Assembly: GCA_017651225.1 (NCBI GenBank)
Contig: JAGCDF010000016.1
Span: 1 to 46,832, forward strand
Origin: Bacteroidales bacterium
GTDB lineage: Bacteria; Bacteroidota; Bacteroidia; Bacteroidales; UBA932
Direction: 5' to 3'
DNA: 46,832 nt
This document shows, piece after piece, positions 1 to 46,832 of the stretch; position 1 is the stretch's first letter, and each line of letters starts with the position of its first letter. The notes beneath the pieces were generated by a model, which saw only the letters and a list, made by a program, of their open reading frames with translations, had not been told where the DNA came from and did no database searches. A program made the translations under genes and the position numbers.

Positions 1-585
1 CCCGCGGCCGCGCCCGGCGCCGCGACCTTCCAGCCCGCCGCCGGGCGCAGCCTGGCCGGCACCCGGACCGAGAAGAACCTCCTGGAGGCCTTCGCCGGCG
101 AGTCTCAGGCCCGCAACAAATATACTTACTACGCTTCCAAGGCCCGCAAGGACGGCTTCGAGCAGATTGCCGCCCTCTTCGAGGAGACGGCCGCCAACGA
201 GAAGGAGCACGCCAAGATCTGGTTCAAGTACCTGCACGGCGGCGCCGTCCCCGGCACAGCCGACAACCTCCGCGACGCCGCGGCCGGCGAGTACTTCGAG
301 TGGACGGACATGTACGCCCGCATGGCGAAGGAGGCCCGCATGGAGGGCTTCGAGGAGATCGCCCGGAAGTTCGAAATGGTGGGCGCCATCGAGAAGCACC
401 ACGAGGAGCGCTACCGCAAGCTTCTGAAGAACATTGAGGACAGGAAGGTCTTCACCAAGGACGGCGACGCCATCTGGCAGTGCGCCAACTGCGGCCACAT
501 CGTCGTCGGCCGGCAGGCCCCGGAGGTTTGCCCGGTCTGCGACCATCCGCAGAGCTTTTTCCAGGTGGAAGCAACGAACTATTAG
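1..585 (+). CDS. rbr: Rubrerythrin, 5' end outside window
   Basis: Non-haem iron peroxidase that reduces hydrogen peroxide in the cytoplasm of anaerobes. The frame is open from base 1, so the start lies upstream. Visible residues 20-150 form the ferritin-like four-helix domain with the diiron ligand motifs ([39 protein letters not shown]). The C-terminus is a rubredoxin-type iron centre with Cys161, Cys164, Cys177 and Cys180 of the visible part (CANCG and CPVCD). A normal rubrerythrin begins just before the KSLKGT-like segment, here RSLAGT at residue 17. The preceding Ala/Pro-rich stretch has no possible start codon, so the protein continues upstream, perhaps from another domain through a linker. 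It is first in a run of five closely packed genes. The flavodiiron gene at 19423 would serve a related oxygen defence. Confidence 0.95.
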
Positions 586-588
586 ACC

Positions 589-909
589 ATGGACAACGAA
601 AAGAAACAACTGAACTTTGAGCTCCGCCCGGAGGTTGCGCAGGGCACTTACTCGAACCTGGCCATCATCAGCCACTCGCACAGCGAGTTCATCATCGACT
701 TCGCGGCCGTCCTCCCCGGGATGCCCAAGCCCGAGGTGCGTAGCCGCATCCTGATGACGCCGGAGCACTGCAAGCGCCTGCTCAACGCCCTAAACGACAA
801 CATTTCCCGCTACGAGGCCCAGTTCGGGCCCATCAGCCTCGGCAACGCGCCCGAGCAGAAGGGAACGTTCAACCTGGGAGACTTCGCACCGAATGGCACA
901 AAATCTTAA
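589..909 (+). CDS. DUF3467 family protein
   Basis: Small 106-residue soluble protein that matches DUF3467 in length and in the pattern HSHSEFIIDFAAVLPGMPKPEVRSRILMTPEH (two parts: residues 28-46 and 47-64). No signal peptide or membrane segment is present. The role of the family is unknown. It starts 3 bases after the rubrerythrin stop, and its 3' end overlaps the KdsC start by 17 bases, so it is probably cotranscribed and translationally coupled. In Bacteroidota this family is often a compact house-keeping neighbour, and nothing here narrows its function. Confidence 0.8.
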   Translation: MDNEKKQLNFELRPEVAQGTYSNLAIISHSHSEFIIDFAAVLPGMPKPEVRSRILMTPEHCKRLLNALNDNISRYEAQFGPISLGNAPEQKGTFNLGDFAPNGTKS

Positions 910-1432
910 TCTACAGAATATCAAGGCCATTGCCTACGACCTGGACGGCGTGGCGACCGACGGGAGCATCATCCCCATCGGTCCCACGCCCGAGGGTCTG
1001 CTGCGTGTCGTCAACGCGAAGGACTCCTTCGCGTCCCGCTTCGCGGCGAAGCAGGGCTACATCATGGGCATCATCTCCGGCGCTGAAACGGAGCCCCTCC
1101 GCAGCCGCTGCATCCACATGGGCGTGAAGGAGGAGAACCTCTTCCTCGGGGTGCGCGGCAAGCTGGCGGTCTTCCGCAAGTTCTGCGAGCAGAACGGGCT
1201 GGACGCCAGCGAGGTAGCGTTCTTCGGCGACGACATCCCTGACACGCAGGTGCTGCGCGCCTGCGGGCTCGGCATCGCCCCGGCCGACGCCGTCAACGAG
1301 GCGAAGGCCGCGGCGGACTACGTGACCGTGCGCCCGGGCGGCCGCGGCTGCATCCGCGAGGGCATCGAGATGATCATGAAGGCCCAGGGCAAGTGGGTGT
1401 TCGACGAGGACCATTTCGACCAGATCTTTTAG
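893..1432 (+). CDS. kdsC: KdsC-like 3-deoxy-D-manno-octulosonate 8-phosphate phosphatase
   Basis: HAD-superfamily phosphatase that removes phosphate from KDO-8-phosphate on the way to lipopolysaccharide core. The 179 residues match the C0-type KdsC length. The catalytic motif YDLDGVATDG gives Asp16 (nucleophile) and Asp18. Motif II is the serine of IISGAE (Ser62), motif III the lysine in GVRGKL (Lys90), and the metal-binding motif is FFGDDIPD (Asp113, Asp114). The start at 893 overlaps the upstream gene; the first residues fit the family. It is followed after one base by maf. A different small-sugar phosphatase of the same subfamily cannot be excluded because the kdsA/kdsB genes are not in view. 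Confidence 0.88.
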   Translation: MAQNLNLQNIKAIAYDLDGVATDGSIIPIGPTPEGLLRVVNAKDSFASRFAAKQGYIMGIISGAETEPLRSRCIHMGVKEENLFLGVRGKLAVFRKFCEQNGLDASEVAFFGDDIPDTQVLRACGLGIAPADAVNEAKAAADYVTVRPGGRGCIREGIEMIMKAQGKWVFDEDHFDQIF

Positions 1433-1433
1433 C

Positions 1434-2000
1434 ATGAAGAAGATTATTCTCGGCAGCAATTCGCCGCGCCGCAGGGAGCTGCTGGCGGGGCTGGACATCG
1501 ATTTCACGGTCGACACCGGCAATACCTTCGAGGAGCGCCTGGAGCCGGGCGTGGAGGCGCATCAGGTGCCCGTGCAGCTGAGCGCGGGCAAGTCGCACGG
1601 CTTCCACCGACCACTGGCGGCGGACGAGGTGCTGATCACGTCCGACACGGTCGTGATCGTGGATCAGGAGGTGCTGGGCAAGCCGCATTCCCGCGAGGAG
1701 GCGGTGGAGATGCTCTGCAAGCTGTCCGGCCGCGCGCACGAGGTGGTCACGGCCGTGACCATCCGCGACTGTGAGCGGGAGGAGACGTTCAGCGTGTCCA
1801 CGCAGGTGCATTTCGAGACGCTCGCGCAGGCGGAAATCGACCATTATATCGACAAGTACCGGCCGTACGACAAGGCGGGGGCCTACGGGATCCAGGAGTG
1901 GATCGGGTATGTGGGCATTTCCGCCATCGAGGGCTCTTTCTACAACGTCATGGGTTTCCCGGTGCACCGGGTCTGGCACGCGCTGCAGCGCTTCCTCTGA
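1434..2000 (+). CDS. maf: Maf-like nucleotide pyrophosphatase
   Basis: Cytoplasmic house-cleaning enzyme that hydrolyses non-canonical or excess nucleoside triphosphates (dTTP/UTP type) to monophosphates. The 188 residues span the whole family. The N-terminal signature is SNSPRRRELL (residues 8-17), followed by the catalytic SDTVV segment near residue 70, GKPHSREEA, and the C-terminal DKAGAYGIQEW and GSFYNVMGFP motifs. It starts one base after kdsC, and its TGA stop shares a base with the ATG of the next gene (TGATG), so both are translationally coupled. Confidence 0.93.
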   Translation: MKKIILGSNSPRRRELLAGLDIDFTVDTGNTFEERLEPGVEAHQVPVQLSAGKSHGFHRPLAADEVLITSDTVVIVDQEVLGKPHSREEAVEMLCKLSGRAHEVVTAVTIRDCEREETFSVSTQVHFETLAQAEIDHYIDKYRPYDKAGAYGIQEWIGYVGISAIEGSFYNVMGFPVHRVWHALQRFL

Positions 2001-3397
2001 TGGCCCGCGCGCCCTTCACCTACCCTTTCTGCTACACCCCCGCGCCCGACATCGTCGCCGCCGCGGAACGCCTCATTGCCTTCTTAGATCGGCCATTCGG
2101 GAGCTTGCCCCTGAAAACGTCCTGCTGCGCAGGACCCTTCCCACTGCCTTCGGCAGCGGGCCCCTCCCTCTTACGAAGCCGAGGGTGGCTACGGTTTTCA
2201 GGGGCAACTCCCGAAATGGCCAATTTATTGAAAGGAGGCAAGATGTTAGGGGTATTGAAAGTAGAGGATGAGGAAGGACGGGAGGATTACTTGTATGCGT
2301 TCAGCGGGACGGTCGGGGGTCGGGCGACGCTGCCGGGGTTTGTGCCGCCGATCTACGATCTGACGGCGCCGGAGGGCTATTTCCGGCAGCGCGAGGCGGA
2401 AATTTCCGCCATGCCGGCCGGACCGGAGCGCGCGGCGGCGTCGGCGGAACTGCAGACCTGGATCTTCGACCAGTACCGCGTCAGCAACGCCCGCGGCGAA
2501 ACCCTCACCATCCGCGAAGTCTTCGCCCGCCGCGGCCTCATCCCGCCCGGCGGCACGGGCGACTGCGCCGCCCCGAAGCTCCTGCAATACGCTTACAGCC
2601 ATCACCTTACGCCCATCGCCATGGGCGAATTCTGGTACGGCGCCTCCCCCGCCTCGGAAGTCCGCGAACAGGGCCGCTTCTACCCCTCCTGCACCGGCAA
2701 ATGCGGCCCCCTGCTGAGCTTCATGCTGGAAGGCCTGGACGTCGAACCCAACCCCCTCGACCGCGAATTCACCGCCGACAGCGAACCCCGCATCCTCCAC
2801 GAAGACGCCGACATCCTCGTGGTCAGCAAACCCGCCGGCATGCTCTCCGTGCCGGGCCGCACCCGCGCCAAATCCCTGCTGGACTGGCTCCGGGAGCGCT
2901 TCGGCGAAGTCCACTCCTGCCACCGGCTCGACATGGACACCTCCGGCGTCATGGTCTTCGCCCGCAACCTGGCGGCCAAATCCGAGCTCGAGCGGCAGTT
3001 CGCCGAGCGCGAAGTCGCCAAGACCTACCGCGCCCGCCTCGCCGCCGGCAGCCAACCTTTCGCCCACGCACGCAAAGGCACCATCGCCCTCCCCCTCTGC
3101 CTGGACTACTACGACCGCCCCCGGCAGATGGTGGACCGCGAGCACGGCAAGCTCGCCGTCACCGAATACGAAGTGCTGGAGCAACTCCCTGACGGTGAGA
3201 TCGATATCCGCTTCACGCCCAAGACCGGGCGCACCCACCAGCTGCGCGTCCACGCCGCCCACGCCGACGGCCTCGGCCGCCCCATCAAGGGCGACCGCCT
3301 CTATGGAAGCGCAGACGGAGGCCGTCTCTGGCTGCACGCCGAGAGCCTCCGTTTCCGCCACCCCGTCACCGGGGAGATTCTCTATTTCGAAGCCTGA
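2000..3397 (+). CDS. RluA-family pseudouridine synthase with in-frame palindromic insertion
   Basis: Isomerises uridine to pseudouridine in ribosomal or transfer RNA. The catalytic domain is residues 265-465; the active-site aspartate lies in CHRLDMDTSG (about residues 308-317), and the C-terminal signature TGRTHQLRVHAAH is intact. An N-terminal accessory region typical of Bacteroidota members precedes it (FTYPFCYTP, YAFSGTVGG, FVPPIYDL). The start at ATG 2000 is chosen because it overlaps the maf stop and begins the conserved N-terminus. Residues 31-74 are encoded by a strongly palindromic DNA element and look foreign: they separate the AAAERLIAFL helix from GGKMLGVL, which from memory are much closer in relatives. 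A strong Shine-Dalgarno-like AAAGGAGG (2231-2238) precedes an in-frame ATG at 2243, so a shorter product is possible. Its stop abuts the convergent esterase stop with no spacer. Confidence 0.9.
   Translation: MARAPFTYPFCYTPAPDIVAAAERLIAFLDRPFGSLPLKTSCCAGPFPLPSAAGPSLLRSRGWLRFSGATPEMANLLKGGKMLGVLKVEDEEGREDYLYAFSGTVGGRATLPGFVPPIYDLTAPEGYFRQREAEISAMPAGPERAAASAELQTWIFDQYRVSNARGETLTIREVFARRGLIPPGGTGDCAAPKLLQYAYSHHLTPIAMGEFWYGASPASEVREQGRFYPSCTGKCGPLLSFMLEGLDVEPNPLDREFTADSEPRILHEDADILVVSKPAGMLSVPGRTRAKSLLDWLRERFGEVHSCHRLDMDTSGVMVFARNLAAKSELERQFAEREVAKTYRARLAAGSQPFAHARKGTIALPLCLDYYDRPRQMVDREHGKLAVTEYEVLEQLPDGEIDIRFTPKTGRTHQLRVHAAHADGLGRPIKGDRLYGSADGGRLWLHAESLRFRHPVTGEILYFEA
2086..2226. repeat. Multi-hairpin palindromic element inside the rluA-family gene
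   Basis: The outer arms 2091-2120 and 2191-2221 are inverted copies over about 30 bases, differing only by three single-base indels (left GGCCATTCGGGAGC, right complement GGCCATTTCGGGAG, then TTGCCCCTGAAAAC in both). Between them sit three further hairpins: GTCCTGC-TGC-GCAGGAC (2119-2135), CCCACTGCC-TTC-GGCAGCGGG (2140-2160) and CCTCCCTC...GAGGGTGG (about 2163-2187). Together they would fold into a cloverleaf. The element is read through in frame without a stop. No second copy was found in this window. Inference: a mobile palindromic element tolerated inside a gene. Confidence 0.75.
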
Positions 3398-4948
3398 TTA
3401 CTGCCGGCTGCGGAACGCATCCAACTGCTTGAAACAGCAGTCGTTCAGGATGCCCTGCAGGGGCCGGTCGAAGTTGCGGCGCACGCCGCACTCATAATCG
3501 AAGATGAAGCATTCGCCGTTCTCCGGCGTATACGGCTGCCAGGCCGGCAGGCCCTCCACGTTGGGATCGCCCGTGATGGCGAAATTCGCCCAGCTGCGGC
3601 TCATGTTCTGCGCCAGCTGCCAGTCCGCCTCGGACGGCTCGGGCAGCACCCGGCCGTGCAGGTTCGGCGTGTTGAAGCAGAAATTCAGCTCGTAGCCGTG
3701 CACGGAACCCTGGTCCGCCGGGGACTTCCAGGTGAACATGTACATCCACAGGGGCGCCTTGCGGGTCGTCGCCACGGCGTCGGCCGTGATCAGCGTCTTG
3801 GGACGGAACATCATGTCGATGGACAGCAGGTCCTGCGGCGTGCAGTCGGGCCACGCTTCTTTAAAAGCGGCCACGTACTCGTCCACGCGCTCGCCGAAGG
3901 TCGCCTTCAGCTGCTCCTTCGCCTCGTCGAGCGTCATCGGCGTGCCGTACACGCGGCGCTGCAGCTCGTTGAAGGTCGTGCCGATCATCAGCGGCACGTC
4001 CGAGGAGATCTCCGCGAAATCGGGCTGGAACGGCTGCTGGAGCAGCACTTCCCCATCCGGCGCCGGGCCGAAGCCCCACATCATCGGCGTGCCCGGCGAG
4101 CGGGTGCCGATGCTCGCGGCCATGGCCCGCTGGCCGGCCGCGACCAGCTCGCCGTACGGCACGTCCTTGAGCTTCTCCACCTCGTCCGGGCCGAAGCCCA
4201 GCTCCGCCACGACGGCGCGCCCGAGCTCCTCGGTCATCGCTTTCGTGTTGACGTTCAGGATGGTACCGCTCATGATGATGGCCTTGTGGAAGAGCCCCTT
4301 CGCGGCGGGCATGCACATCAGCGTGCCCACCTTGCCGCCGCCTCCGGACTCGCCGAAAATCGTCACGTTGGACGGATCGCCGCCGAAGGCCTTGATATTG
4401 TCGCGAATCCACTCCAAGGCCTGCACGATGTCGAGCATGCCCACCATGTTGGAATGCTTGTACTGCTCGCCAAAGGTGGAAAGATCCAGGAAGCCGAGGA
4501 TGTTCAGGCGGTGATTCAGGCTCACCACGACCACATCCTGCTTCGCCAGGCCCATGCCGGGATTGCCGGCCGCCGAACCCGAGTCGAAGCCGCCGCCGTG
4601 GATCCACAGCATGACCGGCTTGCGGGCCTTCAAATCCGTGGTCCAGACGTTCAGTACGCAGGAGTTCTTCTCGGACATCACGCTCTCCGGCACCTCGCGC
4701 CGGCCGTTCCCCTGCATCACCTGCGGGCCGAAATGGTCGCAGACCATCACGGTGTCCCACTTCTCCACGGGCAGCGGCGGCATGAAGCGCTCCACGCGCG
4801 CATACGGAATGCCCTTGAAGGCCAGCGTGCCTTCTTCTTCAATGCCCCGGACCAGACCGGCTTTCGTGCGCACGGTCAGCGGATCGGACGGCGCACAGGC
4901 GTAACAGGCCGCCACGGCAGCCAGCGCCAGAATGAATCTTTTCACCAT
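3398..4948 (-). CDS. Type B carboxylesterase lipoprotein
   Basis: Alpha/beta-hydrolase of the carboxylesterase type B family, 516 residues. The signal peptide ends in a lipobox (LAAVAAC, Cys15, or CYAC, Cys18), so it is probably lipid-anchored in the envelope. Visible landmarks are the entry segment GLVRG...GIPYA, the oxyanion loop HGGGFDSG (from residue 117), and the nucleophile elbow FGESGGGG with Ser201 (usually GESAGG). The catalytic His lies in SVHGYELNF near residue 418. The substrate is unknown: plant-derived acetyl or feruloyl esters or xenobiotics are possible. It is the last gene of a three-gene minus-strand unit after ridA and the beta-flower gene; its TAA stop directly abuts the convergent TGA at 3397. 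Confidence 0.9.
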   Translation of the reverse strand: MVKRFILALAAVAACYACAPSDPLTVRTKAGLVRGIEEEGTLAFKGIPYARVERFMPPLPVEKWDTVMVCDHFGPQVMQGNGRREVPESVMSEKNSCVLNVWTTDLKARKPVMLWIHGGGFDSGSAAGNPGMGLAKQDVVVVSLNHRLNILGFLDLSTFGEQYKHSNMVGMLDIVQALEWIRDNIKAFGGDPSNVTIFGESGGGGKVGTLMCMPAAKGLFHKAIIMSGTILNVNTKAMTEELGRAVVAELGFGPDEVEKLKDVPYGELVAAGQRAMAASIGTRSPGTPMMWGFGPAPDGEVLLQQPFQPDFAEISSDVPLMIGTTFNELQRRVYGTPMTLDEAKEQLKATFGERVDEYVAAFKEAWPDCTPQDLLSIDMMFRPKTLITADAVATTRKAPLWMYMFTWKSPADQGSVHGYELNFCFNTPNLHGRVLPEPSEADWQLAQNMSRSWANFAITGDPNVEGLPAWQPYTPENGECFIFDYECGVRRNFDRPLQGILNDCCFKQLDAFRSRQ

Positions 4949-4961
4949 AATAATCAGTTAA

Positions 4962-5369
4962 TTAGCGGAAGAAGAAATAGTAAGCGACCCAGCGCATCGG
5001 GATACCCTCGGCGTAGCCGATGGTCCGATAGGACGAATCCTGGACCGTGCCGTTGCTCTTAATATAGCCGATGGTCCGGTACGAAGAGTCCTGCACGGTG
5101 CCGTCACTCTTGATGTAGCCGATCGTCCGGTAACTCCCGTCCTGGACCGTGCCGTTCTCTTTCAGGTAAGCGACCGTCCGGTAGCTGCCGTCCTGCACCG
5201 TGCCGTCGGCCTTGATGTGGCCGATGGTGCTGTAGTTGCTGCTCTGGATGGTGCCGTCGGACTTGATATAACCCAGGGTGCTGTAGTTCGAAGCCTTCAC
5301 CGTCTGGGCGTGGGCGGCGGAGCCGGCCAGGGCCAGCAAAGCCGCCAGGATGATAAGGATACGGCGCAT
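4962..5369 (-). CDS. 5-fold beta-flower repeat protein, secreted
   Basis: 135 residues with a cleavable signal peptide (about 21 residues, ending in AHA-Q). The mature part is six tandem 17-residue units of the form TVQDSSYRTIGYIKSDG, closed by a divergent tail with the run YYFFFR. This matches the Bacteroidota family known as 5-fold beta-flower proteins, which have a solved fold but no known function. The units are also recognisable as 51-bp tandem repeats in the DNA. ATG at 5369 is chosen because it lies just after the ridA stop and opens directly on the signal peptide; the ATG 21 bases upstream would overlap ridA. The esterase gene follows after 13 bases. Confidence 0.82.
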   Translation of the reverse strand: MRRILIILAALLALAGSAAHAQTVKASNYSTLGYIKSDGTIQSSNYSTIGHIKADGTVQDGSYRTVAYLKENGTVQDGSYRTIGYIKSDGTVQDSSYRTIGYIKSNGTVQDSSYRTIGYAEGIPMRWVAYYFFFR

Positions 5370-5371
5370 GG

Positions 5372-5749
5372 CTATTTCGCTGCGATACATTCGATTTCCA
5401 CCAGCGCCCCCTTGGGTACGGACTTGACGGCCACGGCGCTGCGGGCCGGGAAGGGTTCGGCGAAGAACTCGGCGTACACCTCGTTCATCGCGGCGAAGTC
5501 GCCCATGTCGGCCAGGAAGACCGTCGTTTTCACGACGTTGGCCATGGAAAGGCCCTCGGCGGCCAGGATGGCCTGCACGTTACGCAGGGACTGGCGCGTC
5601 TGCGCCTGGATGCCCCCTTCGGGGAAGGCGCCCGTGGCGGGATCGATGGGCAGCTGCCCGGACAGGAAGACGAGACCGGCGCCACTGTCGACAGCCTGGC
5701 TGTACGGACCGATGGCGGCGGGAGCGTTGGAAGTACTGATGGGTTTCAT
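5372..5749 (-). CDS. ridA: RidA family reactive intermediate deaminase
   Basis: Hydrolyses reactive enamine/imine intermediates such as 2-aminoacrylate made by PLP enzymes. The 125 residues match the family. The start MKPISTSNAPAAIGPYSQA is diagnostic, with FLSGQLPIDPATG, the substrate-carboxylate-binding arginine in PFPARSAVAV, and VEIECIA at the C-terminus. ATG 5749 is preferred to the one 15 bases upstream because family members begin at MKPI. The gene is preceded by a leader of about 150 bases that contains a terminator-like hairpin, so its expression may be attenuated. It is followed after two bases by the beta-flower gene. Confidence 0.92.
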   Translation of the reverse strand: MKPISTSNAPAAIGPYSQAVDSGAGLVFLSGQLPIDPATGAFPEGGIQAQTRQSLRNVQAILAAEGLSMANVVKTTVFLADMGDFAAMNEVYAEFFAEPFPARSAVAVKSVPKGALVEIECIAAK

Positions 5750-5789
5750 ATATAGGTAAATCACTAACTATTTTCGTGACGGACAGGCA

Positions 5790-5829
5790 TAAAAAGAAAT
5801 GAGTTGGTACCATCCCGGCAACAACTCAT
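5790..5829 (-). terminator. Intrinsic terminator or attenuator upstream of ridA
   Basis: Read on the minus strand, ATGAGTTG pairs with CAACTCAT (5799-5806 with 5822-5829). The stem continues, after one mismatch, as TGCC/GGTA around a GGGAT loop. It is followed directly by TTTCTTTTTAT. The run of T lies only on the minus-strand side, so it should act on transcripts heading towards ridA, about 40 bases before its ATG. Confidence 0.6.
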
Positions 5830-5906
5830 ACTAACCACATAATTAATAACACTAAAACTAATAACCAATAGGTTGATGGGCCAGAACGGTCACTTGCTCA
5901 ACCCGA
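5790..5906 (-). ncRNA. Candidate small RNA or attenuator leader upstream of ridA
   Basis: A Bacteroidota promoter (5910-5940, minus) would start a transcript near 5904-5906. The RNA opens with GGGUUGA, which pairs with UCAACC (DNA 5898-5903 with 5871-5876) around a 21-base loop. An AU-rich stretch follows, then a strong hairpin (5799-5829) and a U-rich run. The region has no plausible reading frame and is about 115 nucleotides long. It may be an independent small RNA or a regulated 5' leader of ridA. It does not match any riboswitch consensus I can recall. Confidence 0.45.
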
Positions 5907-5909
5907 GTG

Positions 5910-5940
5910 CAAAGGTACTACAAAAAATTGAATCTGCAAA
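5910..5940 (-). promoter_or_regulatory. Promoter for the ridA leader or small RNA
   Basis: On the minus strand, TACCTTTG (complement of 5910-5917) fits the Bacteroidota -7 consensus TAnnTTTG. TTTG (complement of 5937-5940) lies 19 bases upstream at the -33 position. Spacing and both boxes are near ideal, and the surroundings are AT-rich. Confidence 0.65.
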
Positions 5941-6071
5941 TTTTTTTTGAAAATTTTTTAATAATTTCTCTCATTGTTGATTTTCAATGTTTTAGAGTTA
6001 AATAAAATCTTTTTAAAGGGTTTTTCGACCGATAATTGCCGCTTTTTGAACGAAGTTTGTCGCTTTTTGCC

Positions 6072-6079
6072 TATCTTTA
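6072..6079 (+). promoter_or_regulatory. Probable -7 box for the BASS transporter gene
   Basis: TATCTTTA lies 18 bases before the ATG at 6098 and fits TAnnTTTG with one change. The best upstream TTTG (6045-6048) is 23 bases away, which is slightly long. The rest of 5941-6071 is very AT-rich with no recognisable gene; it probably serves as the shared upstream region of this promoter and the divergent ridA promoter. Confidence 0.4.
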
Positions 6080-6097
6080 CCTAATAAAACGTGTACT

Positions 6098-7060
6098 ATG
6101 AGTCCAGAAATCACCTCAGTTATAGACGGAATTAACGTCACCATGAACGCCGGTGGCATGAACACCATCAACATTGTCCTGGCTTTCGTGATGTACGGCG
6201 TGGCGCTCGGCATCAAGCCGAAGATGTTTGCCGAGGTATTCAAGAATCCCAAGTCCCTGATCATCGGCATGTGCTGCCAGCTCATCCTGCTGCCGCTGCT
6301 GACCTTCCTGCTGGCCCTGGCCTTCGGCCACTGGATCAGCTGGACCATGGCGCTCGGCATGATCCTGGTGGCCTCCTGCCCCGGCGGCAACATCTCCAAC
6401 TTCATGAGTTCGCTCTCCAAGGCGAACATCGAGCTCTCCGTCAGCCTCACGGCCGTCAGCACGGCCCTGGCCGTCCTGATGACGCCGTTCAATTTCTGGC
6501 TCTACGGCAACCTGTACCTGCATTTCGCCGAGATCGCCGGCGACGTGCCGCAGCTTGCCATTCCCCTTTGGGATGTCTTCAAGACCATCTTTATTTTATT
6601 AGGTATTCCCCTGACGCTCGGCATCCTGACCGCCCGCTACCTGCCCAAGGTGGCCGAGAAGATGAAGAAACCCATGCAGTGGTTCAGCATCATCTTCTTC
6701 GTCGCCATGGTGGTGCTCTCCTTCATGGGCAACATCGAGGCCTTCCTGAAGAGCATCCAGTACATCTTCCTGGTCGTGCTGATCCACAACCTGCTGGCCC
6801 TCAGCATCGGTTTCGGCATGGGTTCCGCCTTCAAGGTCCCCAAGAAGGACCGCCGCACCCTGACCATCGAGACCGGCATCCAAAACAGCGGCCTGGGCCT
6901 CGTCCTGCTGCTGGGCACCAACCTCTTCGCCGGCTTCCCGCCGCACGGCGGCACGCTCGTGATCACCGCCTGGTGGGGTGTCTGGCACATCATCAGCGGC
7001 CTGACCGTCAGTACCATCTTCAACCGCTACGAATTCCGCAAGGCCAAGAAGAATGGCTAA
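6098..7060 (+). CDS. Bile acid:sodium symporter family (BASS) transporter
   Basis: Inner-membrane protein of 320 residues with nine to ten predicted hydrophobic segments, homologous to sodium-dependent bile acid/organic anion symporters. Landmarks are LVASCPGGNISNFMS (broken-helix motif) near residues 90-104 and the second crossover motif ETGIQNSGLGL near residue 260, both of which bind sodium in the family. The substrate is not predictable from sequence: bile acids, pantoate, pyruvate or other organic acids are transported by relatives. Its end overlaps the acyltransferase start by 8 bases (ATGGCTAA), so the two genes are cotranscribed. Confidence 0.88.
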   Translation: MSPEITSVIDGINVTMNAGGMNTINIVLAFVMYGVALGIKPKMFAEVFKNPKSLIIGMCCQLILLPLLTFLLALAFGHWISWTMALGMILVASCPGGNISNFMSSLSKANIELSVSLTAVSTALAVLMTPFNFWLYGNLYLHFAEIAGDVPQLAIPLWDVFKTIFILLGIPLTLGILTARYLPKVAEKMKKPMQWFSIIFFVAMVVLSFMGNIEAFLKSIQYIFLVVLIHNLLALSIGFGMGSAFKVPKKDRRTLTIETGIQNSGLGLVLLLGTNLFAGFPPHGGTLVITAWWGVWHIISGLTVSTIFNRYEFRKAKKNG

Positions 7061-7961
7061 AATCTGGGAAGAATATCCCTGGTACAGGTTCACGCGCGCA
7101 TATGTTGACATCATCACCCGGACCTGTCTCCGCTCTATCCAGATAGAGGGGCTGGAGCACATTCCCCGCAGCGGCGCCGTCCTGCTGGCGCCCAACCACT
7201 GCGCCACGCTGATGGACCCGCTGCTCCAGTTGCAGATTCCGGGGCTGATCGGTTTCGGCGCCCGCTCGGATATCTTCGAGAATCCCAAAACCGCCAGGAT
7301 TCTGCGCTGGATGCGCATCGTTCCCCTCGCCCGCGAGCGCGACGGCCTCGCGGAGGTGGCCAAGAACTTCGAGGTCTTCGACGAAATCATCGACTGCCTG
7401 GCCCACGACGTCCCCTTCTGCATGTACGCCGAAGGCACGCACCACCCCGCGCCGGGCATGCTGCCCGTCAAGAAGGGCCTCTTCCGCATCGCGAAAATGG
7501 CCTCCGAGAAGCTCGGAAAGCCGGTTTACATCGTGCCGATCGGCACCAATTACGAGGATTACTACCGCGGCCAGACGCACGTGCGCATGCGCATCGGCGA
7601 GCCGATGGAGATCGCGCAGGAGTTCGCGCGCCGCGAGGGCATGCCCGAAGCGGAGATCTACCGCGAGCTCTGCGAGCAGCTGCGCGAGCGTGACCTCGCG
7701 CTGATCGGCGAGCCGATGGTCTTCAAGCGCCCCGCGAAGGCCCTGCGCTGGCTCCTGTCCGTGCTGTCGCTCCCGCTCTTCGCGGTCTGCGCCGTGGGTG
7801 CCCTGCCCATCTGGCTCCCCTACCTGCTGATCATGCGGGGCATGAAAGACAAGGCCTGGGCGCACACCGTGCGCTTCGGCCTGCACATGTTCCTGCCACT
7901 CTTCATCCCCTTCCACATCGGGTACGAGCGGCTGCTGAATCTGTATCGGAGTCTGTTCTGA
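7053..7961 (+). CDS. PlsC-like 1-acyl-glycerol-phosphate acyltransferase
   Basis: 302 residues with an acyltransferase domain at about residues 35-220 and C-terminal membrane segments (LLSVLSLPLFAVCAVGALP and following). The catalytic block is APNHCATLMD, giving His and Asp separated by five residues rather than the classical four; from memory this spacing is common in Bacteroidota homologues (NHCNTLMD). Block III is MYAEGTHHP, followed by PVKKGLFRIA and PVYIVPIG. It probably acylates lysophosphatidate or a related lysolipid at the inner membrane. It overlaps the BASS gene by 8 bases; a functional link between the two is unproven. Confidence 0.85.
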   Translation: MAKIWEEYPWYRFTRAYVDIITRTCLRSIQIEGLEHIPRSGAVLLAPNHCATLMDPLLQLQIPGLIGFGARSDIFENPKTARILRWMRIVPLARERDGLAEVAKNFEVFDEIIDCLAHDVPFCMYAEGTHHPAPGMLPVKKGLFRIAKMASEKLGKPVYIVPIGTNYEDYYRGQTHVRMRIGEPMEIAQEFARREGMPEAEIYRELCEQLRERDLALIGEPMVFKRPAKALRWLLSVLSLPLFAVCAVGALPIWLPYLLIMRGMKDKAWAHTVRFGLHMFLPLFIPFHIGYERLLNLYRSLF

Positions 7962-7966
7962 TCAGG

Positions 7967-8209
7967 CTATTTGCCTTTCTTCGACCCAGTGAGAATTTTC
8001 CTGATGCCCTGCACCAGGCCAAGACCCGCATCCGCCAGTAAGGATGACGGGACCAGGTTGCTGACCAGATTGGCCGGCTTCAGCGAATTCAGCAGGCGGC
8101 CCGTTTCGTTGCTGATGTTTCTTCCGGTCGCCTTCTGCTCCGCCTTGATGTAGAGAATGGCTTTCTCCAGATCGTCGACGGTCTTGATATTTTCGTATTT
8201 GCTACTCAT
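7967..8209 (-). CDS. Small conserved hypothetical protein
   Basis: 80-residue basic protein beginning MSSKYENIKTVDDLEKAI. It has one N-terminal helical segment of mixed charge and a weakly hydrophobic middle (NLVPSSLLADAGLGLVQGI), and ends in a lysine-rich tail (TGSKKGK). No family function is recognised. ATG 8209 overlaps the stop region of the upstream holin-like gene by 8 bases, which supports this start over the one at 8227. It is the third gene of a compact three-gene unit of small envelope proteins. Confidence 0.65.
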   Translation of the reverse strand: MSSKYENIKTVDDLEKAILYIKAEQKATGRNISNETGRLLNSLKPANLVSNLVPSSLLADAGLGLVQGIRKILTGSKKGK

Positions 8210-8546
8210 CTTCGTCGTAGAATGCATCGATAAACAGTTTCACGAACATATCGCGGAACAGGTTTTTCCTGCACGCGCACAGGACGATCAGGACCAGCAC
8301 AAAGAAGGCGGCGACCAGGAGCGTTCCCCACGGGGCGCCCAGCAGGCCGTTGATCCACTGGAGCAGCGCGATGGAAAGCAGACCGAGCACCAGCGACACG
8401 GTGCAGATGATGACCAGGCTGGCCAGGAACTGCGAAAGCGCGTTCGAGAGGGCGCGGGTGGTCTTGAGCTTGGCTTCGTCGACCGCCAGCTTCACGTATT
8501 CCTGGACATCTTTGCCGATGATGCCCAGCGAAGTGTCGATATCCAT
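8202..8546 (-). CDS. Holin-like (phage holin 3_6 / DUF1469 type) membrane protein
   Basis: 114 residues. An amphipathic N-terminal helix (about residues 1-40, with EYVKLAVDEAKLKTTRALSN) precedes two transmembrane helices (about residues 43-65 and 72-92), then a short positive and acidic tail. This is the pattern of the phage-holin-superfamily III-like proteins found next to YtxH-like genes in many bacteria; they are not lytic genes. The exact role is unknown, perhaps envelope stress or membrane organisation. It lies between the YtxH-like gene (2 bases upstream) and a small hypothetical gene that overlaps it. Confidence 0.75.
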   Translation of the reverse strand: MDIDTSLGIIGKDVQEYVKLAVDEAKLKTTRALSNALSQFLASLVIICTVSLVLGLLSIALLQWINGLLGAPWGTLLVAAFFVLVLIVLCACRKNLFRDMFVKLFIDAFYDEDE

Positions 8547-8548
8547 AA

Positions 8549-8794
8549 CTATTCTTCCGCTTGTTTCTTGCTCTTGCTCCTGGCGGTGGCTTTCGCCTTC
8601 TTCTCCTTCAGGGCGTCCTCGACCTTGTCGAGCCCCTTGAGCACGGCCGCGCGGCCGTTGGTGAAGGCTTCGGAGCCTTTTTCCTTGATGTCTTTGACGA
8701 CTTCCTCACCCTTTTCCGTCTTGGCGAGGAAGAGCAGGGCGGCACCGGTCAGGGCGCCGGCCACGAATGCAAAAAATGAATTTCCGTTGGCCAT
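8549..8794 (-). CDS. YtxH-like small membrane protein
   Basis: 81 residues: an N-terminal transmembrane helix with small residues (FFAFVAGALTGAALLFLA), then a long charged helix ending in a lysine/alanine-rich stretch, typical of YtxH-domain and apolipoprotein-like stress proteins. The protein is first in the three-gene minus-strand unit. Its promoter is in the divergent region 8795-8906. General stress induction is known for some YtxH relatives, but here it is only an inference. Confidence 0.75.
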   Translation of the reverse strand: MANGNSFFAFVAGALTGAALLFLAKTEKGEEVVKDIKEKGSEAFTNGRAAVLKGLDKVEDALKEKKAKATARSKSKKQAEE

Positions 8795-8833
8795 AATGCT
8801 AGTGTTTTTAATCTAATTTCATGTGGTCTCCCA

Positions 8834-8861
8834 CAAATTTATGGAATTTTTCCTAAATTCG
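8834..8861. promoter_or_regulatory. Divergent -7 boxes between YtxH-like and DUF308 genes
   Basis: On the minus strand TAAATTTG (complement of 8834-8841) fits the -7 consensus and serves the YtxH-like gene 40 bases away. On the plus strand TAAATTCG (8854-8861) is a weaker match, 45 bases before ATG 8907. Convincing -33 boxes at the right distance are not seen for either. Confidence 0.4.
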
Positions 8862-8906
8862 CACCTACAAACACTGTTATTTACTAACCACACTAAACTT
8901 TCTAAA

Positions 8907-9449
8907 ATGAATACCGGTAAAAAAATCTGGCTCTGCATTGTCGGCCTTCTGCTCATTGCACTGGGCGTGTATTGTTTCACCAGCCCCAGCCTGACCCTGC
9001 TGACCACCGCGAAAATTCTGGGTATCGCCCTGCTGGTCGAGGGTATCATCAAGATGGTGTTCACCCTCCGGACACAGGCGTTCCTCCCCTTCAGCGGCAC
9101 CCGCATGCTCAGCGCCCTGCTGGACATCCTCTTCGGCTGCTTCATCCTTTTCAACCTCTACAGCACCGCCGTTTCGCTGCCGATGATCTTCGCCATCTGG
9201 GTGATCATCGAAGGCATCAGCGTCGCCGTCCAGAGTTTCGACTACAAGAAGGCCGGCTTCTCCCAGTGGTGGCTGATCTTCATCCTGGGCGTCTGCGCCG
9301 CCATTCTCGGCTTCTTCGGCATGCAGAACCTGCACGTCACCGCCGCCACGCTCAGCGCCCTGATCGGCATCGCACTCATCCTCTCCGGTCTGGCCAATTT
9401 CTTCGCCGTGATCGGCGTCAGCCGCATCGAGAAAGCCCTCAGGTTATAA
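8907..9449 (+). CDS. HdeD/DUF308 family membrane protein
   Basis: 180 residues arranged as six hydrophobic segments in three hairpins, as in HdeD-type DUF308 proteins. Landmarks are the first helix IWLCIVGLLLIALGVYCFTSP, GIALLVEGI, SALLDILFGCFILFNLY and LIFILGVCAAILGFF. HdeD of E. coli is linked to acid resistance at high cell density; the role here is not known. ATG 8907 (MNTGKK) is chosen because the upstream in-frame extension runs through the promoter region. A terminator follows at 9466. Confidence 0.82.
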   Translation: MNTGKKIWLCIVGLLLIALGVYCFTSPSLTLLTTAKILGIALLVEGIIKMVFTLRTQAFLPFSGTRMLSALLDILFGCFILFNLYSTAVSLPMIFAIWVIIEGISVAVQSFDYKKAGFSQWWLIFILGVCAAILGFFGMQNLHVTAATLSALIGIALILSGLANFFAVIGVSRIEKALRL

Positions 9450-9465
9450 CCCCGAGGCCATATAG

Positions 9466-9502
9466 AAAAAAGCGGATCCTGTCACAGGGTCCGCTTTTCT
9501 TT
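9466..9502. terminator. Intrinsic terminator, probably bidirectional
   Basis: AAAAGCGGATCCTG (9468-9481) pairs with CAGGGTCCGCTTTT (9485-9498) around a three-base loop, with A-runs on the left and TTTTCTTT on the right. It can end the DUF308 transcript and also transcripts leaving the dehydrogenase gene on the minus strand. Confidence 0.85.
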
Positions 9503-9548
9503 AGGTAATAGTACAGTTTATTGTTTAATATCCATCTGTTCAGGATAT

Positions 9549-10487
9549 TCAACAATCCAAAACCGTGCCACGAATGTTTTCGGCCACCTGGTGCACCAGG
9601 CGGAGCAGCGCTTCGCGGCTCGCCCAGGCCGTGTGCGGCGTGAAGCGGAAGCGCTCGGGGTGCTGCACATGCAGCAGCGGGCTGTCGGCCGGGAGCGGCT
9701 CCGTGACGTACACGTCGAGCGCCGCGCCGGCGATCACGCCCGCGTCCACGGCCGCGGCAAGGGCGGCCTCGTCCACGATGCCGCCGCGGCCGAGGTTCAG
9801 CAGGAAGGCGCTCGGACGCATCTTCCGGAGCTCCGCGGCGCCGATCAGGCCTTTCGTGCGCTCGTTGAGCGGCGCATGCACGCTGACCACGTCCGCGTGC
9901 GCGAGCAGCTCGTCCAGCGGGACGCTGGGATAGTCCGTGTTGTGCGAGGTCCCGGAGGTGGAATAATAGATGACCTGCATCCCGAAAGCCGTCGCCACGG
10001 CCGCCACGCGGGTGCCGATGGTCCCCATGCCGATGATGCCCAGCGTCTTGCCGGCCAGCTCGGGATACGGGTGCGAGATGTCGCAGAAGATGCGGCCCGC
10101 GGAATAGCGGCCGCTCTTCACGCAGTCGTCGAAATAGGGCGAAAAGCCCGCCAGCGAAAGCAGATGGGCGAAGGTGGACTGGACCACCGCCTCCGTGGAG
10201 TAGCCCGCGGCGTTGCGCACGGGAATCCCCCGCGCCGCCGCGGCGTCCAGGTCGATATTGTTCACGCCCGTCGCCGCCTCGCAGATCAGCTTCAGCTTCG
10301 GCGCATGCGCGAGCAGCGCCTCGTTCACGCGTACCTTATTGACAATCAGCACATCGCAGTCCCCCACCCGCTCCAGCGCCTCCTCCGGCGTGGAGAACGG
10401 GTAGCAGACCAGCTCGCCCTGCTCGGCGATCTCGGTCAGCGGGGTCTCCCCCAGCGTCGCCGCATCCAGAAATACAATTTTCAGCAT
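9549..10487 (-). CDS. D-isomer-specific 2-hydroxyacid dehydrogenase
   Basis: NAD(P)-dependent oxidoreductase of 312 residues that interconverts a 2-oxoacid and a D-2-hydroxyacid (glycerate, lactate or similar). The nucleotide-binding motif is GMGTIG (residues 153-158). The catalytic triad is Arg234 (NLGRGGIVDE), Glu263 (VYVTEP) and His285 (FTPHTAW). The substrate-binding part is residues 1-100 with ATGVNNIDL. ATG 10487 (MLKIVFLD) is chosen; the frame continues seven codons further upstream into a repeat element. The substrate cannot be fixed, though hydroxypyruvate/glycerate-type enzymes are the closest in pattern. It lies 35 bases after the GH3 gene, with the repeat between them. Confidence 0.9.
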   Translation of the reverse strand: MLKIVFLDAATLGETPLTEIAEQGELVCYPFSTPEEALERVGDCDVLIVNKVRVNEALLAHAPKLKLICEAATGVNNIDLDAAAARGIPVRNAAGYSTEAVVQSTFAHLLSLAGFSPYFDDCVKSGRYSAGRIFCDISHPYPELAGKTLGIIGMGTIGTRVAAVATAFGMQVIYYSTSGTSHNTDYPSVPLDELLAHADVVSVHAPLNERTKGLIGAAELRKMRPSAFLLNLGRGGIVDEAALAAAVDAGVIAGAALDVYVTEPLPADSPLLHVQHPERFRFTPHTAWASREALLRLVHQVAENIRGTVLDC

Positions 10488-10495
10488 AGGAATGA

Positions 10496-10520
10496 GATTC
10501 CCGGTCAAGCCGGGAATGAC
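10496..10520. repeat. Short palindromic repeat, copy 1 (intergenic)
   Basis: The core CCCGGTCAAGCCGGG is an inverted repeat with flanks GATT and AATGAC. It sits between the dehydrogenase and GH3 genes. Related copies lie at 21957-21980 and 22861-22885. The full unit is 25 bases and reads as a REP-like sequence. Confidence 0.75.
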
Positions 10521-10522
10521 GT

Positions 10523-12835
<2,313 letters not shown>

Positions 12836-12875
12836 TCGAATTGGTTTTAGTCTCTAAAATTAGGTATTTTTTTCG

Positions 12876-12883
12876 TATTTTTG
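12876..12883 (+). promoter_or_regulatory. -7 box 8 bases before the antiporter ATG
   Basis: TATTTTTG fits TAnnTTTG and ends 8 bases before ATG 12892. Transcription would start almost at the initiation codon, predicting a leaderless or near-leaderless mRNA. The -33 box is poorly defined. Confidence 0.5.
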
Positions 12884-12891
12884 CCCTGATT

Positions 12892-15141
12892 ATGTCCGAA
12901 GAATTGAACCTTGTGCGCGATCTGGCGGTCATCCTCGTATCCGCCGGCGCCTTCACCATCATATCCAAGGCCCTCAAGCAGCCGCTCATCCTGGGCTACA
13001 TCCTCGCCGGCTTCCTGGTCGGCCCGCACATCTCGTGGTTCCCGGGGATCACCTCCGAGGAGACGGTCCACCAGTGGTCGGAGATCGGCATCATCTTCCT
13101 GATGTTCGGTCTGGGTCTGGAATTCAGCTTCAAGAAGCTGCTCAAGGTGGGCAGCAGCGCCCTCGTCACGGCCGGGAGCAAGTTCCTGGGCGTGTTCGTG
13201 CTGGGCTTCGTGACCGGCCAGGCCATGGGCTGGACGGCCATGGAGAGCATCTTCCTGGGCGGTCTGCTGTCGATGTCCTCCACGATGGTGGTGCTCAAAT
13301 CCTACGACGACATGGGCCTGAAAGGCCGGCCCTGGGCCGGGATGGTGTTCGGCACCCTCGTGGTCGAGGACCTGATCGCGATCCTGCTCATGGTCCTCCT
13401 GTCCACGATGGCGGTCTCCAACCAGTTCGCCGGCGGCGAGATGCTCTTCAACCTGGCCAAGCTGGCCTTCTTCCTCATCCTGTGGTTCCTGGTGGGCATC
13501 TACGTCATCCCGTCCATCCTCAAGCGGGCGCGCCGCTTCCTCAACAACGAGATCCTGCTCATCGTCAGCATCGGCCTATGCTTCGGGATGGTCGCGCTGG
13601 CGGAAACCGTCGGTTTCTCCTCCGCGCTCGGCGCCTTCGTGATGGGCTCCATCCTCGCGGAAACCATTGAGAGCGAGCACATTGAACATCTCGTCTCCCC
13701 GATCAAGGACCTCTTCGGCGCCATCTTCTTCGTGTCCGTGGGTATGATGGTCGCCCCGGCCGTCATCGCGGAGCACTGGCTCACCATCCTCATCATCACG
13801 CTGCTGGTGATGCTCACCCACATCCTCTTCGCGGGCGCGGGCATCCTGATGACCGGCGGCGGCCTGCGCAACGCCGTCCACACGGGCTTCAGCCTCGCGC
13901 AGCTTGGCGAATTCGGCTTCATCATCGCGGGCGTGGGCGTGACCCTCGGCGTGATGCGGGACTTCATCTACCCGGTCATCATCGCCGTGTCCGTCATCAC
14001 CACCTTCACCACCCCGTACATGATCAAGCTGGCAGAGCCGGCATACGGCGGCCTGATCAAGCTCCTGCCGGAGAAGTGGGTCGCGCGCCTGGACGCGCCG
14101 GAACAGAAATCCCGCTCGACGGCCGCCGAGCAGAGCGAGTGGAAGAAGCTGCTGCGCGCCTACTTCCTGCGCATCGTGCTCTACGGCGTGGTCCTCGTGG
14201 CCATCATGATCGGCTCCAAGCAGTTCCTGGAGCCGCTCGCAAGCCGACTTTTCCCGGACTGGAGTCCGTTCATCCACAACCTCGTGGTGGTGGCCGTGAC
14301 GCTCGTCGTGATGGCCCCCTTCCTCTACGGCATGGCCATCAGCTCCGGCTCCATCAACGCCCACGCCGCCAAGCTCCTGACGGAGAAGAACGCCAACAAG
14401 TGGCCCCTCGCGGGCCTCGTGCTCACACGAACCTTCCTGGCCATCTCCATGATCCTCAGCGTCATCGCCAGCCACTTCGCGCTGGCGGGCTGGGCGGTCG
14501 TGCTCATCATCGTCGGCGGCTTCGTCTTCGTGATCGCCTCCCGCAGCACGATGCACCGCTACTCCGCGCTGGAGCAGCGCTTCCTGAGCAACCTCAACGA
14601 GAAAGAGGAAGCAGAGCGCAAGCGCCACCCGGTCACGAACTCCGTCCGCAACAAGATGGCCGGCTACGACGTGCACCTGGAGCTGCTGGAACTCTCCCCC
14701 GACTCCATCTTCGTCGGCAAGCAGCTCAAGGACATCCCCTTCCGCGCCGAGACGGGTGCTAACCTGATCAAGATCCAGCGCGGCACGCAAAGCATCACCA
14801 TCCCTTCAGGCGAGATGCGTATCTTCCCGTACGACAAGCTGTTGGCGGTCGGCACATCCGCCCAGATCGACGCGCTCCGCGCCATGCTCTCCCAGTCGGA
14901 CGCCCAGCCCTCGCCGCTCGCCGAGCAGGAATTCGAGGTGGCGCCGGTCACGCTCGACGAGGATTCCTTCCTGACCGGAAAGGTCCTGCGCGAGGTCAAC
15001 ATGCGCCACTACCGCTGCATGGTTATCAGCGTCCTGCACGAGGGGGAATTTATCACAAACCCCAAACCGGATTACCGATTTGGGGCAGGTGACATTGTAT
15101 GGATCGCCGGCGAAACCAGCGCGCTCCCTTATAAATCGTAG
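12892..15141 (+). CDS. CPA2 family monovalent cation:proton antiporter with TrkA-C domains
   Basis: 749-residue inner-membrane protein that exchanges potassium or sodium for protons. The transport domain (about residues 1-395) has some twelve hydrophobic helices; landmarks are LKQPLILGYILAGFLVGP, GLGLEFSFKKL, LGGLLSMSSTMVVLKSY and HTGFSLAQLGEFGFI. A second membrane block with about four helices covers residues 420-570. Two TrkA-C (RCK-C) ligand-binding domains follow, about 595-680 (LELSPDSIFVGKQL, then SGEMRIFPYDKLLAVG) and 690-745 (VTLDEDSFLTGKVL, then FGAGDIVWIAG). RCK-C domains usually sense nucleotides and gate the channel. ATG 12892 is chosen from the -7 box and the family N-terminus. 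Its 3' end overlaps the convergent DUF5723 gene by 13 bases. Confidence 0.9.
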   Translation: MSEELNLVRDLAVILVSAGAFTIISKALKQPLILGYILAGFLVGPHISWFPGITSEETVHQWSEIGIIFLMFGLGLEFSFKKLLKVGSSALVTAGSKFLGVFVLGFVTGQAMGWTAMESIFLGGLLSMSSTMVVLKSYDDMGLKGRPWAGMVFGTLVVEDLIAILLMVLLSTMAVSNQFAGGEMLFNLAKLAFFLILWFLVGIYVIPSILKRARRFLNNEILLIVSIGLCFGMVALAETVGFSSALGAFVMGSILAETIESEHIEHLVSPIKDLFGAIFFVSVGMMVAPAVIAEHWLTILIITLLVMLTHILFAGAGILMTGGGLRNAVHTGFSLAQLGEFGFIIAGVGVTLGVMRDFIYPVIIAVSVITTFTTPYMIKLAEPAYGGLIKLLPEKWVARLDAPEQKSRSTAAEQSEWKKLLRAYFLRIVLYGVVLVAIMIGSKQFLEPLASRLFPDWSPFIHNLVVVAVTLVVMAPFLYGMAISSGSINAHAAKLLTEKNANKWPLAGLVLTRTFLAISMILSVIASHFALAGWAVVLIIVGGFVFVIASRSTMHRYSALEQRFLSNLNEKEEAERKRHPVTNSVRNKMAGYDVHLELLELSPDSIFVGKQLKDIPFRAETGANLIKIQRGTQSITIPSGEMRIFPYDKLLAVGTSAQIDALRAMLSQSDAQPSPLAEQEFEVAPVTLDEDSFLTGKVLREVNMRHYRCMVISVLHEGEFITNPKPDYRFGAGDIVWIAGETSALPYKS

Positions 15142-16478
15142 GTCAAGCCCAGCGACCAGGTCCTGTGGACCGGATCGATGGGGCTGGTGGTGTTCTTCTG
15201 CGTACCCGCCGTAGAGGTCTCGAGGCCATAATAAATCTGGAACCGGGATACGTGGACGGAGACGCCGAAACTGTACAGGAAACCGAAAGAACCGCGGCCG
15301 AAGGAAGCGGTCAGGTCCAGCCACTTGAACGGGTTGTAGTCCGCGCCCAGACGCGCCTCCCAGTACGGTGAGTACTTATAGTTAATATACTGCGCGATGG
15401 CGCCGACACGTACCTTGTCGCAGGACGGGATCGTGTAGCGGATGCCCAGGTTGGCCGTGAACGGCAGCGCCTCGACGCGCCACTTGTCATAGCGCAGCTT
15501 CGGATAGACGCCATCCAGGAACTTCTTGGCGATTTCCGTGGCCCGCTTAGTGAGACCGTCCTTGTTCAGGTCATCATACGAGAGGGGGCCCACGCCGTCA
15601 AAATACACGTAGCCGGAGGAAGCGGCCGCATTGCCGTAATGCCAGGCGATGCCGCCGAGATCCAGGATCGCTGCGGACAGGGTCAGGTATTCGTTCGGCG
15701 TGACGGCCACGCCCAGGTCGAAAGCGGCGCCGGCTCCCGTGGGAAGCGGGAACTTGTGGTGGGCGTGGATGTCCGACAGGCTGATTTTCTGATCAGGGTA
15801 TCCTTCAGCCTTGTAGAAGCTGCTGGGCAGGTCGATCTCCGCTTTCGAGAAGATGGTGTAGCCCGCGTCCGACTTCTCGACGTCGAACTGCGTGAAGCGA
15901 TAGGACAGGCCGTACTCGGCGATCAGCAGCTTGGCGCGGCCGCCGATGGAGACGATGTCGCTGAGCTTGCGGCCGTAGCCGTAATTCAATTCGATATAGC
16001 CCTGGGCCTTGACTCCCAGGTCGCTCAGGTCATAACGCGCATCCGTCGTACCGCGCTTCAGGAGTTCGAAGATGCCCTTGGGCGCCGTCATGGTCGTCGG
16101 GAGGCGGAAGCCGATTTCAAAAGAATGATAGGCGTCGCCGCGACGGATGCCGTAGGAGAACAGGTTGAGCGCGATCTCGCCGTTGCGCGCGACGGTGTTC
16201 GGAATCCGGCTGAGGAACTGATCGGCCGAGATGGACTCGTGCAGGCCCGTCACCAGACCTCCGTCAGTAGGATAATAGAAGGTGGAGACACCGTAGTTCT
16301 GGACTTTGTTGCGGGTCAACTCGAAACCGCCGATGAAGTCACTGTCCGGGAAAAGGGCCGGATTGATGCGGTAGACGGGACGGTAGTCCTTCAAGAAGAA
16401 GCCCTGCTGGTACACCTGCGCGTTCAGGAGCGTCCCTGCGCTGAGGAAAAGCGCTATCTGGAGTAAGAACTTTTTCAT
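15129..16478 (-). CDS. DUF5723 family outer-membrane beta-barrel protein
   Basis: 449 residues with a signal peptide (MKKFLLQIALFLSAGTLLNA-Q). The mature part is made of alternating amphipathic strands rich in Tyr/Gly, ending in the aromatic/hydrophobic LGLTYDL. The opening YQQGFFLKDYRPVYRINPALFPD is characteristic of DUF5723 proteins (PorV/FadL-like barrels of Bacteroidota). The function is unknown. It overlaps the preceding lipoprotein gene by 4 bases (ATGA), so the two are probably made together and may interact. Its 3' end overlaps the convergent antiporter gene. Confidence 0.8.
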   Translation of the reverse strand: MKKFLLQIALFLSAGTLLNAQVYQQGFFLKDYRPVYRINPALFPDSDFIGGFELTRNKVQNYGVSTFYYPTDGGLVTGLHESISADQFLSRIPNTVARNGEIALNLFSYGIRRGDAYHSFEIGFRLPTTMTAPKGIFELLKRGTTDARYDLSDLGVKAQGYIELNYGYGRKLSDIVSIGGRAKLLIAEYGLSYRFTQFDVEKSDAGYTIFSKAEIDLPSSFYKAEGYPDQKISLSDIHAHHKFPLPTGAGAAFDLGVAVTPNEYLTLSAAILDLGGIAWHYGNAAASSGYVYFDGVGPLSYDDLNKDGLTKRATEIAKKFLDGVYPKLRYDKWRVEALPFTANLGIRYTIPSCDKVRVGAIAQYINYKYSPYWEARLGADYNPFKWLDLTASFGRGSFGFLYSFGVSVHVSRFQIYYGLETSTAGTQKNTTSPIDPVHRTWSLGLTYDL

Positions 16479-17611
16479 TTGCCGAAGAGGGTTATGCCAC
16501 CGTACAGCTTGACGGAAGCGGTTTTCATCGAAAGACTCATCGCAGAGGAAAGCGGGACCAGGCCGGCCGTCTTGGAGTATTCAAACTTCAAGTCGAGCAC
16601 GACTTCATGGATGTCGGGGATGGTCCCCGTCAGGGCCTCCACCTCAAGCACGACCGGCGTCACGGTCGCTGCGCCCGGCTTTCCGCCGATGATCTTGACG
16701 TCCGAGGAGAAGACGACATCCTTGATTTCGTTCCCCTTCTCGTCCCGGAGCTTGATGCTTTTGATCGTCACGTCGAGCGGAAGCGTATTCTCCAGATCGA
16801 AGGCCAGATAGCACTTGTGCAGCTTGAACTTGCCCAGGGGCACGTTCAGCTTCGAGATCGGGAACGCCTGCGAGAGCGAGAACTTCTCGGAGAGAGCGAG
16901 ATTGCTGGTGAAAGAGGTATAGAACGAGAACTTGGCATCATCCGACGGGCGGACCTGGTCCTTGGCGTTCGCCGGAAGGTCCAGCGTCAGGTCATTCATC
17001 TCGACGCTGGCGACCAGGTCGATCACTTCGGCGGGAATATCCAGTTTGAAAAGGGAAATCGCGGAATAGCTGCTCCGGAGGGAGAAATCCTCCATCTTGT
17101 ACTCTTTCGAATACGTCTCCTGGTAGGAGTTGTCCTTGCAGCGGACCCAGATGTCGGTATTCAGGGTCAGCGGAGCCGTGATCGGATTCGTGGCGTAGAG
17201 GGACAGGCGCTGGTTCATGAATCCGATGTTGAACATGCGCAGCAGTGCGGCCGTCGAAGCGATGGAACAGGACTGCGAACCGATGTCCCAGTGGTACGGC
17301 TGGGTCGGATCGGGAATGTCCATGAGCTCACGGAACGCATTCACCGCGAACACCTGATCTTCGCTTTCGATATAGAAAGTGCCGTTGGATTCCTCTTTCA
17401 TGAGGCTCTCGAGCAAGGATGCGATCGATTTGTTGGAACTGAGCAGGTCTTTGACCGTGATGGGACCGACCTGGCCGATGGGGACGAAAATCTCTTCCCC
17501 GAAAAGGGTCATCTCTCTGTTGACGCCGTCAGGATCATACTCGCTGCGGGTGCAGGAGACAAAAGACAACAGCATCGCCAGACCGGAAAATAGTAAGAAA
17601 CGATGGTTCAT
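16475..17611 (-). CDS. Uncharacterised lipoprotein paired with DUF5723 barrel
   Basis: 378 residues. The signal peptide ends in LSFVSC, giving lipid-anchored Cys20. The rest is beta-rich with no catalytic motif that I recognise; repeated segments of the type LALSEKFSLSQAFPISKLNVPLGKF and VVLEVEALTGTIPDIHEVVLDLKFEY suggest stacked beta-sandwich domains. Its stop overlaps the start of the DUF5723 gene, which suggests a partnership at the outer membrane. The upstream gap to the divergent Na/Pi gene holds the promoter region. Confidence 0.7.
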   Translation of the reverse strand: MNHRFLLFSGLAMLLSFVSCTRSEYDPDGVNREMTLFGEEIFVPIGQVGPITVKDLLSSNKSIASLLESLMKEESNGTFYIESEDQVFAVNAFRELMDIPDPTQPYHWDIGSQSCSIASTAALLRMFNIGFMNQRLSLYATNPITAPLTLNTDIWVRCKDNSYQETYSKEYKMEDFSLRSSYSAISLFKLDIPAEVIDLVASVEMNDLTLDLPANAKDQVRPSDDAKFSFYTSFTSNLALSEKFSLSQAFPISKLNVPLGKFKLHKCYLAFDLENTLPLDVTIKSIKLRDEKGNEIKDVVFSSDVKIIGGKPGAATVTPVVLEVEALTGTIPDIHEVVLDLKFEYSKTAGLVPLSSAMSLSMKTASVKLYGGITLFGK

Positions 17612-17659
17612 ATTTCTTCAGTTAGCTGGTCAAAGATATAAATAATCCATGGATTTTTT

Positions 17660-17667
17660 TATTTTTG
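17660..17667 (+). promoter_or_regulatory. -7 box of the Na/Pi cotransporter operon
   Basis: TATTTTTG in a T-rich tract fits TAnnTTTG and lies 24 bases before ATG 17692. A TTG start codon inside this box would be in frame with the gene but is not credible as a start. Confidence 0.5.
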
Positions 17668-17691
17668 CATAACAAAAACCGAAACTCCCGA

Positions 17692-19404
17692 ATGATTCTC
17701 CAGATTCTTACGCTGCTCGGGGCAGTAACGCTCTTCCTCTTTGGTCTGAGCCTGCTCAGCGGCGGTCTTCAGAAAGTGGCCGGCGACGGACTCCGTTCGT
17801 TCCTCGCCTCGATGACTTCCAACCCCTTCAAACAGATCATCACCGGCATGGGTGTCACGGCTGCCATCCAGTCCTCCACGGCTACGACCATCCTCGTGGT
17901 CAGCTTCGTCAATGCTGGGCTGCTGGTGCTCGGACAGGCCATCGGCGTGATCATGGGCGCGAACATCGGCACGACGGTCACCTCCTGGATCATGGCGGTG
18001 TTCGGCTTCTCCTTCAACATGGCGGATTTCGCCTTTCCGCTCTTCCTCATCGGCTTCCTGCTGAGGGGCAAGAAAGCGCAGAAGACCAAGGACATCGGCG
18101 AGATCATCATCGGCTTCTGCCTCTTCTTCATCGGTTTCGCGCAGCTGCGCGCCACCGCGCAAGTGCTCATCACCCCGGAGAAGCTCGGCTTCGTGCACGC
18201 CTGGACCGACCTGGGCGGCTGGTCGATCGCCATCTTCCTGATGATCAGTATCGTGATGACCGTCTGCTTCCAGTCTTCCGCCGCCACGATGGCCATCATC
18301 ATGATCCTCGTGACCACGGGCGTCATCCCCTTCCGCCTGGCGGCGGCGATGATCCTGGGCGAGAATATCGGCACCACGATCGCGGCCAACATCGCCGCTT
18401 CCGTCGGTAATGTGGCCGCCAAGCGTACGGCCTTCTCGCACACGGTCTTCAACCTGTTCGGCGTGTTCTGGGTCCTGTGCATCTTCCCGTTCTTCCTCCG
18501 GCTCGTGGGCAGCATCGTGACGCTCTTCGGCCTGCCCGATCCCAACACGGCCGACCTGACCGACAGCTCGAACGCGGAGGTCATCAGCACTTCCCTGCTG
18601 TACAGCGTGTGTACGATGCACACCCTGTTCAACGTCACCAACGTCCTGATCCTGGTCTGGTTCATCCCGCTCATCGAGAAGCTGGTCACGGCCATCTTCC
18701 CGACCCGGGAGGGCGAAGGCGAGGTGTACCGCCTCAAGTACATCTCCGGCGGCCCGCTTTCCACGGCGGAGCTCTCGCTGGAGGAGGCCAACAAGGAGAT
18801 CATCTACTTCGGCAAGATCTGCTACAAGGGCTTCGGCTACATCCGGGAAGCCATCAACGAGCAGGATGCCGACCGCTTCGAGGAAGCCCGCGCCAAGCTG
18901 GTCAAATACGAGGAGATCACCGACAACATCGAGCGGGAGATCGCCAGCTATCTCAACGAGGTCTCGCGCGGCGAGATCTCCGAGCGCTCCTCAATGCGCA
19001 TCAAGGGCATGTACAAGATCATCGGCGAGATGGAGTCTCTGGGCGATTCCGGCGAGAGCATCTCCCGGATGCTGCAGCGCGCCCGCACCCATGGCAAGTT
19101 CTTCGACGAGGAGCTGATCACCCGCCTGAACCGCATGCTGGACAACGTGGACGAGGCGTATCGTGCCATGCTGGAGAACCTGAAGGCCCCGTACGGCACG
19201 CTCAAGGACATCACCAACGCGGAGCATGCGGAGGACCACATCAACGAGTGCCGCAACACCCTGCGCGAGGAGCACATCGTCAACATCGAAGAGAACCCCG
19301 ACTACAACTACCAGACGGGCGTGTTCTATATCGACATCGTCTCCGAGCTGGAGAAGCTCGGCGACTTCATCATCAACATTTCCCAGGCGAAAGTCAAAGA
19401 ATAA
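17692..19404 (+). CDS. Na/Pi cotransporter family protein with PhoU-like tail
   Basis: 570-residue inner-membrane protein related to NptA/YjbB phosphate transporters. Two inverted Na_Pi_cotrans repeats fill residues 1-310, each with the QSS motif (QSSTATTILVVSF near residue 60 and QSSAATMAIIMIL near 195) that forms the transport site. The cytoplasmic C-terminal half (about 360-560) is a helical PhoU-like domain (GFGYIREAINEQDADRFEEA; ELEKLGDFIINIS). It exports or imports phosphate with sodium. ATG 17692 (MILQILTLLGAV) is chosen because the nine-codon extension overlaps the promoter. It is followed after 18 bases by the flavodiiron gene. Confidence 0.9.
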   Translation: MILQILTLLGAVTLFLFGLSLLSGGLQKVAGDGLRSFLASMTSNPFKQIITGMGVTAAIQSSTATTILVVSFVNAGLLVLGQAIGVIMGANIGTTVTSWIMAVFGFSFNMADFAFPLFLIGFLLRGKKAQKTKDIGEIIIGFCLFFIGFAQLRATAQVLITPEKLGFVHAWTDLGGWSIAIFLMISIVMTVCFQSSAATMAIIMILVTTGVIPFRLAAAMILGENIGTTIAANIAASVGNVAAKRTAFSHTVFNLFGVFWVLCIFPFFLRLVGSIVTLFGLPDPNTADLTDSSNAEVISTSLLYSVCTMHTLFNVTNVLILVWFIPLIEKLVTAIFPTREGEGEVYRLKYISGGPLSTAELSLEEANKEIIYFGKICYKGFGYIREAINEQDADRFEEARAKLVKYEEITDNIEREIASYLNEVSRGEISERSSMRIKGMYKIIGEMESLGDSGESISRMLQRARTHGKFFDEELITRLNRMLDNVDEAYRAMLENLKAPYGTLKDITNAEHAEDHINECRNTLREEHIVNIEENPDYNYQTGVFYIDIVSELEKLGDFIINISQAKVKE

Positions 19405-19422
19405 ACATAAAACAATAACCCC

Positions 19423-20613
19423 ATGATTCAACCCATCAGCGACGCCATCCGCTACATCGGCGTGGATGACAACGACCTTGACCTTTTCGAAAGCCAGTAC
19501 GATGTCCCGGAGGGGATGTCCTACAACTCCTATATCATCCTGGACGAGAAAATCGCCGTGCTGGACACCTCCGACGGCCGCACGGCCGAGGCCTGGATGC
19601 GGAACCTGGAGGAGGCCCTCTCCGGCCGGACGCCCGACTACCTCATCGTCCACCACATGGAGCCCGACCATTCCGCCTGCGCCGCGGCGCTGCTGGAGAA
19701 GTATCCTTCCCTGACGCTGGTGGCCACGGCCCCGGCGCTCAAGATGCTCCCGCAGTTCTTCCCGGGCGTGAAACTGGAAGGCCGCACCCGCGCGGTCGGC
19801 GAGGGCGACACGCTCCCCCTGGGTGCGCACACCCTGCAGTTCCTGCTGGCGCCGATGGTGCACTGGCCGGAAGTCATGATGAGCTTTGAGCAGACGGAGA
19901 AAGTGCTTTTCAGCGCCGACGCCTTCGGCAAATTCGGCGCCCTGGCGCAGACCGGCGGCCTCTGGTGCACGCCGGAGACGGACTGGGCCTGTGAGGCGCG
20001 CCGATACTACTTCAATATCTGCGGAAAATACGGCGCGCAGGTGCAGCGCGTCCTCGCGAAGGTCGCCCCGCTGGGCGTGCAGACGGTCTGCCCGCTGCAC
20101 GGCCCGATGCTGCGCGACACGCTCGCCGAGGCCCTGCGCCTCTACGGCATCTGGAGCAGCTACGGCGTCGAGACGCCGGGCGTATTCGTGGCGTACGCCT
20201 CCATCCACGGCGGCACGGCCGAGGCGGCGGAGAAGTTCGCGCAAATGCTGCGTGACAAGGGCTGCCCGAAGGTGGCCACGTCCGACCTGACCCGCGACGA
20301 CCTCGGCGAAGCCATCGAGGACGCCTTCCGCTACGGCACGCTGGTCGTCGCGGCGTCCTCCTACGACGCCGGCCTCTTCCCGCCGATGTACGATTTCCTC
20401 TGGCACCTCCAGATCAAGGGCTGGCAGAAGCGCCGCGCGGCCGTCATCGAGAACGGCAGCTGGGCGCCCAGCGCCGGCCGCGTGATGACGGAGATGCTCT
20501 CCGTGATGAAAGACGTGGAAATCGTCGGCGAGAAGGTCACGATCCGCAGCCGCCTGCAGGACGCCGACCTCCCCGCCCTCGAAGCCCTCGCCGACGCCGT
20601 CCTGGCGGCCTAA
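19423..20613 (+). CDS. fprA: FprA-type flavodiiron protein
   Basis: Reduces oxygen to water or nitric oxide to nitrous oxide, protecting anaerobes. The 396 residues comprise a metallo-beta-lactamase-like diiron domain (1-245) and a flavodoxin domain (about 250-395) that binds FMN. Diiron ligands are visible as HMEPDH (His78, Glu80, Asp82, His83), His147 (MVHWPE), Asp166 (FSADAFG) and His226 (CPLHGP). The FMN loop is YASIHGGTAE. There is no C-terminal rubredoxin, so an external rubredoxin or a rubrerythrin-like partner should donate electrons. It is the second gene of the plus-strand unit that begins with the Na/Pi gene. Confidence 0.94.
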   Translation: MIQPISDAIRYIGVDDNDLDLFESQYDVPEGMSYNSYIILDEKIAVLDTSDGRTAEAWMRNLEEALSGRTPDYLIVHHMEPDHSACAAALLEKYPSLTLVATAPALKMLPQFFPGVKLEGRTRAVGEGDTLPLGAHTLQFLLAPMVHWPEVMMSFEQTEKVLFSADAFGKFGALAQTGGLWCTPETDWACEARRYYFNICGKYGAQVQRVLAKVAPLGVQTVCPLHGPMLRDTLAEALRLYGIWSSYGVETPGVFVAYASIHGGTAEAAEKFAQMLRDKGCPKVATSDLTRDDLGEAIEDAFRYGTLVVAASSYDAGLFPPMYDFLWHLQIKGWQKRRAAVIENGSWAPSAGRVMTEMLSVMKDVEIVGEKVTIRSRLQDADLPALEALADAVLAA

Positions 20614-20623
20614 TATATTGATT

Positions 20624-20911
20624 ATGTTTGACGTTACCCTGATCTCCGACACCACGGAGGGCGGCATCCGTAAGACCGCTTTCCTGACCTGCGACGCGGT
20701 CTGCTCGCAGCAAATCGATATTGAACTGGACGGCGAGACCGTCCGCAGCGTCCGCTACACCGGCGGCTGCCACGGCAACACGCAGGGCGTCGGCGCCCTG
20801 GCCGCGGGGATGAAGAAAGACGAGCTCATCGCCCGGCTCTCGGGCATCAACTGCAAGGGCCGCGGCACCAGCTGCCCGGACCAGCTCGCCCGCGCGCTGA
20901 AAATGCTCTAG
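20624..20911 (+). CDS. TSCPD domain protein (TIGR03905 type)
   Basis: 95-residue soluble protein with the pattern CxxQIDIELDGETV...GGCHGNTQGV and the terminal GINCKGRGTSCPDQLA that gives the TSCPD domain its name. This domain also occurs at the C-terminus of some ribonucleotide reductases; the short stand-alone form has no assigned function. The conserved cysteines suggest metal binding or redox activity. ATG 20624 is preferred over the TTG two codons earlier. It follows the flavodiiron gene by 10 bases and precedes the YhfC gene by 3 bases. Confidence 0.82.
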   Translation: MFDVTLISDTTEGGIRKTAFLTCDAVCSQQIDIELDGETVRSVRYTGGCHGNTQGVGALAAGMKKDELIARLSGINCKGRGTSCPDQLARALKML

Positions 20912-20914
20912 CCC

Positions 20915-21694
20915 ATGGTTCCCGCTGGCACTTTGGTGATGATGGCGTTCTGTGCCCTGGTGGGCATCGTCGCGCCTGTCGCGCTGGCCTGGTGGCTGGT
21001 GAAGAAGCACCACGCCAGGCTGAGCACCATCCTGGTCGGTGCCGGCGTGTTCTTCGTCTTCGCGCTGCTCCTGGAGCCCGTCCTTCACCAGGCGGTATTA
21101 AAGGGACCCTACGGCACAGCGATCACGGGAAACACCTGGTACTATGCGCTTTACGGTGGCCTCGCAGCGGGGCTGTTCGAAGAGAGCGGCCGTTTCCTGG
21201 GCATGAAATTCCTTCTGAAGAAGGAGCCGACTGGCGCCCTGCCGGCCGTCTCCTACGGCGTCGGCCACGGCGGGATGGAGATGCTGATGATCTTCGGGAT
21301 CACGATGATTTCCAATCTCGTCATCTCGCTGATGATCAACGCCGGGCAGGCCGACACCATCCTGGCTTCCGTTCCGGCCGAGAGCCGGGGACAGCTGGAG
21401 GCGCAGTTCGCCCAGCTGCAGGACCTGAATGCCGGCCAGCTTCTGCTGGGTTTCTGGGAGCGCATCTCCGCCCTCATCCTCCAACTGGGCCTGTCCATCA
21501 TTGTCTGGACGGCGGTCCGCAAGGGCGGAAAATGGCGCTGGCTCTTCCCGGCCGCCATCCTGCTGCACGCGCTGGTGGACGCCTGCGCCGTCGTGCTCTC
21601 TAAATCAGTGAGCGCCAGCGTTGTAGAGATAATCATCTTCAGCATGGCTATCGCCGTCGGCGCTGCCGGCTATATGCTCGCCAAGAAGCTATGA
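20915..21694 (+). CDS. YhfC family intramembrane glutamic/metallo endopeptidase
   Basis: 259 residues with about seven hydrophobic segments. The catalytic signatures of the CPBP-like YhfC family are present: EESGR near residue 89, GVGHGGMEM near 110-118, and LHALVDA near 214. They are predicted to form the active site within the membrane. The natural substrate is unknown. Start and stop overlap the adjacent genes closely (ATGA overlap with the DNA glycosylase gene), so it belongs to the same unit. Confidence 0.85.
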   Translation: MVPAGTLVMMAFCALVGIVAPVALAWWLVKKHHARLSTILVGAGVFFVFALLLEPVLHQAVLKGPYGTAITGNTWYYALYGGLAAGLFEESGRFLGMKFLLKKEPTGALPAVSYGVGHGGMEMLMIFGITMISNLVISLMINAGQADTILASVPAESRGQLEAQFAQLQDLNAGQLLLGFWERISALILQLGLSIIVWTAVRKGGKWRWLFPAAILLHALVDACAVVLSKSVSASVVEIIIFSMAIAVGAAGYMLAKKL

Positions 21695-22416
21695 ACCCCC
21701 TGCTCGAACAGATGATGGCGCACGCCGACCCGGCCCAGGTGGCTGGGTTGGCTCGCTTCTTCAAGACCGGCCCCGGCCAGTACGGCGAGGGCGACAAGTT
21801 CCTGGGGATCAAGGTCCCCGTGACGCGCGCCGTCGTGAAGGACTGCTGGAAGCAGCTGGACTTCCCGGCGCTGGAGGCGTGCATCGGGAGCGACTATCAC
21901 GAAGTGCGGCTGGCGGCGCTGCTCGCGCTGGTGGAGGTCTTCAAGCATGCAAAGAAATCCCCGGTCAGGCCGGGCATGACGCAGCAGGCGTGCGTGGATT
22001 TCTACCTCGCCCACACCGGCCGCATCAACAACTGGGACCTGGTGGACCTTTCCTGCTATCCGCTGCTGGGCGAATGGCTGCTGGACAAGGACCGCACGCT
22101 GCTCTACGACCTGGCGCGCAGCGGCAAGACGCTCTGGGAGCAGCGCATCGGCATGGTCAGCACCATGACTTTCGTCCGCCACGCTCAGCTGGAGGACACT
22201 TTCGCCATCGCGGACATCCTCCTGCACCACCCGCATGACCTCATCCACAAGGCCGTCGGCTGGCTGCTCCGCGAAGCCGGCAAGAAGGACAAGGCCGCGC
22301 TGGTGGCCTACCTGCAGCCCCGCTATCAGGGGATGCCCCGCACGATGCTCCGCTACGCCATCGAGAAGTTCCCCGAGGCCGAGCGGCAGCTTTATCTGAC
22401 CGGCCATGCCCACTGA
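21691..22416 (+). CDS. AlkD-like DNA alkylation repair protein
   Basis: 241-residue HEAT-like repeat protein of the AlkC/AlkD superfamily, which excises positively charged alkylated bases without base flipping. Landmarks are GDKFLGIKVP, the HTGRINNWDLVDLS segment (the Trp-Asp pair is catalytic in AlkD), RIGMVSTM and DLIHKAVGWLLREAG with KKDKAALVAYL. Residues 87-97 (AKKSPVRPGMT) are encoded by copy 2 of the short palindromic repeat and lie in a loop before the INNWDLVD helix. It overlaps the YhfC stop by 4 bases, and its stop overlaps the next gene by 11 bases. Confidence 0.9.
   Translation: MNPLLEQMMAHADPAQVAGLARFFKTGPGQYGEGDKFLGIKVPVTRAVVKDCWKQLDFPALEACIGSDYHEVRLAALLALVEVFKHAKKSPVRPGMTQQACVDFYLAHTGRINNWDLVDLSCYPLLGEWLLDKDRTLLYDLARSGKTLWEQRIGMVSTMTFVRHAQLEDTFAIADILLHHPHDLIHKAVGWLLREAGKKDKAALVAYLQPRYQGMPRTMLRYAIEKFPEAERQLYLTGHAH
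21957..21980. repeat. Short palindromic repeat, copy 2 (inside alkD-like gene)
   Basis: CCCCGGTCAGGCCGGG with the flanking CATGAC matches copy 1 except for a few bases. It is read in frame as part of a loop of the AlkD-like protein. Confidence 0.65.
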
Positions 22417-23029
22417 GAAGCATCCCTTCGAGCCCTTCCTGCCGCCGGAAGCGCGCATGCTCTTCCTCGGCAGCTTCCCGCCGCAGCCGCACCGCTGGAG
22501 CATGCCGTTCTACTATCCGAACTGGATCAATGACTTCTGGCGTATTCTCGGCCTGATCTTCTTCGAGGACAGGAACCATTTCTGCCTCCCCGGCGAGAAA
22601 CGCTTTGACGAGGCGGCCGTCCGCGCCTTCTGTGCGCAGGAAGGCCTGGCCTTCTACGACACCGCCTGCGAGGTTCGGCGCCTGAAGGACAACGCCTCCG
22701 ACGCCTTCCTGGAGGTCGTCACGCCCACGGACATCCCGGCGCTGCTCCGCCGGATTCCGAACTGTAAAGCGCTGATAACCACCGGCCAGAAAGCCACGGA
22801 AGTGGTCTCCGCGGCCTTCGGCTGCGAGGTCCCGGCGGTCGGGGAGAGTTTGCTGATTGAGATTCCCGATCAGGTCGGGAATGACAGGAAAGTCCAATTC
22901 TGGCGCATGCCTTCTACTTCACGCGCCTATCCTTTGGCCCTGGAGAAGAAGGCCGAGGCGTATCGGCGGCTGTTTACAGCGTCAGGCTGTGGTCGATGCA
23001 GGCGGGGTATTCTTCGGGATAGTGCGTGA
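22406..23029 (+). CDS. Uracil-DNA glycosylase superfamily protein
   Basis: 207-residue protein resembling the G/U mismatch or deoxyinosine glycosylase branch of the UDG superfamily. Motif A is FLGSFPPQPHR (residues 15-25), followed by FYYPNWINDFWRIL, AFYDTACEVRR and, near the C-terminus, FWRMPSTSRAYPLALEKKAEAY. A hydrolytic base-excision role in DNA repair is likely. Residues 153-161 (IPDQVGNDR) come from copy 3 of the short palindromic repeat and lie just before the conserved FWRMPS strand. The last 18 residues overlap the convergent ABC ATPase gene by 56 bases and look non-conserved. It overlaps the AlkD-like gene by 11 bases, so two DNA-repair enzymes are coupled. Confidence 0.82.
   Translation: MPTEKHPFEPFLPPEARMLFLGSFPPQPHRWSMPFYYPNWINDFWRILGLIFFEDRNHFCLPGEKRFDEAAVRAFCAQEGLAFYDTACEVRRLKDNASDAFLEVVTPTDIPALLRRIPNCKALITTGQKATEVVSAAFGCEVPAVGESLLIEIPDQVGNDRKVQFWRMPSTSRAYPLALEKKAEAYRRLFTASGCGRCRRGILRDSA
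22861..22885. repeat. Short palindromic repeat, copy 3 (inside glycosylase gene)
   Basis: GATTCCCGATCAGGTCGGGA continues as ATGAC, with the same flanks as copy 1 and compensating changes in the two arms (CCCGAT...GTCGGG). It is read in frame in the glycosylase gene. Confidence 0.75.
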
Positions 23030-24134
23030 CCATCAGGAGGGTCTTGCCGGGGGCGCCGCAGAAGCGGTCCAGCAGGACCTTGACGCGGCGGCGCTGGGGC
23101 TCGTCGAGGCCGTGGAGCGGCTCGTCGAGCACGTACAGCCGCGGGTCCTTGACGAAGGCGCGCGCCACCAGACAGAGGCGCTGCTGCCCGCTCGAAAGCC
23201 GCAGGAAGGGCTTCTCGGCCAGGTCTTCGATGCCAAACTCCGCCATCCAGCGGCGGGCGCAGGCATACTGCTCTTCAGTCGGGTGCCGGTACAGCCCCTC
23301 CGTGTCGAAGAGGCCGCTGGCCACGATATCCAGCGCCGGGGCGTCCACCTGGAAGGCCCGGTGCAGTTCGGGGCTCACGAAGCCGATATTCTTTTTGATG
23401 TCCCAGATGGTCTCTCCGCTCCCCCGCGGCCGGCCAAAGAGCTCGATATCACAGGCATAGGCCTTGGGATTGTCGGCGCAGATTAGGCTCAGGAGCGTGC
23501 TCTTGCCGCTGCCGTTGGCGCCGGTCAGCGCCCAGTGCTCGCCCTCGCGGACTGTCCAGTCCAGCGCGTCCAGGATCACCCGTTCGCCATAGGAGATGGT
23601 CACGCCGCGCATGCGGATGACGGCCGGCGGCAGGACCGCGTCCAGATAGGCCTCCCGGGGCACCTTCTCCCCCAGCAGACCGTCCGCGACGGGCACGACG
23701 TGCGTGATGAACGGCGGGATCTCCGCCACGCGGGACAGCACCAGCACCAGCGTCGTCGTGGCGGCCAGCTCGGTCAACTGGCGGGTCAGGACCTTCCGCG
23801 CCTGCGGATCGAGTCCGATATAGGGATTGTCGATCACGAGAACTTTCGTTCCGCTCTCCAGGGCGCGGCGGAGCTGGTACTTGCGCAGTTCGCCGGAAGA
23901 AAGCGTCACCAGCGGTCGGCCGTCCACCGACGGCGCGTCGTTCTCCAGCGTGAAGAGGTTCCAGCGCTGCTGCATGAAGAAATTGCGGTCGCCGTAGCTC
24001 CCGTACGAGTCCCGGAAGGTGATGTATTTCGCACCGGCCCGGCCGGCAAACGCGGACGCGAGGCGGCTCTTGCCGGAGGCGTTGGGCCCCACCAGGGCCA
24101 CGTGCTCCCCTTTCCGTATGTCCAGCGAAATCAT
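22974..24134 (-). CDS. ModF-like tandem ABC ATPase
   Basis: 386-residue soluble protein with two ABC ATPase domains and no membrane segment. Domain 1 has Walker A GPNASGKS (near residue 16), signature LSSGELRKYQL and Walker B VLVIDNPYIGLD. Domain 2 has GANGSGKS, LSSGQQRLCLVAR and LYVLDEPLHGLDEPQRR. The arrangement fits ModF/PhrA-type proteins, whose role in molybdate handling is not settled. ATG 24134 (MISLDIRKGEHVALVGP) overlaps the tcdA stop by 4 bases; the longer frame upstream has no similarity. Its 3' end overlaps the convergent glycosylase gene by 56 bases. Confidence 0.85.
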   Translation of the reverse strand: MISLDIRKGEHVALVGPNASGKSRLASAFAGRAGAKYITFRDSYGSYGDRNFFMQQRWNLFTLENDAPSVDGRPLVTLSSGELRKYQLRRALESGTKVLVIDNPYIGLDPQARKVLTRQLTELAATTTLVLVLSRVAEIPPFITHVVPVADGLLGEKVPREAYLDAVLPPAVIRMRGVTISYGERVILDALDWTVREGEHWALTGANGSGKSTLLSLICADNPKAYACDIELFGRPRGSGETIWDIKKNIGFVSPELHRAFQVDAPALDIVASGLFDTEGLYRHPTEEQYACARRWMAEFGIEDLAEKPFLRLSSGQQRLCLVARAFVKDPRLYVLDEPLHGLDEPQRRRVKVLLDRFCGAPGKTLLMVTHYPEEYPACIDHSLTL

Positions 24135-24949
24135 TTCCCCAGGGCTTTGTGGTAGATGTCCTCGATGACCAGTCCGGCGAGCGTCATCCCGAAGATGGCG
24201 GTGACGTGCGCCAGCGAGCCGTTGATCTGGGCCTTCTGCGAGCACCACTCGTGGTTGAGCAGCGAGGGGTCGCCCGGACCGTCCTCGGCCTTCGGGCACA
24301 TGCAGTGCTCCGTGCCGCAGGCGGCGTTCTTCCCCAGGTTGGGCAGCACCTCCTCGTCGTACACGCAGCGGAACTTATGCCCCGGCCAGGTGTGGTTCTG
24401 CTTGAATTTCTTGCGCAGGGCGGCGCCCAGCGGGCATCCGCGGACATTCCAGAACTCGGCCACCCGCACCTGCGTGGGGTCGATCTTCAAGGCTGCACCC
24501 ATCGAGCAGAAGAACACCGCCGGGGTGCGGGTCGCGCGCAGGATCAGCTCGCCTTTGTCCTTGAGCGAGTCGATGGCATCCAGGATGTAGTCGTAACCCG
24601 ACAGGTCGAACTGATCCGCCGTCTCGGCGCTGAAGATCTGCTGGACGGTCTGGATCTCGGCCTTGGGGTTGATCTCCAGCAGGCGCTCCTTCAGGGCGTC
24701 CACCTTGACCTGGCCGACCGTGCGGGTCGTCGCCATCAGCTGGCGGTTGACGTTGGTCATGCACACGCGGTCGGAGTCCACGAGGGTCAGGTGCTTCACG
24801 CCGGAGCGCACGAGCCCCTCGGCGCACCAGCTGCCCACGCCGCCGACCCCGAACAGGATCACGCGGGCCTCGCTGAGCGCATCCAGCACATCCCGCCCGA
24901 CGAGGAGCGAGGTACGGTTGTAGATGGCGTTCTCGATTCCGGAGATCAT
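24131..24949 (-). CDS. tcdA: tRNA threonylcarbamoyladenosine dehydratase (ThiF/MoeB-like)
   Basis: 272-residue E1-like enzyme that cyclises t6A at tRNA position 37 to ct6A, using ATP. The nucleotide-binding loop is FGVGGVGSWCAEGL (from residue 33), then VDSDRVCMTNVNRQLMA with the adenylation residues, DYILDAIDSL and the C-terminal INGSLAHVTAIFGMTLA. A cysteine-rich insert (NAACGTEHCMC and EWC) probably binds zinc. ATG 24949 (MISGIENAIYNRTSLLVG) agrees with the family start and with the promoter 9 bases away. The neighbouring ModF-like gene is translationally coupled. Confidence 0.9.
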   Translation of the reverse strand: MISGIENAIYNRTSLLVGRDVLDALSEARVILFGVGGVGSWCAEGLVRSGVKHLTLVDSDRVCMTNVNRQLMATTRTVGQVKVDALKERLLEINPKAEIQTVQQIFSAETADQFDLSGYDYILDAIDSLKDKGELILRATRTPAVFFCSMGAALKIDPTQVRVAEFWNVRGCPLGAALRKKFKQNHTWPGHKFRCVYDEEVLPNLGKNAACGTEHCMCPKAEDGPGDPSLLNHEWCSQKAQINGSLAHVTAIFGMTLAGLVIEDIYHKALGK

Positions 24950-24958
24950 AACAGGGTG

Positions 24959-24966
24959 CAAAGATA
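24959..24966 (-). promoter_or_regulatory. -7 box 9 bases before the tcdA ATG
   Basis: TATCTTTG on the minus strand is a perfect TAnnTTTG and ends 9 bases before ATG 24949, so a very short or absent leader is expected. On the other strand TATCTTTA (24988-24995) may serve the divergent lipoprotein gene. Confidence 0.55.
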
Positions 24967-25022
24967 GGATTTTTGGCGCAGAATCCTTATCTTTATACAA
25001 AACATTGTTTAACGTTAGTAGT

Positions 25023-26078
25023 ATGAAAAAACCTCACCTCGCCATCGCCGTCGCGCTCCTGCTGGGCGCCGCCAGCTTCACCTCCTGCAACAAGAACAAC
25101 CCGCTCGCTCCCAATAAGAACAACCCCGCGGAAGCGGCCCTGAAGGCCGCGGCCTTCGAAGTCACGCTGCTCGACCACGAACGAGGCTACGACCGCGATT
25201 CCGCCTACGTGTTCGAGGGCGTCTGGAAGCAAGACGCCTTCCACTTCGGCTACCTGAAGCTCGATCCGATGGTCCCGAACATCCTCCCGGACGGGCGTAA
25301 CCAGCTGGAATTCAGGATCTCCTCCGACGCCGCCGGCTTCGAGGGCGTCAACGCCTCCAGCTCCTCCCGCTGCATCAACATCGTCCAGGACGGCGCCGAC
25401 CACACCCGCTACCACCTCGAATGGGTCGCCGAAGGCGAATCCACCATCACCTTCTGGAACGGGGAAGGTGCTTCGCGCAAGGAAATCTCCTTCCAGGCCA
25501 CCTCCAAGGCCCATATCCCCATCGAGACGATTAAGTTCCGCATCGACGGGGAGCTGTATCAGATGCAGTATTCAGGATATGGGAAAAAACAAGAGTTTCA
25601 TGTCCTACAACAATTCCCTGCTGATGCCAAATGGGAAGATCTCCCCACCTTCGAACTTGTTCCCACGCCCCTCAACGCGACTTTAGGTGATGGCGAGATT
25701 ATTTATACGTATCTCACCGCTGCGCTCTTCCGTGTGGATGAAAACGGCAACGGGCAGCCGTTGATGACCGATAAAGGTCTGATTAACAATGACAAGCCAT
25801 GGTTTCTCTCCTACACCTACCAGGACTTGAAGACCTTCTGGCCCGAATTCCGTTGGCTTAGCACACACACTCATCCTTCTGGAACAAATCATGATGGAGA
25901 CCCAATAAGAGTAAACTTCAATGACCTCAGAGAACGGCACACAAAGGTCTATACCACTCGAATGAATAATGGATTTCTAAAAGGCTACTGCGGACAAATC
26001 TATTTCGAATGGTTAATCCATAACCACAACAATGATACAATGGCCCGGGATCGTGATCATATGACAATAAGCAAATAA
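25023..26078 (+). CDS. Uncharacterised Bacteroidales lipoprotein
   Basis: 351 residues. The signal peptide ends in LGAASFTSC (Cys22), followed by an Asn/Lys/Pro-rich spacer (NKNNPLAPNKNNP). The mature part carries beta-rich segments resembling fimbria- or BACON-like modules (FEVTLLDHERGYDRDSAYVFEGVW; FRISSDAAGFEGVNASSSSR; STITFWNGEGASRKEISF). No enzyme motif is recognised; an attachment or surface role is a guess. The base composition changes inside the gene: up to about 25540 it is GC-rich like its neighbours, and after that clearly AT-richer. ATG 25023 is preferred because it opens directly on the signal peptide. A terminator follows at 26083. Confidence 0.75.
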   Translation: MKKPHLAIAVALLLGAASFTSCNKNNPLAPNKNNPAEAALKAAAFEVTLLDHERGYDRDSAYVFEGVWKQDAFHFGYLKLDPMVPNILPDGRNQLEFRISSDAAGFEGVNASSSSRCINIVQDGADHTRYHLEWVAEGESTITFWNGEGASRKEISFQATSKAHIPIETIKFRIDGELYQMQYSGYGKKQEFHVLQQFPADAKWEDLPTFELVPTPLNATLGDGEIIYTYLTAALFRVDENGNGQPLMTDKGLINNDKPWFLSYTYQDLKTFWPEFRWLSTHTHPSGTNHDGDPIRVNFNDLRERHTKVYTTRMNNGFLKGYCGQIYFEWLIHNHNNDTMARDRDHMTISK

Positions 26079-26082
26079 AACG

Positions 26083-26112
26083 AAAAGGGTGTCCCTATTG
26101 GGGCACCCTTTT
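26083..26112. terminator. Bidirectional intrinsic terminator
   Basis: AAAAGGGTGTCCC (26083-26095) pairs with GGGGCACCCTTTT (26100-26112) around TATT. It has A-runs on the left and T-runs on the right, so it can end both the lipoprotein transcript and, on the minus strand, the fimbrial operon, whose last stop codon is at 26114. Confidence 0.88.
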
Positions 26113-26113
26113 C

Positions 26114-29100
26114 TTAGTGTTTCGTAAATGTTTCACTTACATTGACATATACACCTTGTAAGTATTGCCTGATAGCGGTACCACTTGGTCCCTGCCAATA
26201 CCCCAGCATGGTACCGAACTGCTCTCCGGATGCGTAATAGATGGGACCTCCTTGCGTATTGGTCACCGGGAGGTTGGAAACCACCAGATATCTCGGATAC
26301 AAGCTATAGTCTGCCTGCGATGGCGCCTGACCCGTAAGCACTTTATTCAAGATTGTCTGATTCCAAGATGACGCTTCAACAAAGGACGCACTGAAGTTAT
26401 ACAAAGGGAAATGCCCCGGTGTAGGCGAATATACCACTTGATACTTTTCATCTACACGATCCATATTGGCCTCTCCATATGCTTTAGAGATATCAAAGTC
26501 ATTCAGCCAATAATAACTCCCCCCGACCTTCGTCATGAACTTCCGGCTGGCCTGGTTGAGCTGCCCCGACAGGGCCTTCAGGTAGCGGGCGTGCTTCGGT
26601 GTGACCAGGTGCAGCTCGGCATTTTCCTGTTTGGTGGCGCCGATGAACAGCACCCACTCCACCTCGTAGTTCAGCCGGAAATCCACCGTCTCGTACATCG
26701 TCCGGCCGGTCTCCCAGCGGTTGCTGTACTCGAAGCGGACGGTCTGCGCCCCGTACGGGACGAGCAGTCCACCCGGGACCGGCTCGCCGTAGCTGTCCCG
26801 CTTGGCCTGGTGCGCCTCGTCGAAAGTCCAGCTCATCACGCCGCCGCTGCCATTGTCCGCATCGACCATTTCCACATCCCACACCGGACCGAAGGTCTCG
26901 CCATGTGAGGAGGTGTAGGTCGTCTTCGGCCCCATCCAGTTCAGCGCGGTGGTCGAAAGATCCGAGCCCTGGAAGCGGTATTTGAAATAGACATGCATCT
27001 GGTTGTCTTCGTTCAGCGCATCGAAATGCTGCAAATGGGTGTAGCCCGAGGAGAAATAGCCCCAGATCCGGACCGTGGTCGTGGCGCCGGGCTGGGCGTA
27101 ACCGGAGTTCCGCTCCGTGGAGACCTGCCCCAGCACGGGCTTCGAGAACTGGCAGTTCTGCTGGAAAACCCGGCCGGAGAACAGGCCCGTGGCCGGATTC
27201 GCGTTGCAGTAGAGAGCATGGCCCGTGCTTAGCTTCGTGACGCCATTGTTGTTGTAGGTCAGTTCCAGCAGGTCCACGCCGGAGTCGGTCGTCTTGCAGC
27301 AGTACGCCGTGGAATTCACAGCGTCCACCGTCACGAACGCAGCGTACTGCCCGCCGGCCACCGGCGGGAAAGCCAGGAGACGCTCATACAGCGTGTCGTC
27401 GAACGACGCCCGGTCCAGCCAGGCCGACCCGGCATAATCCATGTACCCGAACGTCGGCAGCGCCTGCGGCGTGCCGTCCAGCGGGAGGACCAGGTTGCCC
27501 GAGGCGACGGCCGTCTTCAGGTACGGCTCGCTGATCCGCACGTCCAGCTCCAGGGAATCGTTCAGCCAGTCCTCCGTGAAGAACACGATCTTGCCGGACC
27601 GGGAATCCCAGCCGTGGCCTGACTGGAAATGGTTCGGATAGAAGGCATAGACATCCAGGGAACCCAGGTAGGTCTGTGAGGCGTAGGCAGTGTTGTGCAC
27701 GTCCAGCAGCGGCTGGCCTGCCGCGTCGCGGGCGCAGCCCGGAAAAGGCGCGGTCGCGCCGGTGCCGGTCTTCCACATCTGGTTGCCGCTCCTCCCGCCG
27801 CAGTCCGGCTGCACGGCGGCGTACTTGACGGTGCTGCCGGCAAAGCCGGACACCGTCACGGTCCGCTTCTGCCCGAGGTAGAATTCGTCCGTGAGGGACT
27901 TCCCGTCGGCAACGGACACATTCATGTCGTCGTAGAGCCCGATGCGGAAGTCCGCCGTGACGGTGCCGCCCGGCAGCAGCCGGAGGGTGAAGGTCCGCGC
28001 GGGATCCGTCTTGCGGGCGTCGAACTTCGCCGCGTCCGTGACCGCGAAGGCCAGGCGTCCGGAAGCCTTGTCCCAGGACGCGCTGATCCCGTGCGCCGCC
28101 AGCCAGTCGGCGTCTTCCGTGCCGCTTTGCAGGAAGGCGCCGTACCAGGAGCAGTCCGACAGGCTCGCCGGGGTGAACGTGACGGAACTGCTGGGCTCCC
28201 GGCCCAGGAGCAGGTTCGTGCCGCCCAGCGAGCCAAGCGGATTCATATAGACGTAGAAGGCGCCGGGCCGCTGTTTCCGCACGGCCACCAGCCGGCTGTC
28301 GTTCACCGCGCCGATGTCCGTCCGGAAGGCGGCGTCCGCCGTCAGCGCAAAGGTCCGCGTATCCGTCAGCACAGGCTCCACGCGCCAGTCGGGATCAAAA
28401 ATGCTCCCCACGTTGAAGGACAGGGACAGTTTGTACTCCCGCCCCCGCTGCAGGTCGAAATTCGAGCAGTTGTCCCCGCCCAGGTAAAAGCGATAGGTCA
28501 CATCGCCGCCGTAGCCGCCGGCCGCGGGGTCCAGGTGGCCGCAAAATTCCACGTAGGTCAAGTAAGGCTCGACGGCGTTCAAATTCCTGGCAATCAATTC
28601 ATCCCGGGTTTTCAGGCGGCTGTCCGTATTCCCCGTCAGCAGCGTCCCCTGCATGTTCTCAGGCACGTAGAAACTGAAGGTTGTGACCGATGCGTTGGTG
28701 GACTGCATGTCGGGGTCGTAATCGCTCTGCACCAGCACATCGGCCGCCTCCGCGGCCTTCTGCGGCATGTCCGAGAAAGGCTGGAGTCGCCCGTTCGCCT
28801 GGCGCAGGTAGAGCCGGGAATTCACGAAGAACTCCGGATTCGCACCGCCGCCGTCGAACGCGCCGTGGTCAATGCGCACGGTCACCTTGCTGAACAGGCG
28901 GCGGCAGCGGTCCGCGTCGGGAAGCCCCCGCCCGGAGCCCACGAGGCTGGCGGTGTTGACGTTCCTCTTGATCAGCGCATACGGGATGCCGCAGGCGGCG
29001 ACATCCGCGAACGCCTCCCGGCGGAAGCCGCTGATCAGTTCGCCGCCGTCCAGGCGGTAGACCAGCGACTCCAGCGCATCTTCCTCCAGGGGGAAAGAAG

Positions 29101-29521
29101 CGCCCAGCGCGTCCAGCAGATTCACGGCGGCGCCGTCCGATTGGCGGATGGCGTTCAGGTTGCCCAGAATATAGAAATCGCACAGGGCCAGCGGCACGCG
29201 CAGGCTCAGCGGCACCTGCGCCTGGTTGTCCAGCTTGTCCTGCGAATAATAGCAGGACGTGACCAGCGTGCGCGTGTCGCTGCGGTACACCAGCACGAGC
29301 GCGCCGGATCCGCGCGCCTCCGCGTCCCGGAGCAGGGACGCCTTGGTGTCGGCCTCCTCCGGTGCCAGCCCCAGCGTCAGGGGCAGGTCCGCCCAGCTCC
29401 CCTGCTCCTCGGTCGGCACCGGCGCGGAATGGACCACCAGCGTTTCCGGTCTGCAGGCCCCGAAGGCAAACAGGCAGACCAGCGCCGCGGCGAGCGGAAG
29501 GTATCGTTTCAATCTTTTCAT
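26114..29521 (-). CDS. DUF4906 lipoprotein of the fimbrial operon
   Basis: 1135 residues. The signal peptide ends in LFAFGAC, giving lipid-anchored Cys23 (from ATG 29521). The N-terminal region resembles Mfa2/FimB-type fimbrial subunits (VYRSDTRTLVTSCYY; PLALCDFYILGNLNAI; RRLFSKVTVRIDHG; FSFYVPENMQGTLL; REYKLSLSFNVG). Large DUF4906-type beta domains follow, and the protein ends in an Ala/Tyr-rich strand pattern. In Bacteroidales such proteins accompany FimA/Mfa1 operons and are thought to be tip or accessory adhesins. ATG 29521 leaves a 4-base gap after the Mfa2-like gene; the ATG at 29545 would overlap it. The last 400 bases are AT-richer than the rest of the gene. It is the last gene of the operon. 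Confidence 0.82.
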   Translation of the reverse strand: MKRLKRYLPLAAALVCLFAFGACRPETLVVHSAPVPTEEQGSWADLPLTLGLAPEEADTKASLLRDAEARGSGALVLVYRSDTRTLVTSCYYSQDKLDNQAQVPLSLRVPLALCDFYILGNLNAIRQSDGAAVNLLDALGASFPLEEDALESLVYRLDGGELISGFRREAFADVAACGIPYALIKRNVNTASLVGSGRGLPDADRCRRLFSKVTVRIDHGAFDGGGANPEFFVNSRLYLRQANGRLQPFSDMPQKAAEAADVLVQSDYDPDMQSTNASVTTFSFYVPENMQGTLLTGNTDSRLKTRDELIARNLNAVEPYLTYVEFCGHLDPAAGGYGGDVTYRFYLGGDNCSNFDLQRGREYKLSLSFNVGSIFDPDWRVEPVLTDTRTFALTADAAFRTDIGAVNDSRLVAVRKQRPGAFYVYMNPLGSLGGTNLLLGREPSSSVTFTPASLSDCSWYGAFLQSGTEDADWLAAHGISASWDKASGRLAFAVTDAAKFDARKTDPARTFTLRLLPGGTVTADFRIGLYDDMNVSVADGKSLTDEFYLGQKRTVTVSGFAGSTVKYAAVQPDCGGRSGNQMWKTGTGATAPFPGCARDAAGQPLLDVHNTAYASQTYLGSLDVYAFYPNHFQSGHGWDSRSGKIVFFTEDWLNDSLELDVRISEPYLKTAVASGNLVLPLDGTPQALPTFGYMDYAGSAWLDRASFDDTLYERLLAFPPVAGGQYAAFVTVDAVNSTAYCCKTTDSGVDLLELTYNNNGVTKLSTGHALYCNANPATGLFSGRVFQQNCQFSKPVLGQVSTERNSGYAQPGATTTVRIWGYFSSGYTHLQHFDALNEDNQMHVYFKYRFQGSDLSTTALNWMGPKTTYTSSHGETFGPVWDVEMVDADNGSGGVMSWTFDEAHQAKRDSYGEPVPGGLLVPYGAQTVRFEYSNRWETGRTMYETVDFRLNYEVEWVLFIGATKQENAELHLVTPKHARYLKALSGQLNQASRKFMTKVGGSYYWLNDFDISKAYGEANMDRVDEKYQVVYSPTPGHFPLYNFSASFVEASSWNQTILNKVLTGQAPSQADYSLYPRYLVVSNLPVTNTQGGPIYYASGEQFGTMLGYWQGPSGTAIRQYLQGVYVNVSETFTKH

Positions 29522-29525
29522 CCTA

Positions 29526-30356
29526 TTAAATCTCAATGTTTTCATACGTATTGTCCCCTTCCCATTCTTCCACGCTGACCGTGATGCCGGCGGAGGTGAA
29601 TCCCACCTTGACGGAGACGTCGCGCAGGTCCTCGGCCGTCCAGTCGTAGCCCATGGCTTCGAACTTCGCGCCCAGGTCGATCACGTAGTCCACCCGCCCC
29701 TTTTCTTCGTGGCCCGTTTCCGGCAGATAGACTTCCAGCAGCAGGTCGTTCGCCTTCTGGCGGGGAATCACGCCATACCATTCGCCCAGCGCGTCCGGGC
29801 CGACGCAGGCGGAATAGGCCCCCTCCAGCGGTTCCAGCGTGTAGATGTCCATCCCCGAGCAGCCCGCCTTGATCCGGAAGCGCCACGGGTAATCCGGGTC
29901 GGCCTTCGGCGAATCGTCGAACAGGAACTGCACCAGGCAGTACTGCTTGTGCGGGGTCGCGTCGATCACGTATTCGTCCGACTGCGCGGAAAAGCTCTCG
30001 CCATAGGCCCAGAGCGGTCCCGCCTGGCAGCCGGGAATCACCCGCATCGCTTCTTCGACCAGGATGTAATTCTCCGCGCCGCTGAACACCGCGGCGCGCG
30101 CGTATTCCCGCGGACAGGCCTGGCAGTATCCGCTGCGCAGGATGGACAGGAAACTGACGTCTTCCCGATCGATGACGTGCGTGCCCGAGAAGGAAACCAG
30201 GCCTTCACTCATGCCCAGGCGGACGAACTCGTCCGTCATGACGGTCACGTAGACCGGACACTCGATCCGGTCCTCCTTGACGCTGCACCCCTGCACAAGC
30301 GAGAGTGCCGCCATCCCGAGGATGGCACGCGCCATAAGGTATCTGATTCCGGCCAT
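29526..30356 (-). CDS. FimB/Mfa2-type fimbrial anchor subunit
   Basis: 276 residues. The signal peptide ends in LSLVQGC (Cys24), followed by the family pattern SVKEDRIECPVYV near the mature N-terminus. The later part is beta-rich with KQYCLVQFLFDDSP, YSACVGPDALGEWYGVIPRQKANDLLLEVYLP and a C-terminal ITVSVEEWEGDNTYENIEI, as in FimB/Mfa2 proteins that terminate and anchor fimbriae to the outer membrane. It lies 11 bases after the fimbrillin gene, in the usual Mfa1-Mfa2 order. An earlier methionine is used; a start at 30335 is also possible. Confidence 0.8.
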   Translation of the reverse strand: MAGIRYLMARAILGMAALSLVQGCSVKEDRIECPVYVTVMTDEFVRLGMSEGLVSFSGTHVIDREDVSFLSILRSGYCQACPREYARAAVFSGAENYILVEEAMRVIPGCQAGPLWAYGESFSAQSDEYVIDATPHKQYCLVQFLFDDSPKADPDYPWRFRIKAGCSGMDIYTLEPLEGAYSACVGPDALGEWYGVIPRQKANDLLLEVYLPETGHEEKGRVDYVIDLGAKFEAMGYDWTAEDLRDVSVKVGFTSAGITVSVEEWEGDNTYENIEI

Positions 30357-30367
30357 GACTCAAGTAC

Positions 30368-31459
30368 TTATATTACCACGTCGTAATGGTCACCGTCCAC
30401 CCAGTCCGTCACGCGGATGACCGGCGTCACGTCGTCAAAGCGCACCGGCCGGTTGGGATCCAGCGAGCCGGGATGGTGGATGATCAGGTTCACATGGTAC
30501 TGCTTGTTCGAGCTCAGCGGGCCGGTGGAAAGCTGGACGGGATAATAGTATTTCACCCAGCCGGAAGCATAGCGGATCGAGGCCTCCAGCACCAGCAGCG
30601 TGGCCCGGGGGCACCAGGAAGCGTCCTCGCTGACCGCGCAGTTGTTGGGATAGGTGTAGAAGGTATGTGGCACGGAATAGGTCGTGTTGTAATTCACAAT
30701 CTGCCCGGAGAGGCCGTCGTACAGCAGATCCGCTTTGGGCGAGGCCGTTTCGGCCGCCAGGCGGGCATACCACAGCTCCGCCGGGAGGGCAGACGGCTCG
30801 GAGGTTTCGCCGAAATTGATCCGGCCCGGCACATTGATCAGGTAGCAGCTCTCCAGCCTGAACATGTCCGCCTGCCGGTATGCCGGCGAGCTGAAATCGT
30901 TTTTCACGCTCTCCAGGATCACGGCAGCAGCCAGACGATGCACGTTGATGGTGAGCTCCTCCTGGCCTTCATGGAGCATCACGGCGGGCGCCGCGTCCGT
31001 CCCGGAATGGCCGATCATGAGCAGTTTCGTGGCGCTGGAACGCTGCAGTTCGTGCGTCAGCGCAAGGAAGTCGGATTTCGTGGTCACGGCACCGGGCGTG
31101 GCGGTGCGGTCCTCGGAATCGTTGACCACCGCCCACACTTCCCGCTGGCCGGTGGAGCACTTCAGGGTCAGTCCGTTAAACGTCCCGCCCGTGGTGCCGA
31201 GGGGGCTGTCGAAACCGGACGACGCCGCAATCTCCAGGTTCCCGGCGTCGGCGCCGTTCCCGGCCCGGAACACGAAAACCTGGACATTCTGGATGGCCTT
31301 CTCGTTGGCGGCACTCTGCGTACTCACCTTGGTGGCAGGCGCGTCAAAACGGACGGACAGTTGGACTTCTCCCGGGACGGGGCCGTCCGGAATCATTTTC
31401 CCGCAGGAACTGAACAGCAGGCCGCATACGGCCAGGCTGGCTAGAATAACGTTTTTCAT
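30368..31459 (-). CDS. FimA/Mfa1-like fimbrillin
   Basis: 363 residues with a lipoprotein signal (VCGLLFSSC, Cys19). In this family the precursor is lipidated, exported to the surface, and cut after a basic residue to free a strand-exchange site; ATK near residue 49 is one candidate cut. Landmarks are the N-terminal beta domain VQLSVRFDAP, IQNVQVFVFRAG, TLKCSTGQREVWAVVND and HRLAAAVILESVKN, and the C-terminal KQYHVNLIIHHPG...VIRVTDW. It probably forms the major or a minor fimbrial shaft. The 47-bp AT-rich gap before it could hold an internal promoter or a processing site giving extra fimbrillin mRNA. Confidence 0.85.
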   Translation of the reverse strand: MKNVILASLAVCGLLFSSCGKMIPDGPVPGEVQLSVRFDAPATKVSTQSAANEKAIQNVQVFVFRAGNGADAGNLEIAASSGFDSPLGTTGGTFNGLTLKCSTGQREVWAVVNDSEDRTATPGAVTTKSDFLALTHELQRSSATKLLMIGHSGTDAAPAVMLHEGQEELTINVHRLAAAVILESVKNDFSSPAYRQADMFRLESCYLINVPGRINFGETSEPSALPAELWYARLAAETASPKADLLYDGLSGQIVNYNTTYSVPHTFYTYPNNCAVSEDASWCPRATLLVLEASIRYASGWVKYYYPVQLSTGPLSSNKQYHVNLIIHHPGSLDPNRPVRFDDVTPVIRVTDWVDGDHYDVVI

Positions 31460-31506
31460 CGTAGTTAACTAAATAATTTTAATGGTAATACAAATCATTA
31501 TTTTCA

Positions 31507-33513
31507 TCATTGAATAAGGTCGCCCCAATCGTCGTCCGGCTCCTTGTGCAGGTTGTAGCGCTTGATGAGTGCGGAGATCTCCGGATCCAGGTTGCCGCGG
31601 CTGATGTAACTGCGGTCCTGCCCGCAGGCGTTGAGATAGTGCTGTACCGCCGCCTGGTCGTCTCCCCGGCGCGCGTACAACAAGGCCAGCATATAATTGA
31701 CCTGGGGCGTGCGCGGCAGGGGTTCGAGGATTTCCAGGGCCGAGAGATTGCGGTCCAGGGCCACATACGCCACCGCGGTGTTGTAATCGTGGTAGGGCGC
31801 CAGGAAAGCCAGAGCTGCCTGGTAATCGTGGTCGCGGATGGCCTGAACACCTTTCATGTAGACGGTGTCAAGCTCCGTCGTGTGGATCGTGTCCTTCACC
31901 ATGCCCTTGCGATGCAGGGCGAAGGTGAAACGGACCGTCCGCAGGCGCGGGTAATACGTGTCCACTACATAGCGGTACCAGGACTCCCCTTTCATCCGCT
32001 TCTCCCGCTCGTCCAGGTTCACCAGCGCGGCAAATTCCGCGTAGCGGGCCTTCTGTTCATCCGTCAGGAGCGTGTCGGCGGCCACCAGCTCATCCAGCTT
32101 CGGCCAGTCCTCCCCGCCCGGACGGGACAGGAACGGAATTTCCTTGCGGGCGCGTCCGCTGCCGCGCAGCGTCCCCTCGCGCAGATCGTCCCCCACCGTG
32201 AGGAAGAGGCCGTCCTCACGGCGTACGGAGTCCCGGACGAAGCGGATGTACTTCTCGAAGTAGTCCGACGCGGCCCGGGAGCGCCGCAGGGTCAGGGCGT
32301 TGTTGGCGGCCAGCGAGCCCTCCGGCGACGCGGAGGCCGCGATGGTCACGCTGTCCAGCTCGAAACTGTCGTTCAGCAGCAGGTTGCGCAGGTTCTCCTT
32401 GATGTAGGCGATCTCGCGGGCGTTGCCGCCCAGGCGCTCGTCGATGTCGTGACGGCCGGTCCGGAAATCAATGTTGCAGGCGGTGTTCGCCTCCACGTTG
32501 CGGGAGACCACCACGGTCTTGTAGCGCTCTGTCCCGTCGACAAAGGCCGACACGGACGAGATGTAGAAGGTCAGCGGCTCGCAGCGGGGCACGGTGTAGA
32601 GCTGTTTATCCCGCTCGAAGATCTCGCCGGACAGCACCACATCCACCTTGCGGAGCTTGGGGCGCGTGTTGATCGTCTGGACGTAGTTGTACAGGAATGT
32701 GCCGTTGTCGAAGCGGATCACGGTGTCCAGGCGGATGCCGTCCGTAACGATGGGGACTTTGACGTACTTCTCGTACATCTTCTGCCGGTTGGCCTTGCGC
32801 CATTCGTTGCGCCAGCGCAGGAACTTGTTGGTATAGTGCTCGATCGCCTCCTGCTCCGTCACGCCGAAATAGCTCTCGAACACCTCGTCGGACACGAAGG
32901 TCGTGTCCGTCTTGAGGGCGTAGACCTGCGGGATGTTCCGCTCGACGAAGATCTCCAGGTTGCGCAGGTCCACGAAGGCCAGCGTGTCGCTGACAATCCG
33001 GGACAGAAAGCGCTCATACTGCTGATAACCACGCAATTGCGCTCTCCTGTACTCCGCGCCGGTGACCACGACGTCGTCCAGCCGCAGGCTGTCCTCCAGC
33101 ACGAACATGTCCGGGTGCAGCCGCAGCTGCCAGCGCGAATCCTGCATCTCGGGCGGCACGATCACCTGGAATTCCAGGTCGATTTTTCCGTGCCGCTCGG
33201 CGATGTTGCGGAAGCGCGCGGTCACCATGGCCGCATCCAGCATTTCCGCCGCCACCATCTCCCCGCTCTGCTCGTCCCGGACGGCCTTCATCAGAATCAT
33301 CTCCCGGCCGTCCAGATCCGTCACACGGATCGTGTCCCGCCGGGGCGCCTTCACGTCCGTGTATTCCGGCAGATAGTCCACCTGCCGGGGCAGCTGGAGC
33401 GAAGCGGCCAGCTGTTTGCGATACACTTCGTGGGCCTTGTGGCGGGTGCCGCAGGCCGGGAGCAGGGTCGCTGCCAGCAGGAGCGGCAGCAGGTACTTGT
33501 TCTTCCGTCCCAT
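31507..33513 (-). CDS. OmpA-like/TPR outer-membrane lipoprotein of the fimbrial locus
   Basis: 668 residues with a lipoprotein signal (ATLLPAC, Cys22). The N-terminal half (about 40-350) fits the DUF3868-type region that accompanies FimA loci (TIRVTDLDGREMILMKAVRDE). A middle part (about 380-480) has an OmpA-type pattern (DSVTIAASASPEGSLAANNALTLRRSRAASDYF). The C-terminal 110 residues form helical TPR-like repeats (GVQAIRDHDYQAALAFLAPY; VNYMLALLYARRGDDQAAVQHYLNA). An outer-membrane or peptidoglycan-linked scaffold for fimbrial assembly is likely. Its start shares a base with the DUF3575 stop. Confidence 0.75.
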   Translation of the reverse strand: MGRKNKYLLPLLLAATLLPACGTRHKAHEVYRKQLAASLQLPRQVDYLPEYTDVKAPRRDTIRVTDLDGREMILMKAVRDEQSGEMVAAEMLDAAMVTARFRNIAERHGKIDLEFQVIVPPEMQDSRWQLRLHPDMFVLEDSLRLDDVVVTGAEYRRAQLRGYQQYERFLSRIVSDTLAFVDLRNLEIFVERNIPQVYALKTDTTFVSDEVFESYFGVTEQEAIEHYTNKFLRWRNEWRKANRQKMYEKYVKVPIVTDGIRLDTVIRFDNGTFLYNYVQTINTRPKLRKVDVVLSGEIFERDKQLYTVPRCEPLTFYISSVSAFVDGTERYKTVVVSRNVEANTACNIDFRTGRHDIDERLGGNAREIAYIKENLRNLLLNDSFELDSVTIAASASPEGSLAANNALTLRRSRAASDYFEKYIRFVRDSVRREDGLFLTVGDDLREGTLRGSGRARKEIPFLSRPGGEDWPKLDELVAADTLLTDEQKARYAEFAALVNLDEREKRMKGESWYRYVVDTYYPRLRTVRFTFALHRKGMVKDTIHTTELDTVYMKGVQAIRDHDYQAALAFLAPYHDYNTAVAYVALDRNLSALEILEPLPRTPQVNYMLALLYARRGDDQAAVQHYLNACGQDRSYISRGNLDPEISALIKRYNLHKEPDDDWGDLIQ

Positions 33514-34136
33514 CAGAAAATGAATTGAAGGGACACGCGGACCTCGTCCGGCAGGAAGAAGGCCTTGACGCCCTCACCCGTGCGCTGCCCGCAATACGGG
33601 CAGGCATAGGAGACATAACGCGTCACACCACCCCAGCCATACAGGCCGAAATCCACGTTGAACCAATGATTTACGTGCACGGCGTAGCCGCCGCCCAGCG
33701 AGAGGCCGAGGGCGTCGCCCTCTTCGGTCTCGGGGCCGAAGATGCCGCCCCGGTTGTACTCCTGATACTGGAGCTTGCCGCCCGCCCACCAGCCGGAATA
33801 GGTGTACCAGGGCCACCAGCGGCCGCTGACATAATAGGACTGCTGCCGGGACTGGAACTGCGTGTCCTGCCGGTGGCGCCACGTCCAGTTGTTGTAGCGG
33901 GCGCCCAGGCCGATCGTCCAGTTCCGGTGCACGGAGAACTGCAGCGCAGCGTTGACCGTGCCCAGGAAGAGGTAATCCGCCAGGTTCTGGTCCACCGCCA
34001 CGCGGGCCCGGCGCTCCAGCGCCTGCAGACTGTTCGCCGCCTGCCCGGCGGGCGCCTGCGCTTGCGCGACAGGGCCTGCCAGCAGGCAGGCGGCGAACAG
34101 GAGAGCAACGAGCGAAGGGCAGTTCCTACATCTCAT
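33513..34136 (-). CDS. DUF3575 outer-membrane protein of the fimbrial locus
   Basis: 207 residues. The signal peptide (LVALLFAACLLAGPVAQAQA) is followed by a barrel-like protein rich in Trp/Tyr/Gly: QFSVHRNWTIGLGARYNNWTW, YYVSGRWWPWYTYSGWWAGGK, LGLSLGGGYAVHVNHWFNVDFGLYGWGG and the terminal VRVSLQFIF, which ends in Phe as outer-membrane proteins do. The pattern is that of DUF3575, common in FimA-type operons. ATG 34136 lies inside the 3' end of ssb (11-base overlap), and its stop overlaps the next start, so translation of the three is coupled. Confidence 0.8.
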   Translation of the reverse strand: MRCRNCPSLVALLFAACLLAGPVAQAQAPAGQAANSLQALERRARVAVDQNLADYLFLGTVNAALQFSVHRNWTIGLGARYNNWTWRHRQDTQFQSRQQSYYVSGRWWPWYTYSGWWAGGKLQYQEYNRGGIFGPETEEGDALGLSLGGGYAVHVNHWFNVDFGLYGWGGVTRYVSYACPYCGQRTGEGVKAFFLPDEVRVSLQFIF

Positions 34137-34473
34137 AGGACATCTGGGAAGGATCGTCAATGATCTTGATCTGGCTGGCCAGGATATCCGTCCCGGTACG
34201 GTCGATGCCGTCCACGCCCGTATAATTTTGGTAACGGATGCGCCCGAGGACATGCAGCTTGGTCCCCTTTCCGATCTTGTCCAGGCCCTGGATGCTGCGG
34301 CCTTCCCACGCGATGACGTTGTGCCAGCTCGTGTCGATCACGGCCGTCCCTTCCCGGTCCTTGTAAGCGAAATTGGTAGCCAGGCCGATGCGGGCCATCT
34401 TGCTCTCGTCGTACGTCTGGATGCGGACACTGCCCACAATCCCTCTGAGTTCTACTCGGTTTAATTGTTCCAT
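34126..34473 (-). CDS. ssb: Single-stranded DNA-binding protein lacking the acidic C-terminal tip
   Basis: 115-residue OB-fold protein. Landmarks are NRVELRGIVGSVRIQTY (N-terminal strand), ARIGLATNFAYKDREG, DTSWHNVIAWEG and KLHVLGRIRYQNYTG. Cellular SSB proteins have a disordered tail and an acidic tip (DDDIPF) that docks repair partners; here the protein stops at SQMSYEM. It is therefore an accessory SSB of the type found near mobile or competence genes. ATG 34473 begins the family N-terminus MEQLNRVELRG; the longer frame upstream is the promoter region. It is the first gene of the fimbrial operon and overlaps DUF3575 by 11 bases. Confidence 0.9.
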   Translation of the reverse strand: MEQLNRVELRGIVGSVRIQTYDESKMARIGLATNFAYKDREGTAVIDTSWHNVIAWEGRSIQGLDKIGKGTKLHVLGRIRYQNYTGVDGIDRTGTDILASQIKIIDDPSQMSYEM

Positions 34474-34534
34474 AACAGTTTTTCTTTGTTTGTAAGGTGA
34501 CGGGATCCCGGCCGCGCGGTCCGAGTCCCGGATA

Positions 34535-34564
34535 CAAAGGAACATGCTTTCGGGCAAGCGGCAA
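34535..34564 (-). promoter_or_regulatory. Promoter of the ssb-fimbrial operon
   Basis: On the minus strand TTCCTTTG (complement of 34535-34542) approximates TAnnTTTG, and TTG (complement of 34562-34564) lies 19 bases upstream. The transcript would begin about 57 bases before the ssb ATG. GC-rich stems in this leader (34499-34530) could fold. Confidence 0.5.
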
Positions 34565-34673
34565 GCCCGCCCGGGCCCGGGAGGGGCAAATAAATACGAA
34601 TCTTTCCGATTGCATCGGTTTCTTTCGGTCCGACGCCGGAAAATGTATGCGATTTCTTTCGCTGTAAGATTTA

Positions 34674-34693
34674 TTTTACGGCCGTAAAATATA
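34674..34693. promoter_or_regulatory. Perfect 20-bp palindrome between ssb and zinc-ribbon gene
   Basis: TATTTTACGGCCGTAAAATA is a perfect palindrome in the intergenic region 34474-34778, lying between the two divergent promoters. It has no U-tract on either side and fits an operator better than a terminator. The rest of the region is AT-rich, and I see no gene in it. Confidence 0.55.
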
Positions 34694-34743
34694 TCAGAAT
34701 CAATAAAATTCGTCAAAATCTGACATCCGTGCCGGCAAAAGCC

Positions 34744-34774
34744 TTGGAGATGTCAAAGCAACGAATCATCTTTG
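34744..34774 (+). promoter_or_regulatory. Promoter of the zinc-ribbon gene
   Basis: TTG (34744-34746) and CATCTTTG (34767-34774) are separated by 20 bases and fit the Bacteroidota consensus with one change. The -7 box ends only four bases before ATG 34779, so the mRNA should be leaderless. Confidence 0.5.
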
Positions 34775-34778
34775 GGCC

Positions 34779-35162
34779 ATGAGCTACAAACTACACATCG
34801 AGACGGAAGGCAACTGCCTGGAATGCGGAACGGCCATCAGCGGCCGGAGAGACAAACGTTTCTGCAGTCTGACCTGCAAAAACAAGTACAACAACCGCAC
34901 GCAGATGACCAGGCGTCAACTGCGCGCCAACACGATCGCAGCGCTCACCGGAAACTATGCCATCCTGGAAGCGCTGCTTCATGAAGGAAAAACGGGAGCG
35001 GGGCTCGAAGAGCTCTCAGAGCTGGGCTTCGACCCCGCTTACGTGACGAGCCACCGCCGCGGACGCTTCAAGCACGACGAATACGCGTGTTTCGACATCT
35101 GGTACTACCGCACCGACACCCGCATCTTCAACGTCCGCCGGAAACTCCCCGACCTGTTTTGA
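34779..35162 (+). CDS. Small zinc-ribbon protein
   Basis: 127 residues. An N-terminal treble-clef/zinc-ribbon (CLECGTAISGRRDKRFCSLTC, cysteines at 14, 17, 29 and 33) is followed by a basic helix (KNKYNNRTQMTRRQLRAN). The C-terminal part has the pattern SHRRGRFKHDEYACFDIWYYRTDTRIFNVRRK. Related small proteins occur widely in Bacteroidales. No function is assigned; a nucleic-acid-binding role is an inference from the zinc ribbon and basic residues. It is divergent from ssb across a palindrome-bearing region, so the two may share control. Confidence 0.7.
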   Translation: MSYKLHIETEGNCLECGTAISGRRDKRFCSLTCKNKYNNRTQMTRRQLRANTIAALTGNYAILEALLHEGKTGAGLEELSELGFDPAYVTSHRRGRFKHDEYACFDIWYYRTDTRIFNVRRKLPDLF

Positions 35163-35174
35163 TCATGCCGAGCA

Positions 35175-35224
35175 TTTGTGAATCTCATATAGAATCTATA
35201 AATTTGTACACTATAATGTACAAA
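35175..35224 (+). promoter_or_regulatory. Promoter with palindromic operator of the toxin-antitoxin pair
   Basis: TTTG (35175-35178) and TAAATTTG (35199-35206), spaced by 20 bases, form a near-ideal Bacteroidota promoter. The palindrome TTTGTACA-N6-TGTACAAA (35203-35224) overlaps the -7 box and the start site. It is the expected site for autorepression by the antitoxin or the complex. Confidence 0.72.
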
Positions 35225-35228
35225 TACT

Positions 35229-35462
35229 ATGGTTATCATTAGTTCTGCCGAATTACGGAATAACATGAAAAAATACTTGGATATCGCCAAGCGGGAGCAG
35301 GTCATCATTCAGCGTGGAAAGAACGAGACTTTCGTTCTGACCATGCAGCAGAGCCCAGTGGAGTATGACCTTGCACGGGCAATCACTGTGGACGATGTCA
35401 TTGCCAAAGTACGCGAAGGTCTCACCGAAATGTTTGAAAGGAAGGAAGCGGAGAAGGTATAA
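35229..35462 (+). CDS. Phd/YefM-type antitoxin
   Basis: 77 residues. The opening MVIISSAELRNNMKKYLDIAKREQVIIQRGKNETFVLT is the DNA-binding dimer domain of the Phd/YefM family. The C-terminal tail (DDVIAKVREGLTEMFERK) should wrap the toxin. It lies directly after an operator palindrome and 5 bases before the toxin gene, the standard antitoxin-first layout. It would neutralise the toxin and repress the operon. Confidence 0.87.
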   Translation: MVIISSAELRNNMKKYLDIAKREQVIIQRGKNETFVLTMQQSPVEYDLARAITVDDVIAKVREGLTEMFERKEAEKV

Positions 35463-35467
35463 ATGTA

Positions 35468-35809
35468 ATGAGGGTATTGTTTCTTCCTGAGGTCAGCCAG
35501 CAGTTCATGATACTGGCAGAGATTCTCTACGACAAAGGGTACATGAGTTTTCTGGATTCTGCGTTGACGTATTCAGAAAGTCTCTTTCGTGACATTGAAA
35601 GAACACTTCCACAGAAAATTCACCGGAAAGCCCCTGCCTGGTTTGATCGTTTTGGAAAAGACATGTCCTATGCCAGCTTTCGCAAGAATAGACATACAAC
35701 TTGGTACGTGTTTTTCAATATCTATGATGTAAGCGGGGAGACTGTGTACCTCGTTCGCTATTTAAGCAACAGCCATGTGGTTGTTCAGCATTTAAATTTA
35801 GAGAATTGA
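35468..35809 (+). CDS. RelE/ParE-superfamily toxin
   Basis: 113 residues with the RelE/ParE fold pattern: an N-terminal helical pair (FLPEVSQQFMILAEILYDKGY), then a central and C-terminal beta sheet (RKNRHTTWYVFFNIYD; VYLVRYLSNSHVVVQHL). The family either cleaves mRNA on the ribosome or poisons gyrase; which applies here is not clear from sequence. It has an Arg/His/Tyr-rich strand but no textbook RelE catalytic set that I can assign. It is co-transcribed with the antitoxin, in an AT-richer stretch suggesting horizontal gain. Confidence 0.82.
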   Translation: MRVLFLPEVSQQFMILAEILYDKGYMSFLDSALTYSESLFRDIERTLPQKIHRKAPAWFDRFGKDMSYASFRKNRHTTWYVFFNIYDVSGETVYLVRYLSNSHVVVQHLNLEN

Positions 35810-35897
35810 TTCTTACGGCATTCTACCCCTGCTCCGCATCGACCATCGTCAATCCCGGCTTGGCGTTCTCCTAAATGTTCCTGACAGACGATTCTGT

Positions 35898-36140
35898 TTA
35901 ATCCGCAAAGATATCTTCCTCCATTTCAACGCCTTCTGGGTCGGGCTGGTAGTCCAGGATGTCGCCCGGCAGGCAGTCGAGCACCTTGCAGAGCTTGTTG
36001 AGCGTAGTGAAGCGGATGGCCCGACCTTTCCCCGTCTTGAGCAGGGAAAGGTTGGTCATCGAGATGCCGATCTTTTCGGACAGCTCCGAGAGCTTCATGT
36101 GCCGCTCCCAGAGCATTTTATCGAGATTGACGGTAATCAT
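35898..36140 (-). CDS. XRE-family HTH regulator (YozG-like)
   Basis: 80 residues forming a single Cro/CI-type helix-turn-helix: MITVNLDKMLWERHMKLSELSEKIGISMTNLSLLKTGK, followed by the C-terminal helix FTTLNKLCKVLDCLPGDILDY. Such small regulators usually pair with a DUF2975 membrane protein, as here. Its ATG overlaps the DUF2975 stop by 4 bases. It probably controls its own operon. The 88 bases between it and the toxin gene hold no gene; they contain a degenerate half of the short palindromic repeat (about 35848-35865). Confidence 0.87.
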   Translation of the reverse strand: MITVNLDKMLWERHMKLSELSEKIGISMTNLSLLKTGKGRAIRFTTLNKLCKVLDCLPGDILDYQPDPEGVEMEEDIFAD

Positions 36141-36613
36141 ATCGCGAGTTTGCTGTCTTTAGCGGCCAGGTAGGCCATCTTATAAAGTCCTGCGAACAGG
36201 AAGACGATCAGAGGAATGAGGATGACACTGGAATCGAGCATCAACTCCGATTCGCCCTTCACCACAGCATTGTAATTACAATGGACAAAGGCGAGGAGCG
36301 CGGCGACCACAGCCGTCCAGCGAATGAGGCAAATATTGGATTTGGGGAAGATTTCCCCTTCTTTCAGCCCCTTGTTGGTGCGGTATAAGAAAATGCAGCA
36401 CAGGACGAAAAGAAGCGTGAGGCCGACGAAACGAGCCGCAAGGATGAAGATCTGCCAGCCTTTGATCTCCGGATTCCAGGTCATAGGCGTGATAAAATTG
36501 TTCAGCCACAACTGGGAAATCATCTGCACATACGTGTAAATCAGTGTCAGGCCGCCGATGATGAGGATGGCGACGGAGAGCCGCTTGATGCTCTTTTGCG
36601 TGGAATTGTTCAT
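36137..36613 (-). CDS. DUF2975 membrane protein
   Basis: 158 residues with four transmembrane helices at about 12-32, 52-75, 95-115 and 128-150. This is the DUF2975 pattern, with the conserved loop LYRTNKGLKEGEIFPKSN between helices 2 and 3. The family function is unknown; with its cognate XRE regulator it forms a widespread two-gene module. It is first in the pair. The promoter candidate lies at 36648. Confidence 0.88.
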   Translation of the reverse strand: MNNSTQKSIKRLSVAILIIGGLTLIYTYVQMISQLWLNNFITPMTWNPEIKGWQIFILAARFVGLTLLFVLCCIFLYRTNKGLKEGEIFPKSNICLIRWTAVVAALLAFVHCNYNAVVKGESELMLDSSVILIPLIVFLFAGLYKMAYLAAKDSKLAI

Positions 36614-36647
36614 ATCGTTATACCTTTTGTTTTGCGGTATTGCCAGA

Positions 36648-36655
36648 CAAAGATA
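36648..36655 (-). promoter_or_regulatory. -7 box of the DUF2975/XRE operon
   Basis: TATCTTTG on the minus strand is a perfect TAnnTTTG, 34 bases before ATG 36613. The upstream element is an imperfect TTTATG (complement of 36675-36680) at 19 bases. Confidence 0.5.
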
Positions 36656-36724
36656 ATGCCAATTTTACGAAATTCATAAAATAATTTTATGTTTTGCATA
36701 AAACTTCCACAGTGCAGAAAACAA

Positions 36725-36752
36725 CAAATCTTGCCGATATCGGCAAGATTTG
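36725..36752 (-). terminator. Perfect 28-bp palindrome, probable terminator of the nucleotidase operon
   Basis: CAAATCTTGCCGAT (36725-36738) and its exact complement ATCGGCAAGATTTG (36739-36752) form a perfect palindrome 28 bases past the stop at 36780. On the minus strand it is followed by TTGTTTTC, a weak U-tract. It fits an intrinsic terminator, but the perfect symmetry also allows an operator. Confidence 0.6.
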
Positions 36753-36779
36753 CTATAAAAAAGTGCGGGAATATAGTCC

Positions 36780-37595
36780 TTATTGTACCTTGATCATGCC
36801 CATCTCCAGGCCCCACTTGCCGTCGGTGATGATGGGGACCTGCTTGCCGCGGGCATTCTCCACATAGAGGAAACCGTCCACGAAGGTGTGCGTGTGGCCG
36901 CCGATCACCAGGTCCACCCAGCGGGTCTGGGGCACGATCGTCTGGTCCACATCGTAGCCGGCGTGCGAGAGGAGGATGATCAGGTCGCACTTCTCCGTCT
37001 CGTGCAGGTAGTCCGCCCACTTGTTCGTTACCTCGACATTGTCGAGCTGCTGCATGCGGGAGGAAACCGCCTTGGCCACGGCCGTGGAAATGTCGGCCTC
37101 CAGGCCGATGACGCCGATCTTCATGCCGCCCCGCTCGAAGACAGCGTACGGCTTGACATACTCGCCCAGCTCGAAGGGAGAAAGGTCGAGGTTCGCGCAG
37201 ACGACCTTGATCCCGGGCCGGAGCATCTTGACGCGCTCGGTGATGGCCTCGATGTCGTTGTCGAACTCGTGGTTGCCCAGGGTCAGGCAGTCGTAGCCGA
37301 AATCGTTGATCGTATTCATCTCCAGCACGCCGCCCAGCTCCGTGAAATAGGGAGATCCCTGGCTGAAGTCGCCGGCGTGCAGGAGCAGCACGCGGTCGGC
37401 GCCGTAGGCGTTGCGGATGGAATCCACATACGCCGCACGCTCGATCACGCCGCCCACCCCGTCGTCCGAGCCGCCGCGCAGGGGCTCGAAATGGCTGTGG
37501 GTATCGTTGGTATGCAGGATGACCAGCCTAGGCTGCTGGCTGCAGGCGCAGAAGGCCACCAGGGCCGCTGCGAGGATGATCAGAGACTTCTTCAT
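36780..37595 (-). CDS. 5'-nucleotidase-type metallophosphoesterase lipoprotein (catalytic half)
   Basis: 271 residues with lipoprotein signal VAFCAC (Cys18). It carries the calcineurin-like phosphoesterase motifs of the 5'-nucleotidase family: ILHTNDTHSHF (metal ligands), HAGDFSQGSP, LGNHEFDND and GGHTHTF. The domain normally sits at the N-terminus of a 550-residue bifunctional enzyme; here it is a separate gene ending with GMIKVQ. It would hydrolyse nucleotides or UDP-sugars in the periplasm. It is the last gene after the C-terminal domain gene, 2 bases away. Confidence 0.9.
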   Translation of the reverse strand: MKKSLIILAAALVAFCACSQQPRLVILHTNDTHSHFEPLRGGSDDGVGGVIERAAYVDSIRNAYGADRVLLLHAGDFSQGSPYFTELGGVLEMNTINDFGYDCLTLGNHEFDNDIEAITERVKMLRPGIKVVCANLDLSPFELGEYVKPYAVFERGGMKIGVIGLEADISTAVAKAVSSRMQQLDNVEVTNKWADYLHETEKCDLIILLSHAGYDVDQTIVPQTRWVDLVIGGHTHTFVDGFLYVENARGKQVPIITDGKWGLEMGMIKVQ

Positions 37596-37597
37596 AC

Positions 37598-38443
37598 TTA
37601 TTCCTCCTCCCATACATCAAAGGCCAGACGGCCGTCCGTGAAGTATTCCACGGGCTTGCCGGCGGACTGCAGTTTATACACGTTCGTGAGCACGGCGTCG
37701 ATCACGCGGACATCCGTGTCAATCAGCTCCCTGGCATTCTTGGCGATGGTCAGGCCGTCGCCGCCCTCCAGCAGGAAGTCCACGGTGGCCACGCCATAGA
37801 CCTTGTTCGGGTCGATGGGCCGGCCGCCCACCAGCAGGGTGTCGATGCGATGCTGCGTCACGGCCATCTTCACGCCGCCCAGCACGAATGGGCGGGAAGC
37901 GGCGATAGTGTTGAACACCTCCTGCAGGTCGGAGCCCTTAAGCGCCACATACACAAGGTCGTTCTTGAACGGGAACATCGACACGAAGTCGTCCAGCATG
38001 ATATCGCCCTCGGCGAGGTTGGTGCGGATGCCGCCGAAGTTCAGAATGCCCACGTCGACCTTCTTCCGGGTCAGCCGGGCCACGTCCGCCATCGTGTTGT
38101 CCACCCACCAGTTGGAGAGCTCGCTCTCCGGCGCGCGGGAAACCATCTCGCGGGGCGCGAAGCCGACCACCGTCTTGAGGTCCTTCATCAGCGGCTGCAC
38201 GGCAATCAGGTCATTAGCCACGGCGTACGTGGCACTCCCCTTCTGCCAGACCGTGCCGTTCGGGGCCAGGTAGGTCGAATCGTTCACCGTGCCGAGCGTC
38301 TGGGGGACGTTCTCGGCATTGGGGGCGGTCACGCCTGTGCGGTGGCCGTCCATCCGGTACTTCTCCCACGTGTACGTGTACTCGTGGCAGGAGCAGGCGA
38401 GCAACGTCAACGCGGCCAGTGCAATTACTTTTGTTTTAACCAT
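37598..38443 (-). CDS. 5'-nucleotidase C-terminal domain lipoprotein
   Basis: 281 residues with lipoprotein signal (LTLLACSC, Cys16 or Cys18). It carries the nucleotide-binding domain of 5'-nucleotidases: SNWWVDNTMADVAR, ILNFGGIRTNLAEGDI, FPFKNDLVYVALKGSDLQEV and VYGVATVDFLLEGGDG. This is the substrate-specificity half and has no metal-binding phosphoesterase motifs of its own. The catalytic half is the next gene, so the two lipoproteins probably act together. ATG 38443 (MVKTKVIALAAL) overlaps the upstream ABC permease gene by 19 bases; the ATG at 38449 is the alternative. Confidence 0.88.
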   Translation of the reverse strand: MVKTKVIALAALTLLACSCHEYTYTWEKYRMDGHRTGVTAPNAENVPQTLGTVNDSTYLAPNGTVWQKGSATYAVANDLIAVQPLMKDLKTVVGFAPREMVSRAPESELSNWWVDNTMADVARLTRKKVDVGILNFGGIRTNLAEGDIMLDDFVSMFPFKNDLVYVALKGSDLQEVFNTIAASRPFVLGGVKMAVTQHRIDTLLVGGRPIDPNKVYGVATVDFLLEGGDGLTIAKNARELIDTDVRVIDAVLTNVYKLQSAGKPVEYFTDGRLAFDVWEEE

Positions 38444-39780
38444 TTCCATAGATCTTTCCAGGTAGATTTCTTGCCGAACATCAGGATGCCGACGCGGTAG
38501 ATCTTGGCCGAGGCCCAGGCGCAGAACGCGAAGGTGGCGACCAGCAGCGCGACGGACAGGATGATCTCCCACGCCGGAACGCCGAACGGCAGACGCGAGA
38601 TCATCACGATCGGCGAGGTGAAGGGGATGATGGACCCCCAGAAGGCGATCGAGCTGTCGGGCGCACGGAACGCGTACAGGGCGATCATGTAGCCCAGCAT
38701 CAGCGGGATCGTCAGCGGCAGCTGCAGCTGCTGCGTGTCGCCTTCGTTCTCCACGGCGGAGCCGATGGCCGCGAAGAGCGACGCATACAGCAGATAGCCG
38801 AAGATGAAGTACACGAAGAAGAGGCCGAGAATCTGGCCATACGGCAGGTTCGCCAGGGAGCTGACCACCGTGCCCATCTCGCCCTGGTCGGCGAGCTGCG
38901 CGGTCATCTCCTCCACCTGGGCGGCATCCACGCCACCCATCGTGCTCACGAGCTCGGTCGGGTTGGAGCCGCCCAGCTTGCCGAGGCCGAACGCGGCGCC
39001 GCCGATGCTGATGATGGCGACGGACAGCACGATCCAGAGCAGGAACTGCGTCAGCGCGACGAGCGCGATGCCGATGATCTTGCCGAACATCAGCTCGGTG
39101 GACTTGACGGAGCTGACGAGCACCTCCACCACGCGGCTGGCCTTCTCCTCGATCACGGAGCTCATCACCATGCTGCCGAACATCGTCACGAAGATGAACA
39201 GGAAGATGCCCAGCACCATGGACACGATGCTGTAGACGCCGGCCTCGGAGATCTTCTCCTCGCCGTCGTCGCTCACCGTGTATGAGCGCAGGTGGATGTT
39301 GGCCTTGACGTCCTTGAGGATCTGGTCGAGGCCTTCGATGTTATACGTAGAAATGCGGTAGTCCTCCACGGCCCGGTTGATCCGGGAGCTGATGTTGTCC
39401 GTCAGCTCCATGCCGAAGGGCTTAGGCGAGAAGAGGTCGGCGGGGACCGTCTTCTCCTCGAGGTTCAGCTCGCCCACGGAGAGCAGGCCGTCATAGCCGA
39501 GCGAGGCCAGGTTGGCCTTGATGCTGTCGACCGGCATGGCGGACAGGTCCGTGTAGTGCACGGTCTCCGTGTCCTCCAGGTACGGCAGGACGATGCCGGA
39601 GGCATCCACGACGGCGATGTTCTTGGTCTTCTCCTTGGTGTTCATCAGGGCCACCATCACGCCGATGGTCAGGCCGGCCACCAGGATGGGGACCAGGAGC
39701 GTCGTCCAGATAAAACTCTTCTTCTTGACCTTATTGAGGTATTCGCGGCTGATGACAATGCCTATCGTCTTGAAATTCAT
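38425..39780 (-). CDS. ABC-2 type permease (NatB-like)
   Basis: 451-residue membrane protein. A first transmembrane helix (IWTTLLVPILVAGLTIGVMVAL) is followed by an extracytoplasmic region of some 150 residues. About five helices follow from residue 180 to 420 (IVSMVLGIFLFIFVTMFGSMVMSSV; VALTQFLLWIVLSVAIISIGG; GLFFVYFIFGYLLYASLFAAIGS). ENEGDTQQLQLP is a motif of the NatB/YhaP group. It would form an exporter, possibly for sodium or another small substrate, with the ATPase encoded 3 bases upstream. Confidence 0.88.
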   Translation of the reverse strand: MNFKTIGIVISREYLNKVKKKSFIWTTLLVPILVAGLTIGVMVALMNTKEKTKNIAVVDASGIVLPYLEDTETVHYTDLSAMPVDSIKANLASLGYDGLLSVGELNLEEKTVPADLFSPKPFGMELTDNISSRINRAVEDYRISTYNIEGLDQILKDVKANIHLRSYTVSDDGEEKISEAGVYSIVSMVLGIFLFIFVTMFGSMVMSSVIEEKASRVVEVLVSSVKSTELMFGKIIGIALVALTQFLLWIVLSVAIISIGGAAFGLGKLGGSNPTELVSTMGGVDAAQVEEMTAQLADQGEMGTVVSSLANLPYGQILGLFFVYFIFGYLLYASLFAAIGSAVENEGDTQQLQLPLTIPLMLGYMIALYAFRAPDSSIAFWGSIIPFTSPIVMISRLPFGVPAWEIILSVALLVATFAFCAWASAKIYRVGILMFGKKSTWKDLWKWLKQK

Positions 39781-39783
39781 GGC

Positions 39784-40644
39784 CTATTCCTCCCCTTCCG
39801 TTACAAGTTTGATGAAAATGTCGTTCATGCGCGGCATCAGCTCCTTGTAGGAGTTGATCTGCACGCCGTCCTTCTCCAGGTAGGTGCGGAGCGTCGAGGT
39901 GCCGTCCGTCTCGCGCGGAAGGACCTCCGTGTGGCGGCCGTTCGCGTCGGTCCAGACGAGCTCGACGTTGTTGTTGCCATAGTCGCGGCGGATCTGCTCC
40001 ACGCCGCCGGTGATCACCAGGCGGGACTTGTTGATCAGGGCGATGTTGTCGCATAGCTCCTCCACGGACTCCATGTTGTGCGTGGACAGGATGATGGTGG
40101 CGCCTTCGTTCTTGAGGCGCAGGATCTCCTGGCGGATGACCTCGGCGTTGACCGGGTCGAAGCCGGAGAAGGGCTCGTCCAGGATCATCAGGGACGGCTT
40201 GTGGACCACGGTGGTGATGAACTGGAGCTTCTGGGCCATGCCCTTGGAGAGCTCCTCCACCTTCTTGTCCCACCAGCTCTGGATGCCGAAGCGCACGAAC
40301 CAGTCCTTCAGGGCGGCGCGGGCGTCCGCGGCGGACATGCCCTTCAGCTGGGCCAGGTACATGGCCTGGTCGCCGACCTTCATCTTGCGGTAGAGGCCGC
40401 GCTCCTCAGGCATGTAGCCGATGCGGGCCACGTCGTCCTGCGTGATGGGACGGCCGTTGAAGAGGACCTCGCCTCCGTTGGGAATCGTAATGCGGTTGAT
40501 AATGCGGATCAGCGTCGTCTTGCCGGCGCCGTTCGGGCCGAGCAGACCGAAGATCTGACCCTCGGGAATCTCGAGGCTGACGTGGTCGAGGGCCACTTTC
40601 TCCCCGAAATTCTTGCAGACGTTCTTACATTCTATAATTGCCAT
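39784..40644 (-). CDS. ABC transporter ATPase (NatA-like)
   Basis: 286 residues: Walker A GPNGAGKTT (residues 35-43), Q-loop region MPEERGLYRKM, signature LSKGMAQKLQF, Walker B LMILDEPFSGFDPVN and H-loop STHNMES. The protein has a C-terminal extension of about 80 residues typical of NatA-like ATPases. It energises the adjacent permease. It is first in the four-gene minus-strand unit natA-natB-nucleotidase C-nucleotidase N. Confidence 0.92.
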   Translation of the reverse strand: MAIIECKNVCKNFGEKVALDHVSLEIPEGQIFGLLGPNGAGKTTLIRIINRITIPNGGEVLFNGRPITQDDVARIGYMPEERGLYRKMKVGDQAMYLAQLKGMSAADARAALKDWFVRFGIQSWWDKKVEELSKGMAQKLQFITTVVHKPSLMILDEPFSGFDPVNAEVIRQEILRLKNEGATIILSTHNMESVEELCDNIALINKSRLVITGGVEQIRRDYGNNNVELVWTDANGRHTEVLPRETDGTSTLRTYLEKDGVQINSYKELMPRMNDIFIKLVTEGEE

Positions 40645-40667
40645 AATACACTATGAGTAGAATCCTA

Positions 40668-40699
40668 CAAATTTAACTGGAATGTCGCAGAAAAACAAA
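40668..40699 (-). promoter_or_regulatory. Promoter of the NatAB-nucleotidase operon
   Basis: On the minus strand TAAATTTG (complement of 40668-40675) fits -7, and TTTG (complement of 40696-40699) lies 20 bases upstream. It overlaps the 3' end of the GH51 terminator region. Confidence 0.65.
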
Positions 40700-40727
40700 A
40701 AAATCGCCCCGGCAAAGCGGGGCGATT
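40694..40727 (-). terminator. Intrinsic terminator of the GH51 gene
   Basis: AATCGCCCCG (40702-40711) pairs with CGGGGCGATT (40718-40727). On the minus strand the hairpin is followed by TTTTTTTG, so it terminates the GH51 transcript just past its stop codon. Confidence 0.88.
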
Positions 40728-40750
40728 CAATGTGTTGCGGGAAGAGCCGC

Positions 40751-42298
40751 CTATTTTGCGGCAATCGCGACCACGGAGCACGGCGGGAGGGTCACTTCCA
40801 GGCCGGCCTTGGTGAGCTTGAAGTCCTTGAACGTCACGGGCTTCACGACATCAGCCTTGCCGAAATCGTTGTAGTCGTGCACGTCCTTGGAGGTCAGCAC
40901 GCGGGCGGAGAGGATGTTCTTCACACCGGCCTCGTCGAAGGTCACGAGCACCTTCTTGGACTTCTTGAGATCCGTGTTGACCAGGGAGATGTGCATCTCG
41001 CCGTCCTTGCGGGACACGGTGGCGTCCACCTCCGGCACGGCGCACTCGCGCTCGGTCTTCACGTGGGCCGTCAGCACCTCGGAGTCGATGAACTCGGCGT
41101 TCTGGTGCACGTTGTACATCTCGAAGACGTGGTAGGTCGGGGTGAGGACCATCTCGGTCTCGTTGGTCAGGATCATCGACTGCAGCACGTTGACCACCTG
41201 GGCGATGTTGGCCATCTTCAGGCGGCGGGTGTACTTGTGGAAGATGTCGAAGTTGAGCGCGGCCACGATGGCGTCACGCATCGTGCTCTGCTGATACAGG
41301 TGGCCCGGGTTCGTGCCCGGCTCCACGTCGAACCAGGTGCCCCACTCGTCGAGGAGCAGGCCCACGCGGCCGGACGGATCCAGCTCGTCCATGATCTCGA
41401 TGTGCTTCTTGAGCACGGGCTCGACCTCGATGGTCTTGGAGAGGGTCCACCAGTAATCCTTGTCCGTGAACTTGGTCGCGGAGCCCTTGCTGCCGGTCCA
41501 GCCCTTGCAGGTGTAGTAGTGCAGGGAGATGCCGGCCATGCCCTTGCCCTCGAGGTTCTTCATCAGGACGCGGGTCCAGTTGTAGTCGTAGTCGGAGGCG
41601 CCGCTGGCGATCTTGTACAGGCGGTTGCCCGGTTGGTCGCGCAGGTAGGTGCCGTAGCGGCGGAAGAGGTCGCTGTAGTACTCCGGCGTCATGTTGCCGC
41701 CGCAGCCCCAGGCCTCGTTGCCGATGCCGAAGTATTTGACCTTCCAGGGCTTCTCACGGCCGTTGGCGCGGCGCAGGTCGGCCATCGGGGTCTTGGCGTC
41801 GGAGGTCATGTACTCGACCCACTTGGCCATCTCCTCGACGCTGCCGCTGCCCACGTTGCCGCTGATGTACGGCTCGATGCCGAGCATCTCGCAGAGGTTC
41901 AGGAACTCGTGCGTGCCGAAGCTGTTGTCCTCCAGCGTGCCGCCCCAGTTGTTGTTCGTCAGGTAGCCGCGCTTCTCCTGCGGGCCGATGCCGTCCATCC
42001 AGTGGTAGTCGTCGGCGAAGCAGCCGCCCGGCCAGCGCATCACGGGGACTTTCAGGGTCTTGAGGGCCTCGAAGACATCCTTGCGATAGCCTTCGATGTT
42101 GGGCACGGAGGAGTCCTTGCCGACCCAGAGGCCGCCATAGATGCAGCGTCCGAGGTGCTCGGAGAACTGGCCGTAGAGCTCGGCAGGAATGGTCTGGCCG
42201 GTGCCGGCGTCGTGGACGCGGACGGTGGCGTCCTGCGCGAGCAGGGACGCGGAAGCGAGCAGGCAGGCACCTGCAAGCAGGGTGATGATTTTCTTCAT
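40751..42298 (-). CDS. Glycoside hydrolase family 51 alpha-L-arabinofuranosidase
   Basis: 515-residue exported enzyme with a signal peptide of about 21 residues (LASASLLA-Q). It releases L-arabinose from arabinoxylan or arabinan. The barrel domain (about 35-390) contains the acid/base Glu195 in GIGNEAWG and the nucleophile Glu318 in LLLDEWGTW, plus [14 protein letters not shown] and YISGNVGSG. The C-terminal beta-sandwich covers about 400-515. Its order and spacing match GH51. It is transcribed alone, ends in the terminator at 40694 and has a TACATTTG box (complement of 42327-42334) in the gap shared with holA. Confidence 0.94.
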
Positions 42299-42348
42299 AT
42301 AACTGGTTTTTGTGGTTGCATCAGGACAAATGTAAGAAGATTTTTGCG

Positions 42349-42356
42349 TATTTTTG
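42349..42356 (+). promoter_or_regulatory. -7 box 7 bases before the holA ATG
   Basis: TATTTTTG fits TAnnTTTG and ends seven bases before ATG 42364. The transcript would have almost no leader. No good -33 box is seen at 18-21 bases. Confidence 0.5.
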
Positions 42357-42363
42357 TGCTGCT

Positions 42364-43410
42364 ATGGCCAAAGTTTCCGTCAATATCGACGCGCAATGCG
42401 CGAAAATCCTCTCCGACGTGCGCGAGGGGCGCTTCAGCCCGCTCTACCTGCTGATGGGCGACGAGCCCTACTACCCCGAGCTCGTCTGCGACGCCATCGT
42501 CCAGGCCTGCATCCCCGAGGAGGAGAAGGATTTCAACGAGACGATCTGCTACGGCGGCGAGGTCACGGCCGCGCAGGTGGTCACGGCCGCCCGCCGCTTC
42601 CCGATGATGGCCGAGCGGCAGCTCGTGGTCGTCAAGGAAGCCCAGCAGATGAAGGGCATCGAAGAGCTGGCCTTCTACTGCGCCGAGCCGCTGGACAGCA
42701 CCGTGCTGGTGGTCCTGCTGCACGGCGCGTCCGTCGACAAGCGCAAGGCCTTCTACAAGGCCGCCCAGAAGGTGGGCGTGGTGGTCGATTCCCCCGCCCT
42801 GCGGGATTACGAAGTCCCCAACTGGATCCTCTCCTACTACGGCTCGCGCGGCCTGCAGATCGAGCCGCAGGCGGCCGCGCTGCTCGCCGAGTCCGTGGGC
42901 ACGGAGCTCTCCAAGATCGTCGTGGAGACGGACAAGCTCACCAAGGCCCTGCCCGAAGGCGCCACGCGCGTGAGCGTCGCCGACATCGAGCGCAACGTGG
43001 GCATCTCCCGGCAGTTCAGCGTCTTCGAGCTCACCAAGGAGCTCTCCTACCGCCACGCCGCGCAGGCGCTCAAGATCGCCGCGCACCTGGGCAACAGCGC
43101 CAAATTCGCCATGCCGATGGCCGTCAGCGCCCTCTTCACGCACTTCAGCCGCATCCTCAAGTACGGCGCCCTGCTTGGCCGGGGCGGCTACCCCTCGCCC
43201 GAGGACAAGGCGCGCGCCCTCGCGGGCGTCAATCCCTATTTCTACAAGGAATACGACGCAGCCGTGCGCAACTACCCCGTTCCCAAGGCCATGGCCGCCG
43301 TCTCGCTCCTCTGCGACTACGACTACCTCGGCAAGGGCGGCGACGGCACCACTTTAACGAATGACGGCGAGCTCCTCACGGAACTCACCGCCAAGCTACT
43401 GAATCTTTAA
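42364..43410 (+). CDS. holA: DNA polymerase III subunit delta
   Basis: 348 residues. The delta subunit opens the beta clamp in the clamp loader. The N-terminal domain shows FSPLYLLMGDEPYYPELVCDAIV and FNETICYGGEVTAAQVV; then ARRFPMMAERQLVVVKEAQQM, STVLVVLLHG, the middle helical part (ALLAESVGTELSKIVVETDKL), and the collar region (SVFELTKELSYRHAAQALKIA, LFTHFSRILKYG). ATG 42364 (MAKVSVNIDAQCAKIL) is chosen because of the -7 box immediately upstream. It is transcribed divergently from the GH51 gene. Confidence 0.9.
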   Translation: MAKVSVNIDAQCAKILSDVREGRFSPLYLLMGDEPYYPELVCDAIVQACIPEEEKDFNETICYGGEVTAAQVVTAARRFPMMAERQLVVVKEAQQMKGIEELAFYCAEPLDSTVLVVLLHGASVDKRKAFYKAAQKVGVVVDSPALRDYEVPNWILSYYGSRGLQIEPQAAALLAESVGTELSKIVVETDKLTKALPEGATRVSVADIERNVGISRQFSVFELTKELSYRHAAQALKIAAHLGNSAKFAMPMAVSALFTHFSRILKYGALLGRGGYPSPEDKARALAGVNPYFYKEYDAAVRNYPVPKAMAAVSLLCDYDYLGKGGDGTTLTNDGELLTELTAKLLNL

Positions 43411-43413
43411 GGA

Positions 43414-43485
43414 TTAGAACCGGAAGCCGAGGCCCAACGGGAAATCAAACATGACGGCGAAAGAAGACTTGAAAGGGTGATACCA
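43414..43485 (-). pseudogene. 3' remnant of an outer-membrane beta-barrel gene
   Basis: On the minus strand a 23-codon frame reads WYHPFKSSFAVMFDFPLGLG-FRF and ends in TAA at 43414-43416. The alternating aromatic pattern with a terminal Phe is the typical last strand of an outer-membrane barrel. Upstream it runs into the Fic operator array and no start or body of the gene remains. It is probably a leftover from insertion of the Fic cassette. Confidence 0.45.
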
Positions 43486-43487
43486 TC

Positions 43488-43554
43488 TTTTTGACAGATT
43501 CTTTTGTTTCTGTCAAAATTTCGCTAAATTTGACAGTTGAAAGAAAAACTGTCA
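43488..43554 (+). promoter_or_regulatory. Fic gene promoter with four TGACAG/CTGTCA half-sites
   Basis: The promoter is TTTG (43503-43506) with TAAATTTG (43525-43532), spaced by 18 bases. Four half-sites surround it: TGACAG at 43492-43497, CTGTCA at 43510-43515, TGACAG at 43531-43536 and CTGTCA at 43549-43554, alternating in direction with centres 18, 21 and 18 bases apart. They form inverted repeats that cover the -33 and -7 boxes and the start site, a strong autoregulation pattern. Confidence 0.75.
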
Positions 43555-43557
43555 GAA

Positions 43558-44667
43558 ATGGAAGCATTCGACCGTAATAATCCTTACAACCAGTTACCTC
43601 CTCTTCCGCCAGCCATTGAGTTGTATCGCGATGAGGAAGTGCTTAACAAGCTGATGCTTGCCAGTCGACGTCTTGCAGAACTGAAGGGGTTGGCATCCAC
43701 ACTTCCCAACCAGTCCATTTTTGTGAACACGATCGCGCTGCGGGAGGCTAAAGCCAGTAGTGCTATCGAGAACATCTTCACCACAGACGATGAGCTATAT
43801 CGGTCGCTGCCATATCAGGAAGACGATTATCTGGAGGGGCCGGCCAAAGAGATTCTCCACTACCGGGAAGCACTCTGGAAGGGTTTTCAGAGAATCAAAG
43901 CAGAAAAGACGCTGACCATCGACACGATTATCGATGTGTACCGGGAAGTCAAAAGGACTCACGATAGCATTCGTCCCTATCAGGCCGAAGTGGTAATCAA
44001 AAAGAGAGGATGGGGCTCTCTGGTTGCAGAGACCGTTTACACCCCTCCCCGCGGCAAAGGAGTCATTGAAAAGAAGATGGCAGAACTCCTGGAGTTTCTG
44101 AATGATGATACCAAGTATCCGATAGATTCACTCCTGAAGATGGCTATGGCTCATTATCAGTTTGAGGCAATCCATCCGTTCCGGGACGGCAATGGCAGGA
44201 CCGGTAGGATCCTTTGCATCTTATACCTGATTCAGAAACAACTGCTGGATTTACCGATTCTGTACCTTAGTGCATACATTCTTCAGAATAAGGATGATTA
44301 TTATTGGAAGCTGAACGGCGTAACGGGCACTCTTCTTTGGAGATCCTGGATTCTGTATATGCTGGAAGCCGTCTCCCAAACAGCAGAATACACTATCGAC
44401 AAAATACTCCGGATCAATAGTTTAATGGAGAAAACCCAGGCGATGATGCAGGAGAACGGGTTGCCTGTGGGAAGGATGGACGTCCCGAAACTCTTTGAGC
44501 AGCCTTATATCCGACCGAAGAACCTGCTCTCGGATAAGATCAAGAGTATTAACACGGCCAAAAAGTATTTATCCCAACTCGAGTCTTTAGGAATGCTGAC
44601 TAAAGAGAAGGTGGGAAAAGAGTATATCTGGTTTAATACGGATTTGATGACCATCCTGTCGGATTGA
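43558..44667 (+). CDS. Fic family AMP transferase with N-terminal inhibitory motif and C-terminal winged helix
   Basis: 369 residues. The opening FDRNNPYNQLPPLPP is the Fic_N region. The inhibitory motif (S/T)xxxE(G/N) is SSAIEN (Ser67-Asn72), which marks a class II Fic protein. The catalytic motif is HPFRDGNGRTGR (His206-Arg217), complete for AMPylation. The last 80 residues (LLSDKIKSINTAKKYLSQLESLGMLTKEKVGKEY) form a winged-helix DNA-binding domain. ATG 43558 is preferred because the TTG at 43537 lies at the predicted transcription start. The gene is AT-richer than its neighbours. Its target protein is unknown. Confidence 0.9.
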   Translation: MEAFDRNNPYNQLPPLPPAIELYRDEEVLNKLMLASRRLAELKGLASTLPNQSIFVNTIALREAKASSAIENIFTTDDELYRSLPYQEDDYLEGPAKEILHYREALWKGFQRIKAEKTLTIDTIIDVYREVKRTHDSIRPYQAEVVIKKRGWGSLVAETVYTPPRGKGVIEKKMAELLEFLNDDTKYPIDSLLKMAMAHYQFEAIHPFRDGNGRTGRILCILYLIQKQLLDLPILYLSAYILQNKDDYYWKLNGVTGTLLWRSWILYMLEAVSQTAEYTIDKILRINSLMEKTQAMMQENGLPVGRMDVPKLFEQPYIRPKNLLSDKIKSINTAKKYLSQLESLGMLTKEKVGKEYIWFNTDLMTILSD

Positions 44668-44695
44668 CTTCACAAAGGAAAAAACAAAATACCCG

Positions 44696-44727
44696 TTGAA
44701 AGGGAGGGAGAGCGCGATTAGTTCTAC
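44696..44727. repeat. 32-bp direct repeat, left copy
   Basis: TTGAAAGGGAGGGAGAGCGC followed by GATTAGTTCTAC is identical to 45503-45534. This copy carries the stop codon of the lipoprotein gene at 44724. Confidence 0.85.
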
Positions 44728-45401
44728 CGATACTCTATCGTGCGACGAATCGTGTAAGAGCCATTCGGCGTTTTGACTTTAATATTCAACGCGTTCCCAA
44801 AAGCGTCCAGCCCCGAATACGTATTCTCCGAGCAAACGGATAAAGAGCCGTCACGATCAAAGGTGAAGGTATATCTCGGGAAACCGTTCTCGTCGTAGAG
44901 GAACTCTTCCAATTCGTATTTCCCGGCAAATTCTTTTACACATATCGGAGATTCTCCGTCAAAAGCGCGCATTTTGGTGTATCGACCTGCCTTGTCCCAG
45001 GCCAGTTCAATCCTCTTTTCCCCGTTCTTCTCAATAACGGAATCCAGGCTTTGCCATTTGTCGGGGTACTCAAAACGCGCAAAAGATGAGACGATGGACT
45101 GGAAGGCCACGCACCGCAAATCACTGTCAGTTCCTACCTCAACTCCGTTAACCGCATAATACTTGACGAGATGATAATCTCCGAATTCAACACGCTCCAC
45201 ACTGGTAGAGAAGTCGTTGTCTGAAACAATCTGATCTGTTACAGCAGCAACCTCTCCTTTCAACAACAACTGATCGTACATGGAGATGGCGGGCTGATTC
45301 ACATACAAATCGGAGCGGCTACCCATAAAGCCATTCTTATCGCAAGAAACTGCGAGGATGATTACGGCCAGGGATATAATGAAATATAAACAATTTCTCA
45401 T
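44724..45401 (-). CDS. Uncharacterised lipoprotein flanked by direct repeats
   Basis: 225 residues. The signal peptide ends in ILAVSC (Cys20). The mature part is beta-rich and shows a recurring pattern of FDRDGSL, YDENGFPRYTFTF and KAGRYTKM, reminiscent of the YD-like repeats of Bacteroidales surface lipoproteins. No known domain is recognised. The gene is AT-richer than its surroundings and is bracketed by an exact 32-bp direct repeat; its stop codon lies inside the left copy. It has its own promoter at 45432. Confidence 0.75.
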   Translation of the reverse strand: MRNCLYFIISLAVIILAVSCDKNGFMGSRSDLYVNQPAISMYDQLLLKGEVAAVTDQIVSDNDFSTSVERVEFGDYHLVKYYAVNGVEVGTDSDLRCVAFQSIVSSFARFEYPDKWQSLDSVIEKNGEKRIELAWDKAGRYTKMRAFDGESPICVKEFAGKYELEEFLYDENGFPRYTFTFDRDGSLSVCSENTYSGLDAFGNALNIKVKTPNGSYTIRRTIEYR

Positions 45402-45431
45402 ATCTATGTTCTTTTACTTCGCGAATAAGCA

Positions 45432-45439
45432 CAAAATTA
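45432..45439 (-). promoter_or_regulatory. -7 box of the repeat-flanked lipoprotein gene
   Basis: TAATTTTG on the minus strand fits TAnnTTTG. A TTG about 20 bases upstream (near 45460) is a possible -33 box. The start codon is 31 bases downstream. Confidence 0.5.
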
Positions 45440-45475
45440 AAGAATAATCACCGGATATCCAATACTGCATCTGCA

Positions 45476-45505
45476 CAAAAAAGGCCGTCCCGGAGGGCGG
45501 CCTTG
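45476..45505 (-). terminator. Intrinsic terminator downstream of the xer-hpf-lipoprotein unit
   Basis: AAGGCCGTCC (45481-45490) pairs with GGGCGGCCTT (45495-45504) with one wobble, around CGGA. On the minus strand it is followed by TTTTTTG. It lies just past the stop at 45531 and touches the right copy of the direct repeat. Confidence 0.85.
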
Positions 45506-45534
45506 AAAGGGAGGGAGAGCGCGATTAGTTCTAC
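45503..45534. repeat. 32-bp direct repeat, right copy
   Basis: Identical to 44696-44727. This copy carries the stop codon of the lipoprotein gene at 45531 and the space between it and the terminator. Confidence 0.85.
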
Positions 45535-46343
45535 TCCAGTCCGGGCCAGGTGCCGCGGATGTTCTTGCACTGCGTGTAGCAGGAGGAGCAGCCGGCCACC
45601 TTGTAGTACTCCGTGTCATACGGCAGGAACACGTCCACGCCGCGCTGGAAGGTGTCCCAGCCCTGCGCGAGGATGTAGATATAGGTCACGTCCCCGCCCA
45701 TGAGCGGAGCCTCCTTGACGCCGTTCGGCGACATGGTCATCTCCACGGTGTAGGGCTTGTCCGGCGTGTAGGCGTTGGTGTTGACGGCACCCTTGAGCAG
45801 GGCCGCGGCCATGTAGCGCTGGAGGTAGGAATCGTTCTCCTGGGCATACTGGGACGGCACCAGCTTGGTCTTGAGGATGCGGGTGATGTTGCTGACCGTG
45901 GCGTCGCTGTTGCACAGCAGGTCCAGGCAGCGCTCGCCCACCTCGGCGTCGCGGGCGTACAGCTCGATGGCCATCGGGATCATCGCGGCCGTGCCGGCGA
46001 CGCTCTTGCCGAGCAGGCCGTTGTAGACCGCTTCGAACTCTGCATAGCCCGACGGGATGTTGGTGAAGGTTACGGAAGCCGTCGGCTTCTTGTACTCCTT
46101 CGTGTTCACGTCAATGTCGGAAACGATGGTGTACGTATGGTCGCCATACGTAAGGGTGTTGCCGTTGACAACGGCCTGCTGGGCCGACTGGTTCGACACA
46201 AGTCCGGCGGAAGTGATCCTCGTTACGTCCCCGTCCCCGGCTTCCTTCCAGCCGGCGATAAAACCTTCGACGAAATCACAGCCCGTCAAAGAAGATGCCG
46301 CGACAAGCGCGGCACCCAAAACAAATGTTTTGAAAATCTTCAT
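45531..46343 (-). CDS. Uncharacterised Bacteroidales lipoprotein
   Basis: 270 residues. The signal peptide ends in SSLTGC (Cys22). An N-terminal beta part (NTLTYGDHTYTIVSDIDV; PTASVTFTNIPSGYAEFEAVY) precedes a helical part (AAMIPMAIELYARDAEVGERCLDLLCNSDATV; YLQRYMAAALLKGAVN). A conserved-looking C-terminal region has four cysteines (CSSCYTQCKNIRGTWPGLE starts at the first three), which may bind metal or form disulphides. The function is unknown. It starts one base after the hpf stop, so it is cotranscribed with hpf and the recombinase gene. Confidence 0.75.
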   Translation of the reverse strand: MKIFKTFVLGAALVAASSLTGCDFVEGFIAGWKEAGDGDVTRITSAGLVSNQSAQQAVVNGNTLTYGDHTYTIVSDIDVNTKEYKKPTASVTFTNIPSGYAEFEAVYNGLLGKSVAGTAAMIPMAIELYARDAEVGERCLDLLCNSDATVSNITRILKTKLVPSQYAQENDSYLQRYMAAALLKGAVNTNAYTPDKPYTVEMTMSPNGVKEAPLMGGDVTYIYILAQGWDTFQRGVDVFLPYDTEYYKVAGCSSCYTQCKNIRGTWPGLE

Positions 46344-46344
46344 C

Positions 46345-46638
46345 TTAGTTCTCGAATTTTCTTTCCTTAACGCGGGTGAGCTTCTCCTTCATGGCGTCAA
46401 CGGCTTCCGTGATCGCATTTTCGAAGGTGTCGGCCTCCCGCTCGATGATGAGCTCCTCGCCCGGGATGTGGAGCTGGATCTTGGCAGACTTACCTTGCTT
46501 GAGATGGTCTTCGAGTGCCACCTCCACCTCCTCGCTGAGGCCTTCGCAGAAGCGGGCCAGGCGGGAGACTTTCTTCTCGACGAAGGCGGCGAGCTGCTCG
46601 CCGGCTTCGAATTTCAGGGCCTTGAGTTTAATCTCCAT
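46345..46638 (-). CDS. hpf: Ribosome hibernation promoting factor (short HPF/RaiA)
   Basis: 97 residues from ATG 46638 ([23 protein letters not shown]), the family start; a start at 46647 is possible. Pattern: [68 protein letters not shown]. It binds idle ribosomes between the subunits and promotes dimer formation or storage. It is the short form without a dimerisation tail. In Bacteroidales it commonly follows a tyrosine recombinase gene, as here, overlapping it by 11 bases. Confidence 0.92.
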
Positions 46639-46832
46639 GGTTACCATCGTTTTTTGCCCTTGGATGGGCGGATTTATACACTTTTTGCAGCCGCTCGATG
46701 GAATTGTGCGTATAGACCTGGGTCGCCGCCAGGGAGCTGTGGCCCAGCAATTCCTTGATGGAATTGAGGTCCGCCCCTCCGTCCAGCAGCTCCGTCGCCA
46801 GCGTGTGGCGCAGGACGTGCGGAGACTTGCGG
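46628..46832 (-). CDS. Tyrosine recombinase (Xer-like), 5' end outside window
   Basis: The frame enters from the right edge and ends at TAA 46628-46630. Its visible 67 residues carry the C-terminal signature of tyrosine recombinases: [17 protein letters not shown] (the HxxR motif), [14 protein letters not shown] with the catalytic His, and the nucleophile Tyr in VYTH. The tail after the tyrosine is short, as in Xer-type recombinases. The gene precedes hpf, the usual Bacteroidales order, so a chromosomal Xer-family enzyme is more likely than a phage integrase. Confidence 0.9.

Follow-up and report, generated by a model that had tools for sequence, protein, structure and literature searches.

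A dispersed palindromic element of Bacteroidales with a co-varying pseudoknot, found in frame within protein genes

Introduction

An rluA-family pseudouridine synthase gene at positions 2000..3397 (plus strand; assigned from the ORF list and homology) of a 46,832-nucleotide Bacteroidales contig, analysed as a whole and called the window here, contains a long palindrome in its reading frame. Is this palindrome a normal part of the gene, or is it a mobile repeat? A first-pass annotation, made from the letters of the window alone, had described it as a cloverleaf-like element whose two arms are inverted copies of each other, translated without a stop and resembling the in-frame palindromic elements of Rickettsia. 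Here, we describe its fold, its copies, the genes that host them, and the ways in which it might spread.

Results

A folded palindrome on the strand opposite rluA

The whole element occupies 2086..2226, and its canonical strand is the minus strand, antisense to rluA. The arms, at 2085-2118 and 2194-2227 (34 nt), are 79% complementary in ungapped comparison, a value that rises if one-base bulges are permitted. The minimum free energy was -84.1 kcal/mol for the plus strand and -92.5 kcal/mol for the minus strand, with z-scores of -8.7 and -10.0, respectively, and none of 200 dinucleotide shuffles equalled it on either strand. The arms are thus inverted copies of each other, as annotated, and the annotated stop-free read-through was also confirmed, since the frame from the ATG at 2000 to the ORF end at 3397 is open across 2086-2226.

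Inside the arms, the minus strand carries GTCCTGCGCAGCAGGAC, CCCGCTGCCGAAGGCAGTGGG and a CCCTC..GAGGG region. Read in the canonical direction, the minus strand starts with the 5' arm (2194..2226) and the 5' side of pseudoknot stem 1 (CGTAGCC, 2187..2193), followed by a loop purine (2186) and, within the stem-1 loop, the 5' side of pseudoknot stem 2 (CCCTC, 2181..2185), which pairs with 2166-2170. Next come the 3' side of stem 1 (GGCTTCG, 2174..2180), a TAA linker (2171..2173) whose middle base goes with purine 2186, and the 3' side of stem 2 (GAGGG, 2166..2170). Hairpin 2 (CCC..GGG with a variable inner part, 2140..2160), hairpin 3 (GTCCTGCGCAGCAGGAC, 2119..2135, which varies among copies and is mostly self-complementary) and the 3' arm (2086..2118), complementary to the 5' arm, complete the element. 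The arms were delimited by inverted-copy comparison, the pseudoknot stems by covariation, and the two hairpins by folding. "Cloverleaf" was therefore nearly right: there are closing arms and three branches, but one branch is a pseudoknot.

Covariance model R1, built from 37 copies, scored 87.4 bits at 2105-2207, where the window copy itself belonged to the training set. Rfam returned three sub-threshold matches in the window region (E of 0.63-6.1) and no family at threshold; the only match touching the element was bxd_1 at 2205-2280, with 15.5 of 75 bits. At six other loci, the element had no Rfam match at E ≤ 0.5. A pistol-like ribozyme, which has a loop pseudoknot, was weighed as a candidate and set aside. 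Elsewhere in the window, 4962-5390 (minus strand) encodes a small protein with an N-terminal signal-like stretch made up of ~15-residue repeats (YIKSDGTVQDSSYRTIG).

The palindrome is a dispersed repeat

An rluA match at E ≤ 1e-30 was obtained in 25 of the 61 genomes of the genus set, the window's own included. The insert is absent in 9 of 11 RluA orthologues of the genus, these being the best 11 of the loci returned (LIERLDAAGSPLREGKM in G015 is one insert-free example), in line with the first-pass statement that the protein segments on its two sides are adjacent in other Bacteroidota. G082 carries the element at the same codon site as the window. In the genome to which the window belongs, 79% complete with 1.87 Mb in 77 contigs, blastn gave seven strong copies and the covariance model eight. 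Because 9 of 11 orthologues lack the segment and copies occur elsewhere, the palindrome is no normal part of rluA; it is a real dispersed repeat. At the LD/KEGKM site of rluA in G008 (L168), a different, shorter in-frame hairpin (TCCGCGGAAAT ... ATTTCCGCGGA) replaces the element; it could be either a vestige or a different small palindrome.

An 87-base core query, with at most 14 candidates scored per genome, matched in 24 of 61 genomes, that is, in 24 of the 37 of the genus (own included) and in none of the 24 genomes of other families. With the covariance model, an order-wide sample of 198 genomes gave the element in four, one of which is the window's. The others belong to three other genera among 150 sampled: G186, of the same family as the window, had 6 matches, and G088 and G238, of two other families, had 5 and 19, respectively. 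The search proposed in the first-pass annotation thus places the element elsewhere in Bacteroidales, both in its own genome and in three other genera. G085, the second genome of the window's genus in the order sample, gave no model match, and in a phylum-wide sample of 395 genomes the model matched only the window's own. The order and phylum counts are lower bounds, owing to strict filters and at most 20 and at most 10 candidates scored per genome. G016, a well-assembled relative, has 6 model copies in a 400-kb sample, which extrapolates to some 36 per genome. Both G238 and G016 show expansions with shared arms, apparently recent.

A pattern scan of genome contigs returned at least 120 stretches. 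The 80 titles among the matches listed were all of Bacteroidales, Bacteroidaceae, Bacteroidia or Candidatus Cryptobacteroides (two) MAGs, the majority of them recovered from animal gut. Carriage by phages, viruses or plasmids was dropped, as the exact pattern scan gave 0 matches in viral contigs and blastn with the window element gave none in plasmids and phages. From 165 loci, 153 unique pattern copies were obtained, and the 147 with an arm score of at least 24 and a length below 260 were analysed; their lengths span 97-243 bp. A full-text literature search, with most subscription papers outside its reach, returned no description of the family.

In G238, one to three tandem units trail each of the copies at L276, L277, L275 and L270; these units hold hairpin 3, the 3' arm and the tail only and are therefore 3' partial copies. 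Near element copies of the same genome, a TPP riboswitch match (L270:1228-1326, minus strand) scored 53.4 bits against a gathering threshold of 54.3.

The core is a co-varying pseudoknot

Across copies, the canonical order is 5' arm, 5' side of stem 1, purine, CCCnn, 3' side of stem 1, linker (mostly TAA or TGA), nnGGG, AGGGGCCC, hairpin 2, GGGAGGG, hairpin 3 and 3' arm; in one subtype, a short ATTTA or ATTCA stands in place of hairpin 3. Since CCCnn sits in the stem-1 loop and pairs with nnGGG, the core is an H-type pseudoknot. The search pattern fixes the inner pairs and permits only C/T at one pseudoknot position, only A/G in the loop and only A/G at one stem-1 position; the free evidence for pairing therefore lies on the opposite sides of the pattern-constrained pairs. 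The two variable pseudoknot pairs were both formed in 114 of 114 full-pattern copies, against maxima of 69 and 96 in 1,000 shuffles, with four pair types at one position and two at the other. This count left out 33 of the 147 copies, which depart from the complete pattern of stem 1, almost always because the stem is shorter. The outer pairs of stem 1 were formed in 114/114 and 113/114 copies, and the fourth pair in 108/108. The loop purine and the linker changed together in most of the 114 copies: A with TAA in 55 and G with TGA in 50, followed by A with TTA (4), G with TAA (3), G with CCA (1) and A with TCA (1).

In the 37-copy alignment, 95.8% of cells were paired, compared to 82.6% in shuffles; 61 cells were altered on both sides, compared to 16.7; and the covariation score was 0.375, compared to 0.125. 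None of 500 shuffles matched any of these three values, and registers slid by 1-3 columns gave 31-53% paired. Two further statistics of this alignment did not exceed shuffles, namely, the number of pairs with a both-side change (446 of 500 shuffles as high) and the number of further pair types (500 of 500). The co-varying H-type pseudoknot on the strand opposite rluA is a new observation of this analysis.

Copies within genes keep the frame open

We called the frame of each copy with a phase-aware coding model applied to 240-nt flanks, with the long ORFs of these loci as its training set; 16 of the 147 copies lay too near the locus end for calling. Seventeen copies were in frame and open, 1 was in frame with stops, 4 were on the same strand in another frame, and 9 had opposite-strand flanks, while 66 had one coding flank and 34 none. 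Among the 22 copies flanked on either side by coding sequence of the same strand, the 17 in-frame open ones compare with ~7 expected by chance (binomial p ~ 3e-5, our own arithmetic). The five exceptions have stops within the element or at its edge, as at gene ends. Fourteen of the 17 are antisense and 3 are sense. An earlier, stricter caller, also based on a model with this training, placed 4 copies in frame, none in another frame and 1 opposite, with the rest uncalled; because it made too few calls, it was replaced by the margin-based one, with the first result known beforehand.

Some stop-free frame (40 codons on the left, 30 on the right) spans 68 of the 147 copies, in some cases surely spuriously. 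Twenty of 69 spanning ORFs, chosen as likely genes, were searched, 10 against NCBIfam and 10 against Pfam, and 19 matched a known family (L005 did not). The hosts include RibF, HemW (204 bits, cut-off 205.4), MtaB, YgiQ, TrmB, TruB and RsmH. Family matches run across the insert in MtaB (match 34-464, insert 132-179), YgiQ (32-630, 232-275), RibF (277-604, 417-459), an RNB-domain protein (228-604, 360-404) and an ABC ATPase (27-189, 56-97). In the remaining matched ORFs, the family match lies on one or both sides of the insert.

RibF matched in 59 of the 61 genomes of the genus set, as a single piece in 11 and, in the other 48, as at least two pieces that skip the insert of the query. About ten of the best 30 RibF loci carry the element, a diverged element or another insert; the insert is partial in G003 and full in L055. 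Most RluA and RibF relatives examined are without the insert. In two species (L238 and L240), a direct repeat (GSSLKKAVFADGEVE) takes the place of the element in the RibF loop, which shows that inserts of several kinds are tolerated there. In a SpoU-type methyltransferase gene, one site holds the element in G008, G015, G082, G011 and G027, reversed in orientation in G011, whereas G000 and G036 have nothing there. At this site, L331 differs in element orientation from L018, L041 and L330, which come from different species; the two orientations represent either independent insertions or a core inverted between its arms. At the HemW site (L002/L193), G015 has a short hairpin (CCGGAAGGAAGCGGTTCCGG) and the window's genome the element.

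Arms differ between copies and stay paired within them

From the eleventh arm position onwards, agreement between two copies is ~25-52%. Within a copy, the first 24 nt of the arms pair at 94% on average (147 copies), compared to 57% for arms of different copies (300 random pairs), and complementarity extends to a median of 29 nt. At an orthologous site in two species with flanks 88% identical (L136/L149), four changes affect both arms and pairing is kept, although three of the four could alternatively be one compensated indel and some uncompensated changes adjoin the core. In all, 17 ortholog pairs were compared by eye.

These arms bear on whether the element is an ordinary MITE, with terminal inverted repeats and a transposase acting on double-stranded ends, which we regard as unlikely. 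Its size and inverted-repeat ends fit, 15 G238 copies have their left end in common, and alike cores go with alike arms in some pairs, e.g., L290/L300/L308. However, arms can differ at 94-100% core identity, which leaves no single terminal sequence: L023/L045 have identical cores and arms 67% alike, and L298/L299 have cores 94% identical and arms 50% alike. Over 60 listed pairs with a core identity of at least 0.92, arm identity ranged from 0.04 to 0.96. A widely spaced pair of the same ends, as expected of a partner transposon, was not found in G238, the one genome searched for it. Recognition of double-stranded ends would predict neither the pseudoknot nor the strand asymmetry described below.

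An origin of the arms in host flanks was also considered, as RluA and RibF (L129) first read as a native arm and its inverted copy. A nucleotide comparison gave this reading no support. Across 27 RibF sequences without a full element, the left arm matched better in 12, the right in 8 and both equally in 7, with mean scores like those of shuffled arms. In RluA, some of the stretch taken to be native is arm sequence common to other copies. The TldD-like and SpoU sites are ambiguous in this respect.

Pairing tolerance is tied to one strand

Read on the canonical strand, the arm mismatches of the 147 copies are asymmetric, with 83 G.U against 34 A.C (p 7e-6) and 104 G.A against 12 C.T (p 2e-19). 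The 14 antisense in-frame copies show the same trend (G.U:A.C 10:1, p 0.012; G.A:C.T 31:2, p 1e-7); the 3 sense in-frame copies, too few to weigh, gave 1:1 and 9:1. For the 34 copies with no coding flank called, G.U taken alone is in weak excess (21:10, p 0.07), and G.A remains in excess (14:2, p 0.004). The asymmetry in antisense in-frame copies speaks against selection on the mRNA fold. Since arm conversion confined to double-stranded DNA should leave no such asymmetry, and an antisense copy is present in its host mRNA as the other strand, we infer that selection acts on the single canonical strand, either RNA or DNA.

Might the element instead be a structured RNA kept by the host, e.g., a regulatory or stabilising transcript element, and spread by occasional duplication? 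The RNA-like fold, its covariation, the tolerance of G.U, the maintenance of arms in place (L136/L149) and the 100 of 147 copies with at most one confidently coding flank would all suit such an RNA. We nevertheless hold this to be improbable, because in-frame copies are antisense 14 to 3, with the favoured fold of an antisense copy on the strand missing from the host mRNA, and because the RibF insert is missing in most genus genomes and the family is patchy in the order.

RAYT transposases and removal from mRNA

We assign a low probability to a REP/BIME-like repeat that is mobilised by a RAYT (Y1 tyrosine) transposase. The genus does contain several RAYT-like ORFs, mostly ~280-370 aa, and some copies have GTAG at the base of stem 1; moreover, REPs inside ORFs are known in other bacteria, according to the accessible part of PMC3733652. 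Against this, the element is several times as large as a REP, the covariance model gave 0 element matches at E ≤ 0.1 in 20 RAYT regions, and the RAYT flanks inspected (19 of 20) contained palindromes of other kinds. None of the three element-bearing genomes of other genera (G186, G088 and G238) gave a Y1_Tnp match. Element and Y1 matches number 8 and 0, respectively, in G014, and 0 and 6 in G006. Thus, the family search, flanks, covariance model and presence/absence patterns all leave a RAYT/REP origin unsupported. Two 12-base core-like strings from a motif scan of RAYT regions (L208 and L219) are not the element by the covariance model. Several distinct RAYT-like proteins occur in the genus (L208-L227), many flanked by short palindromes of their own.

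That the element is cut out of the mRNA or bypassed (self-splicing, RNase III excision or translational bypass), to give a protein without the insert, is very improbable: the strong fold and the conserved enzymes among the hosts would fit, but an open frame in 17 of 22 copies would be needless if removal took place at the RNA level, and no Rfam intron or ribozyme matched at the window or at six other loci.

Discussion

We consider it likely that the palindrome is a non-autonomous mobile element that acts like the Rickettsia palindromic elements (RPEs), probably moving as a folded single strand. Its arms enclose a pseudoknot and usually two hairpins, and copies lie both between and within genes; within genes, the frame-open copies survive, presumably translated as an extra loop. 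The entity under selection would be the folded single canonical strand, whether RNA or single-stranded DNA, which some enzyme may recognise during movement. Complementarity of the arms would be kept by selection on the fold together with self-templated copying, in which one arm would serve as template for the other through fold-back synthesis or template switching.

The copies compared revealed no transposition event, and orthologous copies at one site could reflect old vertical inheritance. The RAYT family search, the search for G238 ends and the covariance model run on RAYT regions found no mobilising enzyme or partner transposon. No target-site duplication was found, as there was no exact empty site, the empty relatives compared being only ~69-85% identical.

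A narrower version of the folded-strand reading, which we put forward tentatively and consider rather doubtful, makes the pseudoknot obligatory, has it recognised by an enzyme, and has one arm rebuilt from the other at each move, perhaps drawing also on flanking host DNA. Rebuilding by fold-back synthesis would produce alike or identical cores with different, self-matching arms and would tie pairing tolerance to one strand. The strand asymmetry points to a single-stranded intermediate, a hint that can be tested.

How does this mobile palindrome compare with known systems? Bacterial MITEs are small, have no coding capacity and end in inverted repeats. The element shares these features but differs in that no fixed terminal sequence, partner transposon or target duplication was found.

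Nematomorpha mitochondrial genes contain inverted repeats whose arms are complementary despite changing sequence, for which template switching has been proposed in the accessible part of PMC6649704. Those coding palindromes, as far as that part goes, have no shared core, whereas the shared core here defines a dispersed family. GTAG REPs are described in the accessible part of PMC3733652 as 20-40 bp units beside RAYT, sometimes inside ORFs, with REPs noted in several tRNA pseudouridine synthase genes. Both kinds are, on that description, dispersed palindromes found partly in ORFs, and here RluA and TruB genes carry inserts; unlike the GTAG REP/RAYT system outlined there, the element occurs in genomes without a Y1_Tnp match. 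The same portion of PMC3733652 describes CGTC-tagged REPs, palindromes known also from Bacteroidetes, without an associated transposase gene and with no known mover. They have 8-9 bp stems and 4-5 base loops, are often head-to-head dimers, and include RPE-4 and RPE-6, with occurrences within ORFs in R. conorii (PMC3733652, same portion). Some copies have CGTC next to hairpin 3 (in the window, when the gene strand is read), but at 97-243 bp and with a pseudoknot, the element is set apart from CGTC-tagged REPs by that partial description.

The likeness to RPEs seen in the first-pass annotation stands as an analogy, by description and not by sequence: both are dispersed palindromes in frame in genes, here of 97-243 bp and in 17 of 22 cases. 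RPEs, reportedly the subject of work by Ogata et al. in 2000 and 2002, measure roughly 100-150 bp. We know of no settled mechanism for the spread of in-frame palindromes of this kind. In the accessible parts of PMC6649704 and PMC3733652, RPEs appear as many-copy palindromes tolerated in frame in protein genes, and repeat identity is lost with time according to the part of PMC6649704. Such decay of the arms is not seen here, where mean pairing is 94% over 147 copies and an orthologous site shows compensated changes. The present family also belongs to another phylum, and its co-varying pseudoknot core, its strand asymmetry and its copy-specific arms that stay paired exceed the descriptions of RPEs in those parts. 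A gut Bacteroidales family with well over 100 copies, apparently recent expansions and a co-varying pseudoknot thus offers a concrete object for studying RPE-type spread, and it bears on how proteins gain long translated inserts.
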